From positions 1 to 64,000 of the forward strand of contig CANGMZ010000001.1 in the NCBI GenBank assembly GCA_947454715.1: DNA of 64,000 nt, read 5' to 3'. Of the stretch, positions 1-64,000 are shown piece by piece. A program made the position numbers and the translations under genes. Under the pieces are notes generated by a model. It was given only the letters and a program-made list of their open reading frames with translations. It was not told the DNA's origin and did not search any database. Position 1 is the stretch's first letter, and every line of letters begins with the position of its first letter. The DNA is from Chitinophagaceae bacterium. Its GTDB lineage: Bacteria > Bacteroidota > Bacteroidia > Chitinophagales > Chitinophagaceae.

Positions 1-2
1 AG

Positions 3-107
3 CCATTCAGTAATTGTGCACTGAGCGCAGGTGTATGCTTTGCGCTTAAAAACGACGACAGCAGACGACATAGAGGCAAAAACGATGTCATCTCAAGACG
101 TAGATAA
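3..107 (+). CDS. C-terminal fragment of a CDS running in from the left edge (product unknown)
   Basis: Frame 3 is open from the edge to TAA at 105-107 (PFSNCALSAGVCFALKNDDSRRHRGKNDVISRRR*), followed by a strong terminator hairpin at 133-180. Confidence 0.35.
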   Translation, partial: PFSNCALSAGVCFALKNDDSRRHRGKNDVISRRR

Positions 108-132
108 GAACAGAATAATCTAATGACATACT

Positions 133-180
133 AAAAAGACAAGGGGTTGATATTTAACGATATCAACCCCTTGTCTTTTT
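133..180. terminator. Bidirectional intrinsic terminator
   Basis: 20-bp perfect stem aaaaagacaaggggttgata / tatcaaccccttgtcttttt, 8-nt loop, between convergent genes. Confidence 0.85.
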
Positions 181-194
181 ATAAAAATATTTAT

Positions 195-629
195 CTATCG
201 TAGTCTGTCCATCGATTTGACCAGTTTTTCATCTTTTCTTATGCCCATAATTGCCAGAACAAGGAATAGTAGGGACACTATAGGCAAAACAGCACCAATA
301 CCATAAGCACCGCCAACATTTGGAGTAGCTTGTTTTAATGCGCTAACGCGTGACAGCATCATGGCAATAAACCCACCGATACTAACAATACTCACAAAAG
401 ATAATGCCAATTGGCGTTTACGGTTGCGGAACATAAAAATGCTGACAAGTGGCAAAAGAATCATTACCATAGCAATTATCAGCGATGGGTAATGGTCGTT
501 AATGCGCAGTTCGTGAGGCATATCTACCCCGTTTACTGTTTCGTGCCACTTATAAAGAGCGGTAACCAACAGGCAACCATTTAAAAGCGCAGCAATTAAC
601 AGAAAGAGTGATTGTTTACGTTGAATCAT
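195..629 (-). CDS. DUF4293-like small membrane protein
   Basis: 144 aa, MIQRKQSLFLLIAALLNG... N-terminus and four predicted TM segments typical of Bacteroidota DUF4293. Confidence 0.75.
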   Translation of the reverse strand: MIQRKQSLFLLIAALLNGCLLVTALYKWHETVNGVDMPHELRINDHYPSLIIAMVMILLPLVSIFMFRNRKRQLALSFVSIVSIGGFIAMMLSRVSALKQATPNVGGAYGIGAVLPIVSLLFLVLAIMGIRKDEKLVKSMDRLR

Positions 630-658
630 AAAAGCGGAATATTATAAATGTTTTTTTA

Positions 659-1930
659 TTAGCTAATCATGTCTTTACCGAAGTATGGTTGTAGTGCAGC
701 TGGTATCTTTATACCATCAGCTGTTTGATTATTCTCTAAAAGGCATGCCATGATACGCGGTAAAGCCAATGAGCTACCATTCAGTGTGTGTACCAACTGT
801 GTTTTGCCATCAGCACCCTTGTAGCGTATTTTCATACGGTTTGCCTGAAATACTTCAAAGTTTGATACTGAACTCACTTCCAACCAACGTTCCTGAGCCG
901 CACTGTATACTTCAAAATCGTAGGTAATAGCGGCAGTAAAACTCATATCACCACCACACAGGCGAAGGATACGATATGGTAATTCCAGGTTCTGTAACAG
1001 TTGTTCTACATGGGCTACCATGCCTTCGAGCATATCATAGCTGCTAGAGGGGTGAGATAGTTGCACAATCTCTACTTTGTCAAATTGATGTACACGATTA
1101 AGACCACGGACATCTTTGCCATAAGAACCTGCTTCACGGCGGAAACAAGGAGAGTAAGCGGTCATTTTAACCGGCAATTCACTTTCCTGAACAATGACAT
1201 CACGGTATATGTTAGTAATCGGAACTTCAGCTGTTGGTATCAGATAAAAGCCATCTTCTGTGACATGATACATCTGACCTTCTTTGTCAGGTAACTGTCC
1301 TGTACCATAAGCTGTAGCAGCGTTTACCATGAATGGAGGACAATATTCTTTGTAGCCGGCATCCATGTTATAATTAAGAAAATAATTAATCAGCGCACGC
1401 TGTAATCGTGCACCCTGACCCATGAATACAGGAAACCCACTACCTGTTATTTTATTACCCAGTTCAAAATCTATAAGGCTGTATTTAGCGGCCAGATCCC
1501 AATGGGGTGCTTTATGTTCATTGAGCGTAGGCATTGTTCCGCCGGTGCGTACAATTTCGTTTTCTTCAGGTGTTCTGCCTGCTGGCACACTGCTATGTGG
1601 TAGGTTAGGCAGGCGCACCAATGTATCATTGAGCTCATTTTCCAGGTCTGCCAGTGCCTGAGCTATTTCTTTTGCTTTCTCTTTACCTGCAGATACCTGC
1701 GCTTTCAACACTTCGGCCTGTTCTTTTTCGCCCTTAGCCATGTGTGCTCCTATTGCTTTTGCTGCTGTGTTGGCTGCATTGGCAATATTGTCATTTTCTA
1801 CCTGTAACACCCTACGGCGCTCATCGAGATTTATTATGGTATCTACCAGTTCGGTTTCTTTAAAGTTTTTCTTCTTTAAGCCAGCCAGCACCAGTTCTTT
1901 GTCTTGTCTGAATAGTTGTATAGGTAACAT
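659..1930 (-). CDS. serS: Seryl-tRNA synthetase
   Basis: Full-length 423 aa; N-terminal coiled coil; class II motifs (FRREAGSYGKDVRGLNRVHQFDKVEIV; NGSSLALPRIMACLLENNQ). Confidence 0.97.
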   Translation of the reverse strand: MLPIQLFRQDKELVLAGLKKKNFKETELVDTIINLDERRRVLQVENDNIANAANTAAKAIGAHMAKGEKEQAEVLKAQVSAGKEKAKEIAQALADLENELNDTLVRLPNLPHSSVPAGRTPEENEIVRTGGTMPTLNEHKAPHWDLAAKYSLIDFELGNKITGSGFPVFMGQGARLQRALINYFLNYNMDAGYKEYCPPFMVNAATAYGTGQLPDKEGQMYHVTEDGFYLIPTAEVPITNIYRDVIVQESELPVKMTAYSPCFRREAGSYGKDVRGLNRVHQFDKVEIVQLSHPSSSYDMLEGMVAHVEQLLQNLELPYRILRLCGGDMSFTAAITYDFEVYSAAQERWLEVSSVSNFEVFQANRMKIRYKGADGKTQLVHTLNGSSLALPRIMACLLENNQTADGIKIPAALQPYFGKDMIS

Positions 1931-2163
1931 ATATTGTATTTATTATCGCTCACAAAGATAGTAAATGGAAACAGACTTTGGGGTGACCAGTTGCAATGTG
2001 CTGCTGCGTTTGGTAAAATGGCTACATATTTCATTGTCTTTGTTTTTATATGTAACTACCTGAGTGGCCGATTTGTGTTGTTTTGCGGCGTTGGTAAGTG
2101 TTTACTTACCCAATTGTTCTCCGTGTGTACGAGTCGGCAATTCAAACTCACAATTTTTCAACT

Positions 2164-2171
2164 TATATTTG
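2164..2171 (+). promoter_or_regulatory. Bacteroidota -7 element (TAnnTTTG) for pheS
   Basis: TATATTTG, 6 nt before ATG 2178. Confidence 0.6.
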
Positions 2172-2177
2172 TGCCCT

Positions 2178-3206
2178 ATGGCATCCTTACAGGAGCAGAT
2201 CCAACAATACGAACAAGAGATAATAGCATTCCAGTCTGCTAATGCAGCTGAACTTGAAGATTTCCGCATACGCTTTTTAGGTGCAAAAGGCATCGTAAAG
2301 CAGATATTCGGGGAGATGAAGAATGTACCTGCCGACCAACGTAAGGAAGCGGGACAGATGCTCAATGCATTCAAGATACTTGCAGAAGAAAAATACGATT
2401 CATTTAAAGCTCAGCAGGTAGATACCAAGGCTTCAGGCCCGCTGGTTGATCACACTTTGCCGGGTACACCGCTGCCATTAGGCACTCGCCACCCGCTGCG
2501 TGTAGTCGAAAATAAGATCGTGTCTATATTTGAGCGCATTGGGTTCAGTGTGGCAACAGGTCCGGAGATAGAAGATGATTGGCATAATTTCACTTCGTTG
2601 AACATGCCGGAGCATCACCCGGCTCGTGACATGCAGGATACATTTTATGTGTCTACAAACCCCGATTGGGTATTGCGTACACATACTTCTTCTACGCAGG
2701 CACGTATTTTGGAAACAGAATCATTGCCTATAAGAGTAATTTGTCCGGGACGAGTGTATCGTAATGAGACAATTTCTGCTCGTGCACACTGTTTCTTCCA
2801 TCAGTGCGAAGGGTTGTATGTAGATAAGAATGTATCTTTTGCTGATTTGAAACAAACGCTCTATTACTTTGTTACCGAAATGTTTGGTGAAAATACTAAG
2901 GTTCGTTTCCGCCCGTCATATTTTCCGTTCACTGAGCCAAGTGCAGAAATGGATATTTCTTGTACCGTATGTGGTGGCAGTGGTTGCAATCTTTGTAAAC
3001 ATACCGGTTGGGTAGAGATACTAGGTTGTGGCATGGTACACCCAAATATGTTGCGCAATTTCGGTATTGATCCTGAAGTATATACCGGTTTCGCATTCGG
3101 TATGGGTGTGGAACGTATCACTCAGGTGAAGTATCAGGTAAATGATTTACGCATGTATTCGCAAAATGATGTACGTTTCTTACGGCAGTTTCAAGCCATA
3201 CAGTAG
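2178..3206 (+). CDS. pheS: Phenylalanyl-tRNA synthetase alpha subunit
   Basis: HPLRVVENKIVSIFERIGFSVATGPEIEDDWHNF..., class II motifs. ATG at 2178 (MASLQEQIQQYEQ) preferred over the longer ORF start at 2064. Confidence 0.97.
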   Translation: MASLQEQIQQYEQEIIAFQSANAAELEDFRIRFLGAKGIVKQIFGEMKNVPADQRKEAGQMLNAFKILAEEKYDSFKAQQVDTKASGPLVDHTLPGTPLPLGTRHPLRVVENKIVSIFERIGFSVATGPEIEDDWHNFTSLNMPEHHPARDMQDTFYVSTNPDWVLRTHTSSTQARILETESLPIRVICPGRVYRNETISARAHCFFHQCEGLYVDKNVSFADLKQTLYYFVTEMFGENTKVRFRPSYFPFTEPSAEMDISCTVCGGSGCNLCKHTGWVEILGCGMVHPNMLRNFGIDPEVYTGFAFGMGVERITQVKYQVNDLRMYSQNDVRFLRQFQAIQ

Positions 3207-3235
3207 ATACGCAATATTAATAGGATCACAGTTAT

Positions 3236-3266
3236 ATAGCAGGCAGTCTTTATGGTTGCCTGCTAT
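3236..3266 (+). terminator. Intrinsic terminator of pheS
   Basis: atagcaggca / tgcctgctat stem followed by tgtttt. Confidence 0.7.
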
Positions 3267-3331
3267 TGTTTTAATGGGTATTGTAATTAGGTTGTTATCA
3301 ACTGTGGTTCTTACTATAATAAGTAATTTTA

Positions 3332-4399
3332 TTGCTATCTTTAAACTTTAACGGCACTCTTTTGTACATAAAAACACGGATTTCATATACCGTTAGTCTA
3401 TTGTCTGACCACTTTGCGAAACTACTTTTGCCTTTTTTGCTGGCGATGGTGTTGTTGGGTGCATGCAATGGCAAACAAAAGAGCATCAACCAAATCGTGT
3501 TCAAGGCGCAAAAAGACGCCATGATTGATAAGTATTCCAAGATTCCGCATGATGAAATTATACAACAAGCCGCTGACAACAGGTTGTATAGTGAGCTAAG
3601 AGAGTACTATAAAAAAGCACTGATAAGATTAAAGTCGCATACCGATAATGATTGTGCCAAACTGATTATTGTTGCGCTTACTATTGAGACCGGTAAATAC
3701 GCTACCCCTGCCAATACCTATGGTATACCTTTTATTTTCGTAACAGCAGACAATATGGGGCTTGATTATTATGACCTTACACCTGCAATAGCTGAAAATG
3801 ATGTTACGGAGCTTACTCAGACTACTGAAGATGGAGCTTGGTCTAAGAAGGGAGCCGTATTTATAGCGGATAAGCTGGATTCTATTATCAGCAGGTATAC
3901 AGACTATCATAGTAGTAAGAGATTCCCTCCGGTGAAAAAACCCGAAACTTTTGGCGATTTGCCACCGGGGCAAGATGAAGATATGTATGATTATGGCGAT
4001 GTTCCGTATCATCTGAAAGTCAACAGCCAGGGCTTGCGGATGGATCATGACCTTACTTTCCCTAAGACTAAACAAACCATTCTTATATTAGGTGATGCTG
4101 AGGTGTTCAGCCCTATGTTAAGCAATGAGTTTACGGCTACTGCTATATTGCAAAAACGCCATCCTGATAAAGAGATTATTAATGCAGGTGTGCGCCATTA
4201 TACGATGGATGATTATGAGTCGCTGTATCTGGAAAAGGCAAGGTTCGCAGAGCCGGATATTGTCATTGTTTGTACAAATGGTGGAGACATACTTAATCAG
4301 TACTTCGCTCATCGTAATAAATATGGTCGTAGTGATAAGATATATGAGCCGAGCGATGTAGAGGCCCTTTTCTACAATCAGCTTTATGGTAAAAATTAA
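3332..4399 (+). CDS. Secreted/lipoprotein-like SGNH/GDSL-hydrolase-like protein with altered catalytic blocks
   Basis: LVGAC-like lipobox (LLAMVLLGACNGK); NSQGLRMDHD...TILILGDAEVF...IINAGVRHY...PDIVIVCTNGGDI resembles the SGNH layout NSxGlR...GDS...NAG...PDlvvl. The exact start is uncertain (track start is TTG). Confidence 0.55.
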   Translation: MLSLNFNGTLLYIKTRISYTVSLLSDHFAKLLLPFLLAMVLLGACNGKQKSINQIVFKAQKDAMIDKYSKIPHDEIIQQAADNRLYSELREYYKKALIRLKSHTDNDCAKLIIVALTIETGKYATPANTYGIPFIFVTADNMGLDYYDLTPAIAENDVTELTQTTEDGAWSKKGAVFIADKLDSIISRYTDYHSSKRFPPVKKPETFGDLPPGQDEDMYDYGDVPYHLKVNSQGLRMDHDLTFPKTKQTILILGDAEVFSPMLSNEFTATAILQKRHPDKEIINAGVRHYTMDDYESLYLEKARFAEPDIVIVCTNGGDILNQYFAHRNKYGRSDKIYEPSDVEALFYNQLYGKN

Positions 4400-4410
4400 A
4401 TCCTTGCTAA

Positions 4411-4953
4411 ATGCCGGAAAATATAGAAGAACTAAAATATCCCATTGGCAGATACATGAAGCCGGAAGGGTACAACGCCAATGAGTTGCGCAGTTGGATA
4501 AACATCCTGAAAGCACTACCGATGTGGATGGATGCCTGTATTGAGAATTTAGATGTATATCAGTTAGAAACACCCTATAGAGAAGGGGGTTGGACCATAC
4601 AGCAGGTTGTGCACCATGTAGCCGATAGCCACCTGAATGCATTTATAAGATTAAAACTTGCATTAACAGAAGACAACCCTACAGTAAAACCATATAAAGA
4701 AGAGTTGTGGGCCGCGCTGGAAGACACGAAGCAAGTGCCGGTAAATGTATCTGTTACCATGTTGCACGCGGTGCATAGACGCATGGTAGCTTTGTTAGAG
4801 CGTATGACCGATGCGCAGTGGCTGCGCACCTATTACCACCCGGAGCAAGAAAGGAGTGTGCCGATATGGGAAATGGTAGCTATGTACGCTTGGCACAGTA
4901 AGCACCACACAGAGCACATTCGCCGGCTCAGAGAGCGGATGGGTTGGTATTGA
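4411..4953 (+). CDS. YfiT/BstA-like DinB-fold putative metal-dependent hydrolase
   Basis: YPIGRYMKP...GGWTIQQVVHHVADSHLNAFIRLKLALTED...YAWHSKHHTEHIRRLRERMGW; DinB-type His triad. Confidence 0.88.
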   Translation: MPENIEELKYPIGRYMKPEGYNANELRSWINILKALPMWMDACIENLDVYQLETPYREGGWTIQQVVHHVADSHLNAFIRLKLALTEDNPTVKPYKEELWAALEDTKQVPVNVSVTMLHAVHRRMVALLERMTDAQWLRTYYHPEQERSVPIWEMVAMYAWHSKHHTEHIRRLRERMGWY

Positions 4954-5035
4954 GCCCAGTAGCTAATATTAGCATCTTTGTTATTTTGTTTAAATTGAAA
5001 ATTGCTGCTTACTTTTATAAAATAAAACACCTCTT

Positions 5036-5527
5036 ATGTCCGGTACTTTAATTTTTGTTCATAGCCTTCTGCGCTATTTTGTTATTATTCTTACTATTGT
5101 TGTTGCTGCACAAGCCGTTATGGGCATGACCGGTAATAAAACGTTTACTCCCGGCAATCGCAAGGCAGCATTATTTATGATGATTGCCTGTGATCTTCAG
5201 TTGTTAGTAGGTCTTGGCGTGTACTTCCTCGGTGGTCATTTACAAGCAATGCAGCAGCCGGGTGCTATGGCTAATCATTACACTCGTTTTTATGGCATGG
5301 AACACCCTATGAGTATGATTATAGGTATTGTTTTAGTGCATCTGGCATACAAAGCTGCAAAATCAGCAATGGGTGATGCTCAGAAATTTAAGCGTGTATT
5401 CTGGTTCGCATTTATTGCATTGCTGTTATTTGTATCTCAGACGCCTTGGCCATCTAAAAAAGATACTGCAAAACCTTGGTTGCCCGGTATGGCAATGATT
5501 TCTGCGCCTGCTGCTGCTCATGCTTAG
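5036..5527 (+). CDS. Integral membrane protein, four predicted TM segments
   Basis: 163 aa hydrophobic protein with conserved His residues. Confidence 0.65.
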   Translation: MSGTLIFVHSLLRYFVIILTIVVAAQAVMGMTGNKTFTPGNRKAALFMMIACDLQLLVGLGVYFLGGHLQAMQQPGAMANHYTRFYGMEHPMSMIIGIVLVHLAYKAAKSAMGDAQKFKRVFWFAFIALLLFVSQTPWPSKKDTAKPWLPGMAMISAPAAAHA

Positions 5528-6254
5528 GAAAATATTACAGCCCTTATATACAGCGTATGTGTTTCTTACTTTTTTGGTAAGTATACTGATAGTATTGCCA
5601 ATAGTTGCGATATTTAGTATCAGTGACAATTACAAAGGGCGGAAGCGGGTTCACTCAGTGGTGAGAGGTTGGAGCATACTGTGGTTGTGGCTTATAGGCA
5701 TGCCGGTAAAAGTGAAAGGTAGAATGCCCGAAGGTCGCTACATAATAGTCGCTAATCATATCTCCTATATGGATACGCTGGTTATTTTTCCGGCTATTCC
5801 TTCTTTTTTTCGTCCGTTAGGTAAAAAAGAGATGAGTAAGGTGCCGCTCTTTGGGTTTATCTATAAACAAATAGTGATACTGGTAGATAGGAGCAGTGCC
5901 GTGAGCAGGGCGGTAAGCATGCGCCTAATGTGGCGTGTGTTGCGTAAAGAGGGGCACATCCTTCTTTTCCCGGAGGGCACCTTCAATGAAACGGCTGATA
6001 CACTTAAAAGTTTTTATGATGGGGCGTTTAAACTGGCACTAACAACCCAAACAGATATTTTGCCGCTTATTTTGCCAGATACTGTTGACCGTTGGCACTA
6101 CAGTGCCTGGTGGAAGGTATGGCCGGGTAAAAACAGAGCTATATTTCTCAATCCGGTAAAAGTGAACGGAAGGCAGATTGGTCAGCTTGCAGAATTTAAG
6201 CAGGAAGTATTTTCTGAGATGGAAAAAGAGCTAAATAAGTATTACAAACCCTGA
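5520..6254 (+). CDS. 1-acyl-sn-glycerol-3-phosphate acyltransferase (PlsC family)
   Basis: NHISYMDTLV (NHxxxxD-type block) and FPEGTFNE motifs; overlaps the upstream ORF by 8 nt. Confidence 0.92.
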   Translation: MLRKILQPLYTAYVFLTFLVSILIVLPIVAIFSISDNYKGRKRVHSVVRGWSILWLWLIGMPVKVKGRMPEGRYIIVANHISYMDTLVIFPAIPSFFRPLGKKEMSKVPLFGFIYKQIVILVDRSSAVSRAVSMRLMWRVLRKEGHILLFPEGTFNETADTLKSFYDGAFKLALTTQTDILPLILPDTVDRWHYSAWWKVWPGKNRAIFLNPVKVNGRQIGQLAEFKQEVFSEMEKELNKYYKP

Positions 6255-6341
6255 TGCAGAGGCGAATTAAATTGTTTTTAGTAATGCCCTTAGGGTAGTT
6301 TTAAATATAATATAGCAAAAAATTTGTGAAAAACGGCAAAA

Positions 6342-6365
6342 AATAAGTATCATTGACTACTTATT
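6342..6365. repeat. 8-bp inverted repeat, operator-like
   Basis: AATAAGTA tcattgac TACTTATT in the AT-rich leader of the next gene. Confidence 0.35.
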
Positions 6366-6504
6366 GCGGGCTGTACTGGCAAAAAAGGATAAAAAAGTGA
6401 ACAATTACTATTAAAAATCCGTTTTTAATTATAAAAAATTGTGTGAAAGTTCTAATTTTATCGCTGCAACAATCCGTTACTTATAAAAATCATTAACTGA
6501 ATAA

Positions 6505-7230
6505 ATGGTCTATATGCAAAAGGGTATATTTAAAAGTGTTTCTACGCTGGCAATGTTATTGCTGGTTGCTTTGAATTTCAATTCTTACGGTCAGGATATC
6601 GTGAAAGTAAGAAACCAAAACTTTACCTCTTACTTCTCAAAATCTCAGCACCTGCCGGTATTGGTTGTTTATACACTTACTCCTGAGTTGTTTAACTGTA
6701 GCAAGCAAAAAGGCGAAAGTGGTATTAAGTTGAGTACAGACCCTCAGTTGCCTGAGTTCTCCTCTCTTGGCGATGATTACAACAACACTCAGTTCGATCA
6801 TGCTCAGATGATGTCTCCTGATGAGAATACTTGCGATAAAGATGCATACAGAGAGAGCTATTACTACACTAATGTAATGCCAATGCCAAAAAATCTTTAC
6901 AAGAGTCTTTGGGAAAAATTACAGCAGAAAGAAATGGCTAAGGCTAAGAAGTACAAGAAAATAAAAGTGTTTTCAGGTACTGTAGGTCGTAACTGGATTA
7001 TTGGTGCAGATAACAATATCATCGTTCCTGAATATTGCTGGAAAGTGATTTACATTCCTAGCACTGACGAATACCTTTGCTATCAGTTCCACAACATCGA
7101 GCCATACTTCGATAAAGACAAATTGGAACTCCACAAAGTAGATATCAATACTATTGAGTCTCTTGCCGGTGTACATTTTGTAAATGGTGTTATCTCTGCC
7201 AGCTACGTATCACCAACTCCAAATAATTAA
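6505..7230 (+). CDS. Secreted DNA/RNA non-specific endonuclease (NUC1)-like protein, divergent active site
   Basis: Signal peptide; DDYNNTQFDHAQMMSPDENTCDKDAYRESYYYTNVMPMPKNLYKSLWEKLQ...VFSGTVG...IIVPEYCWKVI parallels the NUC1 pattern DY..s.yDRGH...S..a...tF.lsN..PQ...N...W..lE...v.tG....vP..ykv. Confidence 0.6.
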   Translation: MVYMQKGIFKSVSTLAMLLLVALNFNSYGQDIVKVRNQNFTSYFSKSQHLPVLVVYTLTPELFNCSKQKGESGIKLSTDPQLPEFSSLGDDYNNTQFDHAQMMSPDENTCDKDAYRESYYYTNVMPMPKNLYKSLWEKLQQKEMAKAKKYKKIKVFSGTVGRNWIIGADNNIIVPEYCWKVIYIPSTDEYLCYQFHNIEPYFDKDKLELHKVDINTIESLAGVHFVNGVISASYVSPTPNN

Positions 7231-7255
7231 TACTCCCTTTTAATAAACGATACTG

Positions 7256-7280
7256 ATCCGCTACACATTGTGTAGCGGAT
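7256..7280 (+). terminator. Intrinsic terminator
   Basis: atccgctacac att gtgtagcggat followed by poly-T. Confidence 0.85.
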
Positions 7281-7436
7281 TTTTTTTTGAGGTCAAAATA
7301 TTTATTTTATAGTAGGTGGTAATGCTTAACAAATTGTTTAGCTTCGTAATAGTTATAGATGATTGTTGTCAGTTAGTTGATATGGTCGTTTAGATGCTGA
7401 AATATATCTCCTTTACATGAAAACATATTACTCAGG

Positions 7437-8486
7437 ATGGTTGTTTACGATAGGTTGTCCCGCATTCGTCTTTTAAGAAAGCACTACTCCTTCAAATTCC
7501 TATTCATTGCATTTATTGGTATTCATTTACCTCTGATAGGTGTAACACTTTATTTATGGGAATCTCCTGCTCCGGTTGATGGCTTCAAAGTTGTGCTACT
7601 GACTCTTGTACTAACATTAGCGGCAACATCTGTTACCTTATTAGTGTTAAACAAACTTCTGGCACCACTTCACTTAGCGCAGGTCTCACTCGAAGTGTAT
7701 CTTAAAGAAAGAAGATTACCTGAGTTGCCATTACACTATCAGGATGAAGCAGGCACATTACTCAGTAATATCCATAATACTATACAACAACTAGACCTTC
7801 TGATAATGGAAAAGACAGGGGTCATCGATTTACTCTCGCACGATATGCGTAGCCCCATAGCAAGAATAATAGGGCTATCGCAGGTGCAAAAAATAGATCA
7901 TGAAGCCGGTAATACCAACCTCTATTCAGATGAGATCATTAAAGAATGCAATAATGCTCTTGCCCTGTTAAATGATGTACTGGGTATACTCAAGCAAGAG
8001 GAAATGATGGGGCGGAGTATAACCTTGGTCAATACCTCGATTGCAGCGATTTTAAAGAAGTGTATCGATTCTGCCGATCAGGCTGCTGCACGCAAAAAAT
8101 TGTCGTGGAATGTAGTAGTAGATAACGAGTTGAAGACAGAGTTGGAGCCAATCTTGTTTGCACAGGCTATCAAAAATGTGTTGAGTAATGCCATTAAGTT
8201 TTCTCCTCAAGATGGTACAATTTCTATAGAGTCAAAGATATCGGGTAGGGAATTATTCCTGAGTGTAAAGGATATGGGTATAGGTTTTGACCCTAAGGAT
8301 AAGGAATTGCTCTTTAATCGTTTTACCAAAGCGGGTAGAAAAGGAACAAATGGGGAACCATCTGTAGGTTTGGGGTTGTATCTGTGTAAGAAAATAATAC
8401 AACGTCAGGGAGGTGAGCTTATTGCAGAAAGTGAAGGAGACGGCAAGGGTGCAACATTTACATTTATTATGCCACTGAAAAACTAA
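7437..8486 (+). CDS. Sensor histidine kinase, apparently orphan
   Basis: Two TM segments; H-box LLSHDMRSPIARIIG; N-box NVLSNAIKFSP; G-boxes DMGIGFD and GLGLYLCKKI; no adjacent response regulator. Confidence 0.93.
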   Translation: MVVYDRLSRIRLLRKHYSFKFLFIAFIGIHLPLIGVTLYLWESPAPVDGFKVVLLTLVLTLAATSVTLLVLNKLLAPLHLAQVSLEVYLKERRLPELPLHYQDEAGTLLSNIHNTIQQLDLLIMEKTGVIDLLSHDMRSPIARIIGLSQVQKIDHEAGNTNLYSDEIIKECNNALALLNDVLGILKQEEMMGRSITLVNTSIAAILKKCIDSADQAAARKKLSWNVVVDNELKTELEPILFAQAIKNVLSNAIKFSPQDGTISIESKISGRELFLSVKDMGIGFDPKDKELLFNRFTKAGRKGTNGEPSVGLGLYLCKKIIQRQGGELIAESEGDGKGATFTFIMPLKN

Positions 8487-8552
8487 CATTGAATAGCAAA
8501 ATGGCTAATCAAGTTAATGACCAGCCCTATTCAAGTATCTTCAAACAATGAG

Positions 8553-9551
8553 TTATGCCAGATCTATCTCTGTATTGTCACCAATATTTAGGCTTTGGCT
8601 CAGACCGCGCACAAACGCATCGCTACCTATAATGCTTGAGTTAAGTACTACATGCTGTAACTCTGCATAAGAACCAATAATAGAGTCTTTCACAATTGAG
8701 GATTCTATTTTTGTATTCTCCCCAATAGTGACATTAGGGCCAATAATAGAATTCTTGATATTGCAGCCTTCTGCAATATTCACCGGGTGAATAATTACAG
8801 TGTTGTTAAATACTGCAGTATTCTTATTGCCCTGAGCATCTTCCATCTGCTTGAGCAAAATAGCATTGGTTGATAGCAAGGTCTCTTTCTGACCACAATC
8901 AAACCAGTTGTTTACTCTGAATGCATGCAAGGCTATGCCGTCTTCAACCATGTGCTGTAATGCACTGGTGAGGTGGTATTCGCCATTTTCATCGGCAGTG
9001 TTGTTGAGGTGCTTGTTAAGTGCCGCAAACATGCTGCTGGTCTCCTTTATGTAGTAGATGCCCACCATTGCCATGTTAGACTTTGGTATCAATGGCTTTT
9101 CTACCATACGGACCACATTGTCTTTATTGTCCAGTTCGGCAACACCAAAGCGACGGGGATCATCGACCTTGCGAACCCCTATTTGAGATACACCGCTACT
9201 CAACACTTCTTTTACGTTGTAGTCGCAAACAGTATCACCCAGCACTATCATTACCTCATCGTCACCCACAGCATCTTTGGTCAGCCAAATAGCATGACCT
9301 GTGCCTCTGCGGTCGTTTTGAGTAACAAATGTATGTTTTAGATGAGGGTATCTTTTGTCTATATATCGTTGTATTTTCTCACCCAGATAGCCAATCACAA
9401 ATACGAATTCGGTAACCCCGGCATCTATAAGCTGATCTACTATTACCCCAAGAATTGTTTTACCCGCAATAGGGATAAGTGCTTTGGGTTGGGTGTACGT
9501 TAATGGGCGCAGTTTGGTACCGGCTCCCGCAACAGGAATAATTGCTTTCAC
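8553..9551 (-). CDS. Sugar nucleotidyltransferase (NTP_transferase with left-handed beta-helix C-terminus)
   Basis: KAIIPVAGAGTKLRPLTYTQPKALIPIAGKTIL nucleotide-binding motif; hexapeptide repeats (IIGPNVTIGENTKIESSIV); GTG start. Confidence 0.9.
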   Translation of the reverse strand: MKAIIPVAGAGTKLRPLTYTQPKALIPIAGKTILGVIVDQLIDAGVTEFVFVIGYLGEKIQRYIDKRYPHLKHTFVTQNDRRGTGHAIWLTKDAVGDDEVMIVLGDTVCDYNVKEVLSSGVSQIGVRKVDDPRRFGVAELDNKDNVVRMVEKPLIPKSNMAMVGIYYIKETSSMFAALNKHLNNTADENGEYHLTSALQHMVEDGIALHAFRVNNWFDCGQKETLLSTNAILLKQMEDAQGNKNTAVFNNTVIIHPVNIAEGCNIKNSIIGPNVTIGENTKIESSIVKDSIIGSYAELQHVVLNSSIIGSDAFVRGLSQSLNIGDNTEIDLA

Positions 9552-9671
9552 AAAACTAAATTAAGCTGTGAAATTACGATTTAATATGATAATGACCCCG
9601 ATTGAAATTGTAAATTGTGAAAGACAAATATGCATGTAGAGCTACATCTTAATCATGTCATATTTGTAAGT

Positions 9672-10097
9672 TTACTTGGTTATATTACCTTCAACCATAG
9701 CTCCAAACACATCGTCGTAGGCTTCCCAAAGTTCTATTTTGGTGCCTTCAGGGTCTACTATGTGCGCAAACTTGCCATATTCGTATTCTTGTAGCGCTCC
9801 TATTTGTTCTATTCCCTCTTTTTTGAGTTCCTCAAGCAGCCATACAAGGTTTGCTACTCTTAGGTTAATCATTACCTCCTTGTTACTGGGTGCAAAATGG
9901 GTAGTGTCTTTAGCAAATGTACTCCAGACGGAGTAGGTTTTCTTATTTGGTTCATCTGTGCTGCGGCTCTCGAAAGAGGTGCCGTACTGGTCTATATTAA
10001 AACCAAGATGCTGTGCATACCAGTTACGGATACTTTCGGGGTCATCGCATTTTATGAAGATGCCCCCAAGCCCTATTACTCTTTTAGGTGTATTCAT
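9672..10097 (-). CDS. VOC/glyoxalase family protein
   Basis: GGIFIKCDDPESIRNWYAQHLGFNID...HIVDPEGTKIELWEA. Confidence 0.9.
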   Translation of the reverse strand: MNTPKRVIGLGGIFIKCDDPESIRNWYAQHLGFNIDQYGTSFESRSTDEPNKKTYSVWSTFAKDTTHFAPSNKEVMINLRVANLVWLLEELKKEGIEQIGALQEYEYGKFAHIVDPEGTKIELWEAYDDVFGAMVEGNITK

Positions 10098-10126
10098 TTA
10101 TATATGTTATAAATATAACTACAAAA

Positions 10127-10145
10127 GCCCCGAATGTTTCGGGGC
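10127..10145 (-). terminator. Intrinsic terminator for 10177..10554
   Basis: gccccgaa tgt ttcggggc with T tail on the minus strand. Confidence 0.75.
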
Positions 10146-10176
10146 ACTTGTAATTATATCAATTGCTGGTTAATGC

Positions 10177-10554
10177 TTAGAATGTAGCAGCGAACGCTAA
10201 CAGCTTCGTGTGTATTGGAGCACGGTTGGTTGCAAGGTCTGTTTTCATTGCCCAAATTTGCTGGTACAAAGCATATTGGTTCTGCATAACAGTAGTATAA
10301 GACGATGCTACAGCCGGAGTTGCCGCACTTGCGATGTTTGATTTGGTAGTACCCAACTCTGTCATCATCATTGTGTGTATTTCATTCCAGGTAGTCTGAG
10401 CCATTGTCATATTGCCTGCAGCCAAGTAAGTATCCATCAAGTTAACTTTTGCTGTAAAGTCAGTAACGGTTACAACTGCCTGAGCATTAGCCTTCTGGAA
10501 AGGAACAGCACAAGTAGCGGTGAGCAGACAGCATGCAAATAGTATACGTTTCAT
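10177..10554 (-). CDS. Small secreted hypothetical protein
   Basis: Signal peptide (MKRILFACCLLTATCAVPFQKANAQA), flanked by a terminator. Confidence 0.65.
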   Translation of the reverse strand: MKRILFACCLLTATCAVPFQKANAQAVVTVTDFTAKVNLMDTYLAAGNMTMAQTTWNEIHTMMMTELGTTKSNIASAATPAVASSYTTVMQNQYALYQQIWAMKTDLATNRAPIHTKLLAFAATF

Positions 10555-10600
10555 TGCTTTATTTTTTTAAATGTTATACAATTATACGAATAAAAAATGA

Positions 10601-12511
10601 TTATTCATTATCTAAGACAGCTGCACCCCCCCTATATAGTTGGGTAGAATACCGTAAAGATGGAGAAATAATTATTTTTCCTAAGCCAAGCTCAGGCCAT
10701 TTTGTATCTACGGCAGTTATTGTTGCCGGGTCTGCGGCAATGATATTGGGCCATGGGCGGTCGAAATTGTCGAATTTCTTGGTCTTTCGTGTGCCATCCA
10801 GCCCCAGTATGTTTCTATTTTTGCCTGCAAAGAAATTATCGCGTCGTGGATCCAGATTGTTACAGAAACGCCACAGTACATCAGCAATATCATCAGCATT
10901 CACAGTATGCTCTACATATAATATCATTTTAATGCCCTCTATTTCAGGCATTGCACACAATGCATCATGTACTTCTTTTACGTGCCCGGGTCTGTTTTTA
11001 TTCACAGCTACAAACAAAACCGGAAGGTCGAGCGTACGGGCAAGGTTTTCATTGATACTGGTTATCTCAGGCAGTGCGGCCATTATCTTTGCTCTCGAAA
11101 ACGCAGCATTGAGTTTGTATGGCAACAACGGCTCGGTGGTTTCTTCGTCCCATTTGCGGGTGCCATCAATACACATTTTGCCGCCAAAACCTAGTTTAGA
11201 GCAACTGTGATCAAGTACATCCATTGGTCCCTGGCTGAAATAAACATCAGTAACAGGGTTAATATTGTTGAATACGTACTGCGCAAGTTGCTTGTAATCA
11301 TCAATTTTTACATTGCCATCTGCCAATACCAGAATTTTATTGAACATCATTTGTCCGGCACCCCACATTGCATTCATCACCTTCTGCCCCTGTCCGGCAT
11401 ACTCTTTATTGATAGTAGCAATTACCAAATTATGAAATACTCCTTCCACAGGCATGTGCATATCGGTAATCTCAGGTACCATGGTCATCTTTATTGGTGC
11501 TAAGAATATGCGTTCAGTAGCCTTGCCTATCCATGCATCTTCCTGAGGTGGGATACCCACAATTGTAGCCGGATATACCGCATCCTTACGGTGTGTTATG
11601 GCTGTAACATGAAAACGAGGATACCAGTCAGGCAATGAATAATAACCTGTATGATCTCCGAAAGGCCCTTCCCATATCAATTCCTCATCTGTATCTACAT
11701 ATCCTTCAATGATGAAGTCAGCATCAGCCGGCACTTCAATATCCGGCTGTGTAATACAACGCACCAATTCTACCTTCTTTTTACGAAGGAAACCAGCCAG
11801 CATATATTCATCTACGTTTTCAGGAAGCGGAGCCGTTGCGGCATAAGTATATACGGGGTCGCCACCTAGTGCAACTGCCACCGGCATACGTTTGCCCAAT
11901 TTCTTATATTCGTTGTAGTGACGGGCAGATACCTTGTGCTTGTGCCAGTGCATGCCGGTCATATCTTTTTCAAAGACCTGCATACGGTACATGCCTATGT
12001 TGCGGATGCCATTGTTGGGATCCTTGGTATGTATGGCAGGTAGTGTTATGAATGGTCCGCCATCTTCCGGCCAACACTTTAAGATAGGTATTTTGCTGAG
12101 GTCGGGTTTGTCCATCATCACTTCCTGACAAGCGCCGCGACCTTTCACGACTTTTGGCATCCATGAGGCAAACTTGCTTAATTGTGGCAACATAGCCAGT
12201 TTTTCTAAGATGCCGTTCTTTGGAGTAGAAAGCGATTTAAAAAGGTCCTCAATTTCGTGCATAGAATCGTCAAGGTGATTAACACCCAAGGCGATACACA
12301 TGCGTCTGTCGCTACCCATACTGTTAATCAGTAAAGGGAAATCGGTACCGGTATTTTCAAATAATAATGCTTTATTTCTATCGGGGGTTTTAGAAATGCG
12401 GTCTGTTATTTCCGCAATTTCCAATTCGGGGTTTACATAAGTTTTTATTCTTACCAGTTCCCCTGCCTGCTCTAATTTGTCTATGAATGCTCTCAGTGAT
12501 TTGTAAGCCAT
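10601..12511 (-). CDS. UbiD-family (de)carboxylase
   Basis: 636 aa; MAYKSLRAFIDKLEQAGELVRI...EGPFGDHTGYYS...YPATIVGIPPQEDAWIGKATERI. Confidence 0.95.
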   Translation of the reverse strand: MAYKSLRAFIDKLEQAGELVRIKTYVNPELEIAEITDRISKTPDRNKALLFENTGTDFPLLINSMGSDRRMCIALGVNHLDDSMHEIEDLFKSLSTPKNGILEKLAMLPQLSKFASWMPKVVKGRGACQEVMMDKPDLSKIPILKCWPEDGGPFITLPAIHTKDPNNGIRNIGMYRMQVFEKDMTGMHWHKHKVSARHYNEYKKLGKRMPVAVALGGDPVYTYAATAPLPENVDEYMLAGFLRKKKVELVRCITQPDIEVPADADFIIEGYVDTDEELIWEGPFGDHTGYYSLPDWYPRFHVTAITHRKDAVYPATIVGIPPQEDAWIGKATERIFLAPIKMTMVPEITDMHMPVEGVFHNLVIATINKEYAGQGQKVMNAMWGAGQMMFNKILVLADGNVKIDDYKQLAQYVFNNINPVTDVYFSQGPMDVLDHSCSKLGFGGKMCIDGTRKWDEETTEPLLPYKLNAAFSRAKIMAALPEITSINENLARTLDLPVLFVAVNKNRPGHVKEVHDALCAMPEIEGIKMILYVEHTVNADDIADVLWRFCNNLDPRRDNFFAGKNRNILGLDGTRKTKKFDNFDRPWPNIIAADPATITAVDTKWPELGLGKIIISPSLRYSTQLYRGGAAVLDNE

Positions 12512-12515
12512 GGCA

Positions 12516-12523
12516 CAAAGTTA
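12516..12523 (-). promoter_or_regulatory. -7 element (TAnnTTTG) for the UbiD-family gene
   Basis: TAACTTTG on minus strand, 4 nt before ATG (12511). Confidence 0.6.
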
Positions 12524-12615
12524 ATAACATAAACACAGAGGTATGTGTTACAGCTTATTATACTTTACTGACTTGCTATTAAGAAAAGCTATAAAGGAAT
12601 GCCGCCAAACAAAAA

Positions 12616-12641
12616 CATCCCGAAACTTTCGCTTCGGGATG
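12616..12641 (-). terminator. Intrinsic terminator for the MoxR gene
   Basis: catcccgaa / ttcgggatg stem followed by poly-T on the minus strand. Confidence 0.8.
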
Positions 12642-12662
12642 CAGTTATCAATTTGTTTATTA

Positions 12663-13667
12663 TCAAGGTACTTCTACCACATTGAGAATTTCGTTGAGAA
12701 TCATTTCGCTGGTGATATTCTCTGCTTCAGCCTCATACGTAAGGCCAATACGGTGGCGCATTACATCATGGCAAATTGCCCGCACATCTTCAGGTATCAC
12801 ATATCCTCTGCGTTTTATGAAGGCATAAGCTTTTGCTGCCAATGCTAGATTAATGCTGGCGCGCGGAGAACCACCATAGTTGATATATGGCTTCAGTTTA
12901 CCCAGTTTATACTCTTCAGGAAAACGGGTAGCAAATACTATGTCCAATATATATTGTTCAATTTTTTCATCCATATATACTTCACGCACCAGTTTGCGGG
13001 CTTTCAGTATATCGTTGGTAGTTACAACCGGGTTTATTTTTGGCATACCACCCGGGTTAATATTAGACCTGATAATCAGTCTTTCTTCTTCCTTCTTTGG
13101 GTAAGTGATGACTATTTTCAGCATAAATCTGTCTACCTGTGCTTCAGGAAGTTCATAAGTTCCTTCCTGTTCTATAGGGTTTTGAGTAGCCAATACCAAG
13201 AACGGTTCTTCAAGTGGGTAGGTATGGTCGCTAATGGTCACCTGGCGCTCCTGCATGGCTTCGAGCAATGCGCTCTGTACCTTGGCAGGGGCACGGTTTA
13301 TTTCATCGGCAAGAATAAAATTGGCGAAAATAGGTCCTTTGCGCACCGCAAATTTATGCTCCTGCGGATTATAGACCATTGTGCCCAGCACATCTGCAGG
13401 AAGCAAATCGGGTGTAAACTGTATACGGGCAAACTGTGCCTGAATAGCAGATGCCAATGATTTGATTGCGAGCGTTTTCGCTAGTCCGGGTACGCCTTCA
13501 AGCAATACATGACCATTAGCGAGTAAGCCTATCATCAGGCGCTCCACCATTACTTTCTGACCTACCACGGCCTTGTTAAGTTCCATATTCAGCAAGTCAA
13601 TAAATGCGCTTTGCTGATGTATGCGTTCATTTAACTCTCTGATGTCTACTGAAGATGATGTATCCAT
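12663..13667 (-). CDS. MoxR-family AAA ATPase
   Basis: GHVLLEGVPGLAKTLAIKSLA Walker A; FILADEINRAPAKVQSALLEAMQERQVT Walker B. Confidence 0.96.
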   Translation of the reverse strand: MDTSSSVDIRELNERIHQQSAFIDLLNMELNKAVVGQKVMVERLMIGLLANGHVLLEGVPGLAKTLAIKSLASAIQAQFARIQFTPDLLPADVLGTMVYNPQEHKFAVRKGPIFANFILADEINRAPAKVQSALLEAMQERQVTISDHTYPLEEPFLVLATQNPIEQEGTYELPEAQVDRFMLKIVITYPKKEEERLIIRSNINPGGMPKINPVVTTNDILKARKLVREVYMDEKIEQYILDIVFATRFPEEYKLGKLKPYINYGGSPRASINLALAAKAYAFIKRRGYVIPEDVRAICHDVMRHRIGLTYEAEAENITSEMILNEILNVVEVP

Positions 13668-13871
13668 AGTATTTTCAAAATTCTGAAACCAAAAATAGAA
13701 AAGGTGATTTTCTTTAAAAACAGCTGTACTGGATTTTAACTTTTTTTAAAAATCATATACTGCCGGTCTCCCCGGCAATAATAGGGTATTAAACAGTAAA
13801 TTTGCCATTTACCGGTTATATATCTTATCACAGATATAAAGATGTGCCGGTGTTAACATAAAATAAGATCA

Positions 13872-14213
13872 ATGGAAAGTTTTGATATACGGTGGGTAAA
13901 TACACAAATGATGCTCAGAGAACGCTTCGGTAAGCTGCCCGATATGGAGAGCATACTGTTTCTGATAGGGCTCAACGAACTGAATGCACCTTTGGAAACA
14001 AAATTCAGCAAGGAGCAGAAACAAGACCTTATGCATATTGCGGTGTGTACTTTATTGGCTCAGGTGGGGTATTACGAACCCGCAGGAAGAGATGAAGAAG
14101 GGTGGCCACATTTCCATGAGTTGCAGCGGCCTGATATCGGCGATTTACCGCAGCAGGAGATAGTGCTCAAGGAATGTATAATGATGTATTTCGATAAAGA
14201 GAAACTTGTATAA
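13872..14213 (+). CDS. Conserved hypothetical protein (113 aa)
   Basis: Intact ORF followed by a strong terminator. Confidence 0.7.
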   Translation: MESFDIRWVNTQMMLRERFGKLPDMESILFLIGLNELNAPLETKFSKEQKQDLMHIAVCTLLAQVGYYEPAGRDEEGWPHFHELQRPDIGDLPQQEIVLKECIMMYFDKEKLV

Positions 14214-14251
14214 ACAGAAACCCCGGAGTTGATGCTCCGGGGTTTCTGTTT
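14212..14251. terminator. Bidirectional terminator
   Basis: 17-bp perfect stem aaacagaaaccccggag ttgatg ctccggggtttctgttt between convergent genes. Confidence 0.9.
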
Positions 14252-14272
14252 AGTATTATTTCTGATAAACTT

Positions 14273-16963
14273 TTATCTGATTAGTGTTACTTCACCTTTA
14301 TACATTTTCTGGTTACCATCTGGTTTGGCAACAATAATCTGGTAGTAATACACACCCATATCTTGTTTTACGCCATTGTAAGTGCCGTCCCATCCTTTTT
14401 TGCCATCATTGGTGTTGTTGTTTTCAAACACTTTTTCTCCCCAACGATTAAATACTTCAAACAGAACTATCTTTTGGTATCTCAGGTTCAGTATTCTGAA
14501 TACATCATTAAGCCCGTCGCCGTTTGGAGTGAAGGCAGTAGGTATAACTTCTGAAGATCCATTATTGACCAATATAGTTACACTTGCTGAGTCACGGCAA
14601 CCCCACTGGTTCATAGCATAAGCTACAAAGGTGGTAGAGTCGGTAAGTGTTGCTATCGGGTTGTTGATGTTTGAATTGTCAAGTGAACCGTTACTTGGTG
14701 TCCACCAGAAAATCAGCGGATAAGGAGTAAGGTTAATAGCATCGAGCTGCACCTGATCTCCGTAATTGACCATCGTATTGGCCGGAGTAACAGTAATATT
14801 AGCCGGTGGTCTTGGAGATAATGTTACGTGATCGGTGCTAACACAGCCTAGTGGCGAAGTTATAGTTATGTTATACAAGAAATCACCTACGATCGGAGAA
14901 CTGAATGTAGGGGTAAGGGTTGTAGCATTTGCCAAATATGTAGTTGGTGTCCAAACTAATGTATAGCTGGAACCCGGATTTGTAGCAACAACATCCAACA
15001 AAATAGAATCGCCGATGCAGAATGCGGTGTCGCCTGTGCGTATATCCACATTGGGTGCTTCAATTGTAAAGTTCACCGTGTGTATCATGTCAGGGCAGCC
15101 CGGATAGCTACCTGTAACAGTTAATACGGTTGAAGACGTAATTGTTGCTATAGGGTTAATGATATTCGGGTTGTTGACATAAACAGCCGGTGTCCAATGA
15201 TAGCTGAATTCAGTATCTCCGCTGGCGCGTATTGGAACAATGCCACTAAAGCACATGGTGCTATCCGGATTAAATAAGCTAAAATCATTCGGTAATACAT
15301 GCAACAGGAATGAATCTACTGCGAAGCAATGAGATGATGTTTCTGTGTCTGACACATAGTACATAACATCTCCGGCAACGACGGGTGTTACAATTGGGTC
15401 ATTGGTGGTTGCGCCTGCCAAATAGGTAGCAGGGGACCAAACAGGCTGGTAAGTACCCGGTGATGTAGCATTAACTGTAAGATGCAGCGGTAGTGCAACG
15501 CCAACACAAGTGTTTTTTATCGGTGCGCCTATATCCAGAGAAAACGGATGTACTACTGTAATAATAATGCTATCGGTGGTTGCAGGGCATCCTGTGCCCG
15601 GTAAAACAGCAGAAACCACATAGGTAGTTGTAGCGACAGGTGTAGCCGTTGGAGATACCAATGTGCTGCTATTCAGCGTGCCTGATGGCGCCCAGCTATA
15701 TGACAATGTAGGGTCTCCTGTAGTATTGATAAATACATGCTGACCTTGGCATATTGTGGTATCAGGCGTAATGATATGCACATAGAAACCATCATAAATA
15801 TTCAATATCGCACTATCTATGATGGTTGGTGTACCACCGCAAGAATATGGAGAGAGGATAAATAATTTTACTGTCTTTGGTCCACCTGCAGGAGTGATTA
15901 CTAAAGGGTGTATAAACAGGGTATCTGCTGTGCCCCCTGCCAATATTGTGACACTATCTGCAATGGTGGTGTAGTCTGTTCCGTTTACAGCAGTGCCTCC
16001 TATCACATAGTGTATTACTGTGTTAGTAGTTACAGGGGCAGATGTGTGGAATACGAACTGACCCGGTAAACAGCCTCTGATACAATATTGACCACCTGTA
16101 GCGGTGTCAGTTGAATTTATACCATGAGAGTTAATAGAGAAACCTGTTGATGAAAGACTGCCCGCTTCAATGAATACGCCTGAGTCTAAAACATGGTCAG
16201 TGCCATCTGCAATGCCAATTTTGAGGTGATAAGTATCGCAAGGAACTACATGTGCTACTGCTTGAAGCGTAGTCGTAAGCCCGTCATAAGTAATGGTGGC
16301 ACCCGCACTATTGTTTACATAATAAGTGCAAAATGGAGACCCCGGGCCAATTGCCGTGCAGGTAGATAAAGAACCACCACCTGTTGGGCCACAATTCACG
16401 CTATTGATACAAACCGGAACAGTTGTGCCTGGTACGAGCGCAATATTTGTAGGCGCGCCATAGCCTGGACCGGAAATAAAGAATCCGAATACATCGTTAA
16501 ATGATGAGCATGTATAACTGGTATACTCTTCAGAGCCAAAAACGTAGTTGAATTTTACTGTATCGCCCGCCGGACGAAAATCGAACTCCAGAATACAAGC
16601 GTCAAAAGTTGGTTGACCGGCAAGTGCGGTAAGCTGTGCATCGCCGGGAGCGGAGTTAGATGTAGATGCAAAACCCGATGCCGGACCACCTGCACCGATG
16701 TTCAAGCCCGCAGTTTGTGCTCTGCCCGATGTAAGTACAATGCCGGTATCAAAACTGAGTGACGATGGACCAACAAAAGTACCATTAGCCACTGCGGGGC
16801 AGGTTAGCGTAGGTGCAATAATGACAACACCCGAACCCACTAGCTTGTTGGCAAGCACTGCTGCCGTAACCGAGGGAGTAATAACTATCTGAGCTGATGA
16901 AGATGCGATATTAAAAACAAAAGCAGAGACTAGGATTGCGAAAAAATGTAAAATTCTCTTCAT
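14273..16963 (-). CDS. Secreted choice-of-anchor L / gliding-motility-associated C-terminal domain protein, T9SS cargo
   Basis: FNYVFGSEEYTSYTCSSFNDVFGFFISGPGY anchor-type domain; Ig-like repeats; C-terminal VIPTAFTPNGDGLNDVFRI...MYKGEVTLIR. Confidence 0.9.
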   Translation of the reverse strand: MKRILHFFAILVSAFVFNIASSSAQIVITPSVTAAVLANKLVGSGVVIIAPTLTCPAVANGTFVGPSSLSFDTGIVLTSGRAQTAGLNIGAGGPASGFASTSNSAPGDAQLTALAGQPTFDACILEFDFRPAGDTVKFNYVFGSEEYTSYTCSSFNDVFGFFISGPGYGAPTNIALVPGTTVPVCINSVNCGPTGGGSLSTCTAIGPGSPFCTYYVNNSAGATITYDGLTTTLQAVAHVVPCDTYHLKIGIADGTDHVLDSGVFIEAGSLSSTGFSINSHGINSTDTATGGQYCIRGCLPGQFVFHTSAPVTTNTVIHYVIGGTAVNGTDYTTIADSVTILAGGTADTLFIHPLVITPAGGPKTVKLFILSPYSCGGTPTIIDSAILNIYDGFYVHIITPDTTICQGQHVFINTTGDPTLSYSWAPSGTLNSSTLVSPTATPVATTTYVVSAVLPGTGCPATTDSIIITVVHPFSLDIGAPIKNTCVGVALPLHLTVNATSPGTYQPVWSPATYLAGATTNDPIVTPVVAGDVMYYVSDTETSSHCFAVDSFLLHVLPNDFSLFNPDSTMCFSGIVPIRASGDTEFSYHWTPAVYVNNPNIINPIATITSSTVLTVTGSYPGCPDMIHTVNFTIEAPNVDIRTGDTAFCIGDSILLDVVATNPGSSYTLVWTPTTYLANATTLTPTFSSPIVGDFLYNITITSPLGCVSTDHVTLSPRPPANITVTPANTMVNYGDQVQLDAINLTPYPLIFWWTPSNGSLDNSNINNPIATLTDSTTFVAYAMNQWGCRDSASVTILVNNGSSEVIPTAFTPNGDGLNDVFRILNLRYQKIVLFEVFNRWGEKVFENNNTNDGKKGWDGTYNGVKQDMGVYYYQIIVAKPDGNQKMYKGEVTLIR

Positions 16964-17132
16964 GGTGAACTGAAAATTAACGTTGTATAAACAATAGACG
17001 GGTCTATTAAGCAGAAAGATAGTAACAAATCTCTAAAACGGTTAATTTATCAAGATATTTTTTGATAATATTTCATTTTAATCGATAAATACCTGAAAAT
17101 AGCTGAAAAGGTAATTTTTTGGTGAAAGCACG

Positions 17133-17163
17133 AAAAAGCCGGAACATCAAGCTCCGGCTTTTT
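17133..17163 (-). terminator. Intrinsic terminator for 17182..19443
   Basis: aaaaagccgga / tccggcttttt stem. Confidence 0.8.
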
Positions 17164-17181
17164 ATAATAAATTGTAATTGT

Positions 17182-19443
17182 TTACTTTATAAGTGTGACG
17201 TCTCCTTTATATATTTTTTGTGTGCCGTCTGGTCGGGCTACAATGATCAGGTAGTTATAAACACCTAAGTCTTGCATTACACCATTAAATGTGCCATCCC
17301 ATCCTTTAGATGCATCATTGGTATTGTCATTTTGGTAAACCAGCTGTCCCCAACGGTTATATACTTCAAATGCAACCAACTTTTGATAACGCATATTCAA
17401 TATTCTGAACACATCATTAAGACCATCTCCGTTTGGTGTAAATGCAGTTGGAATAACTTCTGATGTGCCGTTGTCTACAGATATGGTTACTCGTGCTGAA
17501 TCTCTGCAACCCCATTCGTTCATGGCATACACTATATATGTAGTTGTATCAAGTGGGGTAGCAATAGGGTTGTTGATATTCGGGTTGTCGAGTGAGCCAT
17601 CGGCAGGTGTCCAGAAATAGAATAAAGGATAAGGAGTAGTGTTGATAGCGTCAAGTTGCACTTGCTGTCCCAGACCAATAGTTGTATTTCCCGGTGTAAT
17701 ATTGATGGTTGCAAGTGGCATAACATGGACTACACCCGTTGCAGTGCCGGCGCAGCCTATACTATTTGTTGCAGTTACTGTAATTGCATAATCGCCGATG
17801 GTATTCTGATAAAAAATAGGTTGCGTCAAAGTAGGGTCATTGAAATCGCCTGCGGGTCCCCACAGGTAAGTGGCAGATGGGTCTACAGGAGTAGTATTTG
17901 CATTTATAGGTGCATATTGCCCTACACAAAGCATGGTGTCTCTGATCATCACATCGAGATGAGTAATAGTTACTGTCACCTGATCAGAAACCGGAGGGCA
18001 GCCCAAAAGCGTATAAACTCCGGTAAGTGTGTATGTTGTTGTGACAGTAGGCGTAGCACTTGTAGTCAAAGATGTGCTGCCGGAGGTCAGTGTTGCAGTT
18101 GGTGTCCATTGGTAACTGAGCAGAGGATTACCTACTGCATTGATATTCAGACTTTGTCCCAAACAGATAGCGGTATCAGGGGTAGTTATTTGAACAGTTG
18201 GTGAATCTACTATCAATACTGTTGCACTATCTAATATATCTACAGTTGTAGAGCAACTATGTGTTGCTAAAATATAAAGAGTGACAGTTTTTGTGCCGCC
18301 TGCAGGTACAGTAAGCCCTTGTATGGCTACTGTTGCGGAGGTACTACCCGGAGGTATAATCACACTATCGGGTATGTGGGTGTAGTCATAGCCATTTACT
18401 GCAGTTCCGCCTATTACATAGTGTATTATTTGAGGTGTAGTAGTTGGTGCAGATAGATTAAATGTAAAATCGCCGGGGTAACAGCCTCTTATGCAGAATG
18501 GACCACCAAAAGATGTATCAGCAGGGTTACTGCTCACTGGAGCAATACTAGTATTAACAGAGCTAAGTGTATGCGCCTCAAGGAATACACCTGAATCCCA
18601 AATATCATCAGTAGCATCTGCAATACCTATTTTAAGGTGATACGTGTCGCAGGGTGTTACTGCTGCAATAGCAGTAAGCGTAGAGGTTAAACCATCGTAA
18701 GTGATAGTAGTGCCTGTAAGATTATTGACGTAGTAAGAACAAAACGGAGAGCCGGGGCCTATAGCTGTGCAGGTAGATAGTGTTCCTGTTCCTGTTCCCG
18801 GTCCGCAGTTCACGCTATTGATACAAACAGGGATTGTAGTGCCGGGAACAAGTGCAATATTAGTAGGACTAGTAAAGCCCGGACCTGAAATGATAAAACC
18901 GAATACATCATTAAATCCGGTGCAGGTGAAGCCATTATACTCTTCAGAACCGAATACATAATTAAACTTAATCGTGTCTCCTGCCGGTCTGAAATCAAAC
19001 TCCAATACACAGGCATCATAAGTAGTAGCTCCTGACAGCAGGTCTAATGAAGGGTCTCCGGGGGTGCCATTTCCGGTGCTGGCAAAAGAGCTTGCAGGGC
19101 CGCCCGCACCTATCGCAGTCCCTGCGGTAGCTGCCTGACCCGATGTAAGTACTATCCCACTATTAAAACCTAAGGTGGACACACCGGAAAATATACCTTG
19201 AGCGTTGTCAGGGCAGGTAAGAACAGGGTTCAATACCAATACGCCCGCACCGGTTAGTTGGGAGGCCAGCATACTTGCTGTTGCTCCTGGTGCAATTGTT
19301 AGCTGTGCCGAAGATCGACCAGCGAATGCGAATACCATAACGAATAGGGACGCTATAAAGGGTAAATATCGCTTCATATAAATAATAAGAGTAAAATTAT
19401 TAATTATTTGTAATAGTCTATAAAACAGCAGGCTATTAATCAA
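17182..19443 (-). CDS. Secreted choice-of-anchor L / gliding-motility-associated C-terminal domain protein, tandem paralog
   Basis: Same architecture as 14273..16963; likely start at the internal MKRYLPFIASLF signal peptide (minus-strand ATG near 19377). Confidence 0.9.
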   Translation of the reverse strand: MINSLLFYRLLQIINNFTLIIYMKRYLPFIASLFVMVFAFAGRSSAQLTIAPGATASMLASQLTGAGVLVLNPVLTCPDNAQGIFSGVSTLGFNSGIVLTSGQAATAGTAIGAGGPASSFASTGNGTPGDPSLDLLSGATTYDACVLEFDFRPAGDTIKFNYVFGSEEYNGFTCTGFNDVFGFIISGPGFTSPTNIALVPGTTIPVCINSVNCGPGTGTGTLSTCTAIGPGSPFCSYYVNNLTGTTITYDGLTSTLTAIAAVTPCDTYHLKIGIADATDDIWDSGVFLEAHTLSSVNTSIAPVSSNPADTSFGGPFCIRGCYPGDFTFNLSAPTTTPQIIHYVIGGTAVNGYDYTHIPDSVIIPPGSTSATVAIQGLTVPAGGTKTVTLYILATHSCSTTVDILDSATVLIVDSPTVQITTPDTAICLGQSLNINAVGNPLLSYQWTPTATLTSGSTSLTTSATPTVTTTYTLTGVYTLLGCPPVSDQVTVTITHLDVMIRDTMLCVGQYAPINANTTPVDPSATYLWGPAGDFNDPTLTQPIFYQNTIGDYAITVTATNSIGCAGTATGVVHVMPLATINITPGNTTIGLGQQVQLDAINTTPYPLFYFWTPADGSLDNPNINNPIATPLDTTTYIVYAMNEWGCRDSARVTISVDNGTSEVIPTAFTPNGDGLNDVFRILNMRYQKLVAFEVYNRWGQLVYQNDNTNDASKGWDGTFNGVMQDLGVYNYLIIVARPDGTQKIYKGDVTLIK

Positions 19444-19642
19444 CGTTAAAGATATAAATAAAAATAGATTGTTTGTATTTTTTGATGTTTTTTATTGCAT
19501 GTGCATTTTTTTGAATGCTTTTCCTGCTATTGAAGACATCTGGTAGGTTGATAATAGTTGGGTATGGTCATGCTTTAACAAAATATTATTGAAGTCTGGT
19601 GTGAAATAGCCCGTTTTTTGTATCTCTGTAAAAAACACTTTC

Positions 19643-21307
19643 ATGAAGCACACAAAGATCTATTCGGGCATCGCTGTCCTGCTCTGCATGCAGTTAAGCG
19701 CATCTGCGCAAACAACACAAAAGCTGAATCTGGACAAAGCAACAGTGTTCATTAGAGGAGCTGAATTGACCAGCACAGCAAAAATTGCCTTATCTAAGGG
19801 TGAGAATGAATTTGTGTTTACCAATGTTGCAGGCGATGTCAACAACCAAAGCATTGTGGTGAGTGCATCTAATGGTGCTGTAGTAGAGTCGGTGACTTTT
19901 CAGAACAACTATACCAATACTGATAATTTGTCCCCTCGTGTAAAAGAGCTGAAGGATAGCATCGATTTAATTAATGCACGCAGACAACCTATTGATAATA
20001 AAATTGCAACGCTTAATGAACAGATACTCATTTTGCAGAATAATCGCAAAATCGGGGGAAATAACAATGGTATGTCTGTGTTAGAGTTGCAGAAAATGCT
20101 CGATTTGGTGAGCAGTAAAATGGAAGGCTACCTGAATCAGAAAAACAAAGAGGAAGACAACCTGAAGAAGATTGATGAACGAATAGCCAATCTCAATAAG
20201 CAATTGGAAGAAGAACAAAAGAAAGAATATCAGCCGGGTGGGCAATTGTTAGTAAAGTTCTTTTCTAAGGAAAGTACACAAAGTAATATTGCTATTACCT
20301 ACATAGTTACAAATGCAGGTTGGTCGCCAAGCTATGATGTTTGGGCAGATGATGTACACAGCCCTATTAAGTTTTATTACAAAGCCAATATCTTCCAAAA
20401 CAGTGGTGTAAAATGGAATAATGTTCACCTGACCATATCTACAGGCAACCCTCAGGAGGGTATGCAGGCACCGGTTTTGAATCCTTGGTATCTGTCTTTT
20501 TATACACCTCGCACACTATATCAAACTCCTAAATTATATAGGGGTAGGGGAGAAGAAGTTGCCAGTGATAAGAATTCATCTGCTTGGGGCTTAAGAAATG
20601 GTAACCTTTATACAGTTGATGGTGTGCAGGTGCAAGGTAATTCGGGCATTGACATGGCACAAGGCGCAGTTGAGACAATGCAGGTTGTTGCTACAAACAA
20701 CGAAGGTGTAAATACTTCATTTGATATTGAGTTGCCATATACCATACCTAGCGATGGGCAACAGCACTTGGTAGCGATAAAGAAATATGAGACACCGGCT
20801 ATTTTTGAATATTATGCTGCGCCAAAGGTCGATAATGATGCATTTTTGTTAGCTAAGATCACCAACTGGCAAGATTTAAATTTACTGCCGGGTCAGACTA
20901 ATATTTTCTATGAAGGTACTTACGTTGGTCAGGGGTATATAGATACCCGAAATACACAAGATACCATGAGCATATCATTGGGTCGTGACAAGAAAATAGT
21001 GATTAAAAGGGAGCGTGATAAGCAATTGCGTAGTGTAAAAACTATTGGTACCAATGTGCGGGAATCATTTGCTTATAACATCTCAGTGCGCAATACCCGC
21101 AAAGAAAGCATCACACTTGTGCTTGCAGATCAGCAGCCGGTAAGTAACGATAAAGATATTGTTATTGAAGATCGTGAAACCAATGATGCAAGTTTTGATG
21201 AAGCTACAGGAATGATGAAATGGCCGTTAACACTAAAAGGCAATGAGACAAAGACACTAAAATTTGGTTATACCCTCAAATATCCTAAGGGCAAAACGAT
21301 ACGATAA
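19643..21307 (+). CDS. DUF4139 / mucoidy inhibitor MuiA-family protein, copy 1
   Basis: Signal peptide; KATVFIRGAELTSTAKI; coiled coil; FFSKESTQSNIAITYIVTNAGWSPSYDVWAD; C-terminal LKFGYTLKYPKGKTI. Confidence 0.88.
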   Translation: MKHTKIYSGIAVLLCMQLSASAQTTQKLNLDKATVFIRGAELTSTAKIALSKGENEFVFTNVAGDVNNQSIVVSASNGAVVESVTFQNNYTNTDNLSPRVKELKDSIDLINARRQPIDNKIATLNEQILILQNNRKIGGNNNGMSVLELQKMLDLVSSKMEGYLNQKNKEEDNLKKIDERIANLNKQLEEEQKKEYQPGGQLLVKFFSKESTQSNIAITYIVTNAGWSPSYDVWADDVHSPIKFYYKANIFQNSGVKWNNVHLTISTGNPQEGMQAPVLNPWYLSFYTPRTLYQTPKLYRGRGEEVASDKNSSAWGLRNGNLYTVDGVQVQGNSGIDMAQGAVETMQVVATNNEGVNTSFDIELPYTIPSDGQQHLVAIKKYETPAIFEYYAAPKVDNDAFLLAKITNWQDLNLLPGQTNIFYEGTYVGQGYIDTRNTQDTMSISLGRDKKIVIKRERDKQLRSVKTIGTNVRESFAYNISVRNTRKESITLVLADQQPVSNDKDIVIEDRETNDASFDEATGMMKWPLTLKGNETKTLKFGYTLKYPKGKTIR

Positions 21308-21331
21308 GTTTAATACTTTATATACTTTTAG

Positions 21332-21358
21332 AGAGGTGGATATCATTTATTCACCTCT
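21332..21358 (+). terminator. Intrinsic terminator
   Basis: agaggtg / cacctct stem followed by tttttag. Confidence 0.6.
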
Positions 21359-21542
21359 TTTTAGTTTGTGTAAGAGGGTTTGTATTGTTTTTTGGTATGC
21401 TAATTAATTGCAATAAAAGTGTTGTTCTGTGCCAAAAGAAGTAACTTTATTTGGTTTAAAAACTGCTGATTTGCTTGGTGTGTAGCATATAAATGGCATT
21501 TATAAATGTCATTCCAATTGTTTCAATTGATTAAACTGTTTA

Positions 21543-23165
21543 ATGATATATATTATGAGTCGAAGTAAAATTTATTCGGGCATTGCAGTTATGCTGTGCA
21601 TACAGTTAAGCGTATTGGCACAAACAACACAAAAACTGAGTCTGGACAAGGCGACAGTGTTCATCAGGGGTGCTGAATTGACCAGCACAGCAAAAATTAC
21701 CTTGGCTAAAGGCGAGAATGAATTTGTGTTTACCAATGTAGCTGGTGATATCAACAACCAAAGCATTGCAGTGAGTGCATCAAATGGTGCAGTAGTTGAG
21801 TCGGTAACTTTTCAGAATAATTATACAAATACCGACAATGAATCTCCCAAGATCAAAGAACTGAAAGATAGTATTGCGCAAGTAGAAGTTCGAAAACAGC
21901 CGCTTAATAATAAAGTAGCCGCTATTAATGAATTGATAGCTATTCTGCAGAACAACAGAAAAGTGGGTGGAAACAATACAGGCTTGTCAGTTGCTGAGAT
22001 GCAGAAGATGCTGGATATGGTCGGCTCAAAGCTAGAAAGCTATCTCATGCAAAAAGATAAAGCGGAAAGTGAAATAAAGAAATTGTCGCAGAGAATAGTC
22101 GCATTGACCAAGCAATTGAATGAGGAACAGAAGAGGGGATATCAACCGGGCGGACAATTATTAGTAAGGTTTTATTCAAAAGAGGCAACAACAAGTAATA
22201 TAACAATTTCGTATGTGGTACAAAATGCCGGTTGGGTGCCGGTTTATGATGTTTGGGTAGGTAATACCTGTGTACCTGCTACTTTTTACTATAAGGCCAA
22301 CATATACCAGAATTGCGGGGTGAAGTGGAATAATGTACATCTTACACTGTCTACAGATGATGCACAGCAAGGGTTGCAGGCTCCAATTCTGACACCTCAG
22401 TATTTATCATTTTACAGGCAACAGCCACAGGTTACAATGTATGGTAATCAGACTGGCGAAGATGTTTTTACAACAGAAACATATACTAGTGGAACCTACG
22501 CAGTGGCACAGCCTAAAGCAAAGCAATCAACGGTTAATGAATATGTAAAAACATATACATCGGGTGTAAGTACCAGATTCGATATTGAGTTGCCTTACAC
22601 TATACCTAGCGATGGGCAGCAGCATCTGGTTGCCGTAAAAATTTACGAAATGGCGGCTACATATCAATACTATTCCGCACCGAAGGCCGATGATGATGCA
22701 TTTTTGTTAGCTAGAATTACCGACTGGGAGGATATGAATTTATTGCCGGGGAAAACAAGTATTTTCTATGAGGGGACTTATGTAGGTCATGGAGCAATTG
22801 ACCCGAAAAACATTACCGACACATTGAATGTATCCCTTGGGAGGGATAAGAAAATTGTTGTAAAAAGGGAGCGTGACAAATCGTATCGTAGTGTAAAAAT
22901 GATAGGTTCCAATGTGCGGGAAGAGTATGCCTACAATATTACTGTTCGGAATACACGCAAAGAAACTATAACCATATTGGTAAACGACCAGTTGCCAATC
23001 AGCAATGATAAGGAGATCGTAATCGAAGATATTCAGATTGATGGTGCCTCATATAATGAGACAACAGGTATTCTGGTATGGCCGCTAACGCTAAAGGGCA
23101 ATGAGTCAAAGACGATAAAATTTGGTTATACCCTCAAATATCCTAAAGGGAAAACTATACAATAA
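21543..23165 (+). CDS. DUF4139 / mucoidy inhibitor MuiA-family protein, copy 2
   Basis: Tandem paralog of 19643..21307 with strong N- and C-terminal identity. Confidence 0.88.
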   Translation: MIYIMSRSKIYSGIAVMLCIQLSVLAQTTQKLSLDKATVFIRGAELTSTAKITLAKGENEFVFTNVAGDINNQSIAVSASNGAVVESVTFQNNYTNTDNESPKIKELKDSIAQVEVRKQPLNNKVAAINELIAILQNNRKVGGNNTGLSVAEMQKMLDMVGSKLESYLMQKDKAESEIKKLSQRIVALTKQLNEEQKRGYQPGGQLLVRFYSKEATTSNITISYVVQNAGWVPVYDVWVGNTCVPATFYYKANIYQNCGVKWNNVHLTLSTDDAQQGLQAPILTPQYLSFYRQQPQVTMYGNQTGEDVFTTETYTSGTYAVAQPKAKQSTVNEYVKTYTSGVSTRFDIELPYTIPSDGQQHLVAVKIYEMAATYQYYSAPKADDDAFLLARITDWEDMNLLPGKTSIFYEGTYVGHGAIDPKNITDTLNVSLGRDKKIVVKRERDKSYRSVKMIGSNVREEYAYNITVRNTRKETITILVNDQLPISNDKEIVIEDIQIDGASYNETTGILVWPLTLKGNESKTIKFGYTLKYPKGKTIQ

Positions 23166-23180
23166 CCAGCTTAATGCAGC

Positions 23181-23222
23181 TAACAAAACAGCCCGCAATG
23201 ATCATTGCGGGCTGTTTTGTTA
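23181..23222. terminator. 42-bp perfect palindrome acting as a bidirectional terminator
   Basis: taacaaaacagcccgcaatga|tcattgcgggctgttttgtta, no spacer, between convergent genes. Confidence 0.8.
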
Positions 23223-23237
23223 AAATAAATTACTCGG

Positions 23238-23642
23238 CTATTCTTTACTTATTTTAATTTCTTTTATTACGTAATTATTCTCTTTTTGTTTCATCAGCAG
23301 GTAAAGTGTGTATTTACCATTGGTACTGCTGAAAGTTGCTATCATAGATTTTGAAGTTGCGCTCGGAGTACCGGTATCCATAACATTAAAATCGCGGATC
23401 GGGTTTTTTTCAAAGAAATCCTTCAAAACCAACTCGGCCTGATTGTGACTGTAGTTCGATGCATTATTATTAATGGATATGGGTACGAAGTTGTCGAAAT
23501 AATGCGTGATCTCTTGTACCTTATTGTTTCTCATTGCATAGACCACCTCTTCAAGAGGGGATTTGACCACTTGTGCATCTGCAGTGTTGAGTGTAAAGAC
23601 ACAGCAGATAATTAATAGGAATTTTGTAAATATCTTATTCAT
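23238..23642 (-). CDS. DUF4783-like secreted protein
   Basis: Signal peptide, SPLEEVVYAMRNNKVQEITHYFDNFVPISI...VLKDFFEKNPIRDFNVMDTG. Confidence 0.8.
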   Translation of the reverse strand: MNKIFTKFLLIICCVFTLNTADAQVVKSPLEEVVYAMRNNKVQEITHYFDNFVPISINNNASNYSHNQAELVLKDFFEKNPIRDFNVMDTGTPSATSKSMIATFSSTNGKYTLYLLMKQKENNYVIKEIKISKE

Positions 23643-23905
23643 TGGGATTGTACACCTTTCATTAAAAAGATAACATTAAAAAGGCATCAAAAATCAAGCC
23701 AAATATAATAAAAACAACAAATGGGGCAGAATAAATTATCTGCGTAGAATAATTTCTAAATATATGGATGGGTATAATGCATTACGATTAATGTAAAATG
23801 CAGGCAAATCAAGAAAACGTTTTTTGCTGCTTATTTATCCACAAATGTGAATTTTTAGGCGGTTTGGAGGGTGTTGGTTTACTTGTTAAAACCATATAAT
23901 TAAGC

Positions 23906-23913
23906 TACATTTG
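23906..23913 (+). promoter_or_regulatory. -7 element (TAnnTTTG) for gyrB
   Basis: TACATTTG, about 97 nt before ATG 24011. Confidence 0.45.
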
Positions 23914-23989
23914 TAAAGTAAAAATTCATCTATTTATTATAGGTTAGGTCCGTTTTTGAACTTCGGGCTATAGCTTCATATCAATATAA

Positions 23990-25987
<1,998 letters not shown>

Positions 25988-26018
25988 TTGATAAATAAGT
26001 TAATTAGTAAATACAATG

Positions 26019-26043
26019 AAGGCGGCTGAATCTCAGCCGCCTT
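26019..26043 (+). terminator. Intrinsic terminator of gyrB
   Basis: aaggcggctga atc tcagccgcctt followed by ttt. Confidence 0.85.
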
Positions 26044-26095
26044 TTTAATAACTTTACTCCTGCAGTTTTAACCATCCTTTTATATAACAATCAGC

Positions 26096-26103
26096 TATTT
26101 TTG
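26096..26103 (+). promoter_or_regulatory. -7 element (TAnnTTTG) for the rhomboid gene
   Basis: TATTTTTG, 4 nt before ATG 26108. Confidence 0.6.
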
Positions 26104-26107
26104 CAGT

Positions 26108-26953
26108 ATGGCAAATTTTGGTCAAGGCAGGTTCGCTGGTATTCCTCCTATAGTTAAGAATATCATCATCATCAATGTGCTTATTGTTTTCATACAATTT
26201 GTATTGGGGCAGAAGGGTATTGATTTGGGAGATTACTTGGGGCTGCACTACTGGCAGTCACCTAAATTCAGATGGTGGCAATTCCTAACACATATATTTA
26301 TGCATGGTAGCCCAAACGATTTGGGAATGACTATTTCGCATATATTCTTTAATATGTACGGTCTCTTTATGTTTGGGAGCATATTGGAGAATCTTTGGGG
26401 GGCAAAGCGGTTTATTATATTTTATCTTATTTGCGGTCTAGGTGCCGGGTTCTGCTATCTGGGTGTTCTGGGTTTTGAGTTTTCTTCCTTCCATAGCTCT
26501 TTTCTGCACTTTCAGGAGCATCCCACATTTGTAGAATATGGTCAATTTGTAAGGCATAACCGATTAGCAGATAATCCTTTCTTTGCTCAGATTCTGTCTT
26601 TTTGGGGGCAGAACAATGATTGTACTGATTGTGCAGGTGAGGCAATAAAAGTAATTAATGAATATTACTCAAAAATAATTAATATCGGCATGGTGGGGGC
26701 ATCGGGTGCCATCTTTGGTATCTTATTTGCCTTTGGCTATTTATTCCCTAATACAGAGCTATATATTATGTTTATACCGGTGCCTATAAAGGCAAAGTGG
26801 GCAGTAGCCGGTTATGCTGCTATTGAGCTTTTTTCGGGTATCGGCAGGTTTCAGGGAGACAATACTGCGCACTTTGCCCACTTGGGGGGCATGCTGTTTG
26901 CCTTTATCATACTCCGTTTTTGGCATAAGAAAGACCGTAACAACTTTTATTAA
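26108..26953 (+). CDS. Rhomboid-family intramembrane serine protease, catalytic residues retained
   Basis: GASGAIFG (Ser) and NTAHFAHLGGMLFAF (His) motifs. Confidence 0.93.
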   Translation: MANFGQGRFAGIPPIVKNIIIINVLIVFIQFVLGQKGIDLGDYLGLHYWQSPKFRWWQFLTHIFMHGSPNDLGMTISHIFFNMYGLFMFGSILENLWGAKRFIIFYLICGLGAGFCYLGVLGFEFSSFHSSFLHFQEHPTFVEYGQFVRHNRLADNPFFAQILSFWGQNNDCTDCAGEAIKVINEYYSKIINIGMVGASGAIFGILFAFGYLFPNTELYIMFIPVPIKAKWAVAGYAAIELFSGIGRFQGDNTAHFAHLGGMLFAFIILRFWHKKDRNNFY

Positions 26954-26968
26954 TAACTTTACAATCAA

Positions 26969-27862
26969 ATGGGAACAGGGCAGAGAAGATCAGCATTATC
27001 ATACATTCCGGGGTATAAGAACAACGGGGTGTTACAACTTATCATTGCGTCCGGAGTAGCTTACATGATGTTGGCTATCTGTTGGGCACTCGTGATGATT
27101 GTATTTGCAGGAGATCACAGCACTTTTGATGTATATTTTATTCCAAATATCGGGTTAACCAATGTTGCTGCATTTGCTGCCCATTGGTGGACTATCTTTA
27201 CTTATGGGCTTTTCCAGTTTCCTAACAGCTTTATGGAATTGCTGAGTAATATGCTTTGGTTGTACTGTTTTGGTTCTGTGGTGCAAATGTTGGTCGGTCA
27301 TAAGCAGGTTATACCTTTATATTTATATAGTTTGTTTGTTGGTGGTATTTTTTACTACATAGCACAGTTAATTCCTGGTAATCTGGGTCATGTGCCTGCT
27401 GCAGTATTAGGTGCCAGAGCAGGTTTGGTGGGTATGGCAGTGGCTGCTGTAACACTTACACCAAGCTATCGTTTTTACCTCACAGAAACATTTACCATAC
27501 CGTTGATACTGGTTGCAGGCGTTTTTGCAGCACTTATGCTACTCGGTAGCGGATTTTATATACCGGTGGTTATCATGATGGTAGCCGGAGGGCTCATGGG
27601 TTATGTATATGTGCAGCTGTTGCGTTCAGGTTACAAACCTGCAGACTGGGCATATAACTTGGGTAACAAAATAGAGGGTTTGGTTACTCCGTCTGATAAA
27701 AACATCAGCAAAAAGAAAGGACGTGTGATTAGCATGTACCAACCAAAACAAGGAATATCTCAGAGTCGTATTGATGAAATACTCGATAAGATTAACCAGA
27801 AAGGGTATAACTCACTGACAAAGGAAGAAAAAGAAATGCTGCTTAAAGCAGGTGGAGAGTGA
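26969..27862 (+). CDS. Rhomboid-family protein, predicted catalytically inactive, with C-terminal DUF6576-like tail
   Basis: Rhomboid topology, but GARAG replaces GxSxG and MVAGG occupies the AHLGG position; tail ISQSRIDEILDKINQKGYNSLTKEEKEMLLKA. Confidence 0.85.
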   Translation: MGTGQRRSALSYIPGYKNNGVLQLIIASGVAYMMLAICWALVMIVFAGDHSTFDVYFIPNIGLTNVAAFAAHWWTIFTYGLFQFPNSFMELLSNMLWLYCFGSVVQMLVGHKQVIPLYLYSLFVGGIFYYIAQLIPGNLGHVPAAVLGARAGLVGMAVAAVTLTPSYRFYLTETFTIPLILVAGVFAALMLLGSGFYIPVVIMMVAGGLMGYVYVQLLRSGYKPADWAYNLGNKIEGLVTPSDKNISKKKGRVISMYQPKQGISQSRIDEILDKINQKGYNSLTKEEKEMLLKAGGE

Positions 27863-27921
27863 TTTTGGTCACTACCTACATTTCTACAATTCAATTATTT
27901 TAGTACTCAAATTACATATCA

Positions 27922-28620
27922 ATGAATAAAGTAGTTGCCAACGCTGATGAAGCGGTACGCGATATTCCTGCCGGTGCCACACTTATGTTGGGCGGTTTCG
28001 GTTTGTGCGGCATACCGGAAAACTGTATTGCATCTCTGGTAAAGAAAGGCATCAATAACCTTACTTGTATATCTAACAATGCCGGTGTCGATGGTTTCGG
28101 TATTGGTTTGCTCTTGGAGAACAAACAGGTGAAGAAGATGATTTCTTCTTATGTGGGTGAGAATGCAGAATTTGAACGCCAGTTGCTGAGTGGTGAACTC
28201 GAAGTAGAGTTGGTGCCACAGGGTACTCTTGCTACGCGTTGCATGGCTACAGGTTATGGTATGCCGGCAGTATTTCTGCAGGCAGGCTATGGCACAGAAG
28301 TTCAGGAGGGCAAAGAAGTTCGTGAATTCAATGGTAAGCATTACCTTCTCGAAATGGCATTTGATTCAGATTTTGCTATAGTAAAGGCTTGGAAGGGCGA
28401 CAAAATGGGCAATCTGGTATTTAAAGATACTGCACGCAACTTCAATCCGCTCATGGCTATGGCAGGTAAAATCACCATTGCTGAAGTAGAAGAATTGGTT
28501 GAGCCGGGTGAAATAGACCCTAATCATATTCACACACCGGGAATATACGTTCACCGTATTTTTCAAGGTAAGGATTATGAAAAGCGCATAGAGCAACGTA
28601 CTGTTAGACAAAGAGGTTAA
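27922..28620 (+). CDS. scoA: 3-oxoacid CoA-transferase subunit A
   Basis: [19 protein letters not shown]...[34 protein letters not shown]. Confidence 0.95.
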
Positions 28621-28641
28621 TTAACCATAAAAGAAATTTCA

Positions 28642-29298
28642 ATGCCACTTAATAAAGAGCAAATAGCAAAAAGAATAGCACAGGAACTTCAGGATGGTTT
28701 CTATGTGAATCTGGGAATAGGTATTCCTACACTGGTAGCTAATTACATTCCTGAAGGTGTAAATGTGGTGCTGCAAAGTGAGAACGGATTGTTGGGTATG
28801 GGGCCCTTCCCGTTTGAAGGGGAAGAAGATGCAGATTTGATAAATGCAGGTAAGCAAACAATTACTACACTTCCCGGCTCATCATTCTTTGATAGTGCTA
28901 TGAGTTTTGGTATGATTCGTGCCGGAAAAGTAGATCTTACCGTACTTGGTGCTATGGAAGTCTCTGAAAATGGTGATATCGCCAACTGGAAGATACCGAA
29001 AAAAATGGTGAAAGGTATGGGTGGGGCTATGGATCTTGTAGCCGCTGCTAAAAACATAATCGTAGCTATGCAGCATACTAACCCAAAGGGTGAAAGCAAG
29101 CTGTTGCCTAAATGCTCATTGCCGCTTACCGGTGTTAACTGTGTGCGCAAAATAGTGAGTGATTTGGGTGTTTTTGATGTTACTGCCGATGGATTTGTGT
29201 GCCTGGAGTATGCTCCGGGAGTAACTATTGAGGAAATAAAAGCAAAAACAGCCGGTAAACTCACAATTGCTGCTGATGTTAAGGAAATGACCGTTTAA
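28642..29298 (+). CDS. scoB: 3-oxoacid CoA-transferase subunit B
   Basis: GFYVNLGIGIPTLVANYIPEG; SENGLLGMGPFP active-site Glu motif. Confidence 0.95.
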   Translation: MPLNKEQIAKRIAQELQDGFYVNLGIGIPTLVANYIPEGVNVVLQSENGLLGMGPFPFEGEEDADLINAGKQTITTLPGSSFFDSAMSFGMIRAGKVDLTVLGAMEVSENGDIANWKIPKKMVKGMGGAMDLVAAAKNIIVAMQHTNPKGESKLLPKCSLPLTGVNCVRKIVSDLGVFDVTADGFVCLEYAPGVTIEEIKAKTAGKLTIAADVKEMTV

Positions 29299-29309
29299 CA
29301 AACCTATAC

Positions 29310-29660
29310 ATGGCTGCAATCACTATTTATCACAATGGGCAATGCTCTAAAAGCAGGGGTGCATTAGAGCTGCTGCAAGAAAGTGGCATCGAATTTGATG
29401 TACGCTGGTACATGACAGACCCGCTGAGTACTAAAGAACTCACTGCTTTGTTGAAAAAACTGAGTATGCAGCCGTCGGAGCTGGTGCGCAGAAGCCAGCC
29501 GCTATTTAAAGAAAATTACGCAGATAAAATATATACAGAAGAAGAGTGGTTGGCCATACTCATAGCCAACCCTGCTCTTATAGAGCGTCCTATAGTGCAA
29601 AAAGGCAGAAAAGCTATTGTAGCAAGGCCGCCGGAATTAGCACTGACATTTATAAAATAA
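29310..29660 (+). CDS. ArsC-family glutaredoxin-like protein (arsenate reductase-like)
   Basis: ITIYHNGQCSKSRGALELLQESGIEFDVRWYMTDPLS; IERPIVQKGRKAIVARPPE. Confidence 0.9.
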   Translation: MAAITIYHNGQCSKSRGALELLQESGIEFDVRWYMTDPLSTKELTALLKKLSMQPSELVRRSQPLFKENYADKIYTEEEWLAILIANPALIERPIVQKGRKAIVARPPELALTFIK

Positions 29661-29754
29661 TATTCCACTATATGTAGGTTGAGACAAATTGCCTTCCTCT
29701 ATATGCATATATACATGTAACCGATTTAACTTTTTTACCTATTCCCCTTTTACC

Positions 29755-29762
29755 TACCTTTG
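29755..29762 (+). promoter_or_regulatory. -7 element (TAnnTTTG) for panD
   Basis: TACCTTTG, 7 nt before ATG 29770. Confidence 0.6.
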
Positions 29763-29769
29763 CACAGCT

Positions 29770-30114
29770 ATGCAAATAGAAGTACTGAAGTCTAAGATAC
29801 ACCGGGTGAAGATCACCGAGGCCAACTTGAACTATATCGGCAGCATTACTATTGATGAGGATCTTATGAACGCCTCAAATATTATAGAGAATGAAAAAGT
29901 TCAGGTGCTGAACATAGATAATGGTGAGCGGTTAGAAACGTATGTTATAAAGGGCACTCGCGGCTCCGGTATGATATGCATGAATGGCCCTGCGGCACGT
30001 AGAGTGTCTGTAGGTGATACAGTTATTGTAATATCGTATGCAACTATGGATTTTGAGGCTGCCAAAACGCATATACCAACCATCATTTTCCCTAAAGATG
30101 ACAATAGCCTGTAA
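29770..30114 (+). CDS. panD: Aspartate 1-decarboxylase
   Basis: [33 protein letters not shown] with the G-S self-processing site; ATG at 29770 preferred over the longer track ORF. Confidence 0.95.
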
Positions 30115-30134
30115 ACTACGTATATTTACATGCT

Positions 30135-31145
30135 ATGAAAAAGGCCCTGGTAACAATATTAAAGTATGTCATATTCCTGGGGCTGGGAATATGGATAGCT
30201 TACCACATGCTGCATCAGTTAACTGAGCAGCAGCGGTCAGACTTAGTTGATGCTATTGAAAGCATTAATCCTTGGTATTTGATACCTATTTCTATAGTCG
30301 GTTTCTTTTCACACTATATTAGAGCTGTTCGCTGGCGTTATTTGCTGGAGACGATAGACTTGCACCCCACCAAGACCAATACCATGTTTGCGGTAATGAT
30401 AGGCTACGTCACCAATCTGGCAATTCCGCGCGCGGGTGAAGTGGCAAAATGTACTGTTTTAGCCAAGTACGAAAACATGCCTGCACATAAAATGGTAGGT
30501 ACTATTGTTGCGGAGCGCGCCTGGGATGTATTGTGCCTTGTAGTAATTGCTATTGCTGCGTTTTTGATGGAAATAAAGCGTATCAACGACTATTTCGCTG
30601 ATATTATGGTGCGTCTTAAAGATAAAATCGCGACTCACCAAACAGTGTTATTCCTTTCCATAGCAGGGCTGGTTCTGCTTATTGGCGTTCTTATTTTTGT
30701 TTATAGAAAAAATAAAGAATCTAAAATCGGGTTGTTGTTAAAGGAAATGTCTCATGGTATCCTTTCTATTTTCAATATGAAAAAGAAATGGCAGTTCCTG
30801 GGTTTGAGCGTATTGATGTGGTTTATGTATCTTTTGCAGATTTATATAGGTTTGAAGAGCTTACATGATACAAATGCATTGTCTATGATGGCTGCACTGG
30901 TGGTGCTGGTATATGGTAGTGTAGGATTAATCGTTATTCCGGGTGGTATAGGAGCATATCCTTACTTGGTAAAACAAATGCTGAGCGGACCATATCATAT
31001 TGCTGAAGTGCCGGCGCAGGCTTTTGGATGGATAGCATGGGCACTGCAAACTGTGCTCATCATTATATTGGGTCTGTTGTCACTATTATTGATTCACTCG
31101 TACAATAAAAAGAGAAATGCACAAGCTTCAGTGGATTCAGAATAA
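30135..31145 (+). CDS. YbhN/AglD-type flippase-like membrane protein (lysylphosphatidylglycerol synthase TM family)
   Basis: RAVRWRYLLE...NLAIPRAGEVAKCTVLAKYE...GSVGLIVIPGGIGAYP. Confidence 0.9.
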   Translation: MKKALVTILKYVIFLGLGIWIAYHMLHQLTEQQRSDLVDAIESINPWYLIPISIVGFFSHYIRAVRWRYLLETIDLHPTKTNTMFAVMIGYVTNLAIPRAGEVAKCTVLAKYENMPAHKMVGTIVAERAWDVLCLVVIAIAAFLMEIKRINDYFADIMVRLKDKIATHQTVLFLSIAGLVLLIGVLIFVYRKNKESKIGLLLKEMSHGILSIFNMKKKWQFLGLSVLMWFMYLLQIYIGLKSLHDTNALSMMAALVVLVYGSVGLIVIPGGIGAYPYLVKQMLSGPYHIAEVPAQAFGWIAWALQTVLIIILGLLSLLLIHSYNKKRNAQASVDSE

Positions 31146-31608
31146 GATACATAGCCGAGAGACGATGGTGCAGCAGTGCAATATCTGGCGGGCATCAGGT
31201 CAAAAAATTGTGTTTACCAATGGCTGCTTTGATATTCTGCACCATGGTCACCTCGATTTGTTGGCAAATGCGGCTGATAAAGGCAATAAACTGATACTGG
31301 CGTTGAATACAGATGCTTCTGTACAGCGACTGAAAGGCCCCGAAAGACCGGTTACACATGAGGCAGACAGAGCTTTTCAGGCAGCATCACTATTATGTGT
31401 TGATGCTGTATGCATGTTTGATGAAGATACCCCTGAAGCATTAATAAAGCTGTTAAAGCCCGATGTATTGGTAAAAGGTGGCGATTATACGCTCGATAAA
31501 ATTGTTGGATCGTCTTTTATACTTGCTAACGGGGGCACCGTAGAAATCATTCCTTTTGTTACCGGATACTCAACTACTTCTATTATCAGCAGAATTAAAA
31601 ATCTGTAA
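31117..31608 (+). CDS. rfaE2: D-glycero-beta-D-manno-heptose 1-phosphate adenylyltransferase (RfaE domain II)
   Basis: VFTNGCFDILHHGHLDLLANA; VKGGDYTLDKIVG; overlaps the upstream ORF by 29 nt. Confidence 0.93.
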   Translation: MHKLQWIQNKIHSRETMVQQCNIWRASGQKIVFTNGCFDILHHGHLDLLANAADKGNKLILALNTDASVQRLKGPERPVTHEADRAFQAASLLCVDAVCMFDEDTPEALIKLLKPDVLVKGGDYTLDKIVGSSFILANGGTVEIIPFVTGYSTTSIISRIKNL

Positions 31609-31648
31609 AACTTAATATTGGCTACTGGTAAATAAGCAGTCAAGAGAT

Positions 31649-31656
31649 TATTTTTG
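31649..31656 (+). promoter_or_regulatory. -7 element (TAnnTTTG) for ppk1
   Basis: TATTTTTG, 16 nt before ATG 31673. Confidence 0.5.
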
Positions 31657-31672
31657 GCGTTTTAGTAATTAC

Positions 31673-33751
31673 ATGGTCAATCATACAAAAAATACAATCA
31701 TCCGAGACCTCAGTTGGTTGGCATTCAATGCCAGAGTATTGCAGGAGGCCGGAGATACGTCTAATCACATACACGATCGCCTTCGTTTTTTAGGTATTTT
31801 CTCTAATAATCTCGATGAGTTTTTCAGAGTGCGCGTAGCTGCGCTCAGCAGAATGGTATTGCTGGGCAAGGAGGCTAAAATGCACATGGAGGCCAATCCG
31901 GATAAGATACTCAAGAAAATACAGCAGACAGTTATCAGCCAGCAAGCTGAGTTTGACCGTATCTTTTCAGACATTATAAAGGAGCTGGCAAGAAAAGGGG
32001 TAGAGATCAAGAACGAAAAGCAACTGTCTAAAATACAGAAAGAATTTGTAAAGAATTATTTTGAGCAGAAGGTACGTACTCAGGTAATTCCGCTCATGAT
32101 TGAGACTATTCCGCACACACCATTGCTTAGAGATAAGTCCATATATTTAGCATGTGTGTTGGGTAATACGCACTCTTCTTTGTTGCAGCGTTATGCCCTT
32201 ATTGAGATACCTACAAAAGTGCTACCTCGCTTTGTGATATTGCCCACTGACGATGGGTCTACAGATATTATTCTACTTGAAGATATTATTCGTTATAATT
32301 TACCGGGGCTTTTTGCACCATTTGGCTTCAACAGGTTCTCCGGTTATATAATAAAGGTTACCAGAGATGCAGAGCTGGATATTGATAATGATGTCAATAC
32401 CAACTTGATAGCTGAACTTGAAAAAGGGTTAAAGAATAGAAAGAAAGGTCGTGCGACACGTTTTGTATATGATAGAACGATTGATTCTACCTTGCTGAAT
32501 TATCTCACACGCAGGTTAGGTTTGCTTAAAAAAGACAACCTTATACCTGGTGGCAGAATTCACAATTTCAAAGACTTTATTGATTTTCCGTCTGCTATTT
32601 TCAAAGACATTGCACCACGTCAGCAGGCTTTTGTACACCCCTTATTGCGCCAGCCAAAGCGTATACTCGATGTATTGGAGAAGCGCGATGTGATGCTGCA
32701 TTTCCCGTATCATTCATTCGATTCTATTATTGACTTGCTTAGAGAAGCGGCGATTGATCCTAATGTGCAGAGCATACGCATAACCTGTTATCGTTTGGCT
32801 AAAAACTCTAAAATTGTCAACGCACTTATTAATGCAGTGCGTAACGGTAAGGAAGTTACTGCTGTCTTAGAGTTGCGGGCTAGGTTTGATGAAGAAGCCA
32901 ATATGCGCTGGAAAAATTACCTTGAAGAGGAAGGAGTGAAGGTGATCTTGGGCAAGCACGATATGAAGGTGCATGCTAAAATATGCGTGATCAAGAAGAA
33001 AGAGTTCAACAAAATAAAGCAATACGCATTTGTATCTACCGGTAATCTAAATGAAAATACTGCCGCATATTATGGCGATCATTGCCTGCTTACCTGCAAC
33101 AAGAATATCATTACAGACATAAACCGTGTTTTCGATTACTTGGAAAACATAGTAAAGAGAGGTAATGCGCTTAGTCTTTGCAAAACATTGCCGGTGTCGC
33201 CATTAACAATGCGCAGTGCATTTATGGCATTGATAGACAAGGAGATAAAACTCAATAAAAAGACCAAGACAAGTACTATAGTTATTAAGCTCAATAGCCT
33301 TGTAGACAAGGAGATGATTGAAAAACTCTATGCGGCAGCTAAAGCAGGTGTAGATATTAACTTGGTGATTAGAGGTATCTGTTGTGCATATACCGAGCAG
33401 AAGATATTTAAGAACCACATGAAGGCGGTAAGCATTATTGATGATTATCTGGAGCATGCCAGAGTATTTATATTCAGTAATGGTGGTAAACCTCAGGTGT
33501 TTATCTCTTCTGCTGACTGGATGGTGCGTAACCTTGATCACCGTGTTGAGGTGGCATGTCCGGTGTACGATGAGGAAATACAGAAGGAACTGATCGATAT
33601 TATGAATATTCAGCTTGCTGAAAACGTAAAAGGTCGTAAATTAGACAACGAGCAGAGTAATGAATATGTAGTGCCCAATCCCGGTGCTCCTATTGTGCGC
33701 TCACAGTTAGAAATATATAAGTATTTGCGCAACAAAAAATATATAGATTGA
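31673..33751 (+). CDS. ppk1: Polyphosphate kinase 1
   Basis: RDLSWLAFNARVLQEA...FLGIFSNNLDEFFRVRV...KVHAKICVIKKKE; HxK motifs. Confidence 0.97.
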   Translation: MVNHTKNTIIRDLSWLAFNARVLQEAGDTSNHIHDRLRFLGIFSNNLDEFFRVRVAALSRMVLLGKEAKMHMEANPDKILKKIQQTVISQQAEFDRIFSDIIKELARKGVEIKNEKQLSKIQKEFVKNYFEQKVRTQVIPLMIETIPHTPLLRDKSIYLACVLGNTHSSLLQRYALIEIPTKVLPRFVILPTDDGSTDIILLEDIIRYNLPGLFAPFGFNRFSGYIIKVTRDAELDIDNDVNTNLIAELEKGLKNRKKGRATRFVYDRTIDSTLLNYLTRRLGLLKKDNLIPGGRIHNFKDFIDFPSAIFKDIAPRQQAFVHPLLRQPKRILDVLEKRDVMLHFPYHSFDSIIDLLREAAIDPNVQSIRITCYRLAKNSKIVNALINAVRNGKEVTAVLELRARFDEEANMRWKNYLEEEGVKVILGKHDMKVHAKICVIKKKEFNKIKQYAFVSTGNLNENTAAYYGDHCLLTCNKNIITDINRVFDYLENIVKRGNALSLCKTLPVSPLTMRSAFMALIDKEIKLNKKTKTSTIVIKLNSLVDKEMIEKLYAAAKAGVDINLVIRGICCAYTEQKIFKNHMKAVSIIDDYLEHARVFIFSNGGKPQVFISSADWMVRNLDHRVEVACPVYDEEIQKELIDIMNIQLAENVKGRKLDNEQSNEYVVPNPGAPIVRSQLEIYKYLRNKKYID

Positions 33752-34635
33752 TATTAGCCGCGATTGACATTGGCTCTAATGCCGCCCGCTTACTGATCTC
33801 CGAAACGTCTGTTTATAAAGATGGTTCGGTAGATTTCACAAAGCTTACCCTACTCCGTATTCCGTTGCGTTTGGGTTTCGATGTGTTTAGTAATGGGTTT
33901 GTTTCTGATGAAAAGAAACAGAAGCTTATTGAAACGCTGAAGGCATACCGCCTGCTGATGAATATTTATAATGTTGAAGCTTATAAGGCCTGTGCTACAT
34001 CTGCTATGCGCGATGCGACTAATGGTCCGCAGATAAGAAAGGAAATATTTGAAGAGACCGGGTTTGAAATTAAAATCATCTCAGGCCTCGAAGAAGCCAA
34101 TATACTTTACGAAACACACATTGCTGATAACCTAGCAGACAATAATTCATACATATACATAGATGTAGGTGGCGGAAGTACGGAGGTGACTTTATTTGCT
34201 CAGGGCAAAACCATCTTTAAAGAGTCATTCAATATAGGTACTATTCGTTTGCTGCACAATAAAGTAACAGATGAACAGTGGGAGCATGTGAAATGGTTCA
34301 TAAAAACCCATACAAAAGATCACCAACCTCTTGTAGCTATTGGTACAGGTGGTAATATCAATAAGATATTCTCTATCTCCAAGCGTAAAGAAGGTAAGGC
34401 AATACCGCTCGATTTGCTCAAGGATTACTATAAAGAGCTCAGCTATTCAAGCATAGAGGAGCGTAAGCACTTATATCATCTGCGCGATGATCGTGCCGAT
34501 GTTATTGTGCCTGCCTTGCAGGTATATGTATCTATTATGCGTTGGGCGGGTGCTACAGAGATGTATGTGCCTAAAATAGGCCTTGCCGATGGTTTGATAA
34601 AGATGCTGTATAACGAGCGGGCTGGGAAAATGTAA
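33748..34635 (+). CDS. Ppx/GppA-family exopolyphosphatase
   Basis: AAIDIGSNAARLLI; CATSAMRDATNG; YIDVGGGSTEVTLF; TTG start in a 4-nt overlap (TTGA) with the ppk1 stop. Confidence 0.93.
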   Translation: MILAAIDIGSNAARLLISETSVYKDGSVDFTKLTLLRIPLRLGFDVFSNGFVSDEKKQKLIETLKAYRLLMNIYNVEAYKACATSAMRDATNGPQIRKEIFEETGFEIKIISGLEEANILYETHIADNLADNNSYIYIDVGGGSTEVTLFAQGKTIFKESFNIGTIRLLHNKVTDEQWEHVKWFIKTHTKDHQPLVAIGTGGNINKIFSISKRKEGKAIPLDLLKDYYKELSYSSIEERKHLYHLRDDRADVIVPALQVYVSIMRWAGATEMYVPKIGLADGLIKMLYNERAGKM

Positions 34636-34670
34636 TTTTTGAGTATTTTTATATCATAAATATCTGCGCA

Positions 34671-34877
34671 ATGAACAAGAAACTTAAGTTCTTCGTGATT
34701 TACATTGTTATTATTACTCCGATAAACCTTCTGGCAAGTTTTGCACTGAACGATAATACACTGTCTGTGAAAAGCGTCATTGGCAGCGTGTTGGGCACCT
34801 TGCTTGTTTTCGGGGTCATCAACTGGATCTCGGGTCAGCAGAATAAGACGGTAATACAGAAGCCCTTGCATAAATAG
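34671..34877 (+). CDS. Small hypothetical membrane protein (68 aa)
   Basis: Two predicted TM segments, ATG start, intergenic placement. Confidence 0.5.
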   Translation: MNKKLKFFVIYIVIITPINLLASFALNDNTLSVKSVIGSVLGTLLVFGVINWISGQQNKTVIQKPLHK

Positions 34878-34957
34878 CGCTGCATTTGCAACGGTCTATA
34901 CTTTTCAAATAATTCATTGAGGCATTAAGGCATTAAGCCATTGAGCAATTAATTCTG

Positions 34958-34965
34958 TATTTTTG
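34958..34965 (+). promoter_or_regulatory. -7 element (TAnnTTTG) for ruvB
   Basis: TATTTTTG, 3 nt before ATG 34969. Confidence 0.6.
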
Positions 34966-34968
34966 GCT

Positions 34969-35991
34969 ATGTCAACTTCTAATGTGCGCCCATCAGATAA
35001 ACTGTCTAGCCAGGAACGTGAGTTTGAGAACACGATCAGGCCCCAGCAAATCGATGATTTCTCCGGTCAGCCAAAGCTGGTGGAGAACCTGCGCATATTC
35101 ATCAAGGCTGCAAACCTTCGTGGTGAAGCATTAGATCATGTATTGTTTCATGGCCCTCCGGGTTTGGGTAAGACTACACTATCTCGTATTGTCGCAAATG
35201 AGTTGGGGGTAAGCATCAAAGAAACAAGCGGGCCCGTAATTGAAAAACCTGCTGACCTTGCCGGTTTGCTCACCAGCCTTGAAGCCAGAGATGTTCTGTT
35301 TATAGATGAGATTCACCGATTGAGCACGGTAGTAGAAGAGTACCTCTATGCTGCTATGGAAGACTTTAAGATCGATATAATGATTGACTCAGGTCCTTCT
35401 GCCCGTTCTATACAGTTGTCCCTAAATCCGTTTACACTTGTGGGTGCTACTACGCGTAGTGGTTTACTTACAGCACCTTTATTATCCCGTTTCGGTATCA
35501 AATCGAGGTTAGAGTATTATACTGCCGATGTGTTACAGATGATCATTATCCGCGCTGCCGGTGTGCTTGATGTGCGCATCACTTCCGATGCGGCCCTTGA
35601 GGTAGCACGCAGAAGTCGGGGTACTCCCCGTATTGCCAATGGTTTGCTGCGCCGTATGCGCGATTTTGCTCAGGTGCTCGGTAATGGGGTAATAGATATG
35701 GGTATTGTAGAGCATGGTCTTCGTGCGCTCAATGTAGATGAAAGCGGGCTTGATGATATGGATAATAAAATCCTTTCTACCCTCATCGATAAGTTCAAAG
35801 GAGGCCCTGCTGGTATCAATAATATTGCAACGGCAGTAAGCGAGGAAGCTGGTACTATTGAAGAGGTATATGAGCCATTCCTGATACAGGAAGGCTATAT
35901 CATGCGCACGCCGAGAGGTAGAGAGGCCACCGAAAAGGCGTATAAGCACCTGGGACGTAAAAAAGACCCCTCAAACATCACTTTATTCTAA
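34969..35991 (+). CDS. ruvB: Holliday junction branch migration DNA helicase RuvB
   Basis: [55 protein letters not shown] at 34969, track start is TTG 34963. Confidence 0.98.
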
Positions 35992-35997
35992 TCACCT

Positions 35998-36519
35998 ATG
36001 AACGCGGTTACTACTTGTTTTTTTGTTTTACTGATAGGCTGCTGCACATCCTGTAGCAACGATCGCCCCTCCAAAACTGTGGATGCGATTAGTGTAAGTC
36101 ATCATAACTACCCTTTGCTGCAAAAAGCAGCATGGTTGTTGGGGTCATGGAAGGGTGTAGCCGGACAAGGAGTAAGCATTGAACGGTGGTACAAGCAGGA
36201 TGATTCTACTTATGCAGGAATGGGTTTATTCATAAAAGGTAATGTTACGCTTTCGCAGGAGTCTATAAAGTTGGTTCAGACAGGCAAAGACTTATATTAC
36301 ATACCAACAGTAAAAGGACAGAATAACGATCAGCCGGTTACCTTCAAACTAATATCTGCAACAGATAAGCAGCTGGTGTTTGAGAACCCACAGCACGATT
36401 TTCCGCAAAAGATTATGTATTCCCTTGTTACTTCAGACTCCCTTGTAGCAGTTATTTCCGGTGTAGAAAAAGGAAAAGAACATGCTGTATCGTTCCCAAT
36501 GCTGCGACAGAAAAAGTAA
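35998..36519 (+). CDS. DUF6265-like lipoprotein
   Basis: Lipobox (LIGCCTSC); AWLLGSWKG...FENPQHDFPQKIMY. Confidence 0.75.
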   Translation: MNAVTTCFFVLLIGCCTSCSNDRPSKTVDAISVSHHNYPLLQKAAWLLGSWKGVAGQGVSIERWYKQDDSTYAGMGLFIKGNVTLSQESIKLVQTGKDLYYIPTVKGQNNDQPVTFKLISATDKQLVFENPQHDFPQKIMYSLVTSDSLVAVISGVEKGKEHAVSFPMLRQKK

Positions 36520-36654
36520 CCCTGTAAAACATTTTAATATATTTTATAAAACTTCGTTAAAGTGTATTCATATACCCCAAAGGGGGGATAAAATTGTGAT
36601 TTACTTTCCCCTTTTTTACATTCATATTTTTTTACAATACAAATCAATTCGTTC

Positions 36655-39456
36655 ATGAAGCGACTTTTTTCGATAATTCTATTTCTATTATTTACTTCGG
36701 GTTATGCTAATGCCCAGTATGCCGTTAAAGGTGTTGTTATAGATACCCTTAACTACACAAGGCTCTACAGGTCTTCCGTGGTACTCATGCGTGCGAAAGA
36801 TTCTGTTATCGAAAATTTTGGCAGGGCAGCAGTAGATGGTAGCTTTAACCTTAATGCCTCAAAGCCGGGCAAGTACATATTAAAGATTATGTACCGCGGT
36901 TTTGCAGATTATGTTGATGCAGTTACGGTTACTAAGCCCGAAACAGATCTTGGCTCTATTACCATGATTTCTAAAGAGCGTTTGCTTAAAGAGTTTGTTA
37001 TCACTAGGCAGGTAGCAGCTATAAAAATAAAAGGTGATACCACAGAGTATGTAGCTGATAGCTTCAAGACGCGTGAAAATGCTACTGTTGAGGATTTATT
37101 GAAAAGACTACCCGGCATTCAGGTAGATAAGAATGGACAAATTGTAGCACAAGGAGAAACAGTAGCTAAGATATTGGTAGATGGTGAAGAGTTCTTTTCT
37201 GATGACCCAAAGGTAATCACTAAGGGATTGCAGGCGAAGGCGGTAGATAAGGTACAGGTATTTGACAAAAAAAGTGATCAGGCAGAATTTACCGGTATTG
37301 ATGATGGCCAGAAAACAAAGACCATCAACTTAGAGCTTAAAGAAGAATACAAGAAAGGTTATTTTGGTAAAGTAGATGCAGGTGGTGGCACTGATGGCTA
37401 TTTCCAAAATCAGGCAATGATTAATGCGTTTAAATCTAAGCGTCAGTTCTCTGCATTTGGTATCGCATCTAACACAGATAAGATAGGTTTGGGATGGCAG
37501 GACAATGATAAATTTGGCGCAGGTAATGGTGTTACTGAAATATCTGAAGATGGGGAAATGGTGACAACGTTCAATAATGATGGTAATGACTTTGGTGGTT
37601 GGAATGGTAAGTATAACGGACAAGGTCTTCCTAAAACCTGGACAGGTGGAGTACACTACGCTGATAAGTGGAATGAAGGTAGAAGCCATGTTACAGGTAA
37701 CTATCGTTATGCACAGCAGAATGTAGAACTCGATGGTGAAAATGTTACCCAGACTGGTTTAAGAGGTGATACATCTTTAATCAATGATCAAACAAGAAGC
37801 CAGTTCAGCAAAGGAACACGCAATGCAGTAGATGGTATGTATGAGTGGAAGATTGACACGAATACGACGATTAAGCTTACCGCTAATGCTGGTACTAAAA
37901 CATCTGAAACATACTCTCATTATTTCAATAAATCAATACTCAGAGCGGGCGATTTGTTAGATACATTCAGCACCAATAACAGAACAATAACCAGCACATC
38001 TGATGCCTGGTTTATTAATGCTGATTTGTTGCTTAGAAAGAAGTTTTCCAAGAAAGGCAGAACACTTTCTGTTGATGTAAAAGAAAATGCTAAAGACAAC
38101 AATAGTAATGGACATCTTAACTCTCTAACCAATGGTCCGGTAATTTCAACAGTAGACCAACGCAAGGTCAATGCATCTAACACATTGGCATTCTCAGGAA
38201 AAGCAACCTATACAGAGCCTTTGTCTAAAGTGGCATATCTCGAAGTAGATTATGGTATAACCTTAAATAACTCTACTTCCAAAATATACTCTTACGACAG
38301 ACCCACCGGCACAGGTGCTTACGATATGCTAAACGACACATTCAGTAGTAATTACAAGTACAACATACTTTCTAACACAGGGGGTGTCAATTTTAAATTC
38401 GTTTATAAAAAAGTTAACTTCTCGTTTGGTAGTGATGTATCTAACACTGGCTATCTGCAGACTGATTTGCTCCATGGAGATACTTCACATCGTTATAGCT
38501 ATGTCAATCTATTCCCTAAGGCAAACTTTACTTATAAGATTGGTAAGCAGACTAGCTTTAACTTCCTCTATCAGGGTAGTACGCAACAACCTACTATTAG
38601 TCAGATACAACCATTGAGACAAAACAACGACCCCCAAAATATCACATTAGGTAATCCGGGTCTGAGACAAGAGTTTATTAACAAGGGAACACTCCGGTTC
38701 AACGATTATAAAATACTTAGCAACCGCTATCTATGGTCTAGTCTTTCGTTTAGTACCATCAACGATGCCATCAGTACTGCCGATTCTATAGTAGGTTCGG
38801 TTAGAACAACTAAGTACATAAATGTAGATGGGAACTACTCCGGCAATGGTTATGTTGGTTATGGTTTTAAAATCAAAAAGATAGATCTCGATATGGGACT
38901 TCAGGTTAGTGGGGCAATCAACCATGTAAACAATGTGATCAACGGAGTTTATAATACCAGCAATTATAACAGTTATTCATTCGGACCATATTTTCAATAT
39001 GAGAAAGATAATAAAATAGAACTTAGCTGGAATCCGGAGTTAACCTTCAATGTCAATAAGTCAACCAATAACACATTATCTACTGACTACAAGGTTTTTT
39101 CAAGTGAGGTGAGAGCTGATATTCAGTTGCCACTAAAGTTTGAATTTAATACTTCATTTGATATCATGATCAGAGAGAAAACTGCTGTTTTTACATCTAA
39201 TAATAATGTGGTGAAGTGGAATGCTTACGTAGCCAAGAAATTCCTTAAAAAGAGCGAATTAGAGCTCCGGTTGTCTGTGTTCGATATACTTAACCAAAAC
39301 ATAGGATTCAGCAGAGATGCGCAGGCAAATATCATTACGCAGAGCAGCTATAACACTATCCGTCGTTATGGTATGATTAACCTTATCTGGAACTTCACAC
39401 ACACGCCCTCCGGCTCAGCTCCTCCTTCAGAAGGTCCTATGATGATGATGAGATAA
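36655..39456 (+). CDS. Outer-membrane beta-barrel protein with N-terminal carboxypeptidase-regulatory-like and plug domains (TonB-receptor-like)
   Basis: YAVKGVVIDTLNYTRLYRSSVVL...TVEDLLKRLPGIQVDKNGQIVAQGETVAKILVDGEEFFSDDP; long beta-strand-rich C-terminus. Confidence 0.92.
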   Translation: MKRLFSIILFLLFTSGYANAQYAVKGVVIDTLNYTRLYRSSVVLMRAKDSVIENFGRAAVDGSFNLNASKPGKYILKIMYRGFADYVDAVTVTKPETDLGSITMISKERLLKEFVITRQVAAIKIKGDTTEYVADSFKTRENATVEDLLKRLPGIQVDKNGQIVAQGETVAKILVDGEEFFSDDPKVITKGLQAKAVDKVQVFDKKSDQAEFTGIDDGQKTKTINLELKEEYKKGYFGKVDAGGGTDGYFQNQAMINAFKSKRQFSAFGIASNTDKIGLGWQDNDKFGAGNGVTEISEDGEMVTTFNNDGNDFGGWNGKYNGQGLPKTWTGGVHYADKWNEGRSHVTGNYRYAQQNVELDGENVTQTGLRGDTSLINDQTRSQFSKGTRNAVDGMYEWKIDTNTTIKLTANAGTKTSETYSHYFNKSILRAGDLLDTFSTNNRTITSTSDAWFINADLLLRKKFSKKGRTLSVDVKENAKDNNSNGHLNSLTNGPVISTVDQRKVNASNTLAFSGKATYTEPLSKVAYLEVDYGITLNNSTSKIYSYDRPTGTGAYDMLNDTFSSNYKYNILSNTGGVNFKFVYKKVNFSFGSDVSNTGYLQTDLLHGDTSHRYSYVNLFPKANFTYKIGKQTSFNFLYQGSTQQPTISQIQPLRQNNDPQNITLGNPGLRQEFINKGTLRFNDYKILSNRYLWSSLSFSTINDAISTADSIVGSVRTTKYINVDGNYSGNGYVGYGFKIKKIDLDMGLQVSGAINHVNNVINGVYNTSNYNSYSFGPYFQYEKDNKIELSWNPELTFNVNKSTNNTLSTDYKVFSSEVRADIQLPLKFEFNTSFDIMIREKTAVFTSNNNVVKWNAYVAKKFLKKSELELRLSVFDILNQNIGFSRDAQANIITQSSYNTIRRYGMINLIWNFTHTPSGSAPPSEGPMMMMR

Positions 39457-39498
39457 TGGTGGTTGCGATTGCTAATGTTTATTAATAAAATACGAACA

Positions 39499-40236
39499 AT
39501 GAAAAGATTACTGATAATATTGAATATACTGGTGCTTACTTCAATAGCAGCGCATGCACAGTTTGTGACTGCAGGTAAAATAGAGTACGAGCGAAAAATA
39601 AATCTTCATGCACAGCTAGAAGAGATGGAAGACAACGAGTGGTTTTCACGCATGAAAGCGCAAATGCCTAAGTTCACAATGTCATATTTCAATATGGCTT
39701 TTGATACGGCAAGAGTGAGTTATAAGCCCGGTAAAGAAGTGGAAAATCCGTTTAAAATGATGGGTGGTGGTCCGGCTACTGAGAATGTAGTTTATACAGA
39801 TCTCGTTGGCAAGCATGTAAAATCGGCTAAGTTGGTTTTTGAACAGAAGTATCTTGTTAATGATACACTACGCAAGTTAGAGTGGAAAGAAAAAGATGAG
39901 ATTAGAATCATTGCCGGTTACAAATGCCATAAAGCAGTGAGTATTATTTGTGATACCGTCTATGTGGTCGCATTCTATGCTGAAGACATACCCGTAAGTG
40001 GTGGTCCTGAAATGTTTGGTGGTCTGCCGGGTATGATTTTGGAATTAGCAGTGCCGAGGTTACACACCACATGGGTAGCTACTAAGGTGGAATTGATAGT
40101 GCCTGCAGAAACAGATTATGTGATACCGGATAAAGGCAAGAAGATGACACAGGATCAGCTTAATCTGAGCATTAAAGAAAGTTTCAAAAGCTGGGGTAAG
40201 ATTGCCTCCCGTAATGTTTGGTGGGTTGCACTTTAG
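39499..40236 (+). CDS. GLPGLI family protein
   Basis: MKRLLIILNILVLTSIAAHAQ signal peptide; FGGLPGMILEL signature; ATG 39499 preferred. Confidence 0.9.
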   Translation: MKRLLIILNILVLTSIAAHAQFVTAGKIEYERKINLHAQLEEMEDNEWFSRMKAQMPKFTMSYFNMAFDTARVSYKPGKEVENPFKMMGGGPATENVVYTDLVGKHVKSAKLVFEQKYLVNDTLRKLEWKEKDEIRIIAGYKCHKAVSIICDTVYVVAFYAEDIPVSGGPEMFGGLPGMILELAVPRLHTTWVATKVELIVPAETDYVIPDKGKKMTQDQLNLSIKESFKSWGKIASRNVWWVAL

Positions 40237-40251
40237 TCTAGTGAAGGTTAC

Positions 40252-40300
40252 CATAAAAAGCTACCCCACGCTCGGCATGAGCGTGGGGTAGCTTTTTATG
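40252..40300. terminator. Bidirectional terminator
   Basis: About 22-bp stem cataaaaagctaccccacgctc ggcat gagcgtggggtagctttttatg between convergent genes. Confidence 0.92.
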
Positions 40301-40347
40301 TTTTTCGTGCGATTTTGATAAATCTTTTTCTGCGTTTAGTCTGCTAC

Positions 40348-41874
40348 TTAAGCCAGCATTGCTAATACCTTTTGAATACGAGCAATGGTCTCTGCTTTAC
40401 CTATCAACTCTGCGATATGGTAAACGCCGGGTCCATATTTACCACCTACAAGCATAACGCGTAATGGCAACATTATATCCCCTTTTTTAAGGCTGAATGC
40501 AGGCAGATGTGCTACTGCACTTTCCTCAATAGCAACATCGGTCCAGTCGCTGAGGCTATTGAGCTCATTAATCCAACTGCTGAAAAACTGTTGCTTTGGT
40601 TCATTCCATTTATCCTTGAATGCACCTTCGTCTATAGTTTCAGGTGTTGCAAAGAAAAAGTGTCCCTGTGCCCAGAAATCAGGCAGTAATGTGCAACGGT
40701 CTTTTATCAGTGCGACTACTTTTACCAGAAAATCACCATCTGGGTTGCAACCCTTTTCTTTTATGTATGGTAATGCCAGCGCAGCCAGTGTTATATTGTC
40801 TGTCTGTTGTATGTATTGGTTATTGAACCACTTCGCTTTTTCAAAGTCAAACTTAGCACCACCTTTGTGAACGCGCTCTATAGAAAACTTCTGGATCAGT
40901 TCTTCCATTGAGAATATCTCTTGTTCTGTGCCGCTGTTCCAACCCAGCATTGCCAGCATATTTACAAATGCTTGAGGCAAGAAGCCCATTTCGCGGAACC
41001 CACCTGTAGTCTCGTCTTTTGCCGGGTCATACCAGTTCATTGCGAATACCGGGAAGCCTAATCTGTCACCATCTCGCTTACTTAGCTTTCCGTTACCATC
41101 GGGTTTTAATATCAGTGGCAAGTGTGCCCATTGAGGCATATCACCTATCCAACCAAGGTATTCCCAAAGCAGTAAATGAACTGGAGCACTTGGCAACCAT
41201 TCTTCACCTCTGAAAGCATGGGTAATCTTCATCAGATAATCATCTACTACCACCGCAAGGTGATAAGTAGGCATACCATCAGCTTTCAGTAATACCTTAT
41301 CATCAACAAGATTAGAGTCAAATGTAATAGCACCGCGAATCATATCGTTGAATATGATTGTTTGGTTTTCCGGTACTTTTATACGGATAACATAAGGAAT
41401 GCCCTTAGCTATCAACTCACTTACCTCGTCAGCCGGAAGCGTCAGCGAATTACGCATTTTAGTGCGGGTGTTGTGGTCATATTGTACTGATGAGTGTTCA
41501 TCTGTTTTCAGGTCCTTACGCATCTGCTCCAGCTCATCAGTAGTATCAAATGCATAATAAGCATGTCCTGAATTGATCAATTGCAAGGCATATTCTTTAT
41601 ACATGCTCTTGCGTTCACTTTGGCGGTATGGAGCATAAGGTCCACCAACTACCGGACTTTCATCTGGTATCAGACCACACCATTTCAGACATTCTAATAT
41701 ATATTCCTCCGCACCTTTTACAAAGCGCGTCTGGTCAGTATCTTCTATACGTAAAACGAAATCGCCGCCATGTGCGCGCGCAAACAGGTAGTTGTATAAT
41801 ACGGTGCGTACACCACCCAGGTGCAAGCCACCCGTAGGGCTTGGTGCAAATCTTACCCTTACTCTTTTATCCAT
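40348..41874 (-). CDS. gltX: Glutamyl-tRNA synthetase
   Basis: VRFAPSPTGGLHLGGVRTVLYNYLFAR (HIGH-type) and GKLSKRDGDRLGFPVFAMNW (KMSKR-type). Confidence 0.97.
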   Translation of the reverse strand: MDKRVRVRFAPSPTGGLHLGGVRTVLYNYLFARAHGGDFVLRIEDTDQTRFVKGAEEYILECLKWCGLIPDESPVVGGPYAPYRQSERKSMYKEYALQLINSGHAYYAFDTTDELEQMRKDLKTDEHSSVQYDHNTRTKMRNSLTLPADEVSELIAKGIPYVIRIKVPENQTIIFNDMIRGAITFDSNLVDDKVLLKADGMPTYHLAVVVDDYLMKITHAFRGEEWLPSAPVHLLLWEYLGWIGDMPQWAHLPLILKPDGNGKLSKRDGDRLGFPVFAMNWYDPAKDETTGGFREMGFLPQAFVNMLAMLGWNSGTEQEIFSMEELIQKFSIERVHKGGAKFDFEKAKWFNNQYIQQTDNITLAALALPYIKEKGCNPDGDFLVKVVALIKDRCTLLPDFWAQGHFFFATPETIDEGAFKDKWNEPKQQFFSSWINELNSLSDWTDVAIEESAVAHLPAFSLKKGDIMLPLRVMLVGGKYGPGVYHIAELIGKAETIARIQKVLAMLA

Positions 41875-41878
41875 AATG

Positions 41879-41886
41879 CAAAGATA
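41879..41886 (-). promoter_or_regulatory. -7 element (TAnnTTTG) for gltX
   Basis: TATCTTTG on minus strand, 4 nt before ATG (41874). Confidence 0.6.
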
Positions 41887-41964
41887 GTTTTTAGTATGCT
41901 TATATACATGTAATCATCAAGGGCGGTCATACGTCATCATGATCACGGTTATTGTAATATTTTA

Positions 41965-42996
41965 TTAGTGGTTTGTAGTGCCGTCAAGTAGTAACTGAAT
42001 AAGTTTATCTACCTCGTTTTTAGCTTTTATTTCAGGGAATGGTAATGTGCTGCTTAGTGCTTTGATTACCGCATCGGCAATAGAAGCCTTGTTCCATGGG
42101 TCAAATACGATACTGGGCTTAATCACATCATAAACATAAGGCAAGTCCGGTGCCAACACCTTCATACCGCTCTCCACGCTCTCAATAAGCGGTAATCCAA
42201 AGCTTTCCATTACAGATGGGCACACCAGATAGCGATATTTGAAATATAGCTCTCTTGGGTCTATATAGCTGTAGTTATATACTTTTACCCCCTTAGCTTT
42301 CATTTCCTCTAGTCTGGCCAATAGGTGTGGAGCAGTATCATCTATCGTAATATGCAATCCGGGAGTGTGTCCCAGCGAGTGCAAGTGTTCCCATGCATCA
42401 AGTAAGGTAGGGTAGTTCTTCTGTGGTGACGGTGTACTCACAAAGGCAAAATCGTCTGTCGGACGAGCGTCGAATGGGGTATGCGCTCCTGCGTACTTGC
42501 CGGTATCGTAAAACGGTATGGTGAGGCAATGAGCTGCATCTTTCAATTTCACCTTCATTAGCTCCTCTATCATGTGCGGTGTCTGCACTATATAGTAGTC
42601 AGTGTGTTTGTTGAACAGCTTTATAACCAGATACTTGGCATATAATTTCCAGTATGCACGTTCAAATCTGCGGTGAGGAGCCTCTAGCAGCTTCTGATTG
42701 TGAGAATATGTATAAACGGGTACTTTAAGCTTTATTGGCGGTGGTGTATTGGCAAAGCAAAACACGGCAGTATAGTTGGCCTTGGTTGCCTTGTAGAATT
42801 TACTGCGCTCACTCATCTTATTGGGTATAACCTTATAGTTTTTGGTCAATACCTTAGGTATATCAAAGCGAGGGTCAAGCAGGAAGTAAAAATCATCCTT
42901 TTTCGGGTGCAGGGCAATACGTTCTATAAGGTATTGCAGCAATACGGCACCTCCCCCTTTATTTATAAATAAACCATCAATAAGTATCATAAGCAC
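41965..42996 (-). CDS. Glycosyltransferase (GT-B, group 1-like)
   Basis: CPSVMESFGLPLIESVESGMKVLAPDLPYVYDVI. Confidence 0.88.
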   Translation of the reverse strand: MLMILIDGLFINKGGGAVLLQYLIERIALHPKKDDFYFLLDPRFDIPKVLTKNYKVIPNKMSERSKFYKATKANYTAVFCFANTPPPIKLKVPVYTYSHNQKLLEAPHRRFERAYWKLYAKYLVIKLFNKHTDYYIVQTPHMIEELMKVKLKDAAHCLTIPFYDTGKYAGAHTPFDARPTDDFAFVSTPSPQKNYPTLLDAWEHLHSLGHTPGLHITIDDTAPHLLARLEEMKAKGVKVYNYSYIDPRELYFKYRYLVCPSVMESFGLPLIESVESGMKVLAPDLPYVYDVIKPSIVFDPWNKASIADAVIKALSSTLPFPEIKAKNEVDKLIQLLLDGTTNH

Positions 42997-43127
42997 AAAT
43001 AATCAATGGCAAAAGTAAAGCTTATAATTTGCCCTTTATAACCTACCTGCTTATTCTTAATTTACAATTTGTATTTATAATAATTTACATATAATTAGCT
43101 GATTTTTAATGAAACAAGGACAAAAAG

Positions 43128-44243
43128 GTGTATTTTCATTTAATTGTATATTATTTTAATAAATTCCTAACGAAATGGCACTTACGCTCGTCATATAAGT
43201 TACAAACACCTGATATCTGGTTTATGCATAAAAAATGGGTCATATTGTTGGTTTACTGCAGTGTATTATCGCTTTTTGCGGTGTCCTGTCGTAAATCAGA
43301 CTATAAAGCCAGTGCATTGGTAAACGCCACCGATAAAACGCAGCTCAATACTATTTTTCAGTCTTTGCGTTCCATTCCACAGGTGGTTACTGTTACCGCA
43401 GGGGTATATACTGAGTTCAGATTGGCACAGGGAACAAAATTCAGATTCTACCCGCATTCATTTAAAGACAAGAATGGTCAAACCATTTCCTCAGGAGTGG
43501 TAACACTCAGTATTATTGAAATGTACACAGCAGGACAAGCGTTAGCCAATAGATCTGTATCTATTACCGGAAACCTTATCCTCAAAAATCAGGGAGATAT
43601 ATACATTACCGCTTCAATGAATGGAGAAGAGATTTTTGTAAATAAATATGGTATTGATTTCTTTTCAGCAACACATGCAGAGGTGCCTATGGGCTTGTAT
43701 TATGGTAATGTTGCTAACGATGATTCACTGGTCAATTGGACAAGAGTAGGCACAATGACAGGTACTGTCGTAACGGGTACAGTGCTCGATACCATGTCCG
43801 TTTTTGTTGTTGACAGTGCAGGTACAGGTGTAGACACTATGAAGTTGTTACGCAATTATTATCAGTTCGATTCCTGCAGTTCATTGTACTGGGTGGGTTG
43901 TCATTATCCTTTCAGCACTACTAATGCCAGAACGAATATTGAAGTTAAACTTACCGATAACGCTTATAATGGCACTAATACGCAAGTGTTTCTGGTATAT
44001 CCTGATATCAATGCTGCATTGCCGGTAAACATATATAATGCCACTACCCATACTTTTTCTTTTCAGCAGGGATATGAGGTTCCGGTAGGTCAGCGTACAG
44101 ATATTGTAGTTATCAGCTACGCAGGGGGGAACTATTATTTCTTTGTACAGAAAAATGTAGATCTATCTGTAACCACAACATTTAAACCATTTATGAGTGC
44201 GTATACTCCTAATGAGATTATTAACCTCTTATCCTTATTATAA
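43128..44243 (+). CDS. Hypothetical lipoprotein
   Basis: Lipobox SLFAVSCRKSD; likely true start at the internal ATG of MHKKWVILLVYCS (near 43224). Confidence 0.7.
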   Translation: MYFHLIVYYFNKFLTKWHLRSSYKLQTPDIWFMHKKWVILLVYCSVLSLFAVSCRKSDYKASALVNATDKTQLNTIFQSLRSIPQVVTVTAGVYTEFRLAQGTKFRFYPHSFKDKNGQTISSGVVTLSIIEMYTAGQALANRSVSITGNLILKNQGDIYITASMNGEEIFVNKYGIDFFSATHAEVPMGLYYGNVANDDSLVNWTRVGTMTGTVVTGTVLDTMSVFVVDSAGTGVDTMKLLRNYYQFDSCSSLYWVGCHYPFSTTNARTNIEVKLTDNAYNGTNTQVFLVYPDINAALPVNIYNATTHTFSFQQGYEVPVGQRTDIVVISYAGGNYYFFVQKNVDLSVTTTFKPFMSAYTPNEIINLLSLL

Positions 44244-44286
44244 GATATTCCCGTAAGCCCTTATTAGTTCTGGCAAGTTAAAGAGA

Positions 44287-44305
44287 GCAGTTGCGTCGCA
44301 GCTGC
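44287..44305 (+). terminator. Intrinsic terminator
   Basis: gcagttgc gtc gcagctgc followed by tttttta. Confidence 0.7.
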
Positions 44306-44309
44306 TTTT

Positions 44310-45674
44310 TTATGCACTATGACGGTTACTCATTTCTGCTAAAAAGCTTTGGTAGGCAGTATTCCAGCCGTCCCATTCTTTATCTGTGCCTAAAGAAAAA
44401 TTGTGAAATACTGTAATCATTGTACTGCCCGTATGCTTGAGTATACGCTCCATTTTCCTCAGCTCAAAAAATGATTGTTCAGGTGTTAAGCCAAGCTCGT
44501 AATGTGCAGTTGTATCCATAAAGCAGAAAGGATGTGTGCGTATAGGTGCTACTCTTTCTTGCAACAGATCGTACCATAAAAATGAACTTCCGGTGCCGGC
44601 TCTGAATCCCGTATGTGTACCATAACCCATACTATAATCCTCATGTATTTCATTATCCATCAGCAACTGATACGTAACGGGTATCATTAGTCTGATATAG
44701 TGCTGGCGAGACAGGTTTATTGTTTGCCCGGTCAGGTTCTTTAAGACATTCTTTTCCTTTGCCAATACATCATAGTGTGTAGCATAGTAAGATGGGTGAA
44801 TAGCTATATTGCCCTCCTTTGCCAACTGTTTGATCACCCGTATCATTGCCGGGTGCTTGGGATGTATGTTTTTATCAAAAGCCGTGGTTCTTAATGCACA
44901 GAGTATAAAGTAAAGTGGCTTATAACCATACTGCTCATGTTGATGCCTGAGCCATGCAAATGAATCATAAGGGTCAGTAACCTTCTTTTTTAGTACCTGT
45001 GTTCGCTCATTGATTTGTGCTACATCGCCCTTTAAAAGCGCTCTGATATATGCACCCGCTATGCGGCCTATTCCCTTGTAGGCATGGCTATATGCCATGT
45101 CAATGTCGTAAGATGGTTGAAAGGTAAACGGGTGTTGCTGTATAGGCGTGTCCCATACTTTTATTAAAAGTTGTCTGAACGCTTCAATCCATTCATCTAC
45201 AATGGGCCTGGTCAGCAATCCTTCTTTATAAAGTATACTTGCTGTTGCCGGGAATCTGCCATGTTTATCATAGTCGGTACATAAATACTCTTCATACCTG
45301 CTGAGCAGATAAAAAATTGCAGATAAAAGATCAAAAGGCAGTGTATATCCTTGCTCATTTTGAGCAAATAATACAGGGAGGTTTTCCCATACGCCCATTA
45401 CAGGTGTTACCTTCTGTAATCCCTTACCCTCATGTATCGCAGCATCAGTTGTGTGTAGTGCATTTACTGTGTTGTATTGTAAAAGCGAAGCGTCAGGAAT
45501 TGATATTTTATTATCCAGCTGTTTGCCATAGCAGATACAGTTTGTAGCCTGCTGTGCCTCAGCTTCATTATCTGTGATGGAGTAGGTTAGTTGCAATCGT
45601 TCTTTCAGCAGCCAATCCAGCACATAAGAGAGCCGGTTGTTACTGTAAGCACTATATACAACTACTGTCTCCAT
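44310..45674 (-). CDS. Polysaccharide deacetylase-like protein (DUF7033-type N-terminus)
   Basis: TFQPSYDIDMAYSHAYKG; IAIHPSYYATH; MGYGTHTGFRAGTGSSFLWYDL. Confidence 0.8.
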   Translation of the reverse strand: METVVVYSAYSNNRLSYVLDWLLKERLQLTYSITDNEAEAQQATNCICYGKQLDNKISIPDASLLQYNTVNALHTTDAAIHEGKGLQKVTPVMGVWENLPVLFAQNEQGYTLPFDLLSAIFYLLSRYEEYLCTDYDKHGRFPATASILYKEGLLTRPIVDEWIEAFRQLLIKVWDTPIQQHPFTFQPSYDIDMAYSHAYKGIGRIAGAYIRALLKGDVAQINERTQVLKKKVTDPYDSFAWLRHQHEQYGYKPLYFILCALRTTAFDKNIHPKHPAMIRVIKQLAKEGNIAIHPSYYATHYDVLAKEKNVLKNLTGQTINLSRQHYIRLMIPVTYQLLMDNEIHEDYSMGYGTHTGFRAGTGSSFLWYDLLQERVAPIRTHPFCFMDTTAHYELGLTPEQSFFELRKMERILKHTGSTMITVFHNFSLGTDKEWDGWNTAYQSFLAEMSNRHSA

Positions 45675-45727
45675 TTTGTTTCTTTATGCTATCTGTTGCA
45701 GACAGACATCTGTCTACTATTGTGGCG

Positions 45728-47098
45728 TTACTTTCTTTCCTTCCACATTTTATTGAATGTTTTCTCGGCAAATTGAAGGTCGCTTCTGTGTTTGCACCAG
45801 CTTTCTTTAAAAAGCTTGTTGACCACTTTGTTCTTCACCTTTGCACCACCTACATTCATTAGTCTGCGGCTGAGCATAGCTTGCTTCCATACCTTCCATG
45901 CCATATTTTCTGAAAAGTCATTGAGGTTGTCAGCAGTTGCTATTACCCTGTTTTCCAGGAGCATCTCATGTATGTTTATCTTCACCGGGCAAACCTCTGT
46001 GCAGTTTCCACAAAGACTGCTGGCATAGCTCATGTGCTTGTACTCATCCATACCAAGCAGGTGCGGTGTAATAACAGAGCCAATGGGGCCGCTATAAGTA
46101 GCTCCGTATGCATGACCACCAATATTCTTATATACAGGACAGGCATTCAGGCAAGACCCGCAACGAATACAATACATACTTTCGCGTACTTCTTTACGAA
46201 GTAAGTTGGTACGGCCATTGTCCAGCAATATAACATACATTTCCTCTGGTCCGTCGGTCTCATTTTCCTTCCTTGGTCCGCTGAAGATAGAATTGTAAAC
46301 TGTTACATTCTGTCCTGTGCCAAACGTAGCCAGCAATGGCCAGAAAAGGTGCAAGTCATTAATAGATGGCAACATCTTTTCTATCCCTACTATTGCTATC
46401 TGCGTTTTTGGGAACGATGTAGACAGCCGTCCATTACCTTCATTTTCAGTAACACAAACCCCTCCGACATCTGCCAATAAAAAGTTGCCACCGGTAATTC
46501 CTACTTCCGATGTAATATACTTCTGGCGCAGTTTCTGCCGCGCTATCATTGTTATTTCTGTAGGCGATAGATTGGGTGCAGTACCCAGCTTTTCATGAAA
46601 TACCTTTGCCACATCTTCCTTGCTTTTATGCATAGCAGGCGTCACTATGTGGTAGGGTGCTTCTCCGTCAAGCTGTTGTATATATTCTCCCAAATCAGTC
46701 TCAACAGACTCTATACCATTATCAGCCAAAAACTTGTTTAGGTGTATCTCTTCCGTCACCATCGACTTGGCCTTCACTACCTGCTTGGTATTCTTCTCCT
46801 GGCATATCTGCAATACTGCCTGCAAGGCATCATCTGCAGTCTCAGCCCATATTACCTTACCGCCCTTGGCAGTAAAGTTCTTTTCAAACATTTCCAGATA
46901 ATGATCCAGATTTTCTATGGCTTTCCATTTTACATTCTTAGCCTTACGGCGTGCATAGTCAAGGTTCGCAAACTGTTGTTTACCCTTAATTACACTATCA
47001 TTATACTTATCTATATTGAATGCAATCTTGCGCTTGTGCTCAAGATCATCCGCCTTGATGGCACTTTTTGCAAGAAATATGTTTTTCTGATCTGTCAT
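45728..47098 (-). CDS. LutB/LldF-like LUD-domain iron-sulfur protein
   Basis: CIRCGSCLNACPVYKNIGGHAYG and CGNCTEVCPVKINIHEML 4Fe-4S motifs; ATG at 47098 (MTDQKNIFLAKSAIK) preferred over 47170. Confidence 0.93.
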   Translation of the reverse strand: MTDQKNIFLAKSAIKADDLEHKRKIAFNIDKYNDSVIKGKQQFANLDYARRKAKNVKWKAIENLDHYLEMFEKNFTAKGGKVIWAETADDALQAVLQICQEKNTKQVVKAKSMVTEEIHLNKFLADNGIESVETDLGEYIQQLDGEAPYHIVTPAMHKSKEDVAKVFHEKLGTAPNLSPTEITMIARQKLRQKYITSEVGITGGNFLLADVGGVCVTENEGNGRLSTSFPKTQIAIVGIEKMLPSINDLHLFWPLLATFGTGQNVTVYNSIFSGPRKENETDGPEEMYVILLDNGRTNLLRKEVRESMYCIRCGSCLNACPVYKNIGGHAYGATYSGPIGSVITPHLLGMDEYKHMSYASSLCGNCTEVCPVKINIHEMLLENRVIATADNLNDFSENMAWKVWKQAMLSRRLMNVGGAKVKNKVVNKLFKESWCKHRSDLQFAEKTFNKMWKERK

Positions 47099-47289
47099 TA
47101 CCTCAAATAAGCTGCAAAAATAAAAAGGAATAATCACCCCACCCGCAAACCTGCAGAATATAGTTTGCAATTACAAAATACATTTTATTTTTTACTTATA
47201 AAGAAAATTGTGGCAATTACAGTGCTTCACTTGCCTTTTAATAATATTTATTATGTATTATTACCTACATAAACACGTAACATTCATTT

Positions 47290-48342
47290 ATGTTGTCCCG
47301 GTCATCTCTATACGTTCTATTGTTCTTGCTTTGTCTGTCGTTTGTACGGTGTAATCAGCCTACAGTAATAGCGGGGTATATACCTGATGATGGCAATTTT
47401 CCAAAAGTTGCAAACATCAGTACCTGCAAAGCCACAAGGTTCGTTCCTGCTATCACAAATGCAATCAACGATACCTGTAATACGATATATACGCCTACTT
47501 TCCTGTTGGCATGGGATGAATTGAAAACGAACATAGGTAATCCTTTGAAGCTGGATAAAGCAGATACTATGTTGATGCAGGTCAATGAGGTAAAGGCATT
47601 TAAAGATGCACTTTCTAAAGGAGAATACCATACCACAGTTACAGTAAAAGGGAATATTATCGACATTATTGCCTCTTTTGCTAAATCATTACCCTTTACT
47701 GATATAATGGATACCCTAACAACGCCATTCTCATTTAAAGGGGTCAGCGTCAGAGGGTTTGGTATGCCTCATTATGACGAAAAAATTGCCGGCAGTATAT
47801 CTATACTGTATTATTATAATGACGATAATTTCATAATCAAGGTTACCCCAAAAGATGATAGACAAGAGATTATTCTTGCGAAAGGTATTGCTAACAGTGG
47901 CAATTTGAATGATATGCTCACAGAAATTGAGCAGTTAAAAAAGACCGGAGAAGAACAAAAGAGAGAAAAGCAATTTGACAATAAATACCATCTGTTTTAT
48001 GACGATGATTTAATAATACCTGTATTGAAGTTTAACCTCGAAAAGAGCTACGAGAATTTTCTGAATATAAAGATCCATGCACCGCATGGCATGTATAGTA
48101 TTGCCAAAGCAAAGCAAAGAACAGCATTTATCTTAGATGAAAATGGAACAAAGGTGGAATCTGTGGCAGAAGTTGCTGTAGCTGCTGCCGCTGCACCGGG
48201 AACAGAGGAGGTAAAAGAGGTGCGCTTACCGAAACACTTATGGTTTAATAAACCATTTGTAGTTGTGTTGCATAAAAAAGACCAGCCGCAACCTTATTTT
48301 ATGGCTCATATTGCAAACCCTGAAGTAATGATCAAAAAATAG
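47290..48342 (+). CDS. Hypothetical lipoprotein
   Basis: Lipobox LLCLSFVRCNQ; intact 350 aa ORF. Confidence 0.7.
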   Translation: MLSRSSLYVLLFLLCLSFVRCNQPTVIAGYIPDDGNFPKVANISTCKATRFVPAITNAINDTCNTIYTPTFLLAWDELKTNIGNPLKLDKADTMLMQVNEVKAFKDALSKGEYHTTVTVKGNIIDIIASFAKSLPFTDIMDTLTTPFSFKGVSVRGFGMPHYDEKIAGSISILYYYNDDNFIIKVTPKDDRQEIILAKGIANSGNLNDMLTEIEQLKKTGEEQKREKQFDNKYHLFYDDDLIIPVLKFNLEKSYENFLNIKIHAPHGMYSIAKAKQRTAFILDENGTKVESVAEVAVAAAAAPGTEEVKEVRLPKHLWFNKPFVVVLHKKDQPQPYFMAHIANPEVMIKK

Positions 48343-48411
48343 ATACTACGGTTTTGAATGGGGAGATAATTTTCACATTTCCATATCAATCACATTTCAA
48401 CTTTAGCAAAC

Positions 48412-48419
48412 TATCTTTG
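48412..48419 (+). promoter_or_regulatory. -7 element (TAnnTTTG) for kdsD
   Basis: TATCTTTG, 4 nt before ATG 48424. Confidence 0.6.
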
Positions 48420-48423
48420 CGCC

Positions 48424-49392
48424 ATGTTTTCTGCAGAATCTGTACTGGCTAGTGCCCTCGAGACTATAAGGCTTGAAGCCGAATCTGTGAGTGCGCTCAC
48501 TAAATATATCGATGCCTCTTTTATTGAGGCTGTCCGCACTATACATGAAGCAAAAGGTAGAGTAGTGGTGAGTGGCATTGGTAAAAGTGCGGTGATAGCG
48601 CAGAAAATGGTTGCTACTTTCAATTCTACCGGAACACCTGCTTTGTTCATGCACGCTGCTGATGCTATTCATGGTGATTTGGGTATGATACAGCCCGATG
48701 ATGTGGCAATAGTGATTTCTAAAAGTGGTAATAGCCCTGAAATAAAGGTATTGGTGCCATTGATTAAGAATTTTGGCAACCCGGTAATTGCTATAAGTGG
48801 TAACGAAGGTTCTTTTTTGGCAACACAAGGCGATATATTTCTAAATACAACTGTAGAAAAGGAGGCTTGCCCCAATAATCTTGCCCCAACAACTAGCACA
48901 ACAGCGCAAATGGTTATGGGTGATGCATTGGCTGTTTGTCTGCTCAATCTCAAAGGTTTTTCTGATAAAGATTTTGCCCGCTATCATCCGGGTGGTGCAT
49001 TGGGTAAGCGTCTTTACCTGCGTGTAGCAGATATGAGCGATGCCAATGAAAAGCCTGTGGTGAAACCGGATAGTACGCTCAGGGAGATCATCTACGAAAT
49101 ATCAGGAAAAAGGTTGGGTGCCACTGCGGTTATTGACAGCCAAGGTGAACTTAAAGGAATCATCACAGATGGCGATTTGCGCCGCATGCTTGAAAAGTAT
49201 GATAATCCGTCTCAACTGAAGGCGGAAGATATTCTTACACCAAATGCTAAGTCTATAGATGGTGGTGAGCTGGCTACAGAAGCGCTGGCACTTATGCGTA
49301 GCCACGATATAACGCAACTGGTAGTAACCAAAGACAGTAAGTATGCCGGCATGCTGCACATTCACGATCTGGTTAGAGAAGGCATAATTTAA
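48424..49392 (+). CDS. kdsD: Arabinose-5-phosphate isomerase (KpsF/GutQ family; SIS plus CBS domains)
   Basis: GRVVVSGIGKSAVIAQKMVATFNSTGTPALFMHAADAIHGDLGMI; C-terminal CBS pair. Confidence 0.95.
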   Translation: MFSAESVLASALETIRLEAESVSALTKYIDASFIEAVRTIHEAKGRVVVSGIGKSAVIAQKMVATFNSTGTPALFMHAADAIHGDLGMIQPDDVAIVISKSGNSPEIKVLVPLIKNFGNPVIAISGNEGSFLATQGDIFLNTTVEKEACPNNLAPTTSTTAQMVMGDALAVCLLNLKGFSDKDFARYHPGGALGKRLYLRVADMSDANEKPVVKPDSTLREIIYEISGKRLGATAVIDSQGELKGIITDGDLRRMLEKYDNPSQLKAEDILTPNAKSIDGGELATEALALMRSHDITQLVVTKDSKYAGMLHIHDLVREGII

Positions 49393-49414
49393 TACTTATC
49401 ATAATAATTTGTTG

Positions 49415-49437
49415 ATGCTCCGGTGCTCCCGGAGCAT
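49415..49437 (+). terminator. Intrinsic terminator of kdsD
   Basis: atgctccgg tgctc ccggagcat followed by tttt. Confidence 0.85.
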
Positions 49438-49508
49438 TTTTGTTTATTGTACCCCGTGTAAAATACCCCCTTATGTATGGTCCTTTTCACGTGTGTGGGC
49501 TCCGTTGC

Positions 49509-49722
49509 TGCTGCTACTTTTACATCATCATGAATTTACGATGCTATAAGCCCTGTTCGTAAGCTATTCTGGAGAAATACCCTCATCTGCGGGTGCTTCT
49601 GTAAAAATGATTCTCTTTTGTTTGAGTGCCGCCCCATGAGCCGCATATTACGGTTGAAACGTTCTTGCCTTCTGCTTCATTGCGGGAGGCAAGTCTGATT
49701 TAGGATGGTTGTAATAGCAGTG
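49509..49722 (+). ncRNA. Candidate structured ncRNA, possibly 6S-like
   Basis: ORF-free region. Long-range pairings CTGCTA(49511-49516)/TAGCAG(49715-49720), TTAC(49520-49523)/GTAA(49711-49714), CATC(49526-49529)/GATG(49704-49707); 12-bp hairpin 49664-49693; segments ctgttcgtaagc and ccccatgagccgcatatt resemble conserved 6S RNA strings. Strand is tentative. Confidence 0.4.
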
Positions 49723-49805
49723 AATATCAAAATCTAACAAAATTTTGAGGACTATTAACCTGCTATATAGCTGTTCAATTACAAAAAACCTGTATTTTGC
49801 GCTCC

Positions 49806-50762
49806 ATGAGTTTAGACCTATCTATAGTCATACCCTTGTATAACGAAGAGGAATCACTTCCTGAGCTGGTGGCCTGGATAGAGAAAGTATGCACTGCCAA
49901 CAATTTTTCGCGTGAGATCATCATGATAGATGATGGTAGCACAGATGATAGCTGGCAAGTTGTAGAAAAACTAACAGCTGAATTTGCTTCTGTAAGAGGT
50001 ATAAAGTTTCAGCGTAATTATGGCAAAAGTCCGGCATTACACGAAGGGTTTAAAGCAGCCTCAGGTAATGTTATTATTACTATGGATGCCGATCTGCAGG
50101 ACAGCCCCGATGAAATTCCTGAACTTTATAGCATGATTGTTAATGATGGCTTTGATCTGGTTAGTGGCTGGAAAAAAGTTCGTTATGATAATGCAGTTAC
50201 CAAAAATCTGCCTTCTAAGTTATATAATGGTGTAAACCGCCGCCTTACCGGCATTAAGCTGCACGATATGAACTGCGGTCTTAAAGCGTATAAACGTAAG
50301 GTTGTTAAGAGTATAGAAGTATATGGCGAAATGCACCGTTTCATTCCGGTATTGGCTAAGTATGCCGGCTTTAAGAAAATAGGTGAAAAAGTAGTACAGC
50401 ACAGAGCTCGTAAATATGGTAGTTCAAAATTTGGTTGGGAACGCTTTATTAATGGCTTTTTAGATTTATTGTCTATTCAGTTTGTGAGCAGGTTTGGTAA
50501 AAAACCGATGCATCTTTTTGGTGCTATGGGTTCATTTACCTTTTTGATTGGTTTCTTCTTTACAATGTCATTGATTATTGACAAGATTCGTTTTGGTGAT
50601 AATTTTAGTATTACCAACAAGCCGGCATTTTATTTGTCATTAACTGCAATGGTGGTGGGTACGTTGTTTTTCCTCACTGGTTTCCTTGCAGAATTGATTA
50701 CCAGAAATGCGGCTGATAGGAACGTTTACCTGATGGATGAAAAGATAGGTTGGGATAACTGA
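49806..50762 (+). CDS. Family 2 glycosyltransferase, DPM1/ArnC-like
   Basis: LSIVIPLYNEEESLPELVAWI; DADLQDSPDEIPEL; two C-terminal TM segments; ATG 49806 preferred over TTG 49797. Confidence 0.93.
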   Translation: MSLDLSIVIPLYNEEESLPELVAWIEKVCTANNFSREIIMIDDGSTDDSWQVVEKLTAEFASVRGIKFQRNYGKSPALHEGFKAASGNVIITMDADLQDSPDEIPELYSMIVNDGFDLVSGWKKVRYDNAVTKNLPSKLYNGVNRRLTGIKLHDMNCGLKAYKRKVVKSIEVYGEMHRFIPVLAKYAGFKKIGEKVVQHRARKYGSSKFGWERFINGFLDLLSIQFVSRFGKKPMHLFGAMGSFTFLIGFFFTMSLIIDKIRFGDNFSITNKPAFYLSLTAMVVGTLFFLTGFLAELITRNAADRNVYLMDEKIGWDN

Positions 50763-50785
50763 TTTTCAAGCTACTGATATCATAT

Positions 50786-50816
50786 TTACGGCCGAAGCAT
50801 CTAGCTTCGGCCGTAA
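50786..50816. terminator. Bidirectional terminator
   Basis: ttacggccgaagc atcta gcttcggccgtaa between convergent genes. Confidence 0.85.
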
Positions 50817-50864
50817 TAATTTTTGAGCATCATTATTGTAAAGATGTGTGAAAACCAACTGTCC

Positions 50865-51431
50865 TTACATTGATTTCAGTAGAAACTCAATTGTTCTTGG
50901 ATAGTAGAAATGCTCCAATTTATGGATGCGTGCAGCAAGGTCATCGGGGCTGTCGGTAGCTAAAACATCGCAACATGCCTGGGTAATAGTGTTGCCATTA
51001 TCATATACCTCATCAACATGGTGTATCGTAATGCCTGATTGCTTTTCTTTATTCCTTATTACCGCATTATGTACATGATGGCCATACATGCCCTTTCCGC
51101 CATAAGCCGGAAGCAAAGCAGGGTGAATATTGATGATTTTATTTGGGAATGCCTGAATCACTGATGCCGGTATTTTCCATAAAAAGCCCGCAAGAACAAT
51201 AAGTGACGGATTGAGGTCTGTCATTTGTTCTATCATCATTGCCTCACCAAAAGTCTCTTTGTTGATTGCCAAAAATGGAATATGCTCTCTTTCAGCAATG
51301 TCGCGCACTCCGGCACCTGGTTTATTACAAACAATCAATGACACCTTTGCCTGACCATTTTGTTTAAAATGATCAATTATAGCTTGTGCGTTACTGCCTG
51401 CGCCTGATGCAAAGATGATTATGGAGTGCAT
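50865..51431 (-). CDS. purN: Phosphoribosylglycinamide formyltransferase
   Basis: IIIFASGAGSNAQAIIDHF; NIHPALLPAYGGKGMYGHHVH. Confidence 0.96.
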   Translation of the reverse strand: MHSIIIFASGAGSNAQAIIDHFKQNGQAKVSLIVCNKPGAGVRDIAEREHIPFLAINKETFGEAMMIEQMTDLNPSLIVLAGFLWKIPASVIQAFPNKIINIHPALLPAYGGKGMYGHHVHNAVIRNKEKQSGITIHHVDEVYDNGNTITQACCDVLATDSPDDLAARIHKLEHFYYPRTIEFLLKSM

Positions 51432-51462
51432 AATATTAAATCAAATGGTGAAAATAGATTGA

Positions 51463-52341
51463 TTACAGACCTGCCACCGGTTGAGCGATGTGATGAGTAG
51501 CAGTGGTAGTAGGCTTTGGTGTTGTCTCTTCTTTAGGCTCTTTCTTTATTACTCCTGTGAATATGAGCGCTAATATGGCTGCGCCTGCTATTATGCGATA
51601 CACTCCGAAAGCCTTAAAGCTGTGTTTCTGTACATAAGTAATAAATGACTTGATGGCCAAAACAGAAACCACAAATGATATTAGACAACCTACTAACAAC
51701 ATACTGATATTAGAGGAGTGAAATACTTCAGGCGTTTCCTTGTAGGTGTCCAGGATGTCTTTTGCGGTAGCTGCAGCCATTGTAGGCACAGCGAGAAAGA
51801 AAGAGAATTCAGCTGCTACTTTCTTGTCGAGCTTTGATGCCATGCCACCTATAATGGTAGATGCACTGCGACTGAGTCCCGGGAATATAATAGAGAGTAT
51901 CTGGAACAAACCAATTTTCAGCGCCTGACCATTAGTGATATCTTCTTCATTATGAATAGATGGTTTTTTGAACCAATTATCTACAAATAACAACAATACG
52001 CCACCTAGAAGTGTTATACATGCTATAGCTGTAACATTACCCAGTAGGTGTGCAATATGTTTTTTCAGCAGCAAACCAAATACTAATGCAGGGATAACTG
52101 CGATAATGAGTTTTACATAAAAAGCTATTCCCTTGAAATTGAGGAACTTTTTCCAATATAAAACTATGACTGCCATAACAGCTGCAAATTGTATCACAAT
52201 ATCAAACATATTGCTGAATGGCTCGTGAGGATCCATTTGCATGATAGCTTTTGTAAACTTGATGTGTGCGGTTGAAGATATAGGGAGAAACTCCGTAACT
52301 CCTTCTATAACGGCAATAACTACAGATTGTAACCAGGTCAT
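51463..52341 (-). CDS. uppP: Undecaprenyl-diphosphate phosphatase (BacA/UppP)
   Basis: AVIEGVTEFLPISSTAHIKF; FPGLSRSASTIIGGM. Confidence 0.95.
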   Translation of the reverse strand: MTWLQSVVIAVIEGVTEFLPISSTAHIKFTKAIMQMDPHEPFSNMFDIVIQFAAVMAVIVLYWKKFLNFKGIAFYVKLIIAVIPALVFGLLLKKHIAHLLGNVTAIACITLLGGVLLLFVDNWFKKPSIHNEEDITNGQALKIGLFQILSIIFPGLSRSASTIIGGMASKLDKKVAAEFSFFLAVPTMAAATAKDILDTYKETPEVFHSSNISMLLVGCLISFVVSVLAIKSFITYVQKHSFKAFGVYRIIAGAAILALIFTGVIKKEPKEETTPKPTTTATHHIAQPVAGL

Positions 52342-52344
52342 GTT

Positions 52345-52965
52345 TTACGGAATGTTTATGTATTTATGAGTTTGCAAAGATAATTGCCACTGTGGATGTT
52401 GTTGTATATAATCTATTATCAGGGGTGTTACGCTATCGCGCTTGCTCCATTCCGGCTGCAAATATAACAAGCAGTCGGGCCCCACTTTCGCAGCATGCTC
52501 TTCTGCCCATTTTAGATCACTTGGGTGGTATACAACTACTTTCAGTTCATTTGCCTTGTCCAGCGTTTCTTGTATCGGGGCTTTAAATTTTTTAGGGGAA
52601 AGTGTTACCCAGTCAATAGCACCGTTAATAGGATAAGATCCTGACGTTTCTATATGCGTTGCAAAGCCCTGCTGATGCAGTTGGTTGCAAAGTGCAGTGA
52701 GGTCATGCATGGCAGGCTCGCCACCTGTTATTACAGCTATTCTGCCGGGATTAGCGGATGCAATGCTCACTATTTCTGCAACACTCATTTTGGGATGCTT
52801 TTCTGCGTCCCAGCTTTCTTTTACATCGCACCACACGCAGCCTACATCGCAGCCGCCCAGTCTTATAAAGTATGCCGCCTTTCCTGTATGCAAGCCTTCT
52901 CCCTGAAGGGTATAGAAGTGCTCCATTACTGGATATAAGACATTATTTGATTCGGTATTTGTCAA
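52345..52965 (-). CDS. queE: 7-carboxy-7-deazaguanine synthase
   Basis: VMEHFYTLQGEGLHTGKAAYFIRLGGCDVGCVWCDVKESWD radical-SAM CxxxCxxC; start ambiguous (TTG 52965 or ATG 52926). Confidence 0.95.
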   Translation of the reverse strand: MTNTESNNVLYPVMEHFYTLQGEGLHTGKAAYFIRLGGCDVGCVWCDVKESWDAEKHPKMSVAEIVSIASANPGRIAVITGGEPAMHDLTALCNQLHQQGFATHIETSGSYPINGAIDWVTLSPKKFKAPIQETLDKANELKVVVYHPSDLKWAEEHAAKVGPDCLLYLQPEWSKRDSVTPLIIDYIQQHPQWQLSLQTHKYINIP

Positions 52966-53034
52966 AATAAAATTATTTAGTACTCCGCTTCCTGAGGAGT
53001 TATTTTCATGGAGAACTGTGTTAAGATGAATATG

Positions 53035-53919
53035 TTATGCTTTTATGGCTTTTTGTTTTGCAGCCAATAATGTGTTTTTCATTAAACCGCAAATTGTCAT
53101 TGGGCCAACTCCCTTGGGTACCGGCGTAATATAGCTGCAAAGCGGTGCTACATTGTCATAATCAACGTCTCCCACTAATCTGGATCCGCTTTTTTTCGTT
53201 GCATCGTCTATTCTGTTGATGCCTACGTCAATGATAATAGCTCCCGGCTTTACCATGTCTGCAGTCACAAAGAATGGTTTGCCAATAGCGGCTACAATCA
53301 CATCTGCCGTGCGGGTAATCTCTGCAAGGTTTTTTGTGCGGGAGTGGGTGAGTGTTACTGTGGCATTACCCGGTTTGGTATTGCGACTCAGTAATATTGT
53401 CATTGGTGTACCTACAATGTTACTGCGACCTATGACTACACAATGAAGTCCTGCTACATCAATATTGTAATGCTCCAGCATCAACATTATGCCGTAAGGC
53501 GTTGCCGGTAAAAAAGTAGGTTGCCCCAACATCATTTTTCCCTGAGATATTGGGTGGAAACCATCCACGTCTTTGGCGGGGTCAATAGTGTTGATGATCA
53601 AATCGCCAGAAATATGATCCGGTAATGGTAATTGTACTAATATGCCATCCACATCAGCATTGGCATTGAGTTGTTTCACTTCATTGATTAGCTGCGTTTC
53701 AGTTATTGTAGTGTCAAAACGGAGCAATGTAGATTCGAACCCAAGTTCTGCACAGCTTTTTACTTTATGCCCTACATAGGCCTCACTTGCGGGGTTGTTA
53801 CCTACTAATATGGCCGCCAGATGTGGTTTTTTGCCACCATTTGCCTGCCAGTCAATAACATCCTGTTTTATTTGCTCTTTGATATGAGCGGATACGAGTG
53901 CGCCGTCAAGTATTTGCAT
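53035..53919 (-). CDS. folD: Bifunctional methylenetetrahydrofolate dehydrogenase/cyclohydrolase
   Basis: VGNNPASEAYVGHKVKSCAELG; VDGILVQLPLPDHI; GRSNIVGTPM; PVPKGVGPMT. Confidence 0.97.
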   Translation of the reverse strand: MQILDGALVSAHIKEQIKQDVIDWQANGGKKPHLAAILVGNNPASEAYVGHKVKSCAELGFESTLLRFDTTITETQLINEVKQLNANADVDGILVQLPLPDHISGDLIINTIDPAKDVDGFHPISQGKMMLGQPTFLPATPYGIMLMLEHYNIDVAGLHCVVIGRSNIVGTPMTILLSRNTKPGNATVTLTHSRTKNLAEITRTADVIVAAIGKPFFVTADMVKPGAIIIDVGINRIDDATKKSGSRLVGDVDYDNVAPLCSYITPVPKGVGPMTICGLMKNTLLAAKQKAIKA

Positions 53920-53923
53920 ACTG

Positions 53924-53931
53924 CAAATATA
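53924..53931 (-). promoter_or_regulatory. -7 element (TAnnTTTG) for folD
   Basis: TATATTTG on minus strand, 4 nt before ATG (53919). Confidence 0.6.
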
Positions 53932-53989
53932 AACATTTGAAGGTTTGTTAAATGCAATACAGGAATGCCTGTTTAATTAATGATGGTAA

Positions 53990-55018
53990 TTATGCATTCT
54001 TATTCATGCGTGCATAAGTGATTTTTGATATTTCACTTATGGTTTGAGTTAATTTTTGCAAGTCTGTACCCTTGGTCATAACAGTGATAAGGTATGCAGT
54101 ATTATTCAAATACACAATGCCCGTTTCGTGCAGTTGATGCAGCTGCTGTGAGCCCGCCTCACCAAATTTATGAGCAATCTTTACATTATCAGGTAAGCCT
54201 TTTACTAAGCCATCTTTAAAGTTGCATTGTGCCAGCAGCGAGGTGGCAAATTCTGATGCCGGGATAGTAAGGTATGATGCGTTATACAATGCTTCCATGA
54301 ATATTGAATAGTCGTGGGTGCTTATGGTATAAGTAAGATAATCAGCTGCATTAGGCTTAGGTGGCGTTAATCCCAGATCGGAAAAAACTTTAATAAGTAT
54401 TTCCGGTTTCATAATCCCGTTTAACAACTGTGTTGCATTATTATCTGAATAAGCAATCATATATGTTAAAAGCTCTTTTACTGTATATGATTGCCCCGAC
54501 TGTATACTTTTTGTTTCGTATGTCTGCTTTACGTTTACAACAGACTGAGTTGTATAAAGAATCTTCTTGTTCAACAGTGCGGGGTCGGTCTCTGCCATTC
54601 TGAGTATGGTGAGCATTACCGGTAATTTAAATAATGAACCAGGCAGATAACCTTCTCCCGGGTTTACCGCAGTCCAGTCATCAGAAGATAATTCTTTTAA
54701 GTAAACAGATGCAGAGGTAATAATTCCGGATTGTTTTTCATTTTCAATGAGCGTTGAGATCTCTTGTTTAACAGATTCAAGGCTTTTGGCTTCGCACTCC
54801 GGTGCGTTATTTAACAATGGCTTAATGTATTTATAGCCTTTTAAACGAGCTACGGTGTAATTACAACTTACATTCGTAGGGGTTACAGAGTCTACAACTT
54901 CATTGGCAGAAGCGTGAGACAAGCTACTTTTTTGTAAAATAAAAAAACTGACTGCACTGCAAGCTAATGCAAATACAAGTGTGTAAGAAAGGGGTATTTT
55001 CTTTTTAAGTAAGTTCAT
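53990..55018 (-). CDS. Class A beta-lactamase-fold serine hydrolase
   Basis: SLFK (SxxK), YSDNNAT (SDN), HKFGEAG (KTG position); N-terminal signal anchor. Confidence 0.85.
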   Translation of the reverse strand: MNLLKKKIPLSYTLVFALACSAVSFFILQKSSLSHASANEVVDSVTPTNVSCNYTVARLKGYKYIKPLLNNAPECEAKSLESVKQEISTLIENEKQSGIITSASVYLKELSSDDWTAVNPGEGYLPGSLFKLPVMLTILRMAETDPALLNKKILYTTQSVVNVKQTYETKSIQSGQSYTVKELLTYMIAYSDNNATQLLNGIMKPEILIKVFSDLGLTPPKPNAADYLTYTISTHDYSIFMEALYNASYLTIPASEFATSLLAQCNFKDGLVKGLPDNVKIAHKFGEAGSQQLHQLHETGIVYLNNTAYLITVMTKGTDLQKLTQTISEISKITYARMNKNA

Positions 55019-55389
55019 TAAGGTTATATTTTGGGTATATTTTATAAATGCAGCACTGCAAGTAGCTACATTTATCTTGCTACTAAATTATGTAATTAAG
55101 AGAGTTTACTGTCGAAAAATGTTGTTAAAAACGCATTAAAAATAAATCAAATTATACTATGCTGGTTGTCTGAATTGTATACTTTGATATGTGTTAGCTT
55201 TAAAAAATAAGTGATTTTAGATGTTTTTACTATACTGAAATACATAATTTCATAAAGTGCTGTTTATCTGTATTTTATAATAATTTGGCTTTTTTTATGT
55301 TTGCGAAGGTACGATTTTGTACTCCTTAATGTATCGCCAAAATAAGTAGTTCTGATGCATTCATTTGTTTTAGGTAATACATTATCACT

Positions 55390-55397
55390 TATGTTTG
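55390..55397 (+). promoter_or_regulatory. -7 element (TAnnTTTG) for the endonuclease I gene
   Basis: TATGTTTG, 15 nt before GTG 55413. Confidence 0.45.
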
Positions 55398-55412
55398 TAA
55401 AAACCAGACATC

Positions 55413-56507
55413 GTGAAGAGATATATTATTTCTATTTTCCTGTTATTGCCATTTTTGTCTTTTGCTCAAATACCTGCGGGTTATTATACATCAGCAACCG
55501 GATTGAACGGTCAGTCACTTCGGGTTGCACTCAGAAATATCATAAGACCACACACTGTCCTCAGTTATACCCCGGGTTTATGGAATGCCTACGCAACAAC
55601 AGATGTGAAGCCGAACGGTAAACTTTGGGATATTTACTCAGATGTGCCCGGAGGAACACCTTTGTATGAGTACGTAATTGGTGCGTCATCGTCTGGTGGT
55701 AACCAATGTGGTAGTGTGAGCCCGTCGGCAGAAGGTAGCTGTTACAACAGAGAGCACACTTGGCCACAAAGTAAGTTTGCGAGCGATACACCCATGCAGA
55801 GTGATTTATTCATTGTTTACCCAACTGATTACTATGTGAACGGTCAACGAGGTGATCTGCCTTATGGTATTGCCGGAACAGTATCTCACACCTTTAGCAA
55901 TGGCAGTAAAATCGGGACGAACAATTTTCCAGGTGCACCTACAGGTAATTGTTATGAGCCGGTTGATGCTTATAAGGGAGATTTAGCTCGTACGTACTTT
56001 TATGTCGCTACTTGTTATTGGGGGGCTGATAGTGTGAATTTCACCAGTTGGGAGACCGCTACAGGGTTGACTTTCAATCCCTGGGCTATACAGATGTTAC
56101 TACAGTGGCATCATAATGACCCGGTGAGCCAAAAGGAAATGGACAGAAATAATGCCGCATACTCTTTGCAACATAATCGTAATCCGTTTATTGACCATCC
56201 TGAATATGCAGATTGTATATGGGGTGGCTGTTCTGATGGGGTAACGGATGTACGTAACGATTTGAAAGGTGTTTTTGTTGCTGCACTGCAAGGCAGTAAC
56301 ATACTCAATGTGAATTGGAGCAATGTGAGTAATGATGTGGTCACCGGTGTAAGTGTGCTGAATATGAGCGGACAATTAGTATTTCATTCAGGAACTACAA
56401 ATACGAGTGAGTTGACTGTATCAACGGGAGACTGGGCAAAAGGAGTATATGTAGTGAGGATACAGAGCCTGCGAACAGTAGTGAGCCAAAAGGTAGTATT
56501 GCAATAA
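55413..56507 (+). CDS. Secreted endonuclease I family protein with T9SS C-terminal sorting domain
   Basis: CYNREHTWPQSKF; DLFIVYPTDYYVNGQRGDLPYG; C-terminal VLNMSGQLVFHSG...GVYVVRIQSLRTVVSQKVVL; GTG start. Confidence 0.93.
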   Translation: MKRYIISIFLLLPFLSFAQIPAGYYTSATGLNGQSLRVALRNIIRPHTVLSYTPGLWNAYATTDVKPNGKLWDIYSDVPGGTPLYEYVIGASSSGGNQCGSVSPSAEGSCYNREHTWPQSKFASDTPMQSDLFIVYPTDYYVNGQRGDLPYGIAGTVSHTFSNGSKIGTNNFPGAPTGNCYEPVDAYKGDLARTYFYVATCYWGADSVNFTSWETATGLTFNPWAIQMLLQWHHNDPVSQKEMDRNNAAYSLQHNRNPFIDHPEYADCIWGGCSDGVTDVRNDLKGVFVAALQGSNILNVNWSNVSNDVVTGVSVLNMSGQLVFHSGTTNTSELTVSTGDWAKGVYVVRIQSLRTVVSQKVVLQ

Positions 56508-56524
56508 GCAACAATTGAATAATT

Positions 56525-56557
56525 AAAGAGCGGCAAACGGTCAGTTTGCCGCTCTTT
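56525..56557. terminator. Bidirectional terminator
   Basis: aaagagcggcaaac ggtca gtttgccgctcttt between convergent genes. Confidence 0.88.
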
Positions 56558-56590
56558 TTGGTTGTATTGGAATCTTAAACAAAGAGTGGA

Positions 56591-59521
56591 TTAGTATCCG
56601 AAAATCTCGTCTAAAGATAGTTTCTTAACATCTCCTACTTTCTTGATGTCATCAGCATTCAGCTTGTTTTCTGAAGCCAGCAGGCAATAGGTATATGGCT
56701 TGTTAGCAATATTGTCTGCATGGAATTTTTTGATGTCATTAAACTGAAGTTTGTCCGCACTTTCATAGATATTTTTGCGGATATCTGTTGTCAGTCCTTT
56801 ACGCTCTGCAGCAAGGTAGTTATAGATAATGCCATCTTGTGTGATACGTTCTGTTTCTATATCTTTTTTCATTGCAGACTTAGCTGCTACCATATTGTTC
56901 TCAATAGATGGCAATTCGTTCAGCAATTCGTTCATCGCCTTGACAGACTCGTTGAACTTATCTGCCTGGCAACCAATGTATGCCATAACTACATAAGGAT
57001 CTTCTTTCTTATCAGGTGCTGCATAGTAGGCATTAGTAGAATAAGCAAGTGCTTTGCTTTCTCTGATAGTTTGGAACACCAATGCGCCCATGCCACTGCC
57101 GAAATAATTGTTGAAGATATCGATAGTAGGCTGTTTTGCAGGGTCATAACCAGATATATTTCTTATCCAGCGAATCTCACTCTGTACCATGTCATAGTTA
57201 GCAAACAATACTTCATTTTTAGATTGCGTAGTAAAGGTAAACACCTTAGCCGCAGTAGCAGGCTTGAACATTGCCGGTTCAGTATGTGCTGCTTTCAGAG
57301 AAGAGGTAAGGCCAGCCATTGAAGCAGGACCATAATAGAGAATGCGGTGGCTGTAGTTGAACATGCCGTGCAATATCTCAGTTAACTCTGCACTGGTAAG
57401 GTTTTTTAACTCTTCATTACTCAGTACATTGTTGAACGGGTTGTTTGCTCCATAACGTGCGTAGCTTGTAAGGCCTTGCATGATCTGCCCTTTATTGTTT
57501 TTGGCATCAGCACGGCTTTTGTTGATACGCGCTTTAAGTGAGGCCAATGCTTTGTCGTCAGCAACGCAGTTAGTCATGAGGTTTTCAAAAAGTGCTACTG
57601 CTTTGTCGAAATTTTCCTGCAGACCTTCTATACTTACGGTAGTATATTCACCTGTAGCAGCAACATTAAAGCTGCAAGCAAGTGTATAGAATTCTTTAGA
57701 GAACTCTTCAGCACTCATCTTGTCAGTACCCAAAAACTGCAGATATTGAGCTGCAATAGCCAGGCGTTTATCATTCCATGTTCCCATCTTGAAGCGGTAT
57801 GCCATGCGGAAGAGACCATTATCATCATTATGCACATACAAAATCTCTGCAGGGCCAAGATTGCCTTTACTGATATCCTTGTTGTAGTCGAGCCACACAG
57901 GTGCAACCGGAGTGGTTGGCATGCTGTTTACGTCTTTTACAAATTTAGATTGAGCACCGGCATTTGTTTCAACAGGTGTAATAGGTGGTTTGCTCACCTT
58001 TACCACACTATTGTCTTCACCTTTACGTTTGTAGATGGCTACATAGTTATTAGCAAAGTATTTGTTGGCGAAGTCTGTGATATCTTTTTTGCTGATTGCA
58101 GAAAGACGCTCAATGTAATCAACATCATCTTTCCAATCTTCTTCAGATGTGAATGCATTCATAAGTGCAGAGGCGCGCGAACTGTAATTCTCGCTTTGCT
58201 GCATCATTGCTTTTTTCTGGTTGTTGATGATAGAGGTAACCAACTTGTCGTCGAAGTTGCCTTTTTTAAGGTTCTCTATTTCTCCCAGCATCAATGCTTT
58301 CACGTCTTCCAGACTTTGACCCATTGTTGGGTTGCCCTGCAGATACATGTAACCATGATCTATAAGGATATCTGCACTGGCAGATGCACGCAACAGTTTT
58401 TGTTTTTTAACAAGGTTAAGATCTATTAGACCTGCACGGCCATTTGTGAGTATCTGGCCCACAATGTCTGCCAGAATAGCATCTTTTGCATGTACACCAG
58501 GCAGTCTGTAACCTATTGCTACAAATTCAGCATCAGGACCTTTTACTTCTTTTTCTATTGGTGCAGTAATAGGTGCTTCAGGTTGGAAGGTGTATGGGTT
58601 TATCTTCTTCGATTTGAGTTGAGAGAAGTAATTGTCCACCTTTCCTATCATTACATCAGGATCGAAATCGCCGGCAATGATAATGCCCATATTGTTAGGC
58701 ACATAGTACGTGTTGAAGTATTTTCTGATCTCCAGTAACGACGGGTTTTTCAGATGTTCAATAGTACCTATGGTTGTTTGCTTACCGTAGTTGTGGTTTT
58801 TGAACAGATTGGACAACATCAATTCAGATACCTTGCGGCCATCGTTATCGAGGGTGCGGTTTTTCTCTTCATACACCGCTTCGAGCTCTGTATGGAAGAT
58901 ACGGAACACAGGGTTACTGAAGCGGTCGTATTGCACTTTCAGGAACTTATCCACAGCATTGGATGGTATATCTTCTGTATAAACCGTTTGCTCGAAAGAG
59001 GTGAAGGCATTTGTTCCTTTTGCGCCCATTGACGACATCATTTTGTCGTATTCATTGGCAATTGCCATTTTAGCAGCTAAACCGGAAACGGAGTCGATTC
59101 GGTGATAAATGACTTTACGTTTTGCCTCATCTGTAGTGTGGTTGTACTCTTCATACAGACCGTCTATCATGGTGAGGTATGGTTTCTCCTTGCTATAGTC
59201 GAGCGAACCGTAGTTTTCTGTACCCTTGAACATCATGTGCTCCAGGTAATGTGCAAGACCTGTATGGTCTGCCGGGTCAGTTTTACTTCCGGCTTTTGTA
59301 GCAATGAACACATGCATACGCGGCTCTTTTTTAGTAGGGCTGAGAATGATGGTCATACCATTGCTAAGGGTGTAGAAGCGCGCCTGCATTGGGTCGTTGG
59401 TTACATATTTATACTTGTAACCGCCTGATTTGGCGTCTTTCCATTCGTGCACCTCTTTTGCCGATACCACACCTGATATAAGCAGGGCAGCCAGCAAAGC
59501 GGTTATTTTTAGTTTTCGCAT
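56591..59521 (-). CDS. M16 family zinc metallopeptidase (pitrilysin/insulinase-like)
   Basis: 976 aa; LAHYLEHMMFKGTENYGS (HxxEH); EAVYEEKNRTLDND. Confidence 0.96.
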   Translation of the reverse strand: MRKLKITALLAALLISGVVSAKEVHEWKDAKSGGYKYKYVTNDPMQARFYTLSNGMTIILSPTKKEPRMHVFIATKAGSKTDPADHTGLAHYLEHMMFKGTENYGSLDYSKEKPYLTMIDGLYEEYNHTTDEAKRKVIYHRIDSVSGLAAKMAIANEYDKMMSSMGAKGTNAFTSFEQTVYTEDIPSNAVDKFLKVQYDRFSNPVFRIFHTELEAVYEEKNRTLDNDGRKVSELMLSNLFKNHNYGKQTTIGTIEHLKNPSLLEIRKYFNTYYVPNNMGIIIAGDFDPDVMIGKVDNYFSQLKSKKINPYTFQPEAPITAPIEKEVKGPDAEFVAIGYRLPGVHAKDAILADIVGQILTNGRAGLIDLNLVKKQKLLRASASADILIDHGYMYLQGNPTMGQSLEDVKALMLGEIENLKKGNFDDKLVTSIINNQKKAMMQQSENYSSRASALMNAFTSEEDWKDDVDYIERLSAISKKDITDFANKYFANNYVAIYKRKGEDNSVVKVSKPPITPVETNAGAQSKFVKDVNSMPTTPVAPVWLDYNKDISKGNLGPAEILYVHNDDNGLFRMAYRFKMGTWNDKRLAIAAQYLQFLGTDKMSAEEFSKEFYTLACSFNVAATGEYTTVSIEGLQENFDKAVALFENLMTNCVADDKALASLKARINKSRADAKNNKGQIMQGLTSYARYGANNPFNNVLSNEELKNLTSAELTEILHGMFNYSHRILYYGPASMAGLTSSLKAAHTEPAMFKPATAAKVFTFTTQSKNEVLFANYDMVQSEIRWIRNISGYDPAKQPTIDIFNNYFGSGMGALVFQTIRESKALAYSTNAYYAAPDKKEDPYVVMAYIGCQADKFNESVKAMNELLNELPSIENNMVAAKSAMKKDIETERITQDGIIYNYLAAERKGLTTDIRKNIYESADKLQFNDIKKFHADNIANKPYTYCLLASENKLNADDIKKVGDVKKLSLDEIFGY

Positions 59522-59609
59522 ACGAGTTGGTGTATTTATGTTGTAAAATAAGTATTTATATGGAATAACAGGTTAAGGACATGAATTTCCTGTTCGCCGG
59601 AAAAAAGTG

Positions 59610-59686
59610 AAATCGGGTGTTTTATTGTAGAGGGTCTGATATTCAGATAATTGTAGCAGACATAAACTACACAAAACACCCGATTT
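59610..59686. repeat. Large intergenic inverted repeat
   Basis: AAATCGGGTGTTTT (59610-59623) / AAAACACCCGATTT (59673-59686) perfect 14-bp arms, extended by TGTAG/CTACA. Confidence 0.75.
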
Positions 59687-59911
59687 GACCCGAAAACACC
59701 CGGTAGGTAGAGATTGTTGAAATAACTTGTATTTTTTGTGTGTTCATAGAGATAGTGTATTTGCAGGCACAAAATAGTCACCACGGTGCATCATAAAAAA
59801 TGATCTTATCCACAAAAAGTGAGTGTTTGCCGGCTGAAGCGACCTTCGGGTAAGGGATTGGTGATTTTTGTATGGATGAGAAGAATTTAAAGAAAGTAGT
59901 TTTTTATACCA

Positions 59912-60523
59912 TTACTCTTCTTCAACAGAGATAAGCGTGTTGATGAGCAAGATCTCCAAATGCGGCATAGCAACACCGCCATTCTTTATTTCCTTTATAG
60001 TGCCGAGTAATCTTACATAATGGCCTTCAAGATTAGGTAGACGATTGGTAAGGGTGGTGTCTTCACTCACATTATACGTTTCGAAGGTGTGTATTTGTGT
60101 GGCTGCATCATTGGCACCACATAAAAACAGAGATTGTTTGTCTTCACCTATTTTGATGAAGTTAAATATACCATCTTGTTTGAATTTAAGGACAGGGCTA
60201 ATAACATCCTTGCCATATAATTTTTTCACCTTGGCTAATGATGCTGTCGGCGTATATTCTTTGTTCGCCAGTCGTGCGGCTACACACCTCAGATACATAT
60301 AGCGAATGATAGCAGCTGCATTCAGTGTGTCTTCCTGACCTTTAAATCTTGCAAGGTAGTTAGCCGCTATTGGTTCTGCTTCTTTCCAATGCTCTTCGCT
60401 GAGTGCTTTTGTAAGTTTGTTCCATTCCGGTTCGGTTATTTTGGATTGTGCAGATGTTGTATTGACTATACTGCAACAAAATATAACCGCGATAAGTAAG
60501 CGGAGCATGTGTGATTGAAACAT
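59912..60523 (-). CDS. Secreted hypothetical protein
   Basis: ATG at 60523 gives MFQSHMLRLLIAVIFCCSIVNTTSAQ signal peptide. Confidence 0.7.
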   Translation of the reverse strand: MFQSHMLRLLIAVIFCCSIVNTTSAQSKITEPEWNKLTKALSEEHWKEAEPIAANYLARFKGQEDTLNAAAIIRYMYLRCVAARLANKEYTPTASLAKVKKLYGKDVISPVLKFKQDGIFNFIKIGEDKQSLFLCGANDAATQIHTFETYNVSEDTTLTNRLPNLEGHYVRLLGTIKEIKNGGVAMPHLEILLINTLISVEEE

Positions 60524-60644
60524 AATACTAAGGTAAAGCTTGTAATTGAGAAAAAGGGTTGTAGAACCTTGTTTTGTAACACACAAATCTATTACAATAT
60601 AATTTGTTTGTAAATCAAGTGAATCGAAATACACTCCAATAACA

Positions 60645-60672
60645 AGAAAGGCCCGCAACTGCGAGCCTTTCT
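60645..60672 (-). terminator. Intrinsic terminator of ahcY
   Basis: agaaaggc / gcctttct stem with an inner cgc/gcg pairing. Confidence 0.65.
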
Positions 60673-60695
60673 GTAAAATATAATAAAGTGTACTA

Positions 60696-62024
60696 CTAGT
60701 AACGGTACATATCTGTTTTGTATGGACCTTCCTTAGGAATACCCAAGTAAGCAGCTTGTTCAGTAGTCAACTCGTCTAGCTGAGCACCAACCTTACCTAA
60801 GTGTAGGCGAGCTACTTTCTCATCAAGGTGTTTTGGTAATACATAAACCTTGTTCTCGTAGTTAGCGTGGTTGTTCCACAATTCTATCTGAGCAAGTGTC
60901 TGGTTGCTGAATGAGTTACTCATTACAAAGCTAGGGTGACCTGTAGCACAACCCAAGTTAACCAAGCGACCTTCAGCCAAGATGATCACATCTTTACCTT
61001 CGATGTTGTACAAGTCAACCTGTGGTTTGATAGTATCTTTTGTATGACCGTAGCTGCCATTTAACCATGCCATATCGATTTCGATATCGAAGTGACCGAT
61101 GTTACAAACGATAGCCTTATCCTTCATTAAGCGGAAGTGCTTTTCAGTGATCAAATCGCGGCAACCTGAAGCGGTAACAACGATATCAGCTTCCTGAACT
61201 GCATCAATCATACGCTTAACTTCAAATCCGTCCATAGATGCCTGTAAAGCACAAATAGGATCGATTTCAGTAACGATAACGCGAGCACCTGCACCACGCA
61301 AAGAAAGCGCAGAGCCTTTACCTACATCACCATAACCACCTACAACAGCTACTTTACCAGCCATCATAACATCAGTAGCGCGGCGAATAGCGTCTACCAG
61401 ACTTTCCTGACAACCGTATTTGTTATCGAATTTAGACTTAGTTACAGAGTCATTAACATTGATAGCAGGCATTGGTAATGTACCTTTAGCCATACGCTCA
61501 TACAAACGGTGAACGCCTGTAGTTGTTTCTTCGCTAAGACCCTTTATGTGTTGTACCAGTTCTGTGTATTTATCTAATACAATGTTGGTTAAGTCACCAC
61601 CATCATCAAGAATCATATTCAATGGACGATCTTCACTACCGAAGAACAAAGTCTGCTCAATACACCAGTCAGCATCTTCAAGGCTTTGGCCTTTCCATGC
61701 AAAAACACCGATGCCGGCAGCAGCAATAGCAGCAGCAGCCTGATCTTGAGTAGAGAAGATATTGCATGAGCTCCAACGAACCTCAGCACCTAACGCTACC
61801 AGCGTTTCGATAAGTACAGCAGTTTGGATAGTCATGTGCAGGCAACCTGCAATGCGGGCACCTTTCAATGGCTGAGACGGGCCATATTCTGCACGGATAG
61901 CCATAAGGCCCGGCATTTCAGCTTCAGCAAGTCTTATTTCTTTACGTCCCCACTCTGCCAGGCTGATGTCAGCAACTTTGTATGGCAGTTTTAAATCGAT
62001 CTTAGAACCTGTCATTGTACTCAT
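60696..62024 (-). CDS. ahcY: Adenosylhomocysteinase
   Basis: [47 protein letters not shown]-terminal KTDMYRY. Confidence 0.98.
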
Positions 62025-62100
62025 ATATTTGTTATATTATAAAAATTCCACGCAAAAGTATAAACATTATGCGTATAAACCTTATAGAAAATACTAATAG

Positions 62101-63243
62101 TTATTTAACTTTTCTATCCTTCCATTGGTAGTTACCTATAAAACCCATAAGTCCGGCGAGTGTTATGTATAAGATATGCAATGGTTGGAGAAAGGGGAAA
62201 TAGACCTGTACCCATTGTCTGTGAAAGAACTTAACAATGGGACGCATGTAGAGATATTCGGTAAGCCCTTTTACCGCAAGCATTATGCCTGCTACAAGCC
62301 AACAGTCGTGATATACAAAACCAGCAATACCCAAAATTACGAATGATACATTGTAGAGGTAAACCAACATGAGTATAGCTGTGAGGCGATTGTCGTCATA
62401 CTTCCCGGACTTAGAAGCCCAGCGGATGCGCTGCTGAAAGAAGCTATACCAGTCGGGTTGGGGCAGGGTAGATACAATCACTTGTTCCGATTTCAGGTAT
62501 TGAACTTTTGCTCCGGGGGTATTGCTAATTTTCATCATGAGCAGGTAATCGTCACCTGAAGCCAAATTATCAATGCCTTCATATCCGTTTACCTGTTCAA
62601 ACATTTTCTTCGTGAAAGTGAGGTTAGCGCCATTGCTCATTTTGCCCATGTTCATGCTGTGTGCAGCAGCAGTAATGCCCTGCATGCTCATAAAGTCTAT
62701 CAACTGAAATACAGGCAGTAAGCCCCCTTTTGTGTGGAATATTACCGGAGCCACAATCATGTCGGGGTGCTGCTGTTCATACATACAGGCTATGTTCATC
62801 AGCCATGCATTGGGCGAAATGCAGTCTGCATCTGTAGTAATGATGAGTTCGCCGGTACTTTCTTTTACGCCGGCAGCAAGGGCAGCCTTCTTGTATGCGT
62901 TGAGTTGCTTGCCGGGTGCTATATAGTCAGCAAGCTGAATGCAGCGAACGTTTGGGTTGTTGTATTCATTAACAACATCTGCAGTACCATCGGTAGAGTG
63001 GTCGTCTATGACAATCACCTCTACCAAGTGTACGGGATATTTTTGAGCAAGAATAGCGTCTATACATGCACCTATATTGTTTCGTTCATTGCGAGCGGGT
63101 ATAATTATGGTTATTGCCGTATGTGGTTCATAGTTGGCCGGCAGGCGGAAGTCAGGCTGTTTAGCCCAACCCTTACTGTATGCCCACATAAGGAGGGTAT
63201 ATGCTATAGATATTAATATGCAGAGCGTTATTACAATAATCAT
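62101..63243 (-). CDS. Family 2 glycosyltransferase, membrane-associated
   Basis: TIIIPARNERNNIGACIDAIL; VIDDHSTDGT; TTDADC; QQRIRWASK (QxxRW). Confidence 0.93.
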   Translation of the reverse strand: MIIVITLCILISIAYTLLMWAYSKGWAKQPDFRLPANYEPHTAITIIIPARNERNNIGACIDAILAQKYPVHLVEVIVIDDHSTDGTADVVNEYNNPNVRCIQLADYIAPGKQLNAYKKAALAAGVKESTGELIITTDADCISPNAWLMNIACMYEQQHPDMIVAPVIFHTKGGLLPVFQLIDFMSMQGITAAAHSMNMGKMSNGANLTFTKKMFEQVNGYEGIDNLASGDDYLLMMKISNTPGAKVQYLKSEQVIVSTLPQPDWYSFFQQRIRWASKSGKYDDNRLTAILMLVYLYNVSFVILGIAGFVYHDCWLVAGIMLAVKGLTEYLYMRPIVKFFHRQWVQVYFPFLQPLHILYITLAGLMGFIGNYQWKDRKVK

Positions 63244-64000
63244 TTATAATAAAGTTTGGGCTATGAGCGATGCGGTATCTGCACCTATAATGTGATGCCC
63301 TTTGTCTAAAATATGCAATTGTACGCTCTTTGCGTCTTTTGCGAACTTTTTTCCCAATGCGGCAGGTATTACCTTATCATATTTCCCCATGAACAAGTGA
63401 ACAGGTATTTGTTTATTTTCAATGATGTTGCGCACTTTCTTTCGAGAGGGCATTAATTTGCTCATGGTAGGCCAAACAAGACTCAGTTGCTTTCTTATTG
63501 CTTCAGTGCTTATGTAGTGCGATACAAATTTGTGTTGCCATTCAGATATCCATTTGTTGTTTTTCAGCCAACTAAGCACCTTTATGTAAGGTTCAGGCCT
63601 TGCCAGCATACTTTGAAAGAGCCACGAACCCAACGGTACTCTTGTAAAGAAGAAATAGTACTTGTTAGGTGCCAGTCCATCGGGTGCTATCAATGTCATT
63701 TTAGAAACAGATAGCGGAAGCTCTTCAATGATTGTTTGGCATACTCTGCCACCCATACTATATCCTAAAAGGTTAATTTCATTGACATTATATTCCCGCA
63801 TCAGCTCAAGGCACATTGATTTGAGGTTTTGGCGGGTAAAGGTTACTCCCGGCGACCATTGGCTAAGGCCATGATGCGGTAGATCTATAAAGATGCAGGT
63901 GTATTCCTGCTTTAAGAATGGCTCAAAGAATAACAAACTACTGCCATCATGACCATATCCCGGGAAGCCGAGCAACAGTTTTTTGCCACTACCGGCTTTC
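63244..64000 (-). CDS. Alpha/beta hydrolase, 5' end truncated by the window edge
   Basis: LLLGFPGYGHDGSSLLFFEPF; NLLGYSMGGRV nucleophile elbow (GYSMGG); C-terminal GHHIIG. The frame stays open to 64000 (KAGSGKKLLLGFPG); the track ATG is really TTG at 63975. Confidence 0.9.
   Translation of the reverse strand, partial: KAGSGKKLLLGFPGYGHDGSSLLFFEPFLKQEYTCIFIDLPHHGLSQWSPGVTFTRQNLKSMCLELMREYNVNEINLLGYSMGGRVCQTIIEELPLSVSKMTLIAPDGLAPNKYYFFFTRVPLGSWLFQSMLARPEPYIKVLSWLKNNKWISEWQHKFVSHYISTEAIRKQLSLVWPTMSKLMPSRKKVRNIIENKQIPVHLFMGKYDKVIPAALGKKFAKDAKSVQLHILDKGHHIIGADTASLIAQTLL

Follow-up and report, generated by a model that had tools for sequence, protein, structure and literature searches.

A retained DUF6576-tailed rhomboid of Chitinophagaceae that appears to have become a pseudoprotease repeatedly

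Rhomboid pseudoproteases have otherwise been described almost only in eukaryotes, where iRhoms and Derlins are the examples, and sections of a 2025 superfamily review discuss dead rhomboids of eukaryotes (PMC12615303). The iRhoms carry GPx in place of the GxS motif (PMC6451368), and in the bacterial rhomboid AarA a proline change alone nearly abolished activity (PMC3149277). The best-precedented non-catalytic role for a bacterial rhomboid is that of B. subtilis YqgP, which still serves as an FtsH adaptor presenting MgtE when its catalytic serine is mutated, provided that its active site is unoccupied; the same study proposed that rhomboid pseudoproteases descend from proteases in which an adaptor function independent of catalysis was already in place (PMC7231995). 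Orphan membrane proteins, too, come under a quality control in which bacterial rhomboids take part (PMC7232013). A bacterial operon that joins an active protease with dead copies proposed as regulators is known from clostridial CspB and CspA-CspC (PMC6464247). In the literature searched, we found no dead bacterial rhomboid from Bacteroidota and no mention of DUF6576.

We analysed a 64,000-nucleotide stretch of a Chitinophagaceae genome (contig CANGMZ010000001.1, positions 1 to 64,000; hereafter the window) in which two rhomboid genes lie in tandem. The first, R1 (26108..26953 (+)), encodes an active-type rhomboid of 281 aa with H78, N82, S199 and H258 present, and its ORF translation displays the GASGA and AHFAHLGG motifs that an earlier note had read there. 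The second, R2 (26969..27862 (+)), starts 15 nt past the end of R1 and encodes a rhomboid pseudoprotease of 297 aa, in a reading frame that is uninterrupted, as had also been reported. By reading of the translations, the pair is flanked by what we take to be a gyrB-like gene before R1 and two CoA transferase-like subunit genes after R2. In the window's clade, R1 residues ~150-195 (26560-26700) form an insertion, roughly 50 residues in length and preceding the GASGA helix, which the shorter R1s of the family do not have.

Pfam identifies a Rhomboid domain in both proteins and DUF6576 additionally in R2. Residues 72-218 of R2, a six-TM core, match the superfamily profile PF01694 with 33 bits (cut-off 22.6), and 15/15 relatives examined match this profile too. 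An AF2 model of R2 built with 15 sequences is modest (pLDDT 70, pTM 0.59), such that the best TM-score to a target is 0.58, and it nevertheless points to the same fold: the first 26 PDB matches by Foldseek are all GlpG, with probabilities up to 1.00 and E-values of 0.03 or worse, and weak matches below these include iRhom and ERAD complexes. The model places 19 residues ahead of its first helix, a stretch of about 26 between the helices predicted at 20-47 and 73-82, and a C-terminal helical hairpin at 265-296. The cytosolic DUF6576 tail motif spans residues 260-291 (27746..27841 (+)) by Pfam and alignment. R2 thus has the makeup of the DUF6576 rhomboids of Bacteroidota (the R2 orthologue group), namely a rhomboid core followed by C-terminal PF20216 and a position adjoining R1. 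Its DUF6576 is the sole copy found in the window's genome, and because the two further rhomboids of that genome (L001 and L002) both keep GASG and the TM6 histidine, R2 is the only dead rhomboid found there.

When R2 is aligned to the active site of GlpG (H150, N154, S201 and H254; PMC2989971), only the oxyanion asparagine N94 (27248..27250 (+); GlpG N154) remains of the four catalytic-site residues. The TM2 histidine (GlpG H150) is replaced by E90 (27236..27238 (+)), which yields E-x-x-x-N instead of H-x-x-x-N, the catalytic serine (GlpG S201) by R150, encoded by AGA (27416..27418 (+)), and the catalytic histidine (GlpG H254) by M204, encoded by ATG (27578..27580 (+)). Consequently, R2 lacks both the TM4 GxSx serine and the TM6 histidine by which active rhomboid proteases (peptidase family S54) are recognized, and from the loss of these residues it is predicted to be catalytically inactive. 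The earlier note had placed the loss of the GASAG-type serine exactly, and relatives carry a GASxG serine at that position. It was likewise right that the catalytic histidine is missing, but its reading of the AHLGG position as MVAGG was off by one residue. In a 180-row alignment, AHLGG corresponds to M-M-V-A-G (203-207) rather than M-V-A-G-G (204-208), and the histidine column falls on M204, not V205, because the conserved G207 and G211 fix the register.

The R1-R2 pair is found across Bacteroidota, and R2 is present in 198/199 sampled Chitinophagaceae genomes and in all 95 genera. Outside this family, H-N-S-H is complete in 67/67 R2 loci (46/46 alignment rows plus 21/21 further loci across the phylum). 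Inside it, Ser or His is missing in 96 of the 131 rows that remain when a fragment (L166), a stop-containing copy (L167) and a paralogue (L044) are left out: 35 rows keep both residues, 41 keep His alone, two keep Ser alone and 53 keep neither. The neighbouring protein behaves uniformly, with Ser, Asn and the TM2 His of R1 kept in 158/158 rows covering these sites and its catalytic His in 159/159. Measured against these two uniform groups, the losses in R2 go beyond what chance would give.

On an R2 tree built without the motif columns, the intact/dead character changes 13 times (12-13 in bootstraps), and at least 10 of these changes are forced by well-supported branches, whereas loss of His needs a single change. 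With a uniformly intact outgroup, the changes are mostly losses, but where a single intact row lies inside a dead clade, a reversal may have occurred in some cases. The R2 of the window falls within a 41-row clade that is entirely dead, has support of 100 and sits on a long stem; R2 is dead in every genus member seen, each beside an intact R1. The loss is ancient in this clade rather than a fresh mutation of a single base, although AGA is, as the earlier note pointed out, one base away from AGC or AGT. In other dead clades, His is mostly retained and Ser alone replaced, by Gly, Asn, Ala or Thr, which suggests that Ser is lost first. The best reading of these patterns is a family-wide, recurrent conversion from protease to pseudoprotease. 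The earlier proposal that R2 is a pseudoprotease kept alongside an active rhomboid has also held up, given the inactive site across the genus and the 41-row clade, the purifying selection described below and the near-universal presence of the gene, and we have little doubt that selection maintains R2 as a genuine rhomboid pseudoprotease.

A few loci depart from the general pattern. A member of the window's genus encodes a 282-aa DUF6576 rhomboid (L241; G002:C420) with intact H-N-S-H and low similarity to R2, and this gene is either paralogous or carried on a contig that is foreign to the bin. Another genome (G017) has two DUF6576 rhomboids (L044 and L046), of which one is dead and accompanied by R1, and the other is intact, lacks R1 and groups outside the family, possibly a horizontal gain of an active copy. 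Two further R2 genes, one with two in-frame TAA codons in a 1.9 Mb genome (L167; G120:C5:53806-54570) and one split over two frames (L166; G210:C11), seem to represent rare R2 decay or misassembly.

In our best explanation, a rhomboid pair exists throughout the phylum, and its second member, which bears the DUF6576 tail, gave up proteolysis on several occasions within Chitinophagaceae. The clade of the window lost the catalytic dyad in a single, ancient step, and its site was rebuilt: Arg or Gln took the place of the Ser, and Glu often that of the TM2 His. Most probably, the core of R2 serves to recognise client transmembrane helices, while the cytosolic DUF6576 tail would recruit a cytosolic partner, of which AAA proteases, FtsH for example, have the best precedent, and R2 would work alongside R1 in one pathway of membrane-protein quality control. 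We favor such a client-adaptor role with DUF6576 docking because of the YqgP precedent. By that analogy, the full arrangement, in which the core binds clients and the tail docks a partner within the pathway of R1, has in our estimate an even chance of being correct. The main doubt is that the window's clade fills the former active site with Arg or Gln, unlike the empty site of YqgP.

In the 41-row clade, position 150 is Arg in 16 rows and Gln in 12, position 90 is Glu in 27, and position 149 is Pro in 15/41, giving GPx, although the window itself has G-A-R. Members of the genus preserve Arg150 through AGA, AGG, CGT and CGC codons, and so constraint extends to the position where the serine used to be. 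An acidic residue at 90 accompanies a basic residue at 150 in 18/29 versus 1/12 rows (Fisher p = 0.002 with kinship ignored). Supported branches yield just four pairs that are independent, of which 2-4 agree with Glu90-Arg150 covariation and none is against it; this is not significant, and we treat the covariation as a lead only. A more specific account is that R2 lost catalysis many times independently, that an obligate non-catalytic role of core and tail predates these losses and is common to active and dead forms, and that the site in the window's clade was rebuilt as a buried Glu90-Arg150 pair. We offer this account tentatively, as somewhat less probable than the adaptor arrangement.

Linkage of R2 to R1 raises the chief rival explanation, in which R2 is a regulatory subunit that forms a heterodimer with R1 and determines how stable R1 is, how it is gated or which substrates it takes, much as CspA and CspC may act on their operon-mate CspB (PMC6464247). 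The genes are separated by only 13-15 nt across the window's genus, and the pair is preserved while flanking genes differ, which we also count in favor of the shared pathway proposed above; elsewhere it mostly has two conserved gene clusters (c1 and c2) downstream and several different upstream genes. An element, TATTTTTG (26096..26103 (+)), located 4 nt before the R1 start codon, matches the Bacteroidota -7 promoter consensus TAnnTTTG and has counterparts in most genus members shown. Elements of this type precede R1 by no more than 60 nt in 44/158 loci and R2 in 20/180, against a background of 37/795. Given this enrichment before R1, the pair is probably one transcript, and TATTTTTG is its probable operon promoter judging from the sequence match. 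The genes do not always form one operon, however, because in one locus (L042; G054:C38) the neighbours sit on opposite strands.

The fetched stretches contain R1 for 35/35 intact R2 rows and for 75/82 dead rows (two main groups), and of the remaining seven dead rows, three end at a contig edge, three come from genomes that carry R1 at another place, and the last, from G179, retains only an R1 remnant. Thus, R1 and R2 nearly always co-occur, and strict adjacency is not required. In the latter genome, the first 35 R1 profile positions alone remain upstream of a dead R2 with GAAAG (L217/L230; G179:C26 ~39932-40036), and R1 appears to be decaying. That the pair persists amid changing flanks, and that nearly all genomes with a dead R2 have R1, offers circumstantial support for a partnership between the two proteins. 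Against regulation of R1 by R2 stand this R1 remnant beside a dead R2, the wide separation of the two genes in three genomes (G228, G155 and G127), and a fused R1-R2 AF2 model (TAA read as Q) that reaches a pTM of only 0.44 without a usable interface. Moreover, the tandem arrangement is older than catalytic loss, and so the linkage is not specific to dead R2s. We therefore regard a regulatory subunit as the strongest of the alternatives, and yet as unlikely.

A second alternative, that the R2 core mainly anchors the DUF6576 tail in the membrane or supports it by thinning the bilayer, and has no specific clients, draws on the distribution of conserved residues. In the dead clade, the tail ranks with TM2 and TM4 among the most conserved parts, whereas decay is strongest in the loops and in the part of TM6 close to the lost His. 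We count the conservation of the tail in favor of the adaptor role as well: it provides 8/15 invariant R2 columns in a 27-row alignment, and its conservation is 3.09 bits in dead R2s versus 3.10-3.49 in intact ones. A passive anchor would have no need for conserved TM2 and TM4, nor for W97, Q106, P116 and N19, which are more fixed in the dead clade than in the outgroup. These features make the anchor hypothesis improbable.

More doubtful still is the idea that R2 continues to cleave, its nucleophile or base having moved to another position. Several polar residues are indeed conserved in the 41-row clade (N94, T75, T78, Y79, Y99 and Q106), but its membrane core has no Ser, His or Cys conserved to 80%, and the sole such Ser, S282, lies in the cytosolic tail. 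Furthermore, part of the clade has GPx, the type of change that nearly abolished AarA activity (PMC3149277). The conserved substitute elsewhere in the protein that would have overturned the earlier interpretation is therefore missing from the membrane core of this clade, and we reject a migrated nucleophile.

Selection on R2 was assessed by pairwise NG86/YN00 estimates of dN/dS, of which only those from close pairs are trusted because dS is saturated in the remainder. Strong purifying selection is evident, consistent with the retention proposed earlier: the pair L007 and L008 gives dN 0.0037, dS 0.2675 and dN/dS 0.014, a pair from another dead lineage (L096 and L099) gives dN 0.020 and dS 0.91, and an intact pair (L089 and L095) gives dN 0.091 and dS 0.94. 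Between the window and L008, R2 is 82% identical and the active R1 only 68%, such that R2 is the better conserved protein in the window's genus, whereas over the whole dead clade R2 is the less conserved of the two (mean identity 0.44 vs 0.54). Although two family members (L167 and L166) have stops or frame breaks in R2, the open frame in nearly all family genomes, these low ratios, the clade-wide loss and an Arg150 that independently assembled genus members encode by other codons lead us to reject a recent single mutation, and likewise a decaying pseudogene or a sequencing error at 27416-27418, which are scarcely credible.

Returning to R2 as a selected pseudoprotease, repeated residue loss combined with near-universal retention suggests that this protein holds or hands over membrane proteins rather than cutting them. 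We found no account, in the literature searched, of a retained, repeatedly evolved, DUF6576-tailed series of bacterial rhomboid pseudoproteases within one orthologous group. Whereas the YqgP example is still catalytic, R2 offers a natural series from intact to half-lost to fully lost within one orthologous gene, with an always-intact R1 paralogue next door as a built-in control. This series would permit direct tests of what a rhomboid does without cutting and of how enzymes become pseudoenzymes.

R2 can be compared with several known systems. Like the metazoan iRhoms (RHBDF1/2), it has a rhomboid fold that has lost its catalytic dyad and is kept by selection, and 15/41 clade members even share the GPx motif, although the GAR of the window's R2 does not. 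The earlier label of iRhom-like is therefore apt as an analogy, but R2 is no iRhom: it has neither the iRhom homology domain nor the long N-terminal domain, carries a C-terminal DUF6576 instead, and is a bacterial protein that arose inside one family. Derlins are likewise rhomboid-like pseudoproteases, they serve in membrane-protein quality control, and the weak Foldseek matches of the R2 model include a chain from an ERAD complex. However, R2 has W74-T75 (WT) rather than WR at the loop-1 position and is nearest in sequence to bacterial rhomboids, whereas Derlins belong to the eukaryotic ER. The CspB and CspA-CspC proteins resemble R1-R2 in operon logic only, being soluble subtilisin-like spore proteins without homology to rhomboids. 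YqgP (GluP) is also a bacterial rhomboid with an extramembrane domain, and its FtsH adaptor role needs no catalysis (PMC7231995). It differs in keeping its catalytic residues and in bearing an N-terminal metal-binding domain, whereas R2 has lost the dyad, ends in DUF6576 and has only a conjectural tie to FtsH. A further comparison is with the intact DUF6576 rhomboids of other Bacteroidota, which are R2 orthologues with the same domain order, the same place by R1 and the same tail motif, and which differ from R2 in keeping H-N-S-H at every locus checked.
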